DNA from: Leucothrix pacifica
Lineage (GTDB): Bacteria > Pseudomonadota > Gammaproteobacteria > Thiotrichales > Thiotrichaceae
NCBI RefSeq assembly: GCF_003172875.1
Contig: NZ_QGKM01000038.1
Coordinates: 1 to 47,100 of the forward strand
Length of the DNA: 47,100 nucleotides
Direction of reading: 5' to 3'
Both the position numbers and the translations under genes were made by a program. Below the pieces are notes generated by a model. It was not told where the DNA came from and searched no databases. It saw only the letters and a list, made by a program, of their open reading frames with translations. The number at the start of each line of letters is the position of its first letter. Positions within the stretch are counted from its first letter, which is position 1. This document shows, piece after piece, positions 1 to 47,100 of this stretch.

Positions 1-649
1 AGATACGCCGCTTTTTAGCAAATTCTTTAGACACTACTTTCAATCATAACTCACGTTCAGACCGTGTTGCACTTCCCATAAATGGCGCACCGTTAGTTGC
101 ACCGGATTCGTGATCCAGTTGATGCGCAAACTCATGAATCGCCACATTGGCACCATCATTGAAGTTCTTATTTCCCCGGAGTACATCTTCCCAAGACAGC
201 ACCACTTTACCGTTGCTCCACGACTCTCCCAGCAAACCACGATTACTGCTAGTCGGTAAACCAGCCTCATCAAAAGTTTCACGATTCACCAAAAAGGCGT
301 TAGGGTACACCAGTATGTAATCCAACCCTGCATAGACATCACTGTCACGATTCAGCAACAGCAGACAGGCAGAAGCAGCGACGGTCACTTTGATCTCATC
401 TGTTATTTCAAGTCCGGCACAGCCTGTAAACGTTTTCTCATGAATGAACTGTTTGATGCGTTGTTTAAGTTGCATCTGCAGGTCGGTAGGCATACGACGA
501 TATACCGGAAAATTATGCATTAGTGTTTTACGCCATTCAGCGGGAAATGGCTCTTCCACTGCGCGTGATAGTTTATAACGCGGCCAGACAAAGGCTGCGA
601 TTGCCCCTGCTATAATCAGCAGTAATAATATTAGTGAAGCATCCGGCAT
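1..649 (-). pseudogene. mtfA: MtfA-like zinc metallopeptidase gene with premature in-frame TGA (runs off left edge)
   Basis: The open part is 201 codons (44-649). It starts with one N-terminal membrane helix (residues 5-22) and contains HEFAH at 172-176, followed by QLDHESG, the zinc-peptidase signature of the MtfA (Mlc titration factor A) family. In E. coli MtfA is an aminopeptidase that binds the repressor Mlc. Family members run to about 250-280 residues, so this one stops early. The stop is TGA at 44-46. Reading on in the same frame to the window edge gives LKVVSKEFAKKRRI, which fits the expected family pattern W-x-x-V-(x4)-F if the TGA replaces the tryptophan codon TGG. I therefore call a nonsense mutation, or a sequencing error, rather than a natural end. 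The HExxH core would survive truncation, but the C-terminal helices and downstream conserved acidic residues would be lost. TGA is a normal stop elsewhere in the window, so recoding is unlikely. Confidence 0.7.
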
Positions 650-881
650 TGTTCTTATCCGTATCGCACAGTACTGTGCATGAACTTAGATGATTTTGGT
701 GAAATCATAAAATTCAAGGTCACTGGTCGTGAGCCGTTTGTTTTAGCGTTTTCATCACTATGCATTACTGCCACTCACTAGTCTTTGTATCGTCGGAAAT
801 GATCAACACAACAATTGCATTTAGTGGAGCGATATTAGATTGTTCGTCTTTGGCCTTTTAACATCGGTGGAGAACAATACG

Positions 882-1550
882 ATGGAAGCATTTGGCGTTA
901 TTAATTTCATGACCTATCTGATTGGCACCATTTTGATTGTGCTACTGCCTGGCCCTAATTCTCTGTATGTGTTGGCCTTGTCGGCACAACGTGGTGTGAA
1001 TGATGGTTGGCGAGCGGCTTGTGGTGTATTTCTTGGCGACTCTATCTTAATGCTGGCTACAGCAGCAGGTGCCGTTACCCTGCTGTCTACCTACCCTTTT
1101 TTGTTTAGTTTGGTGCAGTATGTGGGTGCAGCCTATCTGGCCTATCTTGGATCTAAGCTTATTTGGTCTGCCTGGAAAACCTGGCCTAAGAGTAAAAGTG
1201 TCGAAGCGGTTATAGAGGATGTGAATACCCAGCGACTGAGCAAAGAGGCTCCTTTTAAGAAGGCACTGTTGGTAAGTATTCTAAATCCTAAGGCGATACT
1301 GTTTTTCTTATCATTTTTTGTGCAATTTATAGATCCTGATTATGCACAACCTGCCGTACCATTTTTGATACTCGCCATTACGTTACAGTTTTTTAGTGTG
1401 ATCTATCTGGCAATGCTGATTTATGGTGGGAATTATCTTGCGAGCGCATTTCGTAAGCGACGCCGGCTTAGTGCTGTTTCTGCGGGTGGGACAGGTGCGG
1501 CTTTTTTGGCTTTTGCGGCGAAGTTGGCCACGGCAACTGCCTTGTCATAA
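882..1550 (+). CDS. leuE: LysE/RhtB-family amino acid exporter, LeuE type
   Basis: This 222-residue inner-membrane protein has about six hydrophobic segments. It carries the family signature LPGPNSLYVLALSAQRG near the N terminus and SILNPKAILFFLSFFVQF in the second half, both typical of LysE/RhtB exporters. The best match by eye is LeuE, the leucine efflux protein, which exports leucine and related amino acids by proton antiport. I chose ATG at 882, which is preceded by GGTGGAG at a good distance. An upstream TTG at 840 would add 14 residues that look non-conserved. It is a single gene, divergent from mtfA and ending at a bidirectional hairpin shared with the convergent ilvN. Substrate specificity within the family is hard to read from sequence, so leucine export is likely but unproven. 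Confidence 0.8.
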   Translation: MEAFGVINFMTYLIGTILIVLLPGPNSLYVLALSAQRGVNDGWRAACGVFLGDSILMLATAAGAVTLLSTYPFLFSLVQYVGAAYLAYLGSKLIWSAWKTWPKSKSVEAVIEDVNTQRLSKEAPFKKALLVSILNPKAILFFLSFFVQFIDPDYAQPAVPFLILAITLQFFSVIYLAMLIYGGNYLASAFRKRRRLSAVSAGGTGAAFLAFAAKLATATALS

Positions 1551-1566
1551 CTTGTGATATACAAAA

Positions 1567-1609
1567 AAAACACCTCATGACACGAACAAGTGCCTATGAG
1601 GTGTTTTTT
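1567..1609. terminator. Bidirectional terminator between leuE and ilvN
   Basis: AAAACACCTCAT at 1567-1578 pairs perfectly with ATGAGGTGTTTT at 1596-1607. The A and T runs flanking the 12-bp stem let it act on both strands. It separates the convergent leuE and ilvBN transcripts. Confidence 0.8.
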
Positions 1610-1670
1610 ATACTCACTCACAACCAGTTTCCAGATTGATAGCCGGAATCAGAATGCGTTCAAGACCGCA

Positions 1671-1973
1671 TTAAGAATTAAAAAATCCCTGAGTCTTTTC
1701 AAACACACTGTCTTCCAACTCATGCTTTTCAACACTCAGCACATCAACTAATTTCTCAGTTTGGCTAATGACCTGCTGCAGCTTCTCTTCCTCATTCAAC
1801 AGCAGCCACATGCGACTTTTTTTACCATCCGTATCTGCAATCGGTCTGACCATAATTCCTTCTAAGTTATACGAACGACGTGCAAACAGTCCGCAAACAT
1901 GAGACATGACACCGGGGTGATTATTGACTGTCAGTCGCAGTACTGACTTTGCTTGTGGGGCTAGTGTTTCCAT
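1671..1973 (-). CDS. ilvN: Acetolactate synthase I small (regulatory) subunit
   Basis: This 100-residue protein consists of one ACT domain. The stretch LTVNNHPGVMSHVCGLFARR (residues 14-33), followed by YNLEGI, is close to E. coli IlvN. It binds the large subunit IlvB and confers valine feedback inhibition on the first common step of valine, leucine and isoleucine synthesis. It is of the short IlvN type rather than the longer IlvH type. Its ATG overlaps the ilvB stop by one base (TAATG), so the two are translationally coupled in one operon. A strong hairpin follows downstream. Confidence 0.93.
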   Translation of the reverse strand: METLAPQAKSVLRLTVNNHPGVMSHVCGLFARRSYNLEGIMVRPIADTDGKKSRMWLLLNEEEKLQQVISQTEKLVDVLSVEKHELEDSVFEKTQGFFNS

Positions 1974-3679
1974 TATGCTTCTCCTCCGATCATGTCACGG
2001 TTAGCACCACCTGGAGCAACCATTGGGTAAACCATTTCAGTTTCACTAATAGGTAAATTAATCATACAAGGGCCATGCTCAAGCAATGCCGTTTTAAGCG
2101 CTTCCAGAGGATTTTCCTCTTTCGCCAAATCAACACCTTTCACACCCATTGACTCAGCACAAGCAGCAAAATCAGTGCCTTGATTGAATTTTACTGAGCT
2201 TAAGTTCTTATCGTAGAACAAGGTTTGTTGTTGGCGTACTAGTCCAAGATGGCCGTTGTTTAATACGATGATTTTCACATCAAGATTTTCCTCAGCAGCC
2301 GTTGCTAACTCCTGAATATTCATCATGATACTGCCGTCACCTGAGAAACAAACACTCTTACGATCAGGCTGTGCCAATGCTGCACCAATCGCTGCTGGCA
2401 TTCCAAAACCCATGGTCCCAAGTCCGCCAGAGCTTACCCACTGACGAGGGCGATTCATAGGATAGGCTTGCGCCACCCACATCTGATGCTGACCAACGTC
2501 TGTGCTGATATTGGCACTATCATCCAATATGTTCGCTACATGTTTGATCGCACCATAAGGACGGAATAACTCATCATCACCATCCAAAATAAGCGGACTT
2601 GCTTCTTTAAGCTGTGCAACTCGCTGCTGCCATAAAGGACGCTGCATTGGCTCAAGATCACGATTAGCAATTTCAAGTACTTCACCCACATCACCACGGA
2701 TAGATAACACTGGATTCTTAACTTTACCAATTTCACTGTGGTCGATTTCAACGTGAATAATTTCAGCTTTCGGGCAGAATGCCTCTACTTTACCAGTGGC
2801 GCGGTCATCAAAACGAACGCCCAAACCAATCAACATGTCACATTCTTCAAGTACGTAGTTGGTGTAGCGCGCACCATGCATACCAAGCATTCCCATTGAT
2901 AGCGGATGCTCATGTGGTAATACACCCAAGCCCATAAAGGTCTGTACTGTTGGGATATCTAATTTCTCGGCAAACTCACGTAATAACTCTGTTGCGCCTG
3001 AGTAAACAATACCGCCACCAATCATCAGAACCGGACGATGTGCCGCTCTGATCCTTTCCATCATCTTAGTGACATCAGCAGCATCAAACTCAGGTGTTTC
3101 GATTGCCTTACCTGGCTCTGGCCATTCTGTCACATCAATCATTTGATTCTGAACATCTTTAGGCACGTCGATAGACACCGGACCAGGACGTCCCGACAGT
3201 GCAATACGGAATGCTTCAGGAATAACCTCTAACAGCTCTTCAACAGAACGCACAATCCAGTTGTGTTTCGTGATCGGCAACATCAAACCAAAGGTGTCGA
3301 TCTCCTGAAAGGCATCTGTACCGATCATGTGTTGCGGAACTTGTCCGGTAATGGCAATCAGTGGCACAGAATCTAAACGTGCATCAGCAACGGCAGTAAT
3401 CAGGTTAGTCGCCCCCGGACCAGAGCTTGCAAAACAAACCTGTGCTTCACCTGTAACACGAGCCATACCCTGAGCGATAAAGCCTGCTCCCTGCTCATGC
3501 CTGGCAAGAATATGCTTAATATCGCTACCGACAAGCGCATCATACATTGGCAGGTTAGCACCACCGGGTACACCGGAAATGGTCGTCACACCCTGACGCT
3601 CTAATAATTTGATAATCAACTGGGAACCACTTAAGCGCTGAGCCGCCTGTGGTATGGGGTTATTTGCTGAATCGGTCAT
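1973..3679 (-). CDS. ilvB: Acetolactate synthase I large (catalytic) subunit
   Basis: This 568-residue ThDP enzyme condenses two pyruvates to acetolactate, or pyruvate with 2-oxobutyrate to acetohydroxybutyrate. Visible marks are GVPGGANLPMYDAL near residue 36, the catalytic glutamate in ARHEQGAGFIAQG (E62), a central TPP_enzyme_M domain, and the ThDP/Mg motif beginning GDGSIMMNIQE with the NNGHLG segment about 25 residues later. It is colinear with E. coli IlvB. It is followed by ilvN with a one-base overlap. Upstream lie a leader peptide and a strong hairpin, so expression is probably controlled by attenuation in response to charged valine and leucine tRNAs. Confidence 0.95.
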   Translation of the reverse strand: MTDSANNPIPQAAQRLSGSQLIIKLLERQGVTTISGVPGGANLPMYDALVGSDIKHILARHEQGAGFIAQGMARVTGEAQVCFASSGPGATNLITAVADARLDSVPLIAITGQVPQHMIGTDAFQEIDTFGLMLPITKHNWIVRSVEELLEVIPEAFRIALSGRPGPVSIDVPKDVQNQMIDVTEWPEPGKAIETPEFDAADVTKMMERIRAAHRPVLMIGGGIVYSGATELLREFAEKLDIPTVQTFMGLGVLPHEHPLSMGMLGMHGARYTNYVLEECDMLIGLGVRFDDRATGKVEAFCPKAEIIHVEIDHSEIGKVKNPVLSIRGDVGEVLEIANRDLEPMQRPLWQQRVAQLKEASPLILDGDDELFRPYGAIKHVANILDDSANISTDVGQHQMWVAQAYPMNRPRQWVSSGGLGTMGFGMPAAIGAALAQPDRKSVCFSGDGSIMMNIQELATAAEENLDVKIIVLNNGHLGLVRQQQTLFYDKNLSSVKFNQGTDFAACAESMGVKGVDLAKEENPLEALKTALLEHGPCMINLPISETEMVYPMVAPGGANRDMIGGEA

Positions 3680-3710
3680 GTTTCTCTTCCCGTGTATCTG
3701 TGCTGAAGGT

Positions 3711-3746
3711 AAAAAAAAACCCTTCGACTTTCGCCGAAGGGTTTTT
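3711..3746 (-). terminator. Attenuator terminator of the ilvBN operon
   Basis: On the minus strand AAAAACCCTTCG (3746-3735) pairs perfectly with CGAAGGGTTTTT (3726-3715), with an 8-base loop and a run of nine Ts (3719-3711). It lies between the leader-peptide stop at 3770 and the ilvB start at 3679, where an attenuator must be. The A-rich side would also let it act on the other strand, but no plus-strand gene needs it. Confidence 0.85.
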
Positions 3747-3769
3747 AGAATTGATTCTCTAACAAACCG

Positions 3770-3868
3770 CTACGGCATGGCCTCGTAGACCACCACGACA
3801 CCCACCACTAATACCACTGCAAGCAGTAGTTCAGGTAAATTGAGAGTTGTGTTCAGTGCTTGGTTCAT
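3770..3868 (-). CDS. ivbL: ilvBN operon leader peptide (IvbL-like)
   Basis: This is a 32-codon ORF starting at ATG 3868 and ending TAG at 3770. The middle reads LLLAVVLVVGVVVV, so 12 of 14 consecutive codons are leucine or valine, and the peptide ends YEAMP. E. coli IvbL has the same plan: a Val-rich run and a short tail ending in AP. The perfect attenuator hairpin begins 23 bases past the stop. Ribosomes stalling at the Leu/Val codons when those charged tRNAs are scarce should prevent the hairpin and allow ilvBN transcription. A longer in-frame start at 3973 overlaps ychJ and adds no recognisable sequence, so I prefer 3868. There is no strong Shine-Dalgarno. Confidence 0.85.
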   Translation of the reverse strand: MNQALNTTLNLPELLLAVVLVVGVVVVYEAMP

Positions 3869-3904
3869 TAGTATTTGCTTTATAAAAAATCTTAAAGTGG
3901 CGTT

Positions 3905-3934
3905 ACCATAATTCAAACAATAGACAGGGGTCAA
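3905..3934 (-). promoter_or_regulatory. Candidate sigma-70 promoter of ivbL-ilvBN
   Basis: On the minus strand TTGACC (3934-3929) and TATGGT (3910-3905) are separated by 18 bases. Transcription would start about 30 bases before the leader ATG. It fits in the short gap after ychJ. It is seen by eye only. Confidence 0.55.
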
Positions 3935-3945
3935 GCCTAAAGTGT

Positions 3946-4320
3946 TCAATACTCCCCATCGAGATATACCCATCGGGTATTTTCACGAATAAAGCGGCTG
4001 ATTTCATGAAGACTATGAACACCTCCGTCCCCTAAATAACTGGCTTTGAACTCAACCACGCCTTGACTATCCAGCACCGTGCCCTGTTCAGTCCGTATGA
4101 TTTCCAATCCTAACCATTGATTAGCCTGATCTTGTTTGAGTGACTTCTTAGTCGGCCGTGTTGATTGGCTCCAGCTTTTATAGAGATAATTTGTCTTATT
4201 TAACACATAGGCACTATAGCGTGATCGCATTAATATCTCTGCTGACGGTGCCGCTGCACCTAAGTGGTATGGCTCACAACAATCGGCATAGTCTTTTTGA
4301 GGACTGCAGGGGCATTTCAT
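3946..4320 (-). CDS. ychJ: YchJ family SEC-C motif protein
   Basis: This 124-residue protein begins with a SEC-C zinc-binding motif (C-x-C-(x8)-CC: C4, C6, C15, C16). It continues with the YchJ middle domain, including AEILMRSRYSAYVLNKTNYL and an NTF2-like ending with FRENTRW-type residues (RENTRWVYLDGEY). E. coli YchJ is about 152 residues and has a second SEC-C motif at its C terminus; that second motif is absent here. SEC-C motifs in other proteins bind zinc and contact SecB or ribosomes, but the function of YchJ is not established. It stands alone upstream of, and on the same strand as, the ilvBN leader. Confidence 0.8.
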   Translation of the reverse strand: MKCPCSPQKDYADCCEPYHLGAAAPSAEILMRSRYSAYVLNKTNYLYKSWSQSTRPTKKSLKQDQANQWLGLEIIRTEQGTVLDSQGVVEFKASYLGDGGVHSLHEISRFIRENTRWVYLDGEY

Positions 4321-4408
4321 AGTGTTATCTCGTTTGAATTGAGACTATTATCTGTCCTATTTGCGTTTGATTAAAGCTGTCTAAGCTAATTATTTACAAA
4401 GGTAAAGC

Positions 4409-5416
4409 ATGATGAAAGCGGTTGGATACACACAAGCGGGAGCGATTGATGCCCCGGATGCACTGATTGATTTTGAAGCGGCAGTTCCTGAAATTGGAGC
4501 TCGTGACTTATTGGTTGAAGTTCGGGCGATTTCTGTAAATCCCGTTGACACGAAAATTCGATCGAATGTTGGACCAGAAGCGGGTACTAAAATCATTGGC
4601 TATGATGCAGCCGGGGTTGTGACTCAGGTTGGTAGTGAAGTGACTCAGTATAGCATCGGTGATGAGGTTTATTACGCAGGTGATCTGACGCGTGCTGGTA
4701 CGAATTCTGAGTTTCATGCGGTTGATGAACGAATCGTTGGTAAAAAGCCAGCGTCACTGAGTTTTGCAGATGCAGCAGGCATGCCACTTACATCTATCAC
4801 CGCCTGGGAGTTACTCTTCGACTCTTTAGCTGTCAAAGAAGATAATGGTGAGAATGATAGCATTCTGATTATTGGTGGCGCGGGTGGTGTAGGGTCTATC
4901 CTTATCCAGTTAGCAAAAAAGCTCACTAAGCTCACTGTCATTGCTACAGCCTCTCGTGACGATACCATTGAGTGGGTGAATAAGATGGGGGCTGACCATG
5001 TTATAAACCATCACGAGCCTCTGGCTGAGCAAGTGAAAGCCTTAGGGCTAACACCGCGTTATGTGGCTTCTCTGACAGCTTCGGATCAGCATTTTGAATC
5101 TGTTATTGATCTGATCAAACCACGTGGTCATATCGCAATGATCGATGATCCGGAAGTATTGGATACAAAGCTGGGTAAACGCAAAGCACTGTCATTTAGT
5201 TGGGAATTTATGTTCACTCGCTCTATGTTTGAAACAGAGGACATTGAGGAGCAACGAGTACTGTTAAATCGTGTGTCTGAAATGCTTGATACCGGTGAGC
5301 TAATCAGCACTGTTACGCAAAACTTAGGCACGATTAATGCGGAGAATTTAAAGACTGCTCATATTCAGCAAGAAAGTGGTCGCGCGATCGGTAAAACGGT
5401 ATTGGAAGGCTTTTAG
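4409..5416 (+). CDS. Zinc-free MDR oxidoreductase (quinone oxidoreductase-like alcohol dehydrogenase)
   Basis: This is a 335-residue medium-chain dehydrogenase/reductase. The N-terminal GroES-like domain contains [11 protein letters not shown] and GYDAAGVV, and the Rossmann nucleotide motif is [17 protein letters not shown] in the middle. Expected catalytic zinc ligands are not evident (NPVD where a zinc enzyme has CHSD), so it belongs to the NADPH quinone/enone reductase side of the superfamily (ZADH). Two adjacent ATGs (4409, 4412) are possible, behind AAAGGTAA. The substrate is unknown. It is 100 bp upstream of the yfcH-like gene on the same strand and may be co-transcribed. Confidence 0.8.
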
Positions 5417-5517
5417 GCTTGTCTTGATAGCAGATATACCCCTTCGCAGGAAGCAAGAACTTCAAGAGCAATCAATACACAGGTAGAGTGTTATTTATCT
5501 AACACAGAGGTAATAGT

Positions 5518-6423
5518 ATGAGCCAGAACAACTGTTTACTCACCGGTGGGTCAGGCTTTATTGGTCAGGCTCTTGTTCCTGCACTGCTGCAGCGAGGCAT
5601 GAAGATAACGATTCTCAGTCGTAGTCCCAAGACGACTGAGGGGTTATTCGACGGCGCGGTCACGGCCATTGCCGATCTCAAGCAATTGACGAGCAATGAT
5701 CATTTCGAGTGCGTAATTAATCTGGCAGGTTTTGGTATTGCTGATAAGCGTTGGTCTGAGTCAGTAAAACAGACCATCAGGGACAGCAGAATCGAAACGA
5801 CTGCCGCACTGATTGACTACTTCAAGCGGGCAGAAACCAAACCTGATACATTCATTAGCGGCTCAGCGATAGGTGTCTACGGCTTACGGGATGATCAACC
5901 GCTGGATGAAACGGCAGGCGGTGATGACAGTTTTTCCAGCCAGCTTTGTCAGGAGTGGGAATCAGAAGCACAGCAAGCTGAAGCTTTAGGTATTCGTACT
6001 AGTTACCTACGAACAGGCGTTGTGTTAGGAAAAAATGGAGGGGCTTTATCAAAAATGCTGCCACCCTTTAAGTTTGGTTTAGGTGGCCCAATGGGCAGCG
6101 GTCAACAGTGGATGTCATGGATACATCGCGATGACATTGTCGGTATTATCCTGCATGTTATGGATAATAAGAGTATTCAGGGTGCTGTCAATGGTACCGC
6201 ACCGACGCCTGTTACCAACAAAGCGTTCTCACAGGCGCTCGGTAAAGTGCTCAACCGCCCTGCTTTCTTGCCCCTGCCTTCATTTGTCGTCAAGTTGCTT
6301 ATGGGTAAAATGGGAGAAGAATTATTATTGTCTGGTCAGCGTGTGATTCCGCAAAAGGCGCTACAGACGCAATACGCTTTCAGGTACCCCGATTTACCAT
6401 CAGCATTAAAAGAAATACTCTAA
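5518..6423 (+). CDS. yfcH: TIGR01777-type NAD-dependent epimerase (YfcH-like)
   Basis: This 301-residue short-chain dehydrogenase opens with the Rossmann motif LLTGGSGFIGQALVPAL at residues 7-23. It has VINLAGFGIADKRW, SGSAIGVYG and GQQWMSWIHRDD, and a DUF1731-type C-terminal tail. This matches the YfcH/TIGR01777 family (human homologue SDR39U1), whose substrate is not firmly known. The usual SDR Tyr/Lys pair is not obvious in canonical spacing, as is common for this family. It lies in a same-strand run with the MDR gene upstream and the carbonic anhydrase downstream. Confidence 0.85.
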   Translation: MSQNNCLLTGGSGFIGQALVPALLQRGMKITILSRSPKTTEGLFDGAVTAIADLKQLTSNDHFECVINLAGFGIADKRWSESVKQTIRDSRIETTAALIDYFKRAETKPDTFISGSAIGVYGLRDDQPLDETAGGDDSFSSQLCQEWESEAQQAEALGIRTSYLRTGVVLGKNGGALSKMLPPFKFGLGGPMGSGQQWMSWIHRDDIVGIILHVMDNKSIQGAVNGTAPTPVTNKAFSQALGKVLNRPAFLPLPSFVVKLLMGKMGEELLLSGQRVIPQKALQTQYAFRYPDLPSALKEIL

Positions 6424-6517
6424 AAAAGCACTGTTAATCTGAGTTTTTGTTATCGTATTGCTGTTAGAGTGAGTGCCAATAAGACTATTCCTACAACTTG
6501 CAATCATTGAGACAAAA

Positions 6518-7159
6518 ATGCTGGAAAATATATTTGAGAACAATAGACAGTGGGCTAAGAAAATTCTTAAAAAAGATCCTCAGTTTTTTGAGAAACTACA
6601 AGAACAACAAAATCCTAATTATTTTTGGATCGGTTGCTCAGACAGTCGCGTTCCGGCCAGTGAAATTATGAATCTGCTGCCAGGCGAAGTGTTTGTACAG
6701 CGAAATGTGGCGAATCAGGTTGTGCATTCTGATATGAACTGTCTCACAGCACTTCAGTTCGCCGTAGATGTCCTGAAAGTACGCCATGTCATTGTGTGTG
6801 GTCATTACTCATGTGGCGGTGTTAAAGCGGCTTATGGCAAAGAGAGGCATGGATTGGTAGACAACTGGTTGCTACATGTGCGTGATGTCATTACAAAGCA
6901 CAGTAAAGCACTTGATCAGATAGACAATGAGAGCGAGAAACTGGACAGAATCTGTGAGCTAAATGTTATCGAACAAGTTGAGAACATCTGTAGCACAACC
7001 ACGATGGAAGACGCTTGGGCTCGTGGGCAAGACATCAAAGTTCATGGTTTAATTTATTCGCTCAAAGACGGCCACTTGCGTAATCTGAATATGAGCATTA
7101 CAGGCTCAGATGAAGTAGAGACGCAGTATCAATATGCTAAGCAGCGTATATTCAGCTAA
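6518..7159 (+). CDS. can: Beta-class carbonic anhydrase
   Basis: This 213-residue enzyme interconverts CO2 and bicarbonate in the cytoplasm and supplies bicarbonate for biosynthesis. Zinc ligands are visible: C40 in IGCSDSRVPA, then H96 and C99 in CGHYSCGGV, with the D42/R44 dyad. This is the E. coli Can arrangement. I chose ATG at 6518, where MLENIFENNRQWAKK matches the usual start; a GTG at 6473 would add 15 unsupported residues. It is followed by a perfect terminator shared with the convergent DUF2889 gene. Confidence 0.93.
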   Translation: MLENIFENNRQWAKKILKKDPQFFEKLQEQQNPNYFWIGCSDSRVPASEIMNLLPGEVFVQRNVANQVVHSDMNCLTALQFAVDVLKVRHVIVCGHYSCGGVKAAYGKERHGLVDNWLLHVRDVITKHSKALDQIDNESEKLDRICELNVIEQVENICSTTTMEDAWARGQDIKVHGLIYSLKDGHLRNLNMSITGSDEVETQYQYAKQRIFS

Positions 7160-7182
7160 TCGCCATTTTAATTTAGCTACAT

Positions 7183-7217
7183 AAAAAAACGGCCAGAGTC
7201 TTTCTGGCCGTTTTTTT
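7183..7217. terminator. Bidirectional terminator after can
   Basis: AAAAAAACGGCCAGA (7183-7197) pairs perfectly with TCTGGCCGTTTTTTT (7203-7217) around a 5-base loop. It is a textbook intrinsic terminator on both strands between convergent genes. Confidence 0.92.
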
Positions 7218-7227
7218 GGTTGGATAG

Positions 7228-7803
7228 TTACGCCGTCAAATCTTTCTCATACGAGATACTATCTGCCGACTTATACAGTTTCGGGAAATACTCACGAACC
7301 ACATCACTTGACTGCGACCAGGTATGGCAGGTATTCAAGGCGAGTGCGGCGCTATACTGGCGCATCTCCTCATCCATCATTGGCCAAATCGCCTGAACAG
7401 CGGTTGTTGCAATCGGCTTAAGTAACTCATTCAAATGAGTACAGCCTTTCACACCACCCAATAACGCACGAGCCTTCGCATGCCACCCTGGCCCAAGTCG
7501 TGTGCCTTCCAGACATTTGAATGCATCTGTAATTCTCGAGCACATACCAAACGGCGTAGCACTCATGGAAGCATGGACTTCGTGAATCAGGAACTGTTTA
7601 TCAATCGTGATGCGTAAAGCCATATCATGATAAGGCTCACCCGCTTCAACCGTGCGCCCTTCCTCATTGGCTTCCACCTTGTACTGCTTTACATCGGTCA
7701 TGTGTCCGTCAATATCCCATAAACCGTCATTGCGGCGATAAGCATCGCAACTGACCCGTCGTTTATGTAGATGCTCGCGTTCCACTGACTGTGGTAATGA
7801 CAT
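7228..7803 (-). CDS. DUF2889 domain protein
   Basis: This 191-residue soluble protein matches the DUF2889 pattern: RREHLHKR-type start (REHLHKRRVSCDAYRR), then GLWDIDGHMTD, later ALRITID and GMCSRI, and HLNELL before the C-terminal helices. I see no signal peptide or membrane helix. Homologues occur in proteobacteria next to catabolic or oxidative genes, but I know of no assigned function. It reads in the same direction as the chalcone isomerase-like gene just upstream (27-bp gap), so the two are probably co-transcribed. Confidence 0.75.
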   Translation of the reverse strand: MSLPQSVEREHLHKRRVSCDAYRRNDGLWDIDGHMTDVKQYKVEANEEGRTVEAGEPYHDMALRITIDKQFLIHEVHASMSATPFGMCSRITDAFKCLEGTRLGPGWHAKARALLGGVKGCTHLNELLKPIATTAVQAIWPMMDEEMRQYSAALALNTCHTWSQSSDVVREYFPKLYKSADSISYEKDLTA

Positions 7804-7830
7804 TACCCGTCACTCCTATAACTAGTGGGC

Positions 7831-8397
7831 TTAAAGGCCCAGTAACTGTGCTCTCAGACCCGCATGAACTGGTGTTTTTGATAACCAGATACCAAACAGT
7901 GTTTGCTTAAACTGCTGAGAACGAATTGTTTCAACTAACTTTCCATTGCGTAATACATGAACACCACTGCCAGGGACATTAGTCAGTTCATAGACGTCGC
8001 CTTTGCCGACACCCTTATCAAATGAATTCATTAGTTGGTCGATTTCTTTCTTCAAGGAGCTGGTATCACCACCCATCGCACGCTGGAAACCGCCAAGAGT
8101 TGTCGATTTCATTTTTGCTGGTGAGATTAGGCTTGATGTGATCGCCAGACGAATGCTCATAGGCTCATCAGCTTTCATGATGGCATCACCGTCTTTGCTT
8201 TTAGCAGTGAGATACAAACCACCGACGTACATCGACATTAGGAATTTTTTTCGAATACCTGCGCCATTCAATACCATGGTTTTACCGCCGTATTGAAGTT
8301 GGTCAGGCATGTTGACGCCAGCGATGTTTGCAGCAGAAGCCTGTGTAGCAACAAACGCCATCACTAAACCAGCCATCATTGTATAGATAGTTTTCAT
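7831..8397 (-). CDS. Exported chalcone isomerase-like protein
   Basis: This 188-residue protein has a Sec signal peptide (charged start MKTIY, hydrophobic core, cleavage likely after TQASA). The mature part holds GVNMPDQLQYGGKTMVLNGAG, RKKFLMSMYVGGLYL, and FKQTLFGIWL near the end, the pattern of the bacterial chalcone isomerase-like (CHMI) family. Bacterial members are periplasmic and are not shown to make flavonoids; their role is unknown. I chose ATG at 8397 because AAGGAGAGGAA lies just upstream and the signal peptide starts there; an upstream ATG at 8457 would add 20 residues. Confidence 0.82.
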   Translation of the reverse strand: MKTIYTMMAGLVMAFVATQASAANIAGVNMPDQLQYGGKTMVLNGAGIRKKFLMSMYVGGLYLTAKSKDGDAIMKADEPMSIRLAITSSLISPAKMKSTTLGGFQRAMGGDTSSLKKEIDQLMNSFDKGVGKGDVYELTNVPGSGVHVLRNGKLVETIRSQQFKQTLFGIWLSKTPVHAGLRAQLLGL

Positions 8398-8539
8398 TTC
8401 CTCTCCTTGTTTTTTCATATTATCAGTCACAACTAGCGGCTGAAAAGTACTATGCATACTAATCAGCCGCTTGTGTGATTTATTGATACCACCTAGTTAA
8501 TAAACTAATAATTGATAATATCAATACTTGCATATGAGC

Positions 8540-9730
<1,191 letters not shown>

Positions 9731-11887
9731 TTAGCCTGCTACCGGAAAGTATTTGCCACCATTAGCAGCCATTTCGCGCATTGTCTCGGTTGGTACATAC
9801 ATCGGACCTAAGTCTGTGTACTTGTCAGCCATATCACAGAACGTCTGCATACCCATTTGATCCATGTAGTTCATCGCACCACCCAGGAACGGTGGGAAAC
9901 CAATACCATAAATCAGGCCGATATCTGCTTCAGCCGGAGAAGCTACAATGCCCTCTTCCACACAGCGTGCGGTTTCGATACATAATGGAATCATCATGCG
10001 CTCAATGATTTCCTCATTGGTGAATTCTCTAGCGTCACCCAATACATCGCTCAGTAATTCAGGAACTGCTTCATCGGCTAGTTTCTTTGGTTTTCCACGC
10101 TTATCGTTCTCATAGCGATAGAAACCTTTCGCGTTTTTCTGGCCAAAACGTTCAAGTTTGAACATGCGGTCAATGGCATTTTCGTTATCATGAGACATGC
10201 GATCAGGGAAGCCCTCTGCCATCACCGCATCAGCATGATAAGCCGTATCAATACCAACTACATCCAGCAGATATGCAGGCCCCATCGGCCAGCCAAAACG
10301 CTCCATGACTTTGTCAACTTTCACAAAATCAGCACCTGACTCAAGCAAACCTGAGAAACCGCCAAAGTAAGGGAACAGTACACGGTTAACCAAGAAACCA
10401 GGACAGTCATTCACCACTACCGGTGTTTTACCCATCGCCTGAGCATAAGCAACTGTGCGAGCGATAGTTGCTTCAGACGTCTTCTCACCACGAATCACTT
10501 CTACCAATGGCATTCTGTGCACAGGGTTAAAGAAGTGCATTCCGCAGAATTGCTCCGGACGTTCCAGTGCAGTCGCCAGTTCAGTAATTGAGATGGTTGA
10601 CGTGTTAGATGCCAATACGGAGTCTGCTGAGATATTTTTCTCAACATCAGCCAGGACTGATTTCTTAACATTGACGTTTTCCACGACTGCTTCAACAACG
10701 ATGTCTGCACGATCGAAATCACCATAGCTCAGTGTCGGTGTGATCTGCGTAATGACTTTTGCCATCTTAGCTGCATCAATACGACCACGCTTAAGCTGAC
10801 CACCCAGTAGTTTAGTCGCCTCATCCAAACCAAGCTGAAGTGCTGGTTCGTTGATGTCTTTCATCAGAATTGGCGTACCACGTGACGCGGACTGATAGGC
10901 AATACCTCCACCCATGATACCAGCACCTAATACAGCTGCTTGCTTTACAGGCTCTGCTTCTGCCGTGTACTTTTTAGCAACACGCTTTACATGTTGATCT
11001 TTCAGGAACAGTCCAACCAATGATGCGGTAACACTGTTAGTTGCTAGCTTGGCAAAGCCTTTCGCTTCAATAAGCAGTGCTTTGTCACGCGTCATAGTGC
11101 AGGTCTTTTCGATGGTCTTCAGTACCAACATCGGTGATGGGTAGTGAGGACCAGCTTTAGCACCGATGACACCCCGTGCACTTTCAAACGCCATCATCTG
11201 TTCCATGTTATTCAACAGGACAGGAGTTTGTTTTTCTGTACGACGTGCTTGGTAATCAAATACGCCATCAGCGCAATCATTGAGCAAGCGAAGAGCTGAG
11301 TCGCGTAAATCATCAGGTGCAACAGCAGCATCCACAGCGCCGACTTTTAAAGCCGCATCCGCTTTATTTTCAGTGCCGCCGCAGATCCACTCATTGGCAT
11401 TATCAATACCAATCAAACGAGGCAATCTAACCGTTCCACCCCAGCCCGGATAGATGCCCAGTTTAACTTCTGGCAATGCCACTTTGGCACCCTGTGCCAT
11501 CACGCGATAGTCAGCCGTTAACGCCAGCTCAAAACCACCACCGAAGCAAATACCATTAATCGCCACAACCGTTGGACATGGCATATCTTCGATTTCATTA
11601 AACAATGTGTTTATCTTCGCCAAGTAGTCAGTGATGAACGCTTGCTCAGCATCAAACATCTTTGAGAACTCAGTGATGTCAGCACCGACGATGAATTCTT
11701 TCTTAGCACTACTAAGTAGCAGACCGCGTAAGTCAGACTGGCCTTTAATCGCATCAACCGCTTGGCGAAGGTCATCTAATGCAGCCTGGCTGAGTGTGTT
11801 GATATCGCTGTCTTTCTGATCGAATACAAGCTCATACATGCCTGATCCGAGATTCTCAACACGAATGGAGTTTCCTTCCATTAACAT
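9731..11887 (-). CDS. fadB: Fatty-acid oxidation complex alpha subunit (enoyl-CoA hydratase / 3-hydroxyacyl-CoA dehydrogenase)
   Basis: This 718-residue multifunctional enzyme aligns from its first residues with E. coli FadB, so I keep the start at 11887, which has GGAG upstream. The N-terminal crotonase domain (about 1-190) has [22 protein letters not shown] and [15 protein letters not shown], carrying both catalytic glutamates. The dehydrogenase domain (about 310-715) has the NAD motif [13 protein letters not shown] and [14 protein letters not shown]. It hydrates and oxidises enoyl-CoAs and passes product to FadA. It lies between the SCP2-domain gene (27-bp gap) and fadA. Confidence 0.95.
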
Positions 11888-11914
11888 GATATTTCTCCGT
11901 GATTCTATTGAGGA

Positions 11915-12229
11915 TTAAGCAACAGGGAATAAATTTGTCAGCTGTGTAGCCAACATCATATTGCCAGTGGCTTTGATGCGACCTGCCATGAATGCCTGCA
12001 TCCCATCTGTTTCGCCAGACATCACTTCCTGAAGTGTTTCTGCATCCATTGATAAGGTCACACTTGGATCATCATGCTCGCTTTCAACGATTTCACACTT
12101 GCCATCACTGACAATCGCATGCCAATACTCATCATCGATATCGAATTGAAAGATCTCATCAACACCCGATGCTGCATCTGCATCAAAGCGTTCTTCCATT
12201 TGCTTGAATACTTCTTTTACTTCACTCAT
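11915..12229 (-). CDS. SCP2 sterol-binding domain protein
   Basis: This 104-residue acidic protein is a single SCP2 fold: DEIFQFDIDDE at about 24-34, then DDPSVTLSMDAETLQEVMSG and AFMAGRIKATGNMMLATQL. SCP2 domains have a lipid-binding tunnel and often bind acyl-CoA. Its place between an acyl-CoA dehydrogenase gene and fadB suggests a carrier role for acyl-CoA in beta-oxidation; that is inference from context. ATG at 12229 has GAGGAG close upstream. Confidence 0.85.
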   Translation of the reverse strand: MSEVKEVFKQMEERFDADAASGVDEIFQFDIDDEYWHAIVSDGKCEIVESEHDDPSVTLSMDAETLQEVMSGETDGMQAFMAGRIKATGNMMLATQLTNLFPVA

Positions 12230-12335
12230 GACAAACTCCTCGATTTAATTTTGTTTATCTGTTCATTTCAGGGCCTGATGTGGCTCCAGATCTGTCGTAT
12301 CCTACAACCACATCACCCTATTCGTTTGCTAAAAC

Positions 12336-14135
12336 TTAGAAGCTAAACAGTTCAGCATCCAGTTCCATCAGGTTATCTGCGCCTGAACTCATGGTTTCAA
12401 CCAATGTGCGTGTTCTAGGTAGCATACGCTCATAGTAGAATCGTGCAGTACTTAGTTTAGCCTTGTAGAAATCAGCTTCGTCGGTTCCGTTGTCGAGCTT
12501 TTCCTGAGCCGTCTTAGCCATACGTGCCCACAAGTAAGCTAACGTCACGTAACCTGAGTACATTAGATAATCAACCGACGCCGCACCAACCTCATCGCGG
12601 TTTTTCATCGCCTTCATGCCGATCTTCATCGTCAGGTTACCCCATTCCTTATTCATTTCAGCCAGTGGCTTGAGGAAAGGTTTCAGTGCTTTATTACCAG
12701 ACTCTTCCTTGCAGAATTTATGAATGATCTTAGTGAATTTACGTAGCGATTCACCTTGAGTCATTAGTACTTTACGACCTAACAAGTCCAGTGCCTGAAT
12801 CTGTGTGGTTCCTTCATACAACATAGAAATACGGCTGTCGCGAACATTCTGCTCCATGCCCCACTCAGCGATGTAACCATGACCACCAAACACCTGTAGC
12901 CCGTGATTAGCCGCTTCAAACCCAAGCTCTGTTAAGAAGGCTTTAGCGATAGGCGTCAATAATGCCAATAAGGTATCCGCATCTTTACGCTCGTCTTCAT
13001 TAGTTGCGTGAGAAGCACTGTCAACCAACATCGCCGTGTAGTAACACAAAGCACGACCACCTTCAGCGATTGCTTTTTGTGTCAGTAGCATTTTACGAAC
13101 TTCCGGATGAACGATAATCGGATCAGCCGGACCCTCAGGGTTTTTATCACCGCTTAATGAACGCATCTGCAGACGATCTTTCGCGTAGGCCAAAGAGCCC
13201 TGGAAGCCAAGCTCTGCATGAGCCAAGCCCTGAATCGCAGTACCGATGCGCGCTACATTCATGAATGTGAACATGCAGTTCAGACCACGATTTGGCGGGC
13301 CAATCAGGAAACCTTTAGCGCCATCAAAATTGATCACGCATGTCGCGTTACCGTGAATACCCATCTTGTGCTCGATCGAACCGCAGGCCACACCATTTCG
13401 CTCGGCAACATTTCCGTCTGCATCTGGCAAGAATTTAGGGACGATGAATAATGAAATCCCTTTAGTCCCCTCAGGTGCATCAGGTAGACGCGCCAGAACG
13501 ATGTGGACAATATTGCCCGCCATATCGTGCTCACCTGCAGAGATAAAGATCTTAGTGCCTGTCAGACTATAGCTGCCGTCATCATTCGCTTCTGCGCGAG
13601 TGCGTAACATACCCAAATCTGTACCACAGTGAGACTCAGTCAGACACATTGTGCCCGTCCACTCGCCACTGATTAACTTGGTCAAATAAGTCTGTTTTTG
13701 CTCATCCGTACCATGCTCTTCGATAGTCGCCATTGCACCATGACTTAGACCGGGATACATACTCCATGACCAGTTAGCCGTACCAATCATTTCGTTGATG
13801 ACGATACCCAGAGATTCCGGAAGGCCTTGTCCGCCCCATTCTGGCTTATGTGGCAATGAAGGCCAGCCTGCCTCTACATATTGTTCGTAAGCAGCCTTAA
13901 AACCGTCTGGTGTGGTAACCACACCATTTTCAAAGTGACAGCCCTGCTGGTCACCACTTTGGTTAAGTGGTCCAATCACACGCTCTGAAAACTTCGCACC
14001 TTCATCAATGATTGCCTCAACCACATCAGCAGTGGCTTCTTCGAAACCCGGTAGTTGCTGATAATGCTGCTCAACGTCGAATACTTCATTAAGCACAAAT
14101 TTCATTTCGCGTTGGGGAGCTTTATATTCTGGCAT
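12336..14135 (-). CDS. Acyl-CoA dehydrogenase, long (about 600 residues) type
   Basis: This 599-residue flavoenzyme performs the first step of beta-oxidation. N-terminal, middle and C-terminal acyl-CoA dehydrogenase domains can be followed: CLTESHCGTDLG in the FAD region, GIHGNATCVI, GGHGYIAEWGMEQNVRDSRI, and YEGTTQIQALDLLG, which contains the presumed catalytic glutamate. It has the extra C-terminal domain typical of the DmdC/FadE5-like group, and differs from the roughly 800-residue enteric FadE. Being upstream of SCP2, fadB and fadA, fatty acyl-CoA is the likely substrate. A methylmercaptopropionyl-CoA dehydrogenase role is the main alternative, since DmdC is in the same broad group. Confidence 0.88.
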   Translation of the reverse strand: MPEYKAPQREMKFVLNEVFDVEQHYQQLPGFEEATADVVEAIIDEGAKFSERVIGPLNQSGDQQGCHFENGVVTTPDGFKAAYEQYVEAGWPSLPHKPEWGGQGLPESLGIVINEMIGTANWSWSMYPGLSHGAMATIEEHGTDEQKQTYLTKLISGEWTGTMCLTESHCGTDLGMLRTRAEANDDGSYSLTGTKIFISAGEHDMAGNIVHIVLARLPDAPEGTKGISLFIVPKFLPDADGNVAERNGVACGSIEHKMGIHGNATCVINFDGAKGFLIGPPNRGLNCMFTFMNVARIGTAIQGLAHAELGFQGSLAYAKDRLQMRSLSGDKNPEGPADPIIVHPEVRKMLLTQKAIAEGGRALCYYTAMLVDSASHATNEDERKDADTLLALLTPIAKAFLTELGFEAANHGLQVFGGHGYIAEWGMEQNVRDSRISMLYEGTTQIQALDLLGRKVLMTQGESLRKFTKIIHKFCKEESGNKALKPFLKPLAEMNKEWGNLTMKIGMKAMKNRDEVGAASVDYLMYSGYVTLAYLWARMAKTAQEKLDNGTDEADFYKAKLSTARFYYERMLPRTRTLVETMSSGADNLMELDAELFSF

Positions 14136-14200
14136 TTCTGTTCACCTGTGTTTTTATCATTATGGAATCATCAATCATTTGCTGGCTTTGTCCAATAACA

Positions 14201-14256
14201 AAAGCTGTCAATGTTAATAACAAACTTAATCAGTCGGATATTAACCTGACAGCTTT
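14201..14256 (-). terminator. Long interrupted inverted repeat after fadH, probable terminator
   Basis: AAAGCTGTCA (14201-14210) pairs with TGACAGCTTT (14247-14256), and inside it GTTAATA (14213-14219) pairs with TATTAAC (14239-14245). On the minus strand the stem is followed by CTTTTGTTATT. It lies 7 bases after the fadH stop and before the acyl-CoA dehydrogenase gene, so it probably ends the fadH transcript. Confidence 0.6.
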
Positions 14257-14262
14257 ATACTA

Positions 14263-16302
<2,040 letters not shown>

Positions 16303-16314
16303 TTACTCTGGGAA

Positions 16315-17154
16315 TTATTTTTCAAATGGTGCTTGTACGGGATGAAGCGGCTCAAACTCTCCGGCTTGCTTCTGAGCCTGTGCAGCCATGCTGAGCATAA
16401 GATCATTGGCGTGAAACATGCCGGACTGCCAGGTTGCCATGTATTGCAAACTGTCAGCGACGCTGTGATCTCTTGCATAATTAATCATGTGTTTGGTGCC
16501 AGCGACCGCTAGCGGAGAATGCGCTGCAATTTGCTTGGCGATACCCATCACTGCTTCTAGCATCTGATCGGTATTGTCAAAGACCTGATTGACGAATCCA
16601 GCATTAAATGCTTCGTCTGCTTTAAATTTTCTGGCTGTGAACGCGAGCTCTCTTGCCAGTCCTGGTGGCATTAATGCAGGCAAGCGCTGTAACGTGCCTA
16701 AATCAGCTGTCATTCCTAAAGCCGTCTCTTTGACCGTAAAAAAAGCATCTTTTGTGCAGTAACGGCTGTCTGTCGCACACACCAAGTCAACCGCGCCACC
16801 GATACAGCCACCCTGTACCGCACTTAACACCGGGATACGTATATTTTCCAGTGTGTTGAAACATTCCTGTAACTGTAGCACCAAGCGCCTGACATACTCA
16901 CCACGTCGGCCTTGCTCGCCACCAAACATTTTGGGGTCGGGGCTCTGGAATACCTGAAGATCCATACCAGCGCAGAAGTGTTTACCGGTTGAGGAGATAA
17001 CCAGCACACGCGCTTCAGCGGATTGATCAATACTATGTAATGCCTGAGGAAACTCAGTCCAGAACGCCTTGTTCATGCTGTTTAGCTTTTCAGGACGTTT
17101 GAATTGCAGATGCGCAATATGGTCACTGACTTCAATATCAAAACATTGATACAT
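16315..17154 (-). CDS. Crotonase-family protein, delta(3,5)-delta(2,4)-dienoyl-CoA isomerase-like
   Basis: This 279-residue crotonase has the oxyanion segments HFCAGMDL and GGCIGGAVDLVCATDSRYC. Three acidic residues known in ECH1 dienoyl-CoA isomerase have counterparts: the Asp of GGAVDL, the Glu of FFTVKET, and the Asp of MTADLGTLQRLP. Plain hydratases lack the last. It would convert 3,5-dienoyl-CoA into 2,4-dienoyl-CoA, the substrate of FadH, which is encoded 15 bp downstream, so chemistry and gene order agree. Start ATG follows GGAGGAAATAACGA. It is transcribed away from the TetR gene. Confidence 0.85.
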   Translation of the reverse strand: MYQCFDIEVSDHIAHLQFKRPEKLNSMNKAFWTEFPQALHSIDQSAEARVLVISSTGKHFCAGMDLQVFQSPDPKMFGGEQGRRGEYVRRLVLQLQECFNTLENIRIPVLSAVQGGCIGGAVDLVCATDSRYCTKDAFFTVKETALGMTADLGTLQRLPALMPPGLARELAFTARKFKADEAFNAGFVNQVFDNTDQMLEAVMGIAKQIAAHSPLAVAGTKHMINYARDHSVADSLQYMATWQSGMFHANDLMLSMAAQAQKQAGEFEPLHPVQAPFEK

Positions 17155-17208
17155 TCGTTATTTCCTCCAAAACTCGCCGATATATGCGGCATCATATGTA
17201 ATAGGGTC

Positions 17209-17237
17209 AAAGTATCTGCTTATCTTGACGGTGTCAA
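17209..17237 (-). promoter_or_regulatory. Candidate promoter of the crotonase-fadH operon
   Basis: On the minus strand TTGACA (17237-17232) and TACTTT (17214-17209) are 17 bases apart. Its -35 box lies inside the palindrome at 17224-17238. Confidence 0.5.
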
Positions 17238-17238
17238 G
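17224..17238. promoter_or_regulatory. Candidate TetR operator in the tetR-crotonase divergent region
   Basis: CTTGAC-GGT-GTCAAG is a perfect 6-bp inverted repeat with a 3-base centre. It covers TTGACA of the leftward promoter and TTGACG (17225-17230), a possible -35 for tetR with TAGGGT 17 bases on. A repressor bound here would block both directions. Confidence 0.5.
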
Positions 17239-17259
17239 TTAGATTGATAGGGTAACAAC

Positions 17260-17940
17260 ATGAGTAAAACTGATAGCAAAAATAAAGCGAATTACCACCA
17301 CGGTGACCTGCATGGGTCACTGACACAAGCGGCGAGCCTTTTGATCCAGGAAAACGGTGTAGACGCCCTGTCGATGAGAAAGCTGGCGGATGTGGTTGGC
17401 GTGTCGCGTACTGCGCCTTATCACCACTTCAAGGACAAGAATGCCCTGTTGTGTGCGATTGCTGAGGAGGGATTCAGGCTTCAGGCAACAATTATTAACT
17501 CGGTGAGTGATGACTGCACGAAGGATGTTTCTGAACAATTCGCAGAATTCGTCCAGAGCTATATACGTTTTGCCAGTGAACACCCCGCTCACTATGATCT
17601 AATGTACGGCGGAAGTATCTGGAAGCAAAAGCAAGCTTCAGAGTCATTGCAAAAAGCAGCTTACGATAGCTTTAAACAGTGGCTAAACCGAATCGAGAGC
17701 CTACAACAACAAGGCTTCTTATCAGCAGATGAAACCGCCATTCGTTTAGCACAGGTTACATGGGGCACCTTGCACGGGTTGTGCCGTTTGGCCAATGACG
17801 GCGTCTATATTAATCAGAATGATGTTTTAGAAATGGGTCTTACGGCAGCGCGCTTGTTTATGCTTAATGGCGCTGCAGGCTCTCAGAATACGTCTTGCTC
17901 TGGCGGTATTGACCAGGCGTCATCCCCGTCCAGCGCTTAA
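17260..17940 (+). CDS. TetR-family regulator with WHG-type C-terminal domain
   Basis: This 226-residue protein has the N-terminal helix-turn-helix NYHHGDLHGSLTQAASLL ... LSMRKLADVVGVSRTAPYHHFKDK (about residues 11-60). The ligand domain contains FASEHPAHYDLMYGG and TWGTLHGLCRL, the WHG-type C domain. It is divergent from the dienoyl-CoA isomerase-fadH operon, with a palindrome over the shared promoters, so I infer an acyl-CoA-responsive repressor of that operon. The last 20 or so residues (after LFMLNGAAG) are low-complexity, and their codons lie antisense to the end of the AraC gene (77-bp tail-to-tail overlap), suggesting the original stop was lost. Confidence 0.85.
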   Translation: MSKTDSKNKANYHHGDLHGSLTQAASLLIQENGVDALSMRKLADVVGVSRTAPYHHFKDKNALLCAIAEEGFRLQATIINSVSDDCTKDVSEQFAEFVQSYIRFASEHPAHYDLMYGGSIWKQKQASESLQKAAYDSFKQWLNRIESLQQQGFLSADETAIRLAQVTWGTLHGLCRLANDGVYINQNDVLEMGLTAARLFMLNGAAGSQNTSCSGGIDQASSPSSA

Positions 17941-18925
17941 AGGATCGGAAAAATGCTGATGGCTCATCAAATCCCATTAAACCGGCAACATCTGTAATCG
18001 ATAGCTGTGGTGAGTTCATGTAATCGATTGCTGACTGGCGACGGCATTCATCTTTAATCTTTTGATAGGTCGTATCTTCTTCCAGCAAGCGACGACGCAA
18101 GGTTGAGACCGACATGTTCAATGTCTTAGCCATTTGCTCAGCACTCGGTGGCGCAATACTAAAATCCCGACCAATCAGTGAAATCACCTGCTCACGCAAA
18201 CTACTGTCTTCACTACCCACCATCACGAGTAACTGATACGGAGCTGTCTTCAGAAAAGCCCGAAGTGTTTTTTCATTTTGTACGACCGGGTAATCAAGAT
18301 AGCGAGCCGGAAATACAATCACATTATCGTGCTGTGAGAACTTCACTTCAGAGCGAAAACGAGCACGACTATTCGCCAAAGCCTCTGACTCGGGAAACTT
18401 AAAGTAAGCCGCTTTAAGCACAACTCGCTCACCAATTAACCAGCTAATAAAGTGATGCCACATTGACAGAGAGGTAATAATTTCTGCCGGTGATTGATTG
18501 TTAAGAAAGTCTTCAGTAACTTTACTGTCCATACTATTTAAGGCAGCAAACGACACCTTGGCGTAACGACCACGACTAATAATATCGGGCTTGATACGAG
18601 CGCCACGACAAATCTCATGAAAGTCACTGGCGCGATTAATCGCCTCTCCAAGCGTGCGGCTATGGATAATAGCCAAACACATCATGCGGAAGGTACCATT
18701 TGGCACCTTTCCGACACTAATCATTCCAAAGAACTCATCCTGCGCTATATACATAACGCGCTGATACAGCGCACTGAACAATTCAGCTGATATTGGTTTT
18801 TCATGCTCCAGATCCAGCGCATTGATTCCTACATAAGCCATTAACTCATTTTGGTCATAACCCTGATCGCGCACCTGTGATAGCAGGTGTCGGACATAAC
18901 TGGCAGGAACGGTGATTGACTTCAT
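17864..18925 (-). CDS. AraC-family regulator with arabinose-binding-type N domain
   Basis: This 353-residue regulator has an N-terminal Arabinose_bd-type domain (about 1-210, with FRMMCLAIIHSRTLGEAI), as in OruR/ArgR-like AraC proteins. Its C-terminal pair of helix-turn-helix motifs (about 245-345) is AEQMAKTLNMSVSTLRRRL and ITDVAGLMGFDEPSAFFRSF, ending KRWTGMTPGQYR. The effector is unknown. Its ATG overlaps the stop of the LprI-like gene by one base, so both are probably one transcript. Its 3' end overlaps the convergent TetR gene by 77 bp. Confidence 0.87.
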   Translation of the reverse strand: MKSITVPASYVRHLLSQVRDQGYDQNELMAYVGINALDLEHEKPISAELFSALYQRVMYIAQDEFFGMISVGKVPNGTFRMMCLAIIHSRTLGEAINRASDFHEICRGARIKPDIISRGRYAKVSFAALNSMDSKVTEDFLNNQSPAEIITSLSMWHHFISWLIGERVVLKAAYFKFPESEALANSRARFRSEVKFSQHDNVIVFPARYLDYPVVQNEKTLRAFLKTAPYQLLVMVGSEDSSLREQVISLIGRDFSIAPPSAEQMAKTLNMSVSTLRRRLLEEDTTYQKIKDECRRQSAIDYMNSPQLSITDVAGLMGFDEPSAFFRSFKRWTGMTPGQYRQSKTYSESLQRH

Positions 18926-19701
18926 TAGCGATTAATTCTTGTTGGGCGAATAACTTTGGCATCTTTAACCAAAATAAGCATATTGTTTTCATCACAATCA
19001 ACACTTTCAACGGAACAGGCAGCACCAGATATCACGCCTAAGTTGTAGCTCAGACTAACTTTCTTATCCAGTAACTCTCTTTCTCGCTGGCAAAATGCAG
19101 TGTTGGCCACTTCGGTAAAGCTCTTACGTTTTTCATCGACTAAGTCCAGAAAACAAGCACCATCACCCAGTGAAAAACCACGGATGGTAGCGACTCTGAG
19201 CTGGTTATTATCCACAACGCCGGCGTCATGAATAGTACCAGCTGTCTTAACTGCGGATTGACCTTCTTTTGGTAAGGTATCCAAATAACTGTATAGCTGC
19301 ATTACGCGAGCATTCATCATCAGGTTACGCAATTCCAGTACTCTCAGATGCTCCACACTATTGGGTTCTACCGGCCCGTAGGCCTGATCCATCCAGCGAT
19401 ACTCCAAGTCACGACTACGTGACCATAAATGCTGTGACTCTGTAATTATTGCACGTTGTGATGGTTTTGCTCTGGTCATTACCCGATCATAGGCACGATC
19501 CATTTCCTGATTTAAAGCGCGCTCTAATGCATTATAAGCAGCTATTTGTGAGGGTCTGTTACCTGCCCTTTGAGCAATAGTAATCTCCATAGCACGCATT
19601 CTGGTATTGAACCCTTCCATCTCAGTCGCCGCATGAGTAGTGACAGAACTGAGTAAAAGTAATAACAAGGAAGTGAAACTGACTGTAAGCAATCGACTCA
19701 T
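18925..19701 (-). CDS. Exported protein with LprI/DUF1311-like domain
   Basis: This 258-residue protein has a clear Sec signal peptide (MSRLLTVSFTSLLLLLLSSV, cleavage likely after THA). The following part (about 25-135) is helical with LNQEMDRAYDRVM ... RAIITESQHLWSRSRDLE, the pattern of lysozyme-inhibitor LprI N-terminal (DUF1311) domains. The C-terminal half (about 150-258) has four to five cysteines and no family I recognise. Lysozyme inhibition is known for few members, so I do not claim it. It overlaps the AraC-type regulator start by one base (TAATG); the pairing of an envelope protein with a regulator may be functional. Confidence 0.65.
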   Translation of the reverse strand: MSRLLTVSFTSLLLLLLSSVTTHAATEMEGFNTRMRAMEITIAQRAGNRPSQIAAYNALERALNQEMDRAYDRVMTRAKPSQRAIITESQHLWSRSRDLEYRWMDQAYGPVEPNSVEHLRVLELRNLMMNARVMQLYSYLDTLPKEGQSAVKTAGTIHDAGVVDNNQLRVATIRGFSLGDGACFLDLVDEKRKSFTEVANTAFCQRERELLDKKVSLSYNLGVISGAACSVESVDCDENNMLILVKDAKVIRPTRINR

Positions 19702-19842
19702 AATGAAGACTCTTGAAAAATAGTAAGAACAGAATGGTACCGACTATCCTACTGTTTTTTGTAGTTACTTTGCAGCAGGAAAATCAATAGTCACACCAGC
19801 ATAAATTCTATAGACGCTATTCTCCCATAGAAATTCCATAAA

Positions 19843-19877
19843 AAAAGGCACTGTGATAAGCATCAACAGTACCTTTT
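19843..19877 (-). terminator. Terminator after the peroxiredoxin gene
   Basis: On the minus strand AAAAGGTACTGT (19877-19866) pairs with ACAGTGCCTTTT (19854-19843), with one mismatch, followed by Ts. It lies about 80 bases past the peroxiredoxin stop. The rest of the 258-bp gap 19702-19959 shows nothing else clear. Confidence 0.65.
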
Positions 19878-19959
19878 GTCTTACGTATATTATTGATTAG
19901 CGGAACCTCATTTTTCAACACGCATTTAGTCGTGTCTCCAAAGAACCACTGATAAATTA

Positions 19960-20616
19960 TTACGCAGGCAGCTTTACGTAACGTAAGTAAGGCTTGATAG
20001 TTGTAAAACCTTGTGGGAATAGCTTAGTTGCAGACTCATCAGAAACCGTAGGAGGAATAATAACATCATCACCCTTTTTCCAGTTAACCGGTGTTGCAAC
20101 GCCATTACCTTCACCTACCTGTATTGCATCCAGCACGCGCAGGATTTCATCGAAGTTACGACCAGCACTCATTGGGTAAGTCATGCTTAGTTTTACTTTC
20201 TTGTCCGGACCAATGATAAACACAGTACGCACGGTCGCATTTGTTGCAGCAGTGCGAGATTCTGAACTCTCCTCATCAGCAGGTAGCATGTTGTAAAGTT
20301 TAGCAACGTTTAGGTCGGTGTCGGCAATCATTGGAAAGTTAACTTCAGAGCCCTGAGTCTCAAAAATGTCATCCGCCCATGCTGCATGGTTATCGACCGG
20401 GTCAATACTCAGACCGATGATCTTAGTGTTACGAGCAGCAAAGTCTGGTGCTAATTTAGCGGCATAGCCTAGTTCTGTTGTACAAACCGGCGTGAAATCT
20501 TTTGGATGAGAAAACAAGATTGCATAGCTATCACCAATCCACTCATGAAAGTTAATCGCGCCTTCAGTCGTTTGAGCGGTAAAATCCGGAGCGATATCGT
20601 TAATACGAAGTGACAT
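19960..20616 (-). CDS. 1-Cys peroxiredoxin (Prx6 type)
   Basis: This 218-residue thiol peroxidase reduces hydrogen peroxide and organic peroxides. The peroxidatic cysteine is C45 in HPKDFTPVCTTELG (P38, T42, C45). The long C-terminal extension with PVNWKKGDDVIIPP and FTTIKPYLRYVKLP is characteristic of the Prx6 subfamily. There is no second conserved resolving cysteine, so the reductant must be external. ATG at 20616 follows TTAAGGAAAT. It appears to be a single gene. Confidence 0.92.
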   Translation of the reverse strand: MSLRINDIAPDFTAQTTEGAINFHEWIGDSYAILFSHPKDFTPVCTTELGYAAKLAPDFAARNTKIIGLSIDPVDNHAAWADDIFETQGSEVNFPMIADTDLNVAKLYNMLPADEESSESRTAATNATVRTVFIIGPDKKVKLSMTYPMSAGRNFDEILRVLDAIQVGEGNGVATPVNWKKGDDVIIPPTVSDESATKLFPQGFTTIKPYLRYVKLPA

Positions 20617-20810
20617 AGTATTTCCTTAAGTTGTATTTTGTTGACGGCTATTCTACGAGGAAATGGCGCTATGAAAAGCCTGTTAGCTATGATCAAAAAT
20701 CACATTTTTATCTATTTTTGAGATATATAGTATTTCATACATCATTTTTTTAGAAATTAAATATACATACTTACTCTTTGAACGGTGACGTTTATGCGCT
20801 TGCGTCAGTC

Positions 20811-22148
20811 TCAACCAAATGATGTTAATAAGCGTGGATACGCTAGTGCTAAGGTAAATCCCCGTAAAGCCATAAACACCATGAGACTCAACCACAAGCC
20901 CTGATTTCCCATCACGGGTATAAGCAGATAAGCCAAGACCACATACACCACCAGAGACACCAATACCGTATTACGCATCACCGCTGTTTTAGTCGCCCCA
21001 ATAAAGATGCCATCAAGTTGGTAACACCAAACAGAGATGACCGGACTGGCAATTAACCAAGGCATATAATCGTTTGCCACTGCAATCACCTCCGGATTTA
21101 CCGTCATGGTGCTGATGATCCAATCTCCAAATAGGAAATACAACACAGCAATGACAACAGACATCACAAGCGCCCAGAGACTACTGGACCTGACTGCTTG
21201 CTGAAACGCGGTTTTGTTTTTAGCGCCGTAAGCGCCACCTGCCAGTGCTTCTGCAGCATGCGCAAATCCATCGAGTCCGTAGGCCAGCATTTGCAGGAGA
21301 TTAATTAAGATTGCATTGGCTGCTAAAGTTACTACACCAAACTGTGCGCCTTGGGATGTAAAGAAAAAGAATGCACTGGTCAGAAATAAAGTTCGTAGGA
21401 ATAAATTGCCATTAACTTCAAACAGTGCACGTACAGATTCCGGTGTGTATAACTTTTTGAGTAGATGTTGCTCGCGCAGCAATTCGGACTTTAAGTAGCC
21501 CCGTAATGCCCATAAGCCAATGCCAGCGGCCAGACATTCACTGATCACAGAAGCCATAGCGACTCCGTCAGAATCCCAGCCGAGATACAATACGAAGAAA
21601 ATATCGAGTAATAGATTACTGCCATTCAACACTAACTGTAATACCAGTGCCAGACGCATTCTCTGTAAACCTATTAAGGCTCCCAGCAAGCAGTAGTTGA
21701 TAAATACTGCTGGCGCACTCATCACGCGTATCGAGAAATACTCCTCAACTAAAGGGTTTAATGTTTCCCCAGCTCCCATCAGCGACAGAGAAAGCCAGCC
21801 AACAGGCGTTTGAAGGAGTATTAACAGTAATCCGAGCACGACTGCAATGCTCAGGGCGCGTAACAAACTAAAACTTACTTCACGTGAATCATTTGCACCG
21901 GATGCCTGAGACACGAAGCCGGTTGTGCCCATGCGCAGAAAGCCAAACACCCAAAACACACTGCTAAAGATGGTGGCCCCAATGGCAACAGCCCCCATGT
22001 ATTTAGCATCTTCCAATTGCCCTACCACAGCGGTATCGACAATACCTACCAGAGGCACTGACAGATTCGACAGGATGATGGGCCACGCCAACATCAATAC
22101 ACGCCAATGCCATTCACGTGACGTGGCAGGAAATTTTTCAGCGCTCAT
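20811..22148 (-). CDS. dinF: MATE-family efflux transporter, DinF type
   Basis: This 445-residue protein has about twelve hydrophobic segments. Family marks are WPIILSNLSVPLVGIVDTAVVGQL at the first helix, GFLRMGTTGFVSQASGA in the N half, and LAYGLDGFAHAAEALAGGAYGA at the start of the C half, which match DinF. It is an inner-membrane cation-coupled exporter; the substrate is unknown. It lies 37 bp after cysE on the same strand and could share its transcript. The 195-bp gap between it and the peroxiredoxin gene is AT-rich with no clear gene. Confidence 0.85.
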   Translation of the reverse strand: MSAEKFPATSREWHWRVLMLAWPIILSNLSVPLVGIVDTAVVGQLEDAKYMGAVAIGATIFSSVFWVFGFLRMGTTGFVSQASGANDSREVSFSLLRALSIAVVLGLLLILLQTPVGWLSLSLMGAGETLNPLVEEYFSIRVMSAPAVFINYCLLGALIGLQRMRLALVLQLVLNGSNLLLDIFFVLYLGWDSDGVAMASVISECLAAGIGLWALRGYLKSELLREQHLLKKLYTPESVRALFEVNGNLFLRTLFLTSAFFFFTSQGAQFGVVTLAANAILINLLQMLAYGLDGFAHAAEALAGGAYGAKNKTAFQQAVRSSSLWALVMSVVIAVLYFLFGDWIISTMTVNPEVIAVANDYMPWLIASPVISVWCYQLDGIFIGATKTAVMRNTVLVSLVVYVVLAYLLIPVMGNQGLWLSLMVFMALRGFTLALAYPRLLTSFG

Positions 22149-22185
22149 AAGGCATGCTTACTTTGTATAGTGATTAGGTGCGTGA

Positions 22186-22980
22186 TTACGCGTCCGGACA
22201 ATCAAAATAAATATTTTGTTTCATTGACTGAGCAGGGTTATCACAATCAGGTTTTCCGACGACTGTGGCGGGAACACCAACGACAGTTGTGTGAGGTGGT
22301 ACATCGTTTAATACAACACTTCCAGCACCTACTTTTGCGCCCAAACCAATTTCAATATTGCCGAGTATGGTGGCGCCAGTGCCTATCAGCACACCAGAGC
22401 GGACTTTTGGATGACGGTCCCCGGTCTCGTTTCCGGTTCCACCCAGCGTGACTTGCTGCATAATGGAAACGTTATCTTCAATAACTGCTGTTTCACCAAC
22501 TACAATTCCGGTCGCATGATCAAACATCACCCCTTTACCGATTTCACTGGCAGGGTGAATATCGACTCCGAAGACTTCAGAGTTGCGACTTTGAATAAAC
22601 ATGGCCAGCTCTTTCCGGTTATCATTCCACAAGCAGTGCGCAAGGCGATGTGACTGAATAGCCTGATAGCCTTTCAGATTAAGCAAGACAGTCAACATGG
22701 AGAAGATCGCGGGATCACGATCAAACACGGCTCTCAAGTCATGTTTGCCATAGTTGATTATGTCCGGGCAGCTTCGGTATGCAGACAAAAACAGCTCACG
22801 AACCGCCATGGAGGGCATGACATTATCAGCGATTTTATTCGATAGAATGAAACTCAGGCATGACTCAAAACTTTTGTGATTCAGCACACATGCATAGACA
22901 TAACTTGCTAATAGCGGCTCAGATTTGACCACCGCATCCGCTTCTTCTTTTAAGGTTTCCCACACGCTGCGTGAACTCAT
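22186..22980 (-). CDS. cysE: Serine O-acetyltransferase
   Basis: This 264-residue enzyme makes O-acetylserine for cysteine synthesis. The N-terminal helical domain (about 1-140) contains SCLSFILSNKIADN, and the C-terminal left-handed beta-helix has hexapeptide repeats with DIHPASEIGKGVMFDHATG, IVVGETAVIED, VTLGGTG and GAKVGAGSVVL. The histidines H-P-A and DHATG are the catalytic region. The tail ends NIYFDCPDA; CysE tails dock into CysK through a terminal isoleucine, and the usual terminal Ile is not present here. Confidence 0.92.
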   Translation of the reverse strand: MSSRSVWETLKEEADAVVKSEPLLASYVYACVLNHKSFESCLSFILSNKIADNVMPSMAVRELFLSAYRSCPDIINYGKHDLRAVFDRDPAIFSMLTVLLNLKGYQAIQSHRLAHCLWNDNRKELAMFIQSRNSEVFGVDIHPASEIGKGVMFDHATGIVVGETAVIEDNVSIMQQVTLGGTGNETGDRHPKVRSGVLIGTGATILGNIEIGLGAKVGAGSVVLNDVPPHTTVVGVPATVVGKPDCDNPAQSMKQNIYFDCPDA

Positions 22981-23115
22981 TGCTTACACTCTCTCTTGTG
23001 TTTCGTAAGGTGAGGCAGTATACCCGACTAGAAGCACAAACAAGGCAATTCCTTAGGCAGAAAATGAATTATTTGAATCAGCCACGCAGGTGATTAGTTG
23101 GTATAGCCCTTTACC

Positions 23116-24219
23116 TCATGAGTTATCAGGCACCAGTCGCATAACCTTGCCACTGTCAGTGCTGAAATAGATATAGCCCTCCTTACCAATCAACAGTGCA
23201 CGAATCCGCTCTCCAAGCGACTCGAGTAAGCGTGTTTCTGCAACCGCTTTACCGGATTCGTCGATTTCTACACGGTTGATATGCCTCAGTTTAAGCGCGC
23301 TGACCAGGATGTCTCCTTGCCACCCCGGAAAAGCATTACCGTTGTAGACCACTAAACTCCCCGGAGCAATGGACGGAATATAAACTTTTACTGGTTGCTC
23401 CATACCCGCTTTCTTAGTACCTTCACCAACAGAAATCGGTCCCCAGTACTCTTTACCAAAAGAAATAACAGGCCAGCCATAGTTTTTCCTGGCACCAATC
23501 AGATTGATTTCATCACCGCCACGAGGTCCGTGCTCTACCTCCCATAGCCTGTTTGTTTTACTGTCAAAGTGTAAGCCCTGTGGGTTGCGGTGACCATAAC
23601 TGTAGATCTCCGGTAAATAGTTATTGTTATTCACAAAAGGATTATCTTTGGGTACAGAGCCATCAAGGTTTAAACGCATGATAGTACCGGCATGATTCAG
23701 AGTATTTTGCGCACTGTCTCTGATACCGCGATCTCCAACACCAAAATAAACATGACCATCATCATCGAACGTGATTCGGCTACCAAAGTGAACAGCTTCC
23801 GAGGTTCCTGAATGACTGACTAGCAAGTCTTCCCAACGCTCAAGCTTACGTCCATTGAGCACAGCACGTGCCAGTGTCGTTGCGTTTTTTCTGTTGACCA
23901 ATTTACTGTAAGTAAAGTAGATCCAGCCACCAGATTGATAACCCGGCGCAGTGGCGACATCCATAAGGCCACCCTGACCTACTGCTTCAATGTCTGGTAA
24001 ACCACTAATGGATTCCGCTATTCCAGATTTCAGATCTATCACACCAGCCTCACCTTGTCTTAATGTATAGATCAACGTGTTAGCGTCTAATTGTGCTAGC
24101 CCCCAAGGCACGCCAGCGAGCTTAGTCACTGACTCAGTCTTAAACGTCTCTGCAGCATTAAGTGGAGCACAACACAGTAGTAGCACGGAATAAAATAAGC
24201 AGATTATCGTTTTTGACAT
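23116..24219 (-). CDS. Exported PQQ-dependent-type aldose sugar dehydrogenase (YliI/Asd-like)
   Basis: This 367-residue protein has a signal peptide (MSKTIICLFYSVLLLCCAP, cleavage near NAAE) and a six-bladed beta-propeller of the glucose/sorbosone dehydrogenase family. Marks are GGLMDVATAPGY, RITFDDDGHVYFGVGDRG, GHRNPQGL, and WEVEHGPRGGDEINL. Relatives such as E. coli YliI oxidise aldose sugars with PQQ in the periplasm. No PQQ synthesis genes are seen in this window. I chose ATG at 24219, with AAGGAAG just upstream and the signal peptide beginning there; an ATG at 24252 would add 11 polar residues. Confidence 0.85.
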   Translation of the reverse strand: MSKTIICLFYSVLLLCCAPLNAAETFKTESVTKLAGVPWGLAQLDANTLIYTLRQGEAGVIDLKSGIAESISGLPDIEAVGQGGLMDVATAPGYQSGGWIYFTYSKLVNRKNATTLARAVLNGRKLERWEDLLVSHSGTSEAVHFGSRITFDDDGHVYFGVGDRGIRDSAQNTLNHAGTIMRLNLDGSVPKDNPFVNNNNYLPEIYSYGHRNPQGLHFDSKTNRLWEVEHGPRGGDEINLIGARKNYGWPVISFGKEYWGPISVGEGTKKAGMEQPVKVYIPSIAPGSLVVYNGNAFPGWQGDILVSALKLRHINRVEIDESGKAVAETRLLESLGERIRALLIGKEGYIYFSTDSGKVMRLVPDNS

Positions 24220-24403
24220 TTTCACTTCCTTGTTTGATGGTTTATCATTCATAAGTTGAGTTTACCTTTTGATCGGCAGAGTGTTTGATAGTTCCTGATA
24301 ATGCTCAGGCTCGACTCATTAAGACATAAGTATTATTATAATTGAACTTAAAACGCGCAAGTCATGACTAGCTTGCTAGGCCAACTACTAAAACGATAAC
24401 AAT

Positions 24404-25348
24404 ATGGATATTCTCGTCGTCGACGACGCACCAGATACACGTCTCATCATTAAATCAGTACTGAAAAAATTGGGGCATAACGTCACTACGGCTGAAGATG
24501 GGGAGGAAGCTTGGAAATTACTCTGCTCTAACGATGAATTCCAGATCGTTATCAGTGACTGGGTTATGCCAAACCTGGATGGTTTGGGTTTATGTCAGCG
24601 AATCCGCAATGAACCGTTTTCAAAATACACCTACATCATTTTATTGACAGGAATGTCCGGCAAAACCAATCTGATCAGTGGAATCGCAGCTGGTGCAGAT
24701 GACTTTGCTACCAAGCCCATCAATAGTGAAGAGCTTGAAGTTCGTCTTCGCTCAGCCAAGCGTATTCTTGATCTCGAAAAAACGTTAGCGTTTCAAAATG
24801 AAGAATTAGAGCGCGCCAATAAAAAATTAGTCACCTACGCAACCACTGATGGTTTAACAGGTTTATACAACCGTCGTGCTTTTCAGGAACATCTTGAGGA
24901 GACCCTGCTGTTCTCCCGAAGAGCCAATGAAACGTTGTCTCTGCTGATTCTCGATGTTGATTATTTCAAGGCGTATAACGACACTTTTGGTCATGTTGAA
25001 GGTGATACTGCATTAAAAATAGTTGCTTCTATTCTCAAGGAAAATAGCCGTAAGAATGACTTTGTTGCCCGTTTTGGTGGTGAAGAATTTACAGTGATAC
25101 TTCCGAATACCAATTACAACGGTGCAACCTTGTGCGCTGAAGTCTTACGCAATGCTATTGAAAAGTATCCTTGGCTGGAGCGTAAAGTAACTATTAGTGT
25201 GGGAGTAACCACTGTAGAGCATAAGCGTGACAGGGATGAAAACGTCACAGAGATGTATACTCGCATTCTGAGTGAGGCTGACCAGGCTTTATACCGCTCC
25301 AAAAGTACCGGACGTAACAAGGTAACCCACTTCAAGCCACAGGCCTGA
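24404..25348 (+). CDS. Response regulator with REC and GGDEF domains (diguanylate cyclase)
   Basis: This 314-residue protein starts with a receiver domain (1-120) with phospho-acceptor D52 in VISDWVMPNLDG and K104 in KPI. A short coiled linker rich in E and K (125-145) follows, then a GGDEF domain with active motif GGEEF at 225-229. An RxxD product-inhibition site (RKND, 216-219) precedes it by five residues. This is a PleD/WspR-like architecture producing c-di-GMP upon phosphorylation. No histidine kinase lies next to it. It is divergent from the sugar dehydrogenase gene. Confidence 0.92.
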   Translation: MDILVVDDAPDTRLIIKSVLKKLGHNVTTAEDGEEAWKLLCSNDEFQIVISDWVMPNLDGLGLCQRIRNEPFSKYTYIILLTGMSGKTNLISGIAAGADDFATKPINSEELEVRLRSAKRILDLEKTLAFQNEELERANKKLVTYATTDGLTGLYNRRAFQEHLEETLLFSRRANETLSLLILDVDYFKAYNDTFGHVEGDTALKIVASILKENSRKNDFVARFGGEEFTVILPNTNYNGATLCAEVLRNAIEKYPWLERKVTISVGVTTVEHKRDRDENVTEMYTRILSEADQALYRSKSTGRNKVTHFKPQA

Positions 25349-25380
25349 GTTTTAACACTTAGACCTGTGTATATATTCAT

Positions 25381-25992
25381 TTATTGTTGCTTGCTAGCGA
25401 CTTCACCCCATAGTTGTTTGATGCGTTTATCTCTGCCACAGCCATAGCGGTAACCGTTATAGCGGATTGGATTCCGTTTGTAATAATCCTGATGGTAGTC
25501 CTCAGCATCATAAAACTCTTGCGCAGCCAAAATGGGGGTAACGATTTTTGCATCGAACGGTTTGTTCTTTATTATATCAGCCAGTGATGCCTCAAAGACT
25601 TCTTTTTGCGCTTCATTTTGATAGAAAAGTCCCGTGTAGTATGGACTTCCTTTATCACAGAATTGACCGGTCGCATCAGTCGGGTCGATTGTTTTCCAAA
25701 AATAATCAGTCAGTGTTCTCAGCGAAACTTTCTCATCATCAAATGTAATTTTTACTGCCTCGTAATGGCCTGTTATCTTTGCAGATACTTGCTCATAGGT
25801 TGGATTTTTCACATGACCATTGATGTAACCTGATACTGCTTCGCTCACACCATCAATTTTCTCAAAGTCGGACTCTACACACCAAAAACAACCACCTGCT
25901 ACGATCATAGTTTGGGTAGCTGCTTGTGTTGGAAGCACAGCTGTGAATGCAAGGACACTCATTACGCTGCTCAAAAAACTTTTAATTTTCAT
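25381..25992 (-). CDS. msrA: Peptide methionine sulfoxide reductase MsrA, exported form
   Basis: This 203-residue protein begins with a signal peptide (MKIKSFLSSVMSVLAFTAVL, cleavage near TQA). The MsrA domain follows, with catalytic C35 in GGCFWCVESDFEKIDGV, the VSGYINGH segment, and AEDYHQDYYKRNP. It reduces methionine-S-sulfoxide in proteins. The leader implies repair in the periplasm rather than in the cytosol, where the classical MsrA works. The C-terminal resolving cysteine is the C of YRYGCGRDKR. It is convergent with the diguanylate cyclase gene. Confidence 0.93.
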   Translation of the reverse strand: MKIKSFLSSVMSVLAFTAVLPTQAATQTMIVAGGCFWCVESDFEKIDGVSEAVSGYINGHVKNPTYEQVSAKITGHYEAVKITFDDEKVSLRTLTDYFWKTIDPTDATGQFCDKGSPYYTGLFYQNEAQKEVFEASLADIIKNKPFDAKIVTPILAAQEFYDAEDYHQDYYKRNPIRYNGYRYGCGRDKRIKQLWGEVASKQQ

Positions 25993-26081
25993 ATTTATTG
26001 CCCTAATTTATTAAATCTTAGACTCTATACGGATAGCTATTGAAAGCCGATGTGATTAAGAGCAAAAGCAAGATAGTTAGT

Positions 26082-26831
26082 TCATTTTTTGTTAAATCCT
26101 TGTGAATGAAGAAACGATAACAAATGTTCACGCTTCTTTAACTGTACCGCTGCGGCTGTCTGTTCAGACCAGTTACTCACTCTAGTATTCGATTCGCGGC
26201 TTTCGTAATAAGCCTGCATCTGTTCATCATAAGTATCAACATCAGCCTTACAGCGCGACTGATCATACTCTTCCTTGTGTAGTATCACCTCAACTGGCAA
26301 GCGTGGCTTTAAGTCTGGTTCGGCATCTGGCCACCCCAAACATAAACCAAATACCGGATAAACCTGTTTTGGCAGCGATAACAATTCAGTGACTTGCTGT
26401 GGATCATTTCTGATACCACCAATAAATACCGCACCTAAGCCTTCTGATTCAGCCGCCAGCATGAGGTTTTGCGCCATCAAAGCCGCATCAACAGTGGCAG
26501 CCAAAAAGTGCTCTGCCTGACCTTCTAACGTCCCTAGACCCTGCTTAACACTGCAATACTCTACACGCGTCAGATCGGCACAAATCACCAGAAACTCTGC
26601 AGCTGATTCCACCCACTTTTGCCCACCAGCCAGAGTCGCAATTTTATTGCGTGTGTCAGGGTTACTGACTTGCACTAAAGAATACGCCTGAATAAAGCTT
26701 GATGATGCTGCGCCTTGAGCACCCTGAATGAGTTGATGCAATAAGGATTCATCGATTGCTTTGTCGGTGTACTGACGGATAGAACGGTGTGATAGTTGAG
26801 CCTCTAAAACAGGATTCATAAGTAAAGCCAT
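26082..26831 (-). CDS. NfsA-type NADPH nitroreductase / flavin reductase
   Basis: This 249-residue flavoprotein matches the NfsA/Frp family: SHRSIRQYTDKAID at the FMN phosphate site, GAASSSFIQAYS, AEHFLAATVDAALMAQNLMLAAESEGLG and FGLCLGWPD. The C-terminal KPRLPVEVILHKEEYD is typical of the NADPH-using group. It transfers two electrons from NADPH to nitroaromatics, quinones or flavin. Alternative ATG at 26819 is equally possible, since neither start has a strong ribosome site. It appears to stand alone; the ModF-like gene upstream is on the same strand across a gap of about 107 bp. Confidence 0.85.
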   Translation of the reverse strand: MALLMNPVLEAQLSHRSIRQYTDKAIDESLLHQLIQGAQGAASSSFIQAYSLVQVSNPDTRNKIATLAGGQKWVESAAEFLVICADLTRVEYCSVKQGLGTLEGQAEHFLAATVDAALMAQNLMLAAESEGLGAVFIGGIRNDPQQVTELLSLPKQVYPVFGLCLGWPDAEPDLKPRLPVEVILHKEEYDQSRCKADVDTYDEQMQAYYESRESNTRVSNWSEQTAAAVQLKKREHLLSFLHSQGFNKK

Positions 26832-26938
26832 TTTGTGATGGTAAATAAATAGTCGATTGATGGTTTACATACCAATATATTGATAAGTAATCATAACTCA
26901 GTAAATGAGCGAGGTAACAATGCCCATACAAAGCACTT

Positions 26939-28363
26939 CTATAATGCCAGATACTTCTCAATCCCTTTGATCTTATCTTCAGGATGATGATTAACATACA
27001 ACACTGATGTCTCAGTACCGGCACAAATACGTTCGATGAGTGCCAGCACTAACTGCCGGTTCATATCATCCAAGCCCAGACACGGCTCATCAAGAATTAA
27101 TAGCGGTGGATGTTTCACCATTGCGCGTGCGATCAACAATAAACGCTGATCACCATAAGACAGCTTATTAAACGGTTGGTCAGCACGCTCACTCATGCCC
27201 AATAATGCCAACCACTCATCCGCAATTTGGCGTTGGCGATCAGTGCATTTTGTGTAAAGCCCGATACTGTCATAGAAACCGGAAATAACAACATTACGTA
27301 TGCTCACACTGACACGGTATTCCCACTGTAACGCGGTCGACACATAGCCAATAAATTGTTTGATCTGCCAAATGCTCTCACCGCTTCCTCGCTTGAAGCC
27401 AAAGACGAAAATATCATTCGTATAACACTGCGGGTGGTCGCCAGTAATCAGCGATAGTAAGCCTGTTTTACCACTACCATTAGGTCCACTTAACTGCCAG
27501 TGCTCATTAGGCTGAATCGTCCAGTTCAAACCTTCAAAAATAACGGTATCCCCATACTTGATCGTGGCATTCTTTAAGTTAACCAGAGGCTGGGCTGAAT
27601 CGAGTGTTGGGATTGGATTCTCTGGATCTGCTGCAGGCACTTCCAGATCGGTCGTTTTCAAATGCAGTAATTGGTAGAGTTCTGCGTAAGCTTTCTCATC
27701 ACTGCGCTTGATTTGCTGACCCAACTCACCTTCGGCAACATAGGCAATATCAGTGATAAAGTCCGGGCATTCATCTAAACGGTTCAACACAATCACCATA
27801 GGGACCGTTTGACTGAGTTTTTTCAGATATGCCTGCAGTTGGGCATGCATCTCAACATCCAAACCGTCGAACGGTTCATCAAGTATCAGCAAATCCGGTT
27901 TATTGGCCAGTGCGCGAACCAGCATCATTTTGCGTGACTCACCCGTCGATAGCTTACGAAAGGCACGATCCAACAAACTTCCCAAACCAAAAACATCGGC
28001 TAATTCAAGAGCTAGCTGAGTGTCTGCACAGTCTCTTTCAAAAACTTCTGAAACCGTCGTCCCTTCTGCAATCACATCGAGAATATCAGCGTCATCTTTC
28101 TTTAATTCTTCGGCGATGAGTTCTGCTTGTGCTTCAAATGAGACGATAGAGACGGTGTTAGGTAAGCCTGACACCGCACCAGCAATGATATCACCGGCAC
28201 CCGCTAACACAGCTGCCAGAGCAGACTTACCAGCCCCGTTAGCACCTGTTACCATCCAATGCTGTCCTGTAGTAAGTTCCCAATTGATATTCGTTAGCTG
28301 AAAACGTTCATCAAAGTTAACCGTCAGATCGTTCAGTGTAATAGTCTGAGACACTGTAATCAC
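26939..28363 (-). CDS. modF: Duplicated ABC ATPase, ModF-like
   Basis: This 474-residue soluble protein holds two ABC ATPase domains. The first (about 1-225) has Walker A GANGAGKSAL, signature STGESRKMM and Walker B LLILDEPFDGLD. The second (about 255-474) has GPNGSGKTGL, a degenerate signature SYGDQRLLLI and LLILDEPCLGLD. Order and length match E. coli ModF (PhrA), which lies by the molybdate transporter genes. No molybdate genes are seen here, so a molybdenum role is unsupported. No membrane segments are present. Confidence 0.82.
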   Translation of the reverse strand: MITVSQTITLNDLTVNFDERFQLTNINWELTTGQHWMVTGANGAGKSALAAVLAGAGDIIAGAVSGLPNTVSIVSFEAQAELIAEELKKDDADILDVIAEGTTVSEVFERDCADTQLALELADVFGLGSLLDRAFRKLSTGESRKMMLVRALANKPDLLILDEPFDGLDVEMHAQLQAYLKKLSQTVPMVIVLNRLDECPDFITDIAYVAEGELGQQIKRSDEKAYAELYQLLHLKTTDLEVPAADPENPIPTLDSAQPLVNLKNATIKYGDTVIFEGLNWTIQPNEHWQLSGPNGSGKTGLLSLITGDHPQCYTNDIFVFGFKRGSGESIWQIKQFIGYVSTALQWEYRVSVSIRNVVISGFYDSIGLYTKCTDRQRQIADEWLALLGMSERADQPFNKLSYGDQRLLLIARAMVKHPPLLILDEPCLGLDDMNRQLVLALIERICAGTETSVLYVNHHPEDKIKGIEKYLAL

Positions 28364-28394
28364 CTTTAAGCCTTAAAATACGAAGTAACTGATA

Positions 28395-28423
28395 CAAAAA
28401 AGGCCGAGATAATTCTCAGCCTT
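28395..28423 (-). terminator. Terminator of ilvC
   Basis: On the minus strand AAGGCTGAGA (28423-28414) pairs with TCTCGGCCTT (28409-28400), one T-G wobble, 4-base loop, followed by a T-run. It is about 60 bases past the ilvC stop. Confidence 0.8.
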
Positions 28424-28481
28424 ATTAACTTACATGGCACTACTCATCGCTAAGTATGAGTAGTTCATGATGTTCGTATAA

Positions 28482-29954
28482 CTATACGATCTTCTTCATG
28501 TCAGCCATGTGGCCACGCAGTGTGGCACCTATTGCCTCAACCGGGTGGCTGCGCAATGCTGTGTTTACTTCAATCAAGCGCGCGTTATCAACACCCATAT
28601 CATCAAGGCTCAGACCTTTACCGATCACATCAGACTTGATACCTTTCATGAAGTCACCAAGTAGTGGCAAACATGCATGGTTATACAGGTAACAACCGTA
28701 CTCAGCTGTATCAGAGATCGTCGCGTTCATCTCGTACAACTTCTTACGAGCGATAGTGTTAGCAATCAATGGCGTCTCGTGGAGTGACTCGTAGTATGCA
28801 GAGTCAGCGATGATGCCAGCCGCAGTCATTGTTTCGAATGCTAGTTCAACACCTGCTTTAACCATAGCAACCATCAAGATACCATTGTCGAAGTACTCTT
28901 GCTCAGAGATTTCAACGTCACCTGCAGGCATTTTTTCAAATGCAGTTTCCGCTGTCTCAGCTCTCCAGCCAAGTAGGTTTTTATCATCGTTCGCCCAGTC
29001 TTCCATCATCACGCGAGAGAAAGTACCGTCGATAATGTCATCCTGGTGCTTGTTGTAAAGTGGGCGCATGATTTCTTTCAGTTCTTCAGAAAGGTCAAAC
29101 GCTTTGATCTTTGCTGGGTTAGAAAGACGATCCAACATGTTAGTTACACCACCGTACTTAAGTGCTTCAGTAATGGTTTCCCAACCGTACTGAATCAACT
29201 TAGACGCGTAACCTGCATCGATACCTTCTTCGATCATCTTGTCATAGCAAAGCAGAGAACCAGTCTGCAACATACCGCAAAGAATCGTCTGCTCACCCAT
29301 TAGGTCAGACTTCACTTCAGCGATGAAAGACGACATCAGAACGCCAGCCTTGTGACCACCAGTACCAACGGCGTATGCCTTCGCAAGTGCAAGACCTTCA
29401 CCTTTAGGGTCGTTATCTTCGTGTACTGCGATCAGTGTTGGAACACCAAAACCACGCACGTACTCAGCACGAACTTCAGAACCCGGACATTTAGGTGCAA
29501 CCATGATAACTGTCAGATCATCACGAATCTGCATGCCTTCTTCAACGATGTTGAAACCGTGAGAGTAAGACAGACAAGCGCCCTCTTTCATTAGCGGCAT
29601 AACCGCATTCACAACAGCCGTGTGCTGCTTGTCAGGTGTTAGATTTAAAACAACGTCAGCAGTTGGAATTAGCTCTTCATAAGTACCAACAGTGAAACCG
29701 TTCTCTGTCGCGTTCTTCCAAGACTGGCGCTTCTGCTCGATTGCTTCAGCACGTAATGTGTAAGACACATCCAAACCACTGTCACGTAAATTAAGACCTT
29801 GGTTAAGACCTTGAGCACCACAACCAATGACAACCATTTTCTTGCCTTTTAGTGCGTCTACGCCATCTGAAAACTCAGACATGTCCATGAATCGGCACTT
29901 AGCCAGTTGCTCTAGCTGCTCACGTAGTGGCAGTGTGTTGAAATAGTTAGCCAT
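28482..29954 (-). CDS. ilvC: Ketol-acid reductoisomerase, long (class II) form
   Basis: This 490-residue enzyme converts acetolactate and acetohydroxybutyrate to the dihydroxy acids, using NADPH and Mg. Its length (E. coli IlvC is 491) and duplicated C-terminal knotted domain mark class II. Visible motifs are [20 protein letters not shown] for NADPH, and metal and substrate regions [16 protein letters not shown] and ETAEYGCYL-type ([13 protein letters not shown]). It acts directly after IlvBN. It is divergent from ilvY, as in enterics. Confidence 0.96.
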
Positions 29955-30024
29955 AAGATTGTTCCGTTAGATTGAGGTGTCAATAATTCAGGCAGTATCC
30001 TATCCGATAAGCTATCTTTCGTAA

Positions 30025-30041
30025 ATTGATATAAATGCAAT
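30025..30041. promoter_or_regulatory. Candidate IlvY operator in the ilvC-ilvY intergenic region
   Basis: ATTG-ATATAAATG-CAAT is a perfect 4-bp interrupted palindrome in the 124-bp divergent gap. LysR proteins bind such sites with T/A ends spaced about 11-13 bases. Its location between ilvC and ilvY suits an IlvY site. The similarity is short and could be chance. Confidence 0.35.
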
Positions 30042-30078
30042 ATAATGTTTTAAGAATCACAACAAACTATGGCAGCCT

Positions 30079-30960
30079 ATGAACATAAGGACACTGCAAC
30101 ACTTCTTAGCACTGGCTGAAAACCTTCATTTCGGTCGCGCCAGTGATATTTCAAATATCAGTATCTCTGCCCTTTCCCGCAATATCCGGCAATTAGAAGA
30201 CTCTTTAGAAGTGACGTTGTTTAATCGCGATAACCGAACGGTTAAACTCACCGAGGAAGGTGAAAAGTTTCTGAAATACGCCCGGGAAGCCTTGTCACAA
30301 TGGCAAATCATCCAAAACGAGCTCGGTGAAAGTAGTGATGAATTACGCGGTGAGATCAGTTTATATTGCTCTGTTACCGCCAGTTACAGCATTCTGTTTG
30401 AGCTACTAAACCGTTTTCGGACTGACTTTCCGGGTATCGAAATTAAACTACATACCGGAGACCCTGAACACGCTATTGCCAGAGTGCTGGCAGGTAATGA
30501 AGAAATCAGTATCGCTGCACACCCGCGCACCTTACCCAAAGGCGTAGTCTTTAAGCCGATCACAGTATCACCTCTGGTCTTTATAGCCCCCCGAGAGCAA
30601 CTCAACCCGGAGGTACCTATTATGACGCCTGACTCAACAATTGTGTGGTCATCTGTACCTATGGTGTTATCTGAAACCGGCATTGCAAGAAACCGTGTGG
30701 ATGCCTGGTTTCGGGATATGCAGATCAAACCGAGAATATACGCTCAGGTAGAGGGTTATGAAGCGATAGTCAGCATGGTGAGTCTGGGACTTGGAATTGG
30801 TGTTGTACCTAAAATCGTACTGGATAACAGCCCGCTTGCGGAGCGTATCCAGATTCTTGACGTTAGCCCTGCACTGGATGCATTCAATATAGGTAGCTTC
30901 ACCCTGAAGCGAAATTTAAAAAACCCACTGGTAGATGCCTTTTGGAAAGTCATCCAATAG
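30079..30960 (+). CDS. ilvY: LysR-family activator of ilvC
   Basis: This 293-residue LysR regulator has the N-terminal winged helix LQHFLALAENLHFGRASDISNISISALSRNIRQLEDSLE (segment 6-44) and a periplasmic-binding-type effector domain (about 90-293). E. coli IlvY activates divergent ilvC when acetolactate or acetohydroxybutyrate accumulates, and the same divergent arrangement is seen here. Its stop is one base from the stop of the convergent GGDEF-EAL gene, so the two transcripts overlap at their tails. Confidence 0.92.
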   Translation: MNIRTLQHFLALAENLHFGRASDISNISISALSRNIRQLEDSLEVTLFNRDNRTVKLTEEGEKFLKYAREALSQWQIIQNELGESSDELRGEISLYCSVTASYSILFELLNRFRTDFPGIEIKLHTGDPEHAIARVLAGNEEISIAAHPRTLPKGVVFKPITVSPLVFIAPREQLNPEVPIMTPDSTIVWSSVPMVLSETGIARNRVDAWFRDMQIKPRIYAQVEGYEAIVSMVSLGLGIGVVPKIVLDNSPLAERIQILDVSPALDAFNIGSFTLKRNLKNPLVDAFWKVIQ

Positions 30961-30961
30961 A

Positions 30962-32947
30962 TCAGGCTGGCACCTCTGGCATATCTTGGGATGATGCTCC
31001 CTGACCCAATAAGCCCATAAATGAAAGCACAGGAATGGGTTTAGACCAAAGATAACCTTGACCGATATTACAGCGCAGTTCCCGCAAGGGTTCAATCAAG
31101 AGATCTTCTTCAACCCCCTCAGCCACCGTTTTCATACCAAAGCTATCAGCGATATGCGCAATCGCATGGACTATCGTCCGGTCTTGATTTGACTTCAGCA
31201 GATTCATTACAAAATACTGATCGACCTTCAGCTTTTGTACATTCAATCGGCTCAGATAGCTCAGGTTTGAATAGCCCGTCCCAAAGTCATCAATCGCAAG
31301 GCTCACGCCCATGTCACGAATATCCTGCAATTGCTGTTGGATATGATCACCATTTTCAAGAATAACAGACTCGGTCAGCTCAACTTCAAGATAACAAGGT
31401 TCTATGCCTGCCGCGGAACACTCGGTCCGAATAATCTCAGCCAGATTGCCTTCAGCCAGTACTGTTGAAGGTACGTTCACACTGACAAATAAATCGCTAT
31501 GTCCCGCTCGATGCCAACGTGCACAATCAATACAAGCCTGCTGAATCACCCAGTGTGTCATTGGAACAATGCTGCCGTTTTTCTCAGCTATCGGAATAAA
31601 ATCTGCCGGTGAAATAATCTGCCCGTCTCTCTTCACCCACCGGATCAATGCCTCTGCACCGATGATGTCACCACTGTTTAAATCGATTTGTGGTTGGTAA
31701 TAAAGAACGAACTCATCATTCTTGATAGCCTCATGCAAACCAGCACCAATTTCTATATTCTTCAGTGCTTTATCATTCAATGACTGATTGAAATAACAGT
31801 AACGGTTTTTACCGGTCTTTTTGGCACGGTTCATCGCCAAATCCGCTTTGCGGTATTCTTCCTTAAACGATGAGCCCTCTTTCTTGATATCCATTACACC
31901 CATAGAACACGTGATGTACTCGGTCTGCTCAAAGATAGTCATCGGCTCTGCAAGTTGTTTCATGACAAGATCTAAGCGACGCTCAATCTGGTCGCTCTTC
32001 ATGTACAACATAATGATGAATTCATCCCCACCAATCCGGCTCACAATGGCATTATCATCCCTGAAAGCATCATCAAGCCTTGAGGCAACTTTTGACAATG
32101 CCTGATCACCACCATTATGACCAAAACGGGTATTTATATTTTTAAAGTTATCAATATCAACAAATAACAATAAGTGGCTCATGCCCGGAACGGCAGGGCT
32201 GTATTGAAATAGTTGGTCAAAATGAGCTTCACAAGAATGACGATTAGGCAGTCCCGTCAATTTATCGTGATTAGCAATAAAATCTAATTTTTCCTGGTCA
32301 TTTTTGAGTCGCGTCAGAATGGAGCCATGGTCATCAACGAACATATTCACGATTCGGAAACACACTTCCATAATTAACAAACAATAAATCATTTGATCCA
32401 AACGCAGGTGTATCACAGAAGGGTCATCAGGACTTATATCCAGTGGCTCTATACCCATGACGGTCAGTAAATATAGCACAACCAAACTCACCATACACAT
32501 GCGCGTGATATTGCGCATCAACTCTGGATTACCAAAAAAGCCTGCGGTCATGATTATCAATGGGTAGATAATGATAGGGGCTTCACCAATGCCGCCATTG
32601 GTGAATGCCTGCGCAATAATGCTCACCGAGCAAGTGTTGAGCAACCAGTTCGTTGATTCTCGGTAACGCTCTCTGTTCAGTTGGTAAACACCAACGCAAA
32701 GGCCGGCAATAGTAAAAAAGAGTATAACGTTATTCATCCACTGAGCCAGATAAGCCATCCGTGGCATAAGTGCTGGATCAGAGTTAATTGTGACAAGCAG
32801 CCCCGTCATGAATGCAGCAATAAATGCTACGATCAGCACGTACAGAACAGGTCTGAGCCGCTTACGTATAATCGGCTTTGATTCTGTAAAGTAAGCTGCT
32901 TTTGACGATCGTCTTGTAAAGGCTGGCTTCATTGGGGGTAATTTCAA
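30962..32947 (-). CDS. Membrane GGDEF-EAL c-di-GMP enzyme
   Basis: This 661-residue protein has an N-terminal membrane region (about 33-200) with five to six hydrophobic segments. A GGDEF domain follows with an intact GGDEF motif at 306-310 in SRIGGDEFIIML, but without the RxxD inhibitory site five residues before it. The EAL domain begins near 400, with EALIRW at 432-437 and the DDFGTGYSNLSYL loop near 557. Both motifs look catalytically complete, so it could make or degrade c-di-GMP. No known sensor domain is recognised in the membrane part. It may pair with the REC-GGDEF protein at 24.4 kb in the same signalling pool. Confidence 0.9.
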   Translation of the reverse strand: MKLPPMKPAFTRRSSKAAYFTESKPIIRKRLRPVLYVLIVAFIAAFMTGLLVTINSDPALMPRMAYLAQWMNNVILFFTIAGLCVGVYQLNRERYRESTNWLLNTCSVSIIAQAFTNGGIGEAPIIIYPLIIMTAGFFGNPELMRNITRMCMVSLVVLYLLTVMGIEPLDISPDDPSVIHLRLDQMIYCLLIMEVCFRIVNMFVDDHGSILTRLKNDQEKLDFIANHDKLTGLPNRHSCEAHFDQLFQYSPAVPGMSHLLLFVDIDNFKNINTRFGHNGGDQALSKVASRLDDAFRDDNAIVSRIGGDEFIIMLYMKSDQIERRLDLVMKQLAEPMTIFEQTEYITCSMGVMDIKKEGSSFKEEYRKADLAMNRAKKTGKNRYCYFNQSLNDKALKNIEIGAGLHEAIKNDEFVLYYQPQIDLNSGDIIGAEALIRWVKRDGQIISPADFIPIAEKNGSIVPMTHWVIQQACIDCARWHRAGHSDLFVSVNVPSTVLAEGNLAEIIRTECSAAGIEPCYLEVELTESVILENGDHIQQQLQDIRDMGVSLAIDDFGTGYSNLSYLSRLNVQKLKVDQYFVMNLLKSNQDRTIVHAIAHIADSFGMKTVAEGVEEDLLIEPLRELRCNIGQGYLWSKPIPVLSFMGLLGQGASSQDMPEVPA

Positions 32948-33082
32948 TTTATTCTTTTTATAGATTTTAAGATTTATACATCATAGTGAGTAATGAATGC
33001 TAAATATCCGATAGTCTGTCATCTTATGCCCGTCTACTCACAAGTCAGTTATAATGCCCGCAACTTTAATTTAAGGCTCATC

Positions 33083-33319
33083 ATGAAATTACTAGTCAGA
33101 AACCTTGCTCGTACCACCACAGAAACTGAGATCAGAGACATGTTTGTCGCTTGTGGCGAAGTGTCAGCGTGCGACTTTGTACTCGACAAAGAAACAGGTC
33201 TCTCCAAAGGGTTTGCTTTTGTTGAGATGCCGGATGAATCCGAAGCGAATAAAGCTTTGTCGGAACTGCATGAAACACGAGTGGCTAAAAGTAAAATTCG
33301 CGTAAAAGTCGCCCGGTAG
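33083..33319 (+). CDS. Small RRM-type RNA-binding protein
   Basis: This 78-residue protein is a single RNA-recognition motif. RNP2 is LLVRNL (3-8) and RNP1 is KGFAFVEM, with the aromatic residues that stack on bases. Similar small RRM proteins occur in cyanobacteria and many proteobacteria; their targets are mostly unknown. ATG at 33083 is the real start, because everything upstream in frame is unlike the family. It is a single gene between a GGDEF-EAL gene and the YcaO gene, both on the other strand. Confidence 0.88.
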   Translation: MKLLVRNLARTTTETEIRDMFVACGEVSACDFVLDKETGLSKGFAFVEMPDESEANKALSELHETRVAKSKIRVKVAR

Positions 33320-33387
33320 CATTTATAAAGTGGACTAAGTCCGCGCTGAGCCCACTTTCTGCTCAAATATTGACGACTGATACTAAC

Positions 33388-35574
33388 TCAGACCTGTGAT
33401 AAGGCTGCTCTGGCCGCATGAAGTTTCTTGTAACTCTCGATTAGCTTTTGATGTCTGTCCAAGCCCTCCAGTTTCATACTGGTTTTGGTTAGCCCGTAGA
33501 ATGTCAGTTCACTATTCACCGAAGCAACGACATTGGACATTAATTCCTCACCAAACATTCGTCTGAGATTGACAATATAATCTTCCAGCTCCAGCTCATC
33601 ATCCAAAGCAATTTCTAGCACCGTGTTAATGGCCTGATAGAACAATCCTCGCTCCACTGTATTATCATTGTACTGTAGAAATGCACCTACTAGCTCACTG
33701 GCTTCTTCTAACTCGCCAATCGCAAGACAAATGAGGATTTTCAGCTCCAGAATCGTGAGTTGCCCCCACACGGTGTTTTCATCAAACTCAATACCGATCA
33801 GTGTTTTGATATCGGTATAATGCTCAAGCTCACTGTCTTCCAAGCGTTCATAAAGCGCGACTAGTTGCTCATCATCTAAGGCATGAATATTTAGGATATC
33901 CTCACGGAACAGTAAGGCTTTATTGGTGTTATCCCAGATCAAGTCTTCAACCGGATACACTTCAGAATAATCAGGGACTAAAATGCGGCAGGCCGTTGCG
34001 CCAAGATTATCAAATACCGCAACATAAGACTCTTTGCCCAAGTCCTGCAAAATGCCAAACAGGCAATCACTCTCTTCTTCATTTGAACCTGAAAAATCCC
34101 ACTCACAAAAGTCGTAATCGTATCGCTTGCTAAAGAAACGCCAGGAAATCACACCGGTTGAATCAATAAAGTGCTCAACAAAGTTCTCAGGCTCAGATAC
34201 CGCTGCACTGTTAAACGTTGGTTTCGGCACATCATTTAAACCTTCAAAACTACGTCCTTGTAACAATTCCGTTAGGCTGCGCTCCAGAGCAACTTCGAAA
34301 CTAGGATGAGCTCCAAATGACGCGAACACACCACCCGTTCTTGGGTTCATGAGTGTGACGCACATCACAGGGAATTGGCCGCCTAAAGATGCGTCTTTTA
34401 CAACGACCGGAAAGCCCTGCTCTTCAAGTCCATTAATACCTGCAACAATACCGGGATATTTATCCAGTACCGCTTGTGGCACATCAGGCAATACAATCTC
34501 TTGCTCAATGATCTGTCGCTTCACCGCCCGCTCAAAGATTTCAGATAAACACTGTACCTGGGCTTCATGCAGATTATTCCCAGCACTCATACCATTACTC
34601 AGAAATAGATTCTCAATAAGGTTAGACGGGAAATAAACCGTTTCACCATCAGACTGTCGTACATAGGGAATCGAACAAATCCCACGCTCAGTATTGCCAG
34701 AATTGGTATCGATTAAATGCGAACCACGTAACTCACCATCCGCATTGTAAATACTCAGGCAGTAGTCATCCAAAATATCTGCTGGCAACTCATCATTCAG
34801 GCCGGGCTTGAACCATTTTTCATTGGGATAATGTACGAACTCAGCATTCGCAATATCTTCACCAAAATACTGATCATTATAGAAAAAGTTACAGTTCAAA
34901 CGCTCAATAAACTCACCCAGTGCTGAAGCAAGCGCACTTTCTTTACTTGCTCCTTTACCATTGGTAAAACACATTGGTGATGCGGCATCGCGGATATGCA
35001 GCGACCATACATTGGGAACGATATTACGCCATGAAGCAATCTCAATTTTCATCCCGAGATTAGCCAGAATCTCAGTCATATTTGAGATGGTCTGCTCAAG
35101 CGGTAAATCCTTACCAAGGATAAACGTGCTGGTATCGCTATCCGCATGTCCCATGAGCATTGCTTGGGAATCTTCATTAAGGTTCTCAACCGTTTCGATC
35201 TTAAACTCAGGTCCGGTTTGAACAACTTTCTTAACCGTACAACGATCTATCGACCTTAAGATACCTTCACGATCCTTATCCGAGAGACCATCAGGCAGTT
35301 CCACTTGTATCTGGAATATTTGGTTATAACGGTTTTCAGGATCAACGATATTATTCTGAGACAAGCGAATGTTCTCAGTCGGTATATTACGCGCCAAACA
35401 ATACACCCGAACGAAGTAAGCGGCACATAGCGCAGATGAGGCAAGGAAGTAGTCGAATGGACTCGGTGCTGAACCATCACCTTTATATCGAATAGGCTGG
35501 TCAGTAACCACGGTAAAATCATCAAACTTAGCTTCTAGTCTGAGGTTTTCGAGAAAATTGACGTTAATTTCCAT
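33388..35574 (-). CDS. ycaO: OsmC-YcaO fusion protein
   Basis: This 728-residue protein joins an OsmC-like domain (about 15-130, cysteines C50 and C112 at the peroxide-active positions) to a YcaO domain (about 185-560). The YcaO ATP-binding helices are recognisable as GEFIERLNC, SEIFERAVKR and ERSLTELLQGR. A helical C-terminal tail of about 150 residues resembles that of E. coli YcaO (586 residues, no OsmC domain), which assists RimO in beta-methylthiolation of ribosomal protein S12. No RiPP precursor or RiPP dehydrogenase is nearby, so a ribosome-modification role is more likely. The N-terminal fusion suggests a link between peroxide or thiol status and YcaO activity, which is inference. Confidence 0.87.
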   Translation of the reverse strand: MEINVNFLENLRLEAKFDDFTVVTDQPIRYKGDGSAPSPFDYFLASSALCAAYFVRVYCLARNIPTENIRLSQNNIVDPENRYNQIFQIQVELPDGLSDKDREGILRSIDRCTVKKVVQTGPEFKIETVENLNEDSQAMLMGHADSDTSTFILGKDLPLEQTISNMTEILANLGMKIEIASWRNIVPNVWSLHIRDAASPMCFTNGKGASKESALASALGEFIERLNCNFFYNDQYFGEDIANAEFVHYPNEKWFKPGLNDELPADILDDYCLSIYNADGELRGSHLIDTNSGNTERGICSIPYVRQSDGETVYFPSNLIENLFLSNGMSAGNNLHEAQVQCLSEIFERAVKRQIIEQEIVLPDVPQAVLDKYPGIVAGINGLEEQGFPVVVKDASLGGQFPVMCVTLMNPRTGGVFASFGAHPSFEVALERSLTELLQGRSFEGLNDVPKPTFNSAAVSEPENFVEHFIDSTGVISWRFFSKRYDYDFCEWDFSGSNEEESDCLFGILQDLGKESYVAVFDNLGATACRILVPDYSEVYPVEDLIWDNTNKALLFREDILNIHALDDEQLVALYERLEDSELEHYTDIKTLIGIEFDENTVWGQLTILELKILICLAIGELEEASELVGAFLQYNDNTVERGLFYQAINTVLEIALDDELELEDYIVNLRRMFGEELMSNVVASVNSELTFYGLTKTSMKLEGLDRHQKLIESYKKLHAARAALSQV

Positions 35575-35684
35575 TGAATAATACCCGGAGAGTGTCCTGA
35601 AAACGGCATGTTGATCTTAATCGGTGGATTATGTGTTTTTTCGCAGGAATAGTCTCGGTCAATTTTCACTAATTCATTAAAAGC

Positions 35685-36257
35685 TCAGCCTGTAAATGCA
35701 GGATCATAAGCTTTTCTTGGGAACACCTCTTCTACCATCGGCGCAAAAAACGCTAGAGGCTTGCTGTCATAATCCGGATCAAAGCAGTTTTGATCCCAGT
35801 TTTCACAAAAGTCGACAGCCGTCTGATAATAAGGACTATCTTTGTACTTATCACGCTCATTAGGGTTCCAACCGTCCAAGTGGTGTGCGTAATAAATCAT
35901 TTGGAAGGCACCGTGATGTTCAACTACCCAAGTTACTTCTTCACGAACATAAGGACGAAGAATTTCTGCAGCAAAACGGTCATGATTTTGCGGTGCAAGA
36001 CCGTCACCAATGTCATGCAACAAGGCAGCAACGACCCAGTCAATATCTGCTTTATCACGCCAGGCACGAGTGGCTGATTGAAGCGCATGTTCCAGACGAG
36101 TAATTTTATATCCACTCAGGCTTTCTTCACCCTGAGACTTCAACTCACGCAGCAAACGAGACGCTGTCCCATTTAAGTATGATGCTTCTAATTTCTCAAG
36201 CAATTCATAGTCTTGTTTAGTGCCATGTTTCATTTGGGTAAAGCTGACGGTGCTCAT
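35685..36257 (-). CDS. HD-domain protein resembling mixed-valent diiron oxygenases (PhnZ/TmpB/MIOX-like)
   Basis: This 190-residue soluble protein contains LEHALQSATRA (H57), ALLHDIGDG (H81, D82), H92, EHHG (H114/H115) and NWDQNCFDPD (D155). The spacing H57-24-HD and the LEHxLQ motif match PhnZ, and the late W-D-x-x-x-x-DP block is typical of the HD diiron oxygenases rather than ordinary HD phosphohydrolases. Their substrates include aminoethylphosphonate-derived and inositol compounds; the substrate here is unknown. No phosphonate gene lies nearby. It sits between ycaO and mgtE on the same strand and starts with GGGAGAA before ATG. Confidence 0.65.
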   Translation of the reverse strand: MSTVSFTQMKHGTKQDYELLEKLEASYLNGTASRLLRELKSQGEESLSGYKITRLEHALQSATRAWRDKADIDWVVAALLHDIGDGLAPQNHDRFAAEILRPYVREEVTWVVEHHGAFQMIYYAHHLDGWNPNERDKYKDSPYYQTAVDFCENWDQNCFDPDYDSKPLAFFAPMVEEVFPRKAYDPAFTG

Positions 36258-36297
36258 AGTATTCTCCCGTGACTTCGTTTCTGATGATCAGTCTATG

Positions 36298-37656
36298 CTA
36301 CAAGAACAAGGTCGCTAACCCAAGGAAACTCACAAATCCGATCACATCAGTTGCTGTCGTCAATACCACTCCACCGGCTAAGGCCGGATCAATGCCAATT
36401 CGCTTCATAAACATCGGAATACCAAATCCCGATAGCGCTGCGATTAACAGATTGATAATCATAGACGCCGCTAACACCAGACTAATCCGGAGATCGCTAA
36501 ACCAAAAATAGGAAACCAGCCCAACCACAACTGCCCAGGTCATGCCACTGATGGCTGATATCGCAATTTCTTTATATGCTAACCACTTAGCATTCGCTGA
36601 ACTGATTTTACCAGTGGCTAAACCGCGGATCATTAATGTCAGAGTTTGTCCTCCGGCAATACCACCCATACTGGCAACAATTGGCATGAGTACAGCCAAC
36701 GCGACAATTTTCTCAAGCGTTGCTTCAAACAGACCAATTACCCATGCAGCCAGAAAAGCTGTTACAAGGTTAATGCCTAACCAAAAGAGTCGCCGCTTCG
36801 CACTTGGCAATATCGGTGAAAATAGGTCTTCATCTTCATCTAAACCTACCGCGCCAAGGATTTGATGATCCGCTTCCTCATGAAGAATATCCACCATATC
36901 ATCCAGCGTGACGCGCCCTAAAAGTATGCCGTCATCATCAACCACCGCCACTGACACTAAGTCTAAGTCGCGAAACATAATCGCTAGCTCGTGTTGTGAT
37001 GCCAAAGGAGAGATATTTATCGCTTCCTTATCCATCACCTCTTCTACCAGCATGGACGGGTTATGTGTCAGCAAATCAGACAGGTGCAATTCCCCCTGAA
37101 ACGCCCTTTGTCTGTCAATCACCATCAGTCCTGAGGTATGAGCAGGGATTGATTCACGGCTGCGCAAGAAGCGTAATACCGTTTCCAATGTAATATCAGA
37201 ACGAATAGCCACTGCCTCGGTTTCCATCACACGCCCTGCCGAGTCCTCCGGAAACGCCAAACTCGCTTCCAAACCCTGCAGACCTTTATAGTCCAGCGAC
37301 TGACGAATCGCATCACCCACCTCATCCGGTAAAGTGTCAACCATTTCAGCCAGATCATTGCTGTCCAGATTTGACACTGCCTCAACGACCTGCTCATTCT
37401 CCAGATTATTCACCAGCGATAAACGAGCAACTTCACCTAATTCGACCAACACAGCACCGTTTCGGTCTTCCGGAATAATGGACCACAGCTGTCCACGCTG
37501 TGAATCCGGAATAGATTCCAGTAACCGCGCTATTTCACTGGCTTCGAGATCAGCAAAAAGCTCAATCAACACGTCTTTGTCGAAATCTTCCAGCGCTTCC
37601 AGTACTTCATCAATAAGCTCTGGCTCGTTAATTTTTAATTCAGGCGCTTCTGTCAT
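36298..37656 (-). CDS. mgtE: Magnesium transporter MgtE
   Basis: This 452-residue protein has the MgtE N domain (about 1-130, superhelical acidic repeats), two CBS domains (about 135-260) and five membrane segments (about 285-450). The pore region is seen as LMPIVASMGGIAGGQTLTLMIRG and the C-terminal LTTATDVIGFVSFLGLA. It is a Mg2+-gated channel, closed by Mg2+ bound to the N and CBS domains. The CorC/HlyC-domain gene lies immediately upstream on the same strand (34-bp gap), so the two are probably one transcript. Confidence 0.93.
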   Translation of the reverse strand: MTEAPELKINEPELIDEVLEALEDFDKDVLIELFADLEASEIARLLESIPDSQRGQLWSIIPEDRNGAVLVELGEVARLSLVNNLENEQVVEAVSNLDSNDLAEMVDTLPDEVGDAIRQSLDYKGLQGLEASLAFPEDSAGRVMETEAVAIRSDITLETVLRFLRSRESIPAHTSGLMVIDRQRAFQGELHLSDLLTHNPSMLVEEVMDKEAINISPLASQHELAIMFRDLDLVSVAVVDDDGILLGRVTLDDMVDILHEEADHQILGAVGLDEDEDLFSPILPSAKRRLFWLGINLVTAFLAAWVIGLFEATLEKIVALAVLMPIVASMGGIAGGQTLTLMIRGLATGKISSANAKWLAYKEIAISAISGMTWAVVVGLVSYFWFSDLRISLVLAASMIINLLIAALSGFGIPMFMKRIGIDPALAGGVVLTTATDVIGFVSFLGLATLFL

Positions 37657-37690
37657 GTGATGTGTCCGTTTACAGGTTAAGTGTTTAAAT

Positions 37691-38038
37691 TTAGGTTGTT
37701 ACAAAACGTATTTGAATATCGCCGGCACGAAATTTTTTAATATTCAGCACCAGAAAGCTCAGGCCATTGACTACAATTTCGTCACCAGGGTTAGGAATCC
37801 GTTTCAGTTCTTTCAGTAATAAATCATCAATGGTTTTAATCTCACTACCAACATCCAGATTGATCCCTGTCATTGCTTGCAAATCCGTCAACTTAGCAGA
37901 ACCATTACTCACCCAATGATCCACACTCCAGCTTGTTGACCTGCGCTTATCTGAGGGAGCGACATTGTCATTTCCGACATCATCTTTACCTGATACTCCC
38001 GGAATCATGCTAACGGCTTTCTTTATGAAACCATTCAT
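37691..38038 (-). CDS. Small soluble CorC/HlyC (transporter-associated) domain protein
   Basis: This is a 115-residue protein. Residues about 40-112 form a CorC_HlyC domain, ending ELKRIPNPGDEIVVNGLSF and FRAGDIQIRF, usually found at the C terminus of CorB/CorC/HlyC-type proteins after CBS domains. There is no CBS pair or membrane DUF21 part here. I chose ATG 38038, with AAGGAGCTGATCC upstream; an earlier ATG at 38125 would overlap the promoter motif at 38066-38100. It is 34 bp upstream of mgtE. The promoter motif is shared with the sigX-region genes, so I infer SigX-type control of this gene and perhaps of mgtE. Confidence 0.7.
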   Translation of the reverse strand: MNGFIKKAVSMIPGVSGKDDVGNDNVAPSDKRRSTSWSVDHWVSNGSAKLTDLQAMTGINLDVGSEIKTIDDLLLKELKRIPNPGDEIVVNGLSFLVLNIKKFRAGDIQIRFVTT

Positions 38039-38065
38039 TGGATCAGCTCCTTGCATCAATGTGAT

Positions 38066-38100
38066 TACTATTTGGAGTGTTGCCACTAGCCAAAAGTCAC
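38066..38100 (-). promoter_or_regulatory. SigX-type promoter motif, copy A (CorC/HlyC-domain gene)
   Basis: On the minus strand GTGACTT (38100-38094), 15 bases, then ACTCCAAATAGTA (38078-38066). The second block matches CGTCTAAGTAGTA at 9 of 13 positions. It is about 28 bases upstream of the gene's ATG. Confidence 0.6.
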
Positions 38101-38166
38101 ATTTTTTGATGCTATCCACCGGCATCTTTTTAAATTAAATATTTCTTCAAAAAATTAAAAATAAAT

Positions 38167-38201
38167 GTGACTTACGCTCCACAGCGCTCGTCTAAGTAGT
38201 A
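38167..38201 (+). promoter_or_regulatory. SigX-type promoter motif, copy B (relic rhodanese gene)
   Basis: GTGACTT (38167-38173), 15 bases, CGTCTAAGTAGTA (38189-38201). The -10 block is identical to that of copy C. It is divergent from copy A, 66 bp apart, and leads into a decayed gene. Confidence 0.6.
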
Positions 38202-38409
38202 TAAGCCAGGAAAATAGCTGTTGAACAACTAACTTATGATTGAGAATTTAAAGTCGCAAGCAATGGTGTGTTGCTGCATCAAGCGCAACCTCTGTTAGAC
38301 GGCATGGAAGGCTGGACTTAATAATATTTGAGCGTAAATCCCGTCACATATCAGCAACGTAAGATGTTGTACCTTTACCTCGACAGAGCAATCGGTCGGG
38401 GTCTTTTTT
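38202..38409 (+). pseudogene. Decayed, internally deleted copy of the exported rhodanese-fold gene at 42950
   Basis: The stretch keeps the promoter-proximal end, the last codons and the terminator of the 42950-43438 gene and has lost the middle. Upstream it follows GTAGTA-x2-GCCA-AAAAT-GCT as the intact copy does, and the motif at 38167-38201 is near identical. At 38292-38321 the codons give LLDGMEGWT then TAA, against LLGGIEGWSK then TAA in the intact copy. Then GTAAGATGTTGTA at 38359 begins a shared tail, ending in the related hairpin. A 20-codon remnant ORF (38236-38298) runs out of frame into TAG. The deletion removes roughly 120 codons of body. Confidence 0.75.
38377..38409 (+). terminator. 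Terminator of the relic gene
   Basis: ACCTCGAC (38377-38384) pairs with GTCGGGGT (38395-38402), one T-G wobble, then TCTTTTTT. It is homologous in sequence to the hairpin at 43493. The gap 38410-38538 holds nothing else clear except the start region of rimK. Confidence 0.7.
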
Positions 38410-38538
38410 AATTTGATAAGATCGAATTCCGTAAAGCTCTCAACATGAACTGAAAGCGTTTTGATTATAGTTATACACTGCGCCGAAACTAACCCTGACG
38501 CATAAATGAATACCCAATACTTAGCCAAGGATCCTACT

Positions 38539-39444
38539 ATGAAAGTTGCAATTTTATCCCGAAACAAGAATCTCTACTCAACACGTCGCTTAAAAGAAGC
38601 AGGTGAAGCGATGGGGCATGACGTTGATATTATTGATACGCTGCACTGCTACATGGACATTACCAGTAGCCGCCCAGCTGTTCGCTACCACGGTAAAGAG
38701 TTGCCAGAATATGATGCGGTTATTCCACGTATTGGCGCTTCAGTAACATTTTACGGTACAGCGGTAGCGCGTCAGTTTGAAATGATGGGTACGTTTAACA
38801 TCAATGAATCTGTAGCGATCAGCCGCTCACGCGACAAGCTTCGTTCTTTGCAACTACTTTCACGAAAAGGCATCGGTTTGCCACGTACAGGTTTCGCGAG
38901 CAAGTCAGACAACGTAAAAGACTTGATCAAGAACGTCGGTGGCGCACCGGTTGTTATCAAGCTACTTGAAGGTACTCAAGGCATTGGTGTGGTACTTGCA
39001 GATACGGCGAAGTCAGCTGAAGCAATCATCGAAGCATTTATGGGCTTGAAAGCGAACATCTTAGTTCAAGAGTTCATTAAAGAAGCGGGTGGTGCAGATA
39101 TTCGTTGTTTAGTGGTTGGCGGCAAAGTGGTTGCAGCGATGAAGCGTCAAGGTGCAGAAGGCGAGTTCCGTTCTAACCTACACCGTGGTGGCTCTGCGGA
39201 AGTGGTGAAGCTAACTAAGGAAGAGCGTGAGACAGCGGTCAATGCAGCGAAAGTCATGGGCTTGAACTTGTGTGGCGTGGATTTACTTCGTTCACAAAAT
39301 GGCCCAATGGTGATGGAAGTAAACTCTTCTCCAGGTTTGGAAGGTATTGAGAAAGCAACAGGTAAAGATGTTGCGAGCATGGTATTCCAGTTCTTAGAAA
39401 AAAATGCAAAGCCACACAGCACAAAAACACGTGGTAAAGGCTAA
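38539..39444 (+). CDS. rimK: Ribosomal protein S6 glutamate ligase
   Basis: This 301-residue ATP-grasp enzyme (E. coli RimK is 300) adds glutamates to the C terminus of ribosomal protein S6. The N-terminal domain begins [18 protein letters not shown]; the ATP-grasp core includes [16 protein letters not shown] (ATP), the metal-binding [13 protein letters not shown] near the C terminus, and the substrate loop around [23 protein letters not shown] at 38539 follows AAGGATCC; an upstream ATG at 38506 adds 11 residues with no family match. It is the first gene of a three-gene operon with a deacylase-family protein and RimB. Confidence 0.95.
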
Positions 39445-39461
39445 TAAATAGAGACAGTGTT

Positions 39462-40484
39462 ATGAGTACATTACGAATTGGTGATTTTGACATACTACCC
39501 GGTGAGCAGCGTAAAATAAACTTGCCTGTTGCAAAGCTATATACCGATGCCAGCGTGTCATTACCAGTACATATTATTCGTGCAAAAAATCCGGGGCCGA
39601 CGATTTTTATTAGTGCGGCGGTTCACGGTGATGAGCTAAACGGAATTGAAATTATTCGCCGTTTAATTCGTCAGAACAAACTTAGCATCACTAAAGGCAC
39701 TGTTATCGCTGTCCCAATGGTGAATGTTTATGGTGTTGTGAATCAAAGCCGCTATATGCCTGATCGTCGTGACTTGAATCGTTACTTTCCAGGTTCAGCA
39801 AAAGGTTCATTGGCAGGGCGTGTGGCGCATATCTTTATGAAAGAGATTGTGGCGCACTGCAACTACGGTATCGACTTGCACACGGGGGCGGTTCATCGTT
39901 CAAATCTGCCACAGATTCGCGCGGATATGAATGACCCGGAAACCAAAGAACTAGCGGAAACCTTTGGTGTGCCTGTGGTGCTGAATTCGAATTTAGTTGA
40001 TGGCTCATTGAGAGAAGCAGCAGTTGAAAAAAACACCAAAATCTTGCTTTACGAAGCGGGGGAGGCGTTGCGTTTTGATGAGTTTTCTATCCGTGCGGGT
40101 ATGAAAGGCATCATCAATGTGTTACAGCACTTAGGTATGAAGCGTCGCAGTAAATCCAAGAAAAAAACGCCTTTCATTGCCAATGGCAGTCAGTGGGTCA
40201 GAGCCAATGCGAGTGGTATTGTGAACAACATTGCAAACTTGGGTGACCAGATTACTAAAGGTCAAGTGCTTGCTGAAATCGGTAGTCCCTACGGTGAGGT
40301 GCTTGATAACGTGATCGCTACGCGCTCAGGTATTTTGATTGGTAAGCAGAATATTCCGTTGGTGCAGGAAGGTGAAGCCATGTTCCACATTGCCTACTTT
40401 GATGCGGATGATGAAGAAATTGCCGAACAAATTGAAAATATCCAGGAGTCATTATTGCCTGACTTGGCAGATAGTAGGTACTAA
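39462..40484 (+). CDS. Succinylglutamate desuccinylase/aspartoacylase-family zinc hydrolase
   Basis: This 340-residue protein belongs to the M14-like AstE/AspA group. The zinc site is readable: H55 and E58 in AAVHGDELNGIEI, and H140 in YGIDLHTGA. The substrate-binding RDLNRYFPG lies at 103-111, and a C-terminal domain of about 100 residues includes ITKGQVLAEIGSPYGE, a lipoyl-like barrel. The family removes acyl or aminoacyl groups from amino acids. It is 17 bp after rimK and 3 bp before rimB, so it is plausibly a glutamate-trimming enzyme linked to S6 modification; that is inference from context. Confidence 0.85.
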   Translation: MSTLRIGDFDILPGEQRKINLPVAKLYTDASVSLPVHIIRAKNPGPTIFISAAVHGDELNGIEIIRRLIRQNKLSITKGTVIAVPMVNVYGVVNQSRYMPDRRDLNRYFPGSAKGSLAGRVAHIFMKEIVAHCNYGIDLHTGAVHRSNLPQIRADMNDPETKELAETFGVPVVLNSNLVDGSLREAAVEKNTKILLYEAGEALRFDEFSIRAGMKGIINVLQHLGMKRRSKSKKKTPFIANGSQWVRANASGIVNNIANLGDQITKGQVLAEIGSPYGEVLDNVIATRSGILIGKQNIPLVQEGEAMFHIAYFDADDEEIAEQIENIQESLLPDLADSRY

Positions 40485-40487
40485 AGA

Positions 40488-40925
40488 ATGAAGTTTGAAA
40501 ACAAAACAATTATTGGGCGCTTAGAGTCGATCGAATTGCCCGAATTTAACATTACTGGCCTTGATGTACGCGTAGATACCGGCGCAAAAACATCGTCACT
40601 ACACGTTGATAATCTGGTAAAAAGCACTATCAACGGTCAGCCGACAGTGACCTTTGATTTGCACCCAGACTCGTACGACGTCGAAAAGATTGTGAAATGC
40701 GAGGCGCCAATTAGTGATATTCGCAATGTGAAGTCTTCTAATGGTAAAGCAGAGCAGCGTTACGTGATTCAAACGTTGGCCAAACTCGGCTCATTAGAAT
40801 GGCTGATTGAAATCACACTCACAGATCGTTCCGACATGAGTTACCTCATGTTACTTGGACGTGAAGCGCTGGGTAATCAGTTCTTAGTTGATCCTTCAAA
40901 ATCATTCTTAGGTGCGGTCAAGTAA
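40488..40925 (+). CDS. rimB: RimB-type retropepsin-like protease
   Basis: This 145-residue protein is a single retropepsin-like domain of the DUF785/RimK-associated type. The catalytic motif is VDTGAKTSSLH, with D30 in the D-T-G-A turn, and MLLGREALGNQFLVDP lies near the end, as in the family. In Pseudomonas fluorescens RimB is the partner of RimK and RimA in controlling S6 glutamylation. It is 3 bp after the zinc hydrolase gene and ends before a bidirectional hairpin. Confidence 0.9.
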   Translation: MKFENKTIIGRLESIELPEFNITGLDVRVDTGAKTSSLHVDNLVKSTINGQPTVTFDLHPDSYDVEKIVKCEAPISDIRNVKSSNGKAEQRYVIQTLAKLGSLEWLIEITLTDRSDMSYLMLLGREALGNQFLVDPSKSFLGAVK

Positions 40926-40938
40926 CATCCAAACTAAA

Positions 40939-40973
40939 AAGCGGCACCTGCGCATTTAGCATGTGTGCCGCTT
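40939..40973. terminator. Terminator between rimB and mscS
   Basis: AAGCGGCAC (40939-40947) pairs perfectly with GTGCCGCTT (40965-40973). On the minus strand TTTTTAG follows the stem, so it fits the mscS transcript best. On the plus strand only CTT follows. Confidence 0.75.
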
Positions 40974-41000
40974 AGATTATCACGAAAAGACGACACACGC

Positions 41001-42716
41001 CTAGGCAATTGCAGAGTTATGGAACGTCACCTGCGGAAACGGAATTTCCCAATCAAACTCAGAGGCTGCATCCACACAATAGCGCTGCAAAGTACGCCTC
41101 AAACGATTGTAAATATCGGCAGCATCACCCTTAAAATCGGCAATGACGACTAAGTCCAATGATGAGTCATTCGCTTTAGCAAACTCAACATTGAGGTTTA
41201 ACAAAATCTTGTCATAGTTTTCATCTGTTAAGCGCTTTTCCAGATAGGCTTTCAACTTTGCTGGTGCCTCAGTTGTCACCATTTTTTGATTATTGTAACT
41301 AATCCCAAGCAGCTCTTTAATTCTAAAATTAAGCGATAAATTTTGTGGAGATGCATCAAGGAAGTTACTCAAGGTATACGTACATCGCGCTCCACCGCGT
41401 TGGATTAATTCAATCAGCTCAAGTGAAATTCCAATGACTTTACCTCTGGTACCATCCGACAATATGACCCAATCTCCTCTCTCACAAGGAAACCAAGGCT
41501 CATTGGTATGGCATGGGCGTGAATTCAAACCGGTTAGTTCACGCAGTTTCACACGCTTGGTGAGGTTGGCTCTGGGGTTATAGAGCGTTGTGAACAAGTT
41601 GATATTTTTCACTTCCCAAGGCAATCCATCCATCAGGATACGCTCACCTTCACGCACAGAACCGATATTTAGAAATATCTCTATTTGATGCCAATATCTA
41701 GGGATCGCCTCACGCAGGCTAAAAGCAACTCCAATCAATAACAGTATACTTAAAGTAAACAATACCCAGTCTTCGAACAGGTAAAAAACTAACATTGGCG
41801 CTAACACCGTCAGTATAATCGTTACTGTACGATGTAATAAATCGATCACTCTGAATCGCACACTGCGGTTTTCCTTTTGATAACCTTTAAGCGTTAAGGT
41901 GAGGAATCGATGAACCAACTTTGATGCTAGCAATATCAACAGCAAAGCACCAACTGCCTTTAAGAGAACCCATGCTCGTTTCTGGAAAAAAGTTTTCAGA
42001 TAACTAGGCGCATTTTCTTCACGGATTTTTTCATCTAATATGTATTTTTCAAGCTGCAACGTTGCTGCGCTTCGCTCCGTTTCCAAGCTGTCTAAACGCT
42101 GCTGCCATCGAGCTTTGAGCTTCGACAAATGTGACTTCAGCTCACCACTTTCGGCTTCAGCTTCAAGCTGTTTTGTGTTTTCAATTGCGGTTTTTACAAC
42201 AGGAATACGTTTATTAACAAACTCAATTCTTTCTCGTAATTCAGCCTTAGCTCTGACATCACTCGTCAGATGATTCATTTCTTTAAGAGTGGGCTCCAAA
42301 AGAGAAAAGAACTCTCTTTCAAAATTAAACGTCTCCTCTTTTACCGACCGGAGAATACTGATATCAGTACTTGCAGCAAGATTCTCTATATTGGTAGCAG
42401 TATCCTGAGCCTCTTTTACCTTGTCAGCCAAATCAAGGTTGAGTTGTGCTTTTTCGGAGTCAGAAGTTGCACTTTTAAGTAAACCACTCAGCGCTTTTAT
42501 TTCTTTATCGATCAGTGTTTTTTGTGTAAGCAGAGACGTTAAGGTATCGATCGTCGTCGGCTCTGTGGAGGCAACGGTTTCAGTAACTTCAGTAGCAGGT
42601 TGAAAAATGGCAGTATCAGAAGAATCTTCAGCGATTGATGGGATCGTTAGCAACCATGACAACCACAGTAGTATGATAACTCTGAGATAAATATTATGCA
42701 CAATGATTTTCCCCAC
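41001..42716 (-). CDS. MscS-family mechanosensitive channel with long coiled-coil N part
   Basis: This 571-residue protein has a signal peptide (core VIILLWLSWLLTIP, cleavage near IAE). A helical extracytoplasmic region (about 30-225) with coiled-coil character (KLKARWQQRLDSLETERS) follows, then four to five membrane segments (about 235-345). An MscS beta and C-terminal alpha/beta part (about 350-560) includes GERILMDGLPWEVK and GDWVILSDGTRGKVIGISLELIE. It relieves osmotic pressure. The start is GTG at 42716 with a poor ribosome site; GTG at 42701, with GGGGAAAA before it, is an alternative. It is convergent with rimB. Confidence 0.83.
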   Translation of the reverse strand: MGKIIVHNIYLRVIILLWLSWLLTIPSIAEDSSDTAIFQPATEVTETVASTEPTTIDTLTSLLTQKTLIDKEIKALSGLLKSATSDSEKAQLNLDLADKVKEAQDTATNIENLAASTDISILRSVKEETFNFEREFFSLLEPTLKEMNHLTSDVRAKAELRERIEFVNKRIPVVKTAIENTKQLEAEAESGELKSHLSKLKARWQQRLDSLETERSAATLQLEKYILDEKIREENAPSYLKTFFQKRAWVLLKAVGALLLILLASKLVHRFLTLTLKGYQKENRSVRFRVIDLLHRTVTIILTVLAPMLVFYLFEDWVLFTLSILLLIGVAFSLREAIPRYWHQIEIFLNIGSVREGERILMDGLPWEVKNINLFTTLYNPRANLTKRVKLRELTGLNSRPCHTNEPWFPCERGDWVILSDGTRGKVIGISLELIELIQRGGARCTYTLSNFLDASPQNLSLNFRIKELLGISYNNQKMVTTEAPAKLKAYLEKRLTDENYDKILLNLNVEFAKANDSSLDLVVIADFKGDAADIYNRLRRTLQRYCVDAASEFDWEIPFPQVTFHNSAIA

Positions 42717-42865
42717 TCGTTCATGTCGTATTTGTTGTTGGTAAATTGTACCTTATCCTCAAGGAAAAACAGGAACTAAAAATCTGTCTTTTTGGTTCGC
42801 GATGATGACCTTTAATAAACTCATTAATCACATTCAATCTTACCGTCAAAAACATTTGAAAATTT

Positions 42866-42900
42866 GTGACTTCCAGCCTGAAGCATTCGTCTAAGTAGTA
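42866..42900 (+). promoter_or_regulatory. SigX-type promoter motif, copy C (exported rhodanese-fold gene)
   Basis: GTGACTT (42866-42872), 15 bases, CGTCTAAGTAGTA (42888-42900). It lies about 50 bases upstream of the ATG at 42950 and is preceded by an A/T-rich run, as are the other three copies. Confidence 0.65.
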
Positions 42901-42949
42901 CGTGCCACAAAATGGCTTTGTTAAAACTTTTAAATATCAAGGAAGTAAA

Positions 42950-43438
42950 ATGAGAATTAAAAACTTATTATCTATTGCAGCTTGTGCTGCATTGTTAAGT
43001 ACTGCAGCAGTTTATGCAGAGAGCCACTCAGAAGTTAAAGGTGACTCAGATGATGCTGAGCAGACACGTGTAATTAGCGATACATCAATCGCGATTTACT
43101 CTCAGAACCCGTACATTCAAAGCGTGATGGAAAAAACGACCCACATTAAGGCGGATCGTCTTAAAGAGATTTTGGAGCGTGGTGACGAGATCCTTCTGCT
43201 TGATGTTCGTCCACGTAGCGAATTCGAGGCTAAGCCAGGTATTGAAGGTACAGCGATGAATATTCCACGTAACTTTCTGGAAGTAGAAGCTTATGAAAAA
43301 CTACCAGACCAAGATGCGTCAATCATCATTGTTAGTTCAAAAGGTATTCGTGGCGGACTGGCTGCAAATACACTACAGGCAATGGGTTACACCAATGTTC
43401 GTAACTTGCTAGGCGGCATCGAAGGCTGGAGCAAGTAA
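42950..43438 (+). CDS. Exported rhodanese-fold protein lacking the catalytic cysteine
   Basis: This 162-residue protein has a Sec signal peptide (MRIKNLLSIAACAALLSTAA, cleavage near VYA). The mature part has a single rhodanese fold: LLLDVRPRSEFEAKPGIEGTAMNIPRN, then IIIVSSKGIRGGLAANTLQAMGY, ending LLGGIEGWSK. Rhodaneses use Cys in C-R-x-G-x-R; here the position is S129 in VSSKGIRGG. The only cysteine in the whole protein (C12) lies in the signal peptide, so the exported form cannot be a sulfurtransferase. ATG at 42950 has CAAGGAAGTAAA before it, and the signal peptide starts there. The upstream promoter motif suggests sigma-factor control. Confidence 0.85.
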   Translation: MRIKNLLSIAACAALLSTAAVYAESHSEVKGDSDDAEQTRVISDTSIAIYSQNPYIQSVMEKTTHIKADRLKEILERGDEILLLDVRPRSEFEAKPGIEGTAMNIPRNFLEVEAYEKLPDQDASIIIVSSKGIRGGLAANTLQAMGYTNVRNLLGGIEGWSK

Positions 43439-43492
43439 TATCGTTTCAAAGCGATCTAGTAACAAATCCGTGAAGTAAGATGTTGTATCTTT

Positions 43493-43527
43493 ACCCCGGC
43501 AGAGCAATCCACCGGGGTCTTTTTTTG
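43493..43527 (+). terminator. Terminator of the rhodanese-fold gene
   Basis: ACCCCGG (43493-43499) pairs with CCGGGGT (43512-43518), then CTTTTTTTT. The loop and preceding GTAAGATGTTGTA are shared with the hairpin at 38377. Confidence 0.8.
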
Positions 43528-43601
43528 CCTGGAAATCAGGTTTGTGAACAATGAATCCTTTCTCTGTCACAAACCGTTTAGTTAGGCATAATTCTGATGA
43601 A

Positions 43602-44456
43602 TCAATCAGAATCAGATGCAATTTTAATCACCTGTTGATACAAACTTGAATTTGGAATTGACATATTCTGATCATCCTCCAAGCTAATAATGGTGCTCAA
43701 AGCCCCTACTTCGCTCACCACGCCAGTGACACCATCCACTTCAATCACATCGCCCTGGCCAAATTGCTCTCTGGCATAGATTCCACTGAGTAAGTTATGC
43801 GCCACTTCTCGTGAGCCAAGCCCAACTGCCACCGCTAGCATTAACATCATTCCGCCCACAACGAGCATGATAATGTTATGCAGCAAGACCGTTTCAATGT
43901 CCAACTGCTCTAAGGCAACCAGCACGATCACCGTGACCATAATGCCGTAGACCAAATTCCCAAGCGTCTTAGCAGAATTTGACCCTATGGTAGATGGCTT
44001 CTCCATGATGGTACGGCGTAAGAATTGCGAGAACATCATACCGAAGATAATGATAACTAGTGCGGTGATGATTTTTGGCAGGAAGCCAATAAAGCCTTTG
44101 AATAATTTTACTAATTCGGTGAGTCCAAGCATGTTGGCCGCAGGAACCAAGAAGACGAACAAAACCATCCAGAAGATGATTTTTCCGGCAAATATCGAAG
44201 GTCGCTTGACCATGCCAGCATCTTGCATCACCTCAGAGACACCCGCCTTATTACTAATCCTGTCTAAACCCACACGACGCAATAAAGTCTGGCTGATCTT
44301 TTTAAAGATCATTGCCACGATAATGCCTAGTATCAGGATAAGTAGTGCACCTATGAGATTGGGTAAAGACGAGATGATCGCTGACCACTGAGCGGTCAGG
44401 TTCGACACCACTGATGCTTGTAATTTTTCAAAATCTATCATGGTACTGAAGTCCAT
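43602..44456 (-). CDS. cmpX: CmpX-like small MscS/TM_helix membrane protein
   Basis: This 284-residue protein has several membrane segments (about 30-55, 88-110, 120-145, 165-185, 190-215). A short MscS-like beta domain follows, with LLSGIYAREQFGQGDVIEVDGVTGVVSEVGALSTIISLEDDQNMSIPNS (positions about 225-270). The TM_helix repeats plus small beta domain match Pseudomonas CmpX, encoded beside sigX. It lies 22 bp after the small CfrX-like gene and is the last gene of the operon. It is likely to influence membrane tension sensing or ion balance that feeds into SigX. Confidence 0.8.
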   Translation of the reverse strand: MDFSTMIDFEKLQASVVSNLTAQWSAIISSLPNLIGALLILILGIIVAMIFKKISQTLLRRVGLDRISNKAGVSEVMQDAGMVKRPSIFAGKIIFWMVLFVFLVPAANMLGLTELVKLFKGFIGFLPKIITALVIIIFGMMFSQFLRRTIMEKPSTIGSNSAKTLGNLVYGIMVTVIVLVALEQLDIETVLLHNIIMLVVGGMMLMLAVAVGLGSREVAHNLLSGIYAREQFGQGDVIEVDGVTGVVSEVGALSTIISLEDDQNMSIPNSSLYQQVIKIASDSD

Positions 44457-44478
44457 TATTATTGGTTCCGCATAGTAA

Positions 44479-44703
44479 TCATCGATGCTTCAGGAACAAC
44501 TTAGCTATGCTATTAAATAGCATGTACATGGCTGTAATGAGCGCACCGAAAAAAAGAATAATGTCACGCAGAGCGAGCTCATGGAGCCCTCTGCTTAGAA
44601 TGTTATTAATCCGTGATCGTGAAGATTGCTTGGATGCTACAGAATTGTATTTAAATAGTCGTTTTATATAAGTTTCAAGCTGTTGCTTATCCTGATCACT
44701 CAT
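44479..44703 (-). CDS. cfrX: Small single-helix membrane protein, CfrX-like, candidate anti-sigma factor
   Basis: This is a 74-residue protein. Residues 1-40 are polar, basic and predicted cytoplasmic; one hydrophobic helix (about 47-66) is followed by LKHR. Its ATG overlaps the sigX stop by 4 bases (ATGA), so the two are translationally coupled, which is a classic sigma/anti-sigma arrangement. In Pseudomonas the gene between sigX and cmpX, cfrX, encodes a protein of similar size that is proposed to act on SigX. Gene order and size match; I cannot confirm sequence homology by eye. No zinc-binding anti-sigma motif is present. Confidence 0.65.
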   Translation of the reverse strand: MSDQDKQQLETYIKRLFKYNSVASKQSSRSRINNILSRGLHELALRDIILFFGALITAMYMLFNSIAKLFLKHR

Positions 44704-45281
44704 GTGCAGTACTTCTCATGAAGCTTTTTGAACTTCTCTAAGGTGCGGTAGAAGGACATTTTGGTGGCACTGAGCTTTTTCCCGAGTACTTTAGCAATGT
44801 CCTCAATGGATAACTCGCTGGTGAACCTGAGAAGAATGACATCACGTTCATCATCTTTGAGCTTACCAATCACACTTTGCACGCAATTGCGGTCATCGTC
44901 CTCTTCCAGCTTATCAGCAGTATTCGCAGACTCGTCCTCATAATTTTCAGAGAAGTCATCATCACCATATTCATGAAACTGATTAAAACGCTGTGTTTTG
45001 CTGAGTAAGGTTTTACAGTGATTGATGGCAATACTAAACAGCCAGGTCTTAAAGCTGGATCGGAATTCAAACGTTGGAAGTGTGTGAAACACTTTCATAA
45101 AGACTTCCTGAGTCGCATCTTCAGCATCACTGTCTATAGACAAATACCGGCGGCACATGGCGTATACCGGCTTTTGATAACGCTTAACCAGTTCTTCATA
45201 ACTGGTCGCATTGTAAGGTAACTCTTCTTGGGATTGACGAACCAAGGCATCATCATCAAGGTTAGAAATAGCTATAGTCAT
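44700..45281 (-). CDS. sigX: ECF RNA polymerase sigma factor, SigX-like
   Basis: This is a 193-residue ECF sigma factor. Region 2 (about 25-95) contains YEELVKRYQKPVYAMCRRYLS and DAEDATQEVFMKVFHTLPTFEFRSSFKTWLFSIAINHCKT (as segments), and region 4 (about 140-188) contains DDERDVILLRFTSELSIEDIA and GKKLSATKMSFYRTLEKFKK. The start LDDDALVRQSQEELP and KLSATKM closely resemble Pseudomonas SigX. An acidic linker of about 40 residues lies between. It is followed by cfrX and cmpX, and preceded by the outer-membrane barrel gene across a 141-bp gap with a hairpin. The gene itself shows no copy of the 35-bp promoter motif. Confidence 0.88.
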   Translation of the reverse strand: MTIAISNLDDDALVRQSQEELPYNATSYEELVKRYQKPVYAMCRRYLSIDSDAEDATQEVFMKVFHTLPTFEFRSSFKTWLFSIAINHCKTLLSKTQRFNQFHEYGDDDFSENYEDESANTADKLEEDDDRNCVQSVIGKLKDDERDVILLRFTSELSIEDIAKVLGKKLSATKMSFYRTLEKFKKLHEKYCT

Positions 45282-45379
45282 GAATTACTAAAACAGAGGG
45301 GAAATTGGCAGCAACTAATTAATCTGAAAGCGAGTATACAGTAACTAAATTGCTTTTTACCAACCCCCCTCCGTAAAAC

Positions 45380-45410
45380 AGCGAAGGGTTAGGGGAAGGA
45401 ACCCTTCGCT
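45380..45410 (-). terminator. Hairpin between the barrel gene and sigX
   Basis: AGCGAAGGGTT (45380-45390) pairs perfectly with AACCCTTCGCT (45400-45410), 9-base loop, followed on the minus strand by GTTTTA only. It could end the barrel transcript, or allow partial readthrough into sigX. Confidence 0.6.
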
Positions 45411-45422
45411 ACTAGTTACCGC

Positions 45423-46613
45423 TTAACGTAAGCGGTAACTCACCCCCATGTTAAGTGAAGTATCAACATCGTCATTACCATTATTAGAAATGCCGTCGTC
45501 AACTTTTAATGCCTTAGCTGTCAACGTTAGATCTAACTGATTATCCAGGTAATAACGGAACGTTGATGACAAAGCATTGCTGGTAACGTCTTCAATTGCA
45601 CTGTCGCCAGACTTGCTATAGTCCAACAGCCATGAATTTTCCCAGTCAATTTTATCTGTTAATTCATGAGTTAATGTCAATGCATTGTTTACCTGATAAG
45701 CAGCATCACCATCACCATAAATTGTCGACAAGCTAGCTACGTTAGATAGCTGTGTGCTGTTATTTAACGGACGGTGGTATTCAGCACCTAAATCCAGTGA
45801 AGGATCACCACCATCAGTTCCATCATAGTTACTGATAACTGCACCTAGACCAGCACGTACTAACCAGCCGTATTTACGAGTAGAGATAAACTCATTTTGT
45901 AAAACATCACTAGTCTTGATGACCGCACCTGCACTCATTGTGCCGTTGATTTGACCGCTACTTACTAATGCTTTTTCAATATCAGTAATCCACTGCTGAT
46001 CATAACTGGCCGCACCATACTTACTCTTGTACTCGCTTTCACGAGAAATGATGTTTGCTACTTGCTGATACGTTGCTTTTGAAGGATCTGCTTTCAAAGC
46101 GCCTTGTGCACGTAACGCTTCCATCAAGCGAATCGCTTTAGCCATTGGCGTTACGTTGACAACGCGACCGTAACCTAAACCGACACCTACTTTTGCGAAT
46201 GGGTCTTCAGCATCTTTTTTCACGCCAGCATCCGCAGAACCATACCAAAATGCGCCTTTAGAACCAGGACGGAAATAGTTATCAGCAGTTACGCTACCAT
46301 TAACGATGTAGTTACTGGTAGACCCAACACCTTTGGTAGTACCCCGGTTTACAGAACCTTCAGCTTGTAATTTAGTGCTGATATTGCGGTTAGGGCTGCT
46401 ATAAACGCGGTCTAAGTCTAAAGACAAGTCTGCGTTGTAGCCTGATTGACCTTGATTACCATCAGTAGCGCTGAACTGACCTGTGATATAGGCATCTTCG
46501 TACGAGCTAGTGGCTTCAGTGTAGTCGTATAAAGTAACTTCAGCAAAACTCATGCTGCTGACTGAAAACAACGCTGCAGAGATTGCAGTAGCTAGTTTGG
46601 TATTCGATTTCAT
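45423..46613 (-). CDS. Outer-membrane beta-barrel protein with helical insert
   Basis: This 396-residue protein has a Sec signal peptide (MKSNTKLATAISAALFSVSS, cleavage after SFA). The N-terminal mature part (25-150) and C-terminal part (247-396) show alternating polar and hydrophobic strands with frequent Y, L, D and N, as in barrels. Between them lies a helical insert (152-246) with AKAIRLMEALRAQG, QQVANIISRESEYKSKYG and WITDIEKALVSSG. The last residues are VSYRLR, not the usual terminal F or W. I do not recognise the family. It lies upstream of sigX, as oprF lies downstream of sigX in Pseudomonas, and its promoter carries the shared motif. Confidence 0.75.
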   Translation of the reverse strand: MKSNTKLATAISAALFSVSSMSFAEVTLYDYTEATSSYEDAYITGQFSATDGNQGQSGYNADLSLDLDRVYSSPNRNISTKLQAEGSVNRGTTKGVGSTSNYIVNGSVTADNYFRPGSKGAFWYGSADAGVKKDAEDPFAKVGVGLGYGRVVNVTPMAKAIRLMEALRAQGALKADPSKATYQQVANIISRESEYKSKYGAASYDQQWITDIEKALVSSGQINGTMSAGAVIKTSDVLQNEFISTRKYGWLVRAGLGAVISNYDGTDGGDPSLDLGAEYHRPLNNSTQLSNVASLSTIYGDGDAAYQVNNALTLTHELTDKIDWENSWLLDYSKSGDSAIEDVTSNALSSTFRYYLDNQLDLTLTAKALKVDDGISNNGNDDVDTSLNMGVSYRLR

Positions 46614-46653
46614 TTAATTAATTCCGATTTCTGTAAATAAAAATTGTTGCTCT

Positions 46654-46688
46654 TGTTACTGAGACTTAGCACGAGAACCGAAAGTCAC
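46654..46688 (-). promoter_or_regulatory. SigX-type promoter motif, copy D (outer-membrane barrel gene)
   Basis: On the minus strand GTGACTT (46688-46682), 15 bases, then AGTCTCAGTAACA (46666-46654). The second block matches copy C at 9 of 13 positions. It is about 41 bases upstream of the gene's ATG. Confidence 0.65.
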
Positions 46689-46725
46689 AATTTTTTCTAA
46701 ACTTTTTACAAAAAACGAAATTAAT

Positions 46726-46945
46726 TCATGAAAAAGTTTCGGGTACAGGCGGAATCAGCACAAGCTTCCCTGTAAATTTCTTGGCTAAGAACTCTGTCTG
46801 AGCTTCTGCTATTGCCGATAGAGGATAGGTTTTGGCGACAAGAGAACGTATTTTACCACGCTTTAACAGATCCAGCAACACAGGCCATTTATCACCCAGG
46901 GCAATCGCTTGAAACCACCCAAGGAAATTAGGCATAAAGGAAGCT
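46726..46945 (-). pseudogene. 3' remnant of an MDR-family alcohol dehydrogenase/quinone oxidoreductase
   Basis: The last 70-75 residues of an MDR protein are readable in one frame ending TGA at 46726. They include FLGWFQAIALGDKWP, LLDLLKRGKIRSLVAKTYPL and KKFTGKLVLIPP, the C-terminal catalytic-domain ending. The N-terminal two-thirds and the Rossmann domain are absent. Upstream the frame runs into the IS left end, and the plus strand starts a transposase at 46961. The junction lies near 46935-46960; I cannot place the IS end exactly. The IS insertion is the likely cause of truncation. Confidence 0.75.
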
Positions 46946-46960
46946 TTTCGGAGTCCCGCT

Positions 46961-47100
46961 ATGTCCAAGTCCCTGAACAAGCTTCTGGAGTGTCTCGAGT
47001 CACTTAACGATCCTCGTCAATCCTGGAAGGTTCTTTACCCCTTAGAGGAGGTCTTGCTAATCGTCCTTGCAGCCACTGCAAGTGGTGCTGATGATTTTGT
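46961..47100 (+). mobile_element. ISAs1-family transposase, 5' end (cut by window edge)
   Basis: ATG at 46961 opens a frame to the window end: LLECLESLNDPRQSW, then VLYPLEEVLLIVLAATASG and ADDF. This is the N-terminal DDE_Tnp_1-associated domain of ISAs1 (H-repeat-like) transposases, whose pattern is L-x-DPR, hydrophobic helix, then C/SGAD. The terminal inverted repeat is not identified. The transposase body continues beyond the window, so activity cannot be judged. Confidence 0.8.

Follow-up and report, generated by a model that had tools for sequence, protein, structure and literature searches.

Four copies of a bipartite motif, A to D, lie around a sigma factor gene in Leucothrix pacifica, within the 47,100-nt stretch of DNA that we analysed (the window). 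Judged by sequence, these sites very probably serve as promoters for a SigX-like ECF sigma factor whose gene lies within the same 9 kb, as the original prediction had it. We conclude this because the sites are conserved, are positioned before genes and depend on the sigma gene being present. The motif, found at all four sites, consists of GTGACTT, 15 bases and a block around [C/A][G/C]TC. TTGTGACTT would serve as the -35 element and [C/A][G/C]TC as the -10 core, with 15 bases between them. The features are listed in Table 1.

Table 1. Features around the four motif copies (bits: score with the matrix built from relatives).
Feature	Coordinates	Strand	Basis and remarks
mgtE magnesium transporter	36298..37656	-	MgtE, CBS, MgtE_N; TIGR00400 above its cut-off
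CorC_HlyC-domain protein, 115 aa from ATG with ribosome-binding site	37691..38038	-	Pfam CorC_HlyC; start read from sequence
Candidate promoter A	38066..38100	-	Ahead of CorC-domain gene and mgtE; sequence; 23.0 bits
Candidate promoter B	38167..38201	+	Ahead of rhodanese relic, rimK farther downstream; sequence; 21.9 bits
3' remnant of rhodanese gene, hairpin and T run	38293..38409	+	92/122 bases aligned to 3' end of copy C
Candidate promoter C	42866..42900	+	Ahead of intact rhodanese-like gene; sequence; 21.2 bits
Exported rhodanese-fold protein, catalytic cysteine replaced	42950..43438	+	Rhodanese domain
CmpX-like mechanosensitive channel, 284 aa	43602..44456	-	MS_channel_1st_1 and MS_channel_2nd (Pfam)
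CfrX-like small protein, 74 aa, one predicted membrane helix	44479..44703	-	Hydropathy 2.03 over 19 residues
SigX-like ECF sigma factor, 193 aa	44700..45281	-	Sigma70_r2 and r4_2; PRK09640; tree
omp, putative outer-membrane protein, 396 aa	45423..46613	-	Signal peptide by eye
Candidate promoter D	46654..46688	-	Ahead of omp; sequence; 32.2 bits

A sequence check placed the four copies at the coordinates and on the strands originally predicted, and the first block and the 15-base spacing, claimed to be invariant, were identical in 4/4 copies. B and C have CGTCTAAGTAGTA as their second block, A has ACTCCAAATAGTA and D has AGTCTCAGTAACA; common to all four are only TC and a later A-R-T-A. By hand count, the end of the second block is 27 bases from the start codon at A (ATG at 38038), 49 at C and 40 at D, and B has no intact gene downstream. 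Promoter D is followed on the same strand by omp, sigX, the 74-aa gene and the cmpX-like gene. The D site occurs at the same position in the relative G003, and the A site at orthologous positions in relatives.

In the window, GTGACTT-N15-CGTC matched twice (B and C) against 0.04 expected. A genome-wide scan had been named as a check, and GTGACTT-N17-TC-NN-ARTA gave four exact matches in the 5,022,804 bases (5.02 Mb) of the genome, all of them A-D, while the same pattern backward gave one. Because the pattern was written from those four sites, the exact count by itself is not independent evidence, which the comparisons with relatives do provide. Allowing one mismatch raised the total to 19 (15 extra); the backward control gave 21, and the extra matches therefore look like background. 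A sigma-70 promoter scan gave 8 matches, fewer than the 18.2 in shuffles.

We also scored the window with a matrix made from relatives only. It was built from 36 of 56 loose matches at 17 loci (13 neighbourhoods plus four others), leaving out L045, which repeats L044. The sites kept were those before sigX, omp, CNNM/CorC, mgtE, rhodanese, rimB or a large membrane-protein gene, and two of the 20 dropped matches (L049, L050) do precede CNNM-like genes. The spacing was 15 in 35 of the 36 sites (14 to 16 allowed), and part of the conservation in the matrix is built in, since its sites were hand-picked by gene position from matches with TGACTT and TC fixed. With this matrix A-D ranked first to fourth at 21 to 32 bits, and the fifth site reached 11.7, a gap of 9.5 bits. 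Two more high-scoring sites lie beyond the window in the L. pacifica genome: one precedes an omp paralogue on a different contig, the other is at a contig edge; the description of the regulon as local was thus too narrow.

B and C belong to one duplicate, as predicted, with 53/74 bases shared around the motif and 92/122 at the 3' end including the hairpin. The intact copy encodes a protein whose active-site loop reads S-[ST]-K-G-I-R in 8/8 homologues, so the catalytic cysteine of an active sulfurtransferase is absent from it. The mature proteins contain no cysteine, as had been claimed, but the claim does not extend to the precursor, which has one within the predicted signal peptide. B would be the ancestral rhodanese promoter stranded before a decayed gene. 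Its decay appears to be a recent loss, because an intact rhodanese gene adjoins mgtE in G006, a member of the same genus. B may in addition still work, by read-through into rimK or by making an RNA of about 200 nt that ends at the hairpin, which would add to the main explanation. We regard this as possible but rather unlikely. B scores like C, the hairpin folds well (-13.6 kcal/mol, z -3.98) and is followed by TTTTTT, and G416 and G418 have a site before rimB, as G298 has before rimK; on the other hand, a consensus terminator scan reported neither B's nor C's hairpin, and the intact gene in G006 points to a recent loss without demonstrated conservation.

The sigma protein is a short chain that combines sigma-70 regions 2 and 4, as ECF sigma factors do (Sigma70_r2, E 6e-17; Sigma70_r4_2, E 5e-9). 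Its best NCBIfam model was SigX PRK09640, at 141.6 bits, under the curated equivalog cut-off of 194. In the tree the sigma of the family was weakly joined to Pseudomonas-type SigX (88/50, with the bootstrap not settled and long branches) and stood apart from the family's RpoE-like paralogues, "RpoE-like" being our reading of the rows. The SAxKM motif in region 4.2 was present in 14/14 family sigmas and 8/8 Pseudomonas-type SigX proteins, and in 2/69 other ECFs.

Comparison of promoters in related genomes, a check proposed with the original prediction, showed that the motif tracks the sigma gene. The strict motif occurred in 12/14 family genomes with this gene and in 1/49 without it (Fisher p = 4e-10, which ignores kinship). 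In the neighbourhoods of 13 relatives, every one of the 31 strict matches faces sigX, omp, CNNM/CorC, mgtE, rhodanese, rimB or a large membrane-protein gene. Intergenic position was scored for 29 of them; the other two fell within an ORF only because its mechanically called start was too far upstream, and they were kept in the count. The predicted regulon, comprising an outer-membrane protein, the rhodanese-fold protein, a CorC/HlyC-domain protein next to mgtE and the dead rhodanese copy, is borne out in that the motif faces these targets in relatives, but the set was incomplete by a few more genes, and the CorC gene before mgtE corresponds there to a full-length CNNM-CBS-CorC protein. A site lies directly upstream of sigX in 11/13 relatives. 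Autoregulation is expected of an ECF sigma factor.

The sites could instead be promoters or operators of another factor, an RpoE-type ECF or a DNA-binding regulator, with sigX merely a target. The one exception without detectable sigX, G015, carries such sites, and 12/12 rechecked sigX-negative genomes carry other ECF genes. We consider this reading improbable, as the motif tracks sigX and yet the same 12 genomes keep RpoE-like ECFs (77-90 bits). That the sites are a recently dispersed repeat, or cluster by chance, is barely conceivable, even with B and C inside a duplication: as predicted, their spacers differ (6/15 bases common against 20/20 in both blocks by hand count, with block limits set in knowledge of the match), other genera show the same arrangement, and in 200 shuffles of the window the fourth-best score was reached once.

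Promoters of the SigX-like factor thus remain the preferred reading, and the genes behind sigX resemble those of the Pseudomonas SigX (ECF102)-CfrX-CmpX-OprF system. A 4-base overlap joins the start of the 74-aa gene to the stop of sigX. Its product had no Pfam or NCBIfam match, and homologues occupy the same place in 13 relatives. As a possible CfrX homologue it has the same place and a similar length, and it aligns only weakly with the G196 protein. The CmpX-type channel adjoining the sigma gene is kept in 13/13 relatives.

Like Pseudomonas SigX, the sigma here carries SAxKM and has as neighbours a CfrX-like protein, an MscS-family channel of CmpX type and a gene for an outer-membrane protein; a magnesium-type transporter is nearby (CorA-type in G196, mgtE here). 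Unlike it, the sigma scores below the curated cut-off and has a weakly supported sister position, omp has no OprF or OmpA domain (the neighbour in G196 differs, and OprF is not the neighbour here), and the probable targets also include rhodanese, CNNM/CorC and mgtE. The predicted membrane helix is clearer in the 74-aa protein than in CfrX (hydropathy 2.03 against 1.41); CfrX is described as soluble in an excerpt of PMC8999054. In the Pseudomonas-type genus the spacer varies by up to 2 bases, in contrast to the near-fixed 15 here. The strict form is not enriched there: of 21 genomes, G196 alone contained TGTGACTT-N14-CGTCTA at up to one mismatch (2 matches against 42 for the backward control), because the spacer after TGTGAC is 16, 17 or 18 bases. 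TGTGAC-N16-18-CGTC precedes cfrX in 20/21 genomes, L230 being without the element, and no clear element was seen by eye before sigX or oprF in this genus. A passage of PMC7641640 describes the P. aeruginosa cfrX promoter region as SigX-dependent.

RpoE/AlgU systems also combine an ECF sigma, envelope targets and a bipartite promoter with a near-fixed spacer. Their -35 element is GGAACTT, as opposed to TGTGACTT here. Besides the separate position of the sigma in the tree, they differ in that the gene adjoining the sigma here has no Pfam match and no RseA/MucA-like neighbour was recognised.

As a mechanism, the small CfrX-like protein, whose translation is presumably coupled to that of sigX, would sit in the membrane and hold the sigma there, and the membrane state, perhaps via the CmpX-like channel, would release it. 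These sensing steps are tentative, with somewhat less than an even chance, and a portion of PMC10965496 counts against them, reporting that cmpX overexpression in P. aeruginosa left sigX and cfrX expression unchanged. Free sigma would then act at three sites. At D it would increase transcription of omp, some of which would run on into sigX and the next two genes; at A it would do so for the CorC-domain gene and mgtE, and at C for the gene of the inactive exported rhodanese-like protein. The label envelope stress is carried over by analogy from Pseudomonas SigX.

A wider picture, unlikely to hold in all its parts together, is that a SigX-type sigma runs an envelope module well beyond Pseudomonas, coupling membrane tension to divalent-cation transport (CNNM/CorC, MgtE). 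The conserved inactive periplasmic rhodanese-like protein would be a non-enzymatic sensor or chaperone, and the code TTGTGACTT-N15-[C/A]GTC would come from an ancestor common with Pseudomonas SigX. In this strain, orphan B and its hairpin would turn a dead gene into the source of an RNA of about 200 nt that depends on SigX, or else would feed rimK.

The SigX promoter consensus in P. aeruginosa was called "not precisely defined" in a section of a 2020 study (PMC7641640), and a SigX logo was published in 2015, according to an extract of PMC4362757; we do not claim the consensus as new for P. aeruginosa. Among the matches listed in our literature search, titles and abstract beginnings gave no account of such a regulon outside Pseudomonas. 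A motif that tracks a SigX-like gene in one family and resembles the cfrX element provides a definite consensus that can be tested. How CfrX- and CmpX-like proteins control the sigma could be read out through the recurrent targets (CNNM/CorC, MgtE, inactive rhodanese, uncharacterised outer-membrane protein).

The omp product had no Pfam or NCBIfam relative and no meaningful PDB match (best E 0.12), and its AlphaFold model from the single sequence was unusable (mean pLDDT 38.9). The repeat between omp and sigX is not called a terminator, because it folds no better than usual (z -0.53). Homologues of omp adjoin sigX in 9 relatives. Among plasmids omp had no match, and searches with the sigma (553 records) and the rhodanese (82 records) returned distant relatives only, all below 60% identity.

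The original prediction placed four copies of one bipartite motif around a SigX-like ECF sigma gene, and all four were found as claimed when read from the sequence (sites A to D in the table). In the organism's own assembly (5,022,804 bases, 146 contigs) the pattern GTGACTT-N17-TC-NN-ARTA matched perfectly at these four sites, and once when read backwards; this count is a non-independent test because the pattern was derived from the sites themselves. With one mismatch allowed there were 19 matches in total versus 21 in the backward control, so the extra matches resemble background.

Motif copies, regulon genes and further features; window coordinates except for the C78 site
Feature	Position	Strand	Remark
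Site A	38066-38100	-	GTGACTT-N15-ACTCCAAATAGTA; before CorC-domain gene and mgtE
Site B	38167-38201	+	GTGACTT-N15-CGTCTAAGTAGTA; before rhodanese relic
Site C	42866-42900	+	GTGACTT-N15-CGTCTAAGTAGTA; before intact rhodanese-like gene
Site D	46654-46688	-	GTGACTT-N15-AGTCTCAGTAACA; before omp
Rhodanese relic	38293-38409	+	3' remnant
CmpX-like channel gene	43602-44456	-	
CfrX-like gene	44479-44703	-	74 aa
sigX	44700-45281	-	SigX-like ECF sigma gene
omp	45423-46613	-	putative outer-membrane protein gene
rimK, succinylglutamate-desuccinylase-like gene, RimB-type zinc-protease gene	38506-40925		between relic and second half of regulon
728-aa protein	33388-35574		OsmC-YcaO fusion by appearance (by eye)
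Fragment like zinc-type dehydrogenase	46726-47100		adjoins apparent ISAs1-type transposase start (both by eye); right edge of window and contig end
Site L191 (contig C78)	151-177		faces a membrane-like protein's reading frame

Sigma-gene neighbourhoods were retrieved from 13 relatives. A loose pattern (TGACTT and TC fixed, block spacing of 14 to 16 bases) matched 56 times across these neighbourhoods and four additional relative loci; the 36 matches lying upstream of genes of interest went into a matrix, own-genome sites being excluded. Conservation of the fixed letters is built in by construction; TTG 5' of TGACTT, T 3' of it, the G of GTC and the A after GTC were conserved though unfixed, and the spacing, unfixed within 14 to 16, was yet 15 in 35 of the 36 sites. 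The matrix ranked A-D first to fourth in the window (32.2, 23.0, 21.9 and 21.2 bits; the fifth had 11.7). Across 200 first-order Markov shuffles best scores averaged 10.3, and a single hit reached 21.2.

The strict pattern TGTGACTT-N17-TC, which sites with an altered -35 would escape, matched the own genome 22 times versus 6 in the backward control. Seven of the 22 scored above 20 bits with the relatives' matrix, A-D among them. A 26.5-bit site on contig C70 lies upstream of an omp paralogue (72% identical), and a 23.0-bit site is intergenic at the edge of contig C78, where the next gene is truncated by the contig end. The frame facing the C78 site has a TTG start and, by eye, a ribosome-binding site, and is a candidate further regulon member. 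A 20.9-bit match on C67 sits within an ORF and is probably due to chance. The regulon, predicted to be local, is indeed concentrated in the window but, given the C70 and C78 sites, is not confined to it.

In the 13 neighbourhoods all 31 strict matches faced a small gene set, as judged from tblastn positions and downstream ORFs: sigX (9), omp (9), CNNM/CorC (5), rhodanese (2), rimB (2), a large membrane-protein gene (2), mgtE (1) and a small CorC-domain protein (1). Coding sequence, as counted, makes up 81-96% of those stretches, yet 29 matches scored intergenic; the other two were inside mechanically over-extended ORFs. The large membrane protein (571 aa in the window) had no Pfam match over cut-off and looks MscS-like by eye only. 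CNNM, CBS and CorC_HlyC domains were found in the two CNNM proteins run against Pfam (L044 and L148), the remainder being named from similarity or N-termini. Counting looser matches (TTTGACTT in G014 and G030), a site is directly upstream of sigX in 11 of the 13 relatives. In G003, where omp stands ahead of sigX just as it does in the window, the site is upstream of omp; the G006 contig stops within omp. Second omp loci (L213, L215, L216 and L218) had no looser-pattern site before omp, the single match in L213 being elsewhere in the locus. A SigX-type site also stands before rimB in G416 and G418 and before rimK in G298.

The sigma protein was detected in 14 of 63 family genomes (E <= 1e-30) and the pattern TGTGACTTT-N15-GTC-NN-A in 13 of 63: 12 of the 14 sigma-positive versus 1 of the 49 sigma-negative genomes (Fisher p = 4.3e-10, kinship uncorrected). 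The two sigma-positive genomes missing the pattern, G414 and G417, have CTC or ATC in place of GTC. The sole sigma-negative exception, G015, carries such sites in both orientations in the rhodanese-mgtE interval (L158); it had no ECF above 77 bits against the sigma profile and no looser-pattern match near its omp, and its sigX may be absent from the assembly or recently lost. In a recheck of 12 of the 49 sigma-negative genomes the best profile score was 90 bits. On the evidence of sequence comparison, the motif is genuine, promoter-like in placement and tied to this sigma.

The rhodanese-fold protein carries a signal peptide, and its nearest solved chain is 6mxv, from a rhodanese-like family protein (E 1.3e-16). 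A sulfurtransferase role is very improbable, because S-[ST]-K-G-I-R replaces the catalytic-cysteine loop in 8/8 homologues. An intact rhodanese gene is divergent from CNNM/CorC in G003, G010 and G016, with mgtE after CNNM/CorC in G003 and G016 and rimK after rhodanese in G010 and G016. The window retains the relatives' gene order around CNNM/CorC, mgtE and rimK, but its rhodanese there is reduced to the relic, which aligns with the intact copy at C in the promoter surroundings and the 3' end with its hairpin only. Sites B and C share 20 of 20 bases in the two blocks versus 6 of 15 in the spacer (p = 7e-5), by a hand count with block limits picked knowing that they match. This fits either a promoter selected during most of the time since duplication or a recent death of the gene.

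The window sigma has Sigma70 regions 2 and 4 and, among NCBIfam models, scores highest with SigX PRK09640 (141.6 bits, under the cut-off of 194). A tree of 98 rows held the 14 family sigmas, 8 Pseudomonas-type SigX, 8 other SigX-model matches, 28 ECFs of sigma-negative family genomes and 40 of at least 80 generic ECF loci. Family sigmas grouped with four rows from other families (100/96) and joined Pseudomonas-type SigX weakly (88/50; bootstrap not settled). The region 4.2 motif SAxKM was present in 14/14 family sigmas, 8/8 Pseudomonas-type SigX, 5/7 other SigX-like rows and 2/69 other ECFs, these two (L059 and L077) being tree neighbours of the SigX rows (98/81). The sigX stop and the 74-aa gene share a 4-base overlap; the 74-aa product has a predicted membrane helix, and the CmpX-like channel gene is next. 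The P. aeruginosa counterpart set is SigX (ECF102), CfrX, CmpX and OprF, and PMC8999054 describes CfrX as a putative anti-sigma factor belonging to a proposed mechanosensing complex.

In genome G196 the genes run CorA-type gene, cfrX-like gene, cmpX, sigX, oprF; we label its genus Pseudomonas-type on the strength of a sigma above the SigX cut-off (365.7 bits) and the presence of an OprF-domain protein. In strict form the motif showed no enrichment in this genus. Upstream of cfrX, 20 of its 21 genomes have TGTGAC, 16-18 bases (16 in 1, 17 in 7, 18 in 12) and CGTC; counted the same way, the window motif has a spacer of 17. In 19 of the 20, 17-19 bases separate the element from the downstream ribosome-binding-site GAGGT. 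A SigX-dependent cfrX promoter region, with ~8% activity remaining in a sigX mutant, is reported for P. aeruginosa H103 in PMC7641640, which maps the start to -208, also gives a 13-nt 5'UTR, and says of the consensus for SigX that it 'remains not precisely defined'. A 2015 study (PMC4362757) derived a SigX logo.

Cation-transporter genes recur near SigX-like genes, in the window, in G298 (L148), where two of the four looser matches point at CNNM and rimK, and in the G196 locus as the CorA-type gene. L149, L138 and L139 (the last two just 3.5 kb long), which belong with L148 to one sister group, had no motif match, and a role of the SigX-like module in ion balance is therefore offered as a suggestion. 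We propose that the sigma would recognise the sites directly, the GTGACTT-side block serving as -35 and the second block as -10, with possible read-through from omp into sigX. The 74-aa protein may act as anti-sigma factor, and sensing could proceed via CmpX or the membrane state. A simple CmpX switch is spoken against by a P. aeruginosa report in which sigX and cfrX expression was unchanged on cmpX overexpression (PMC10965496).
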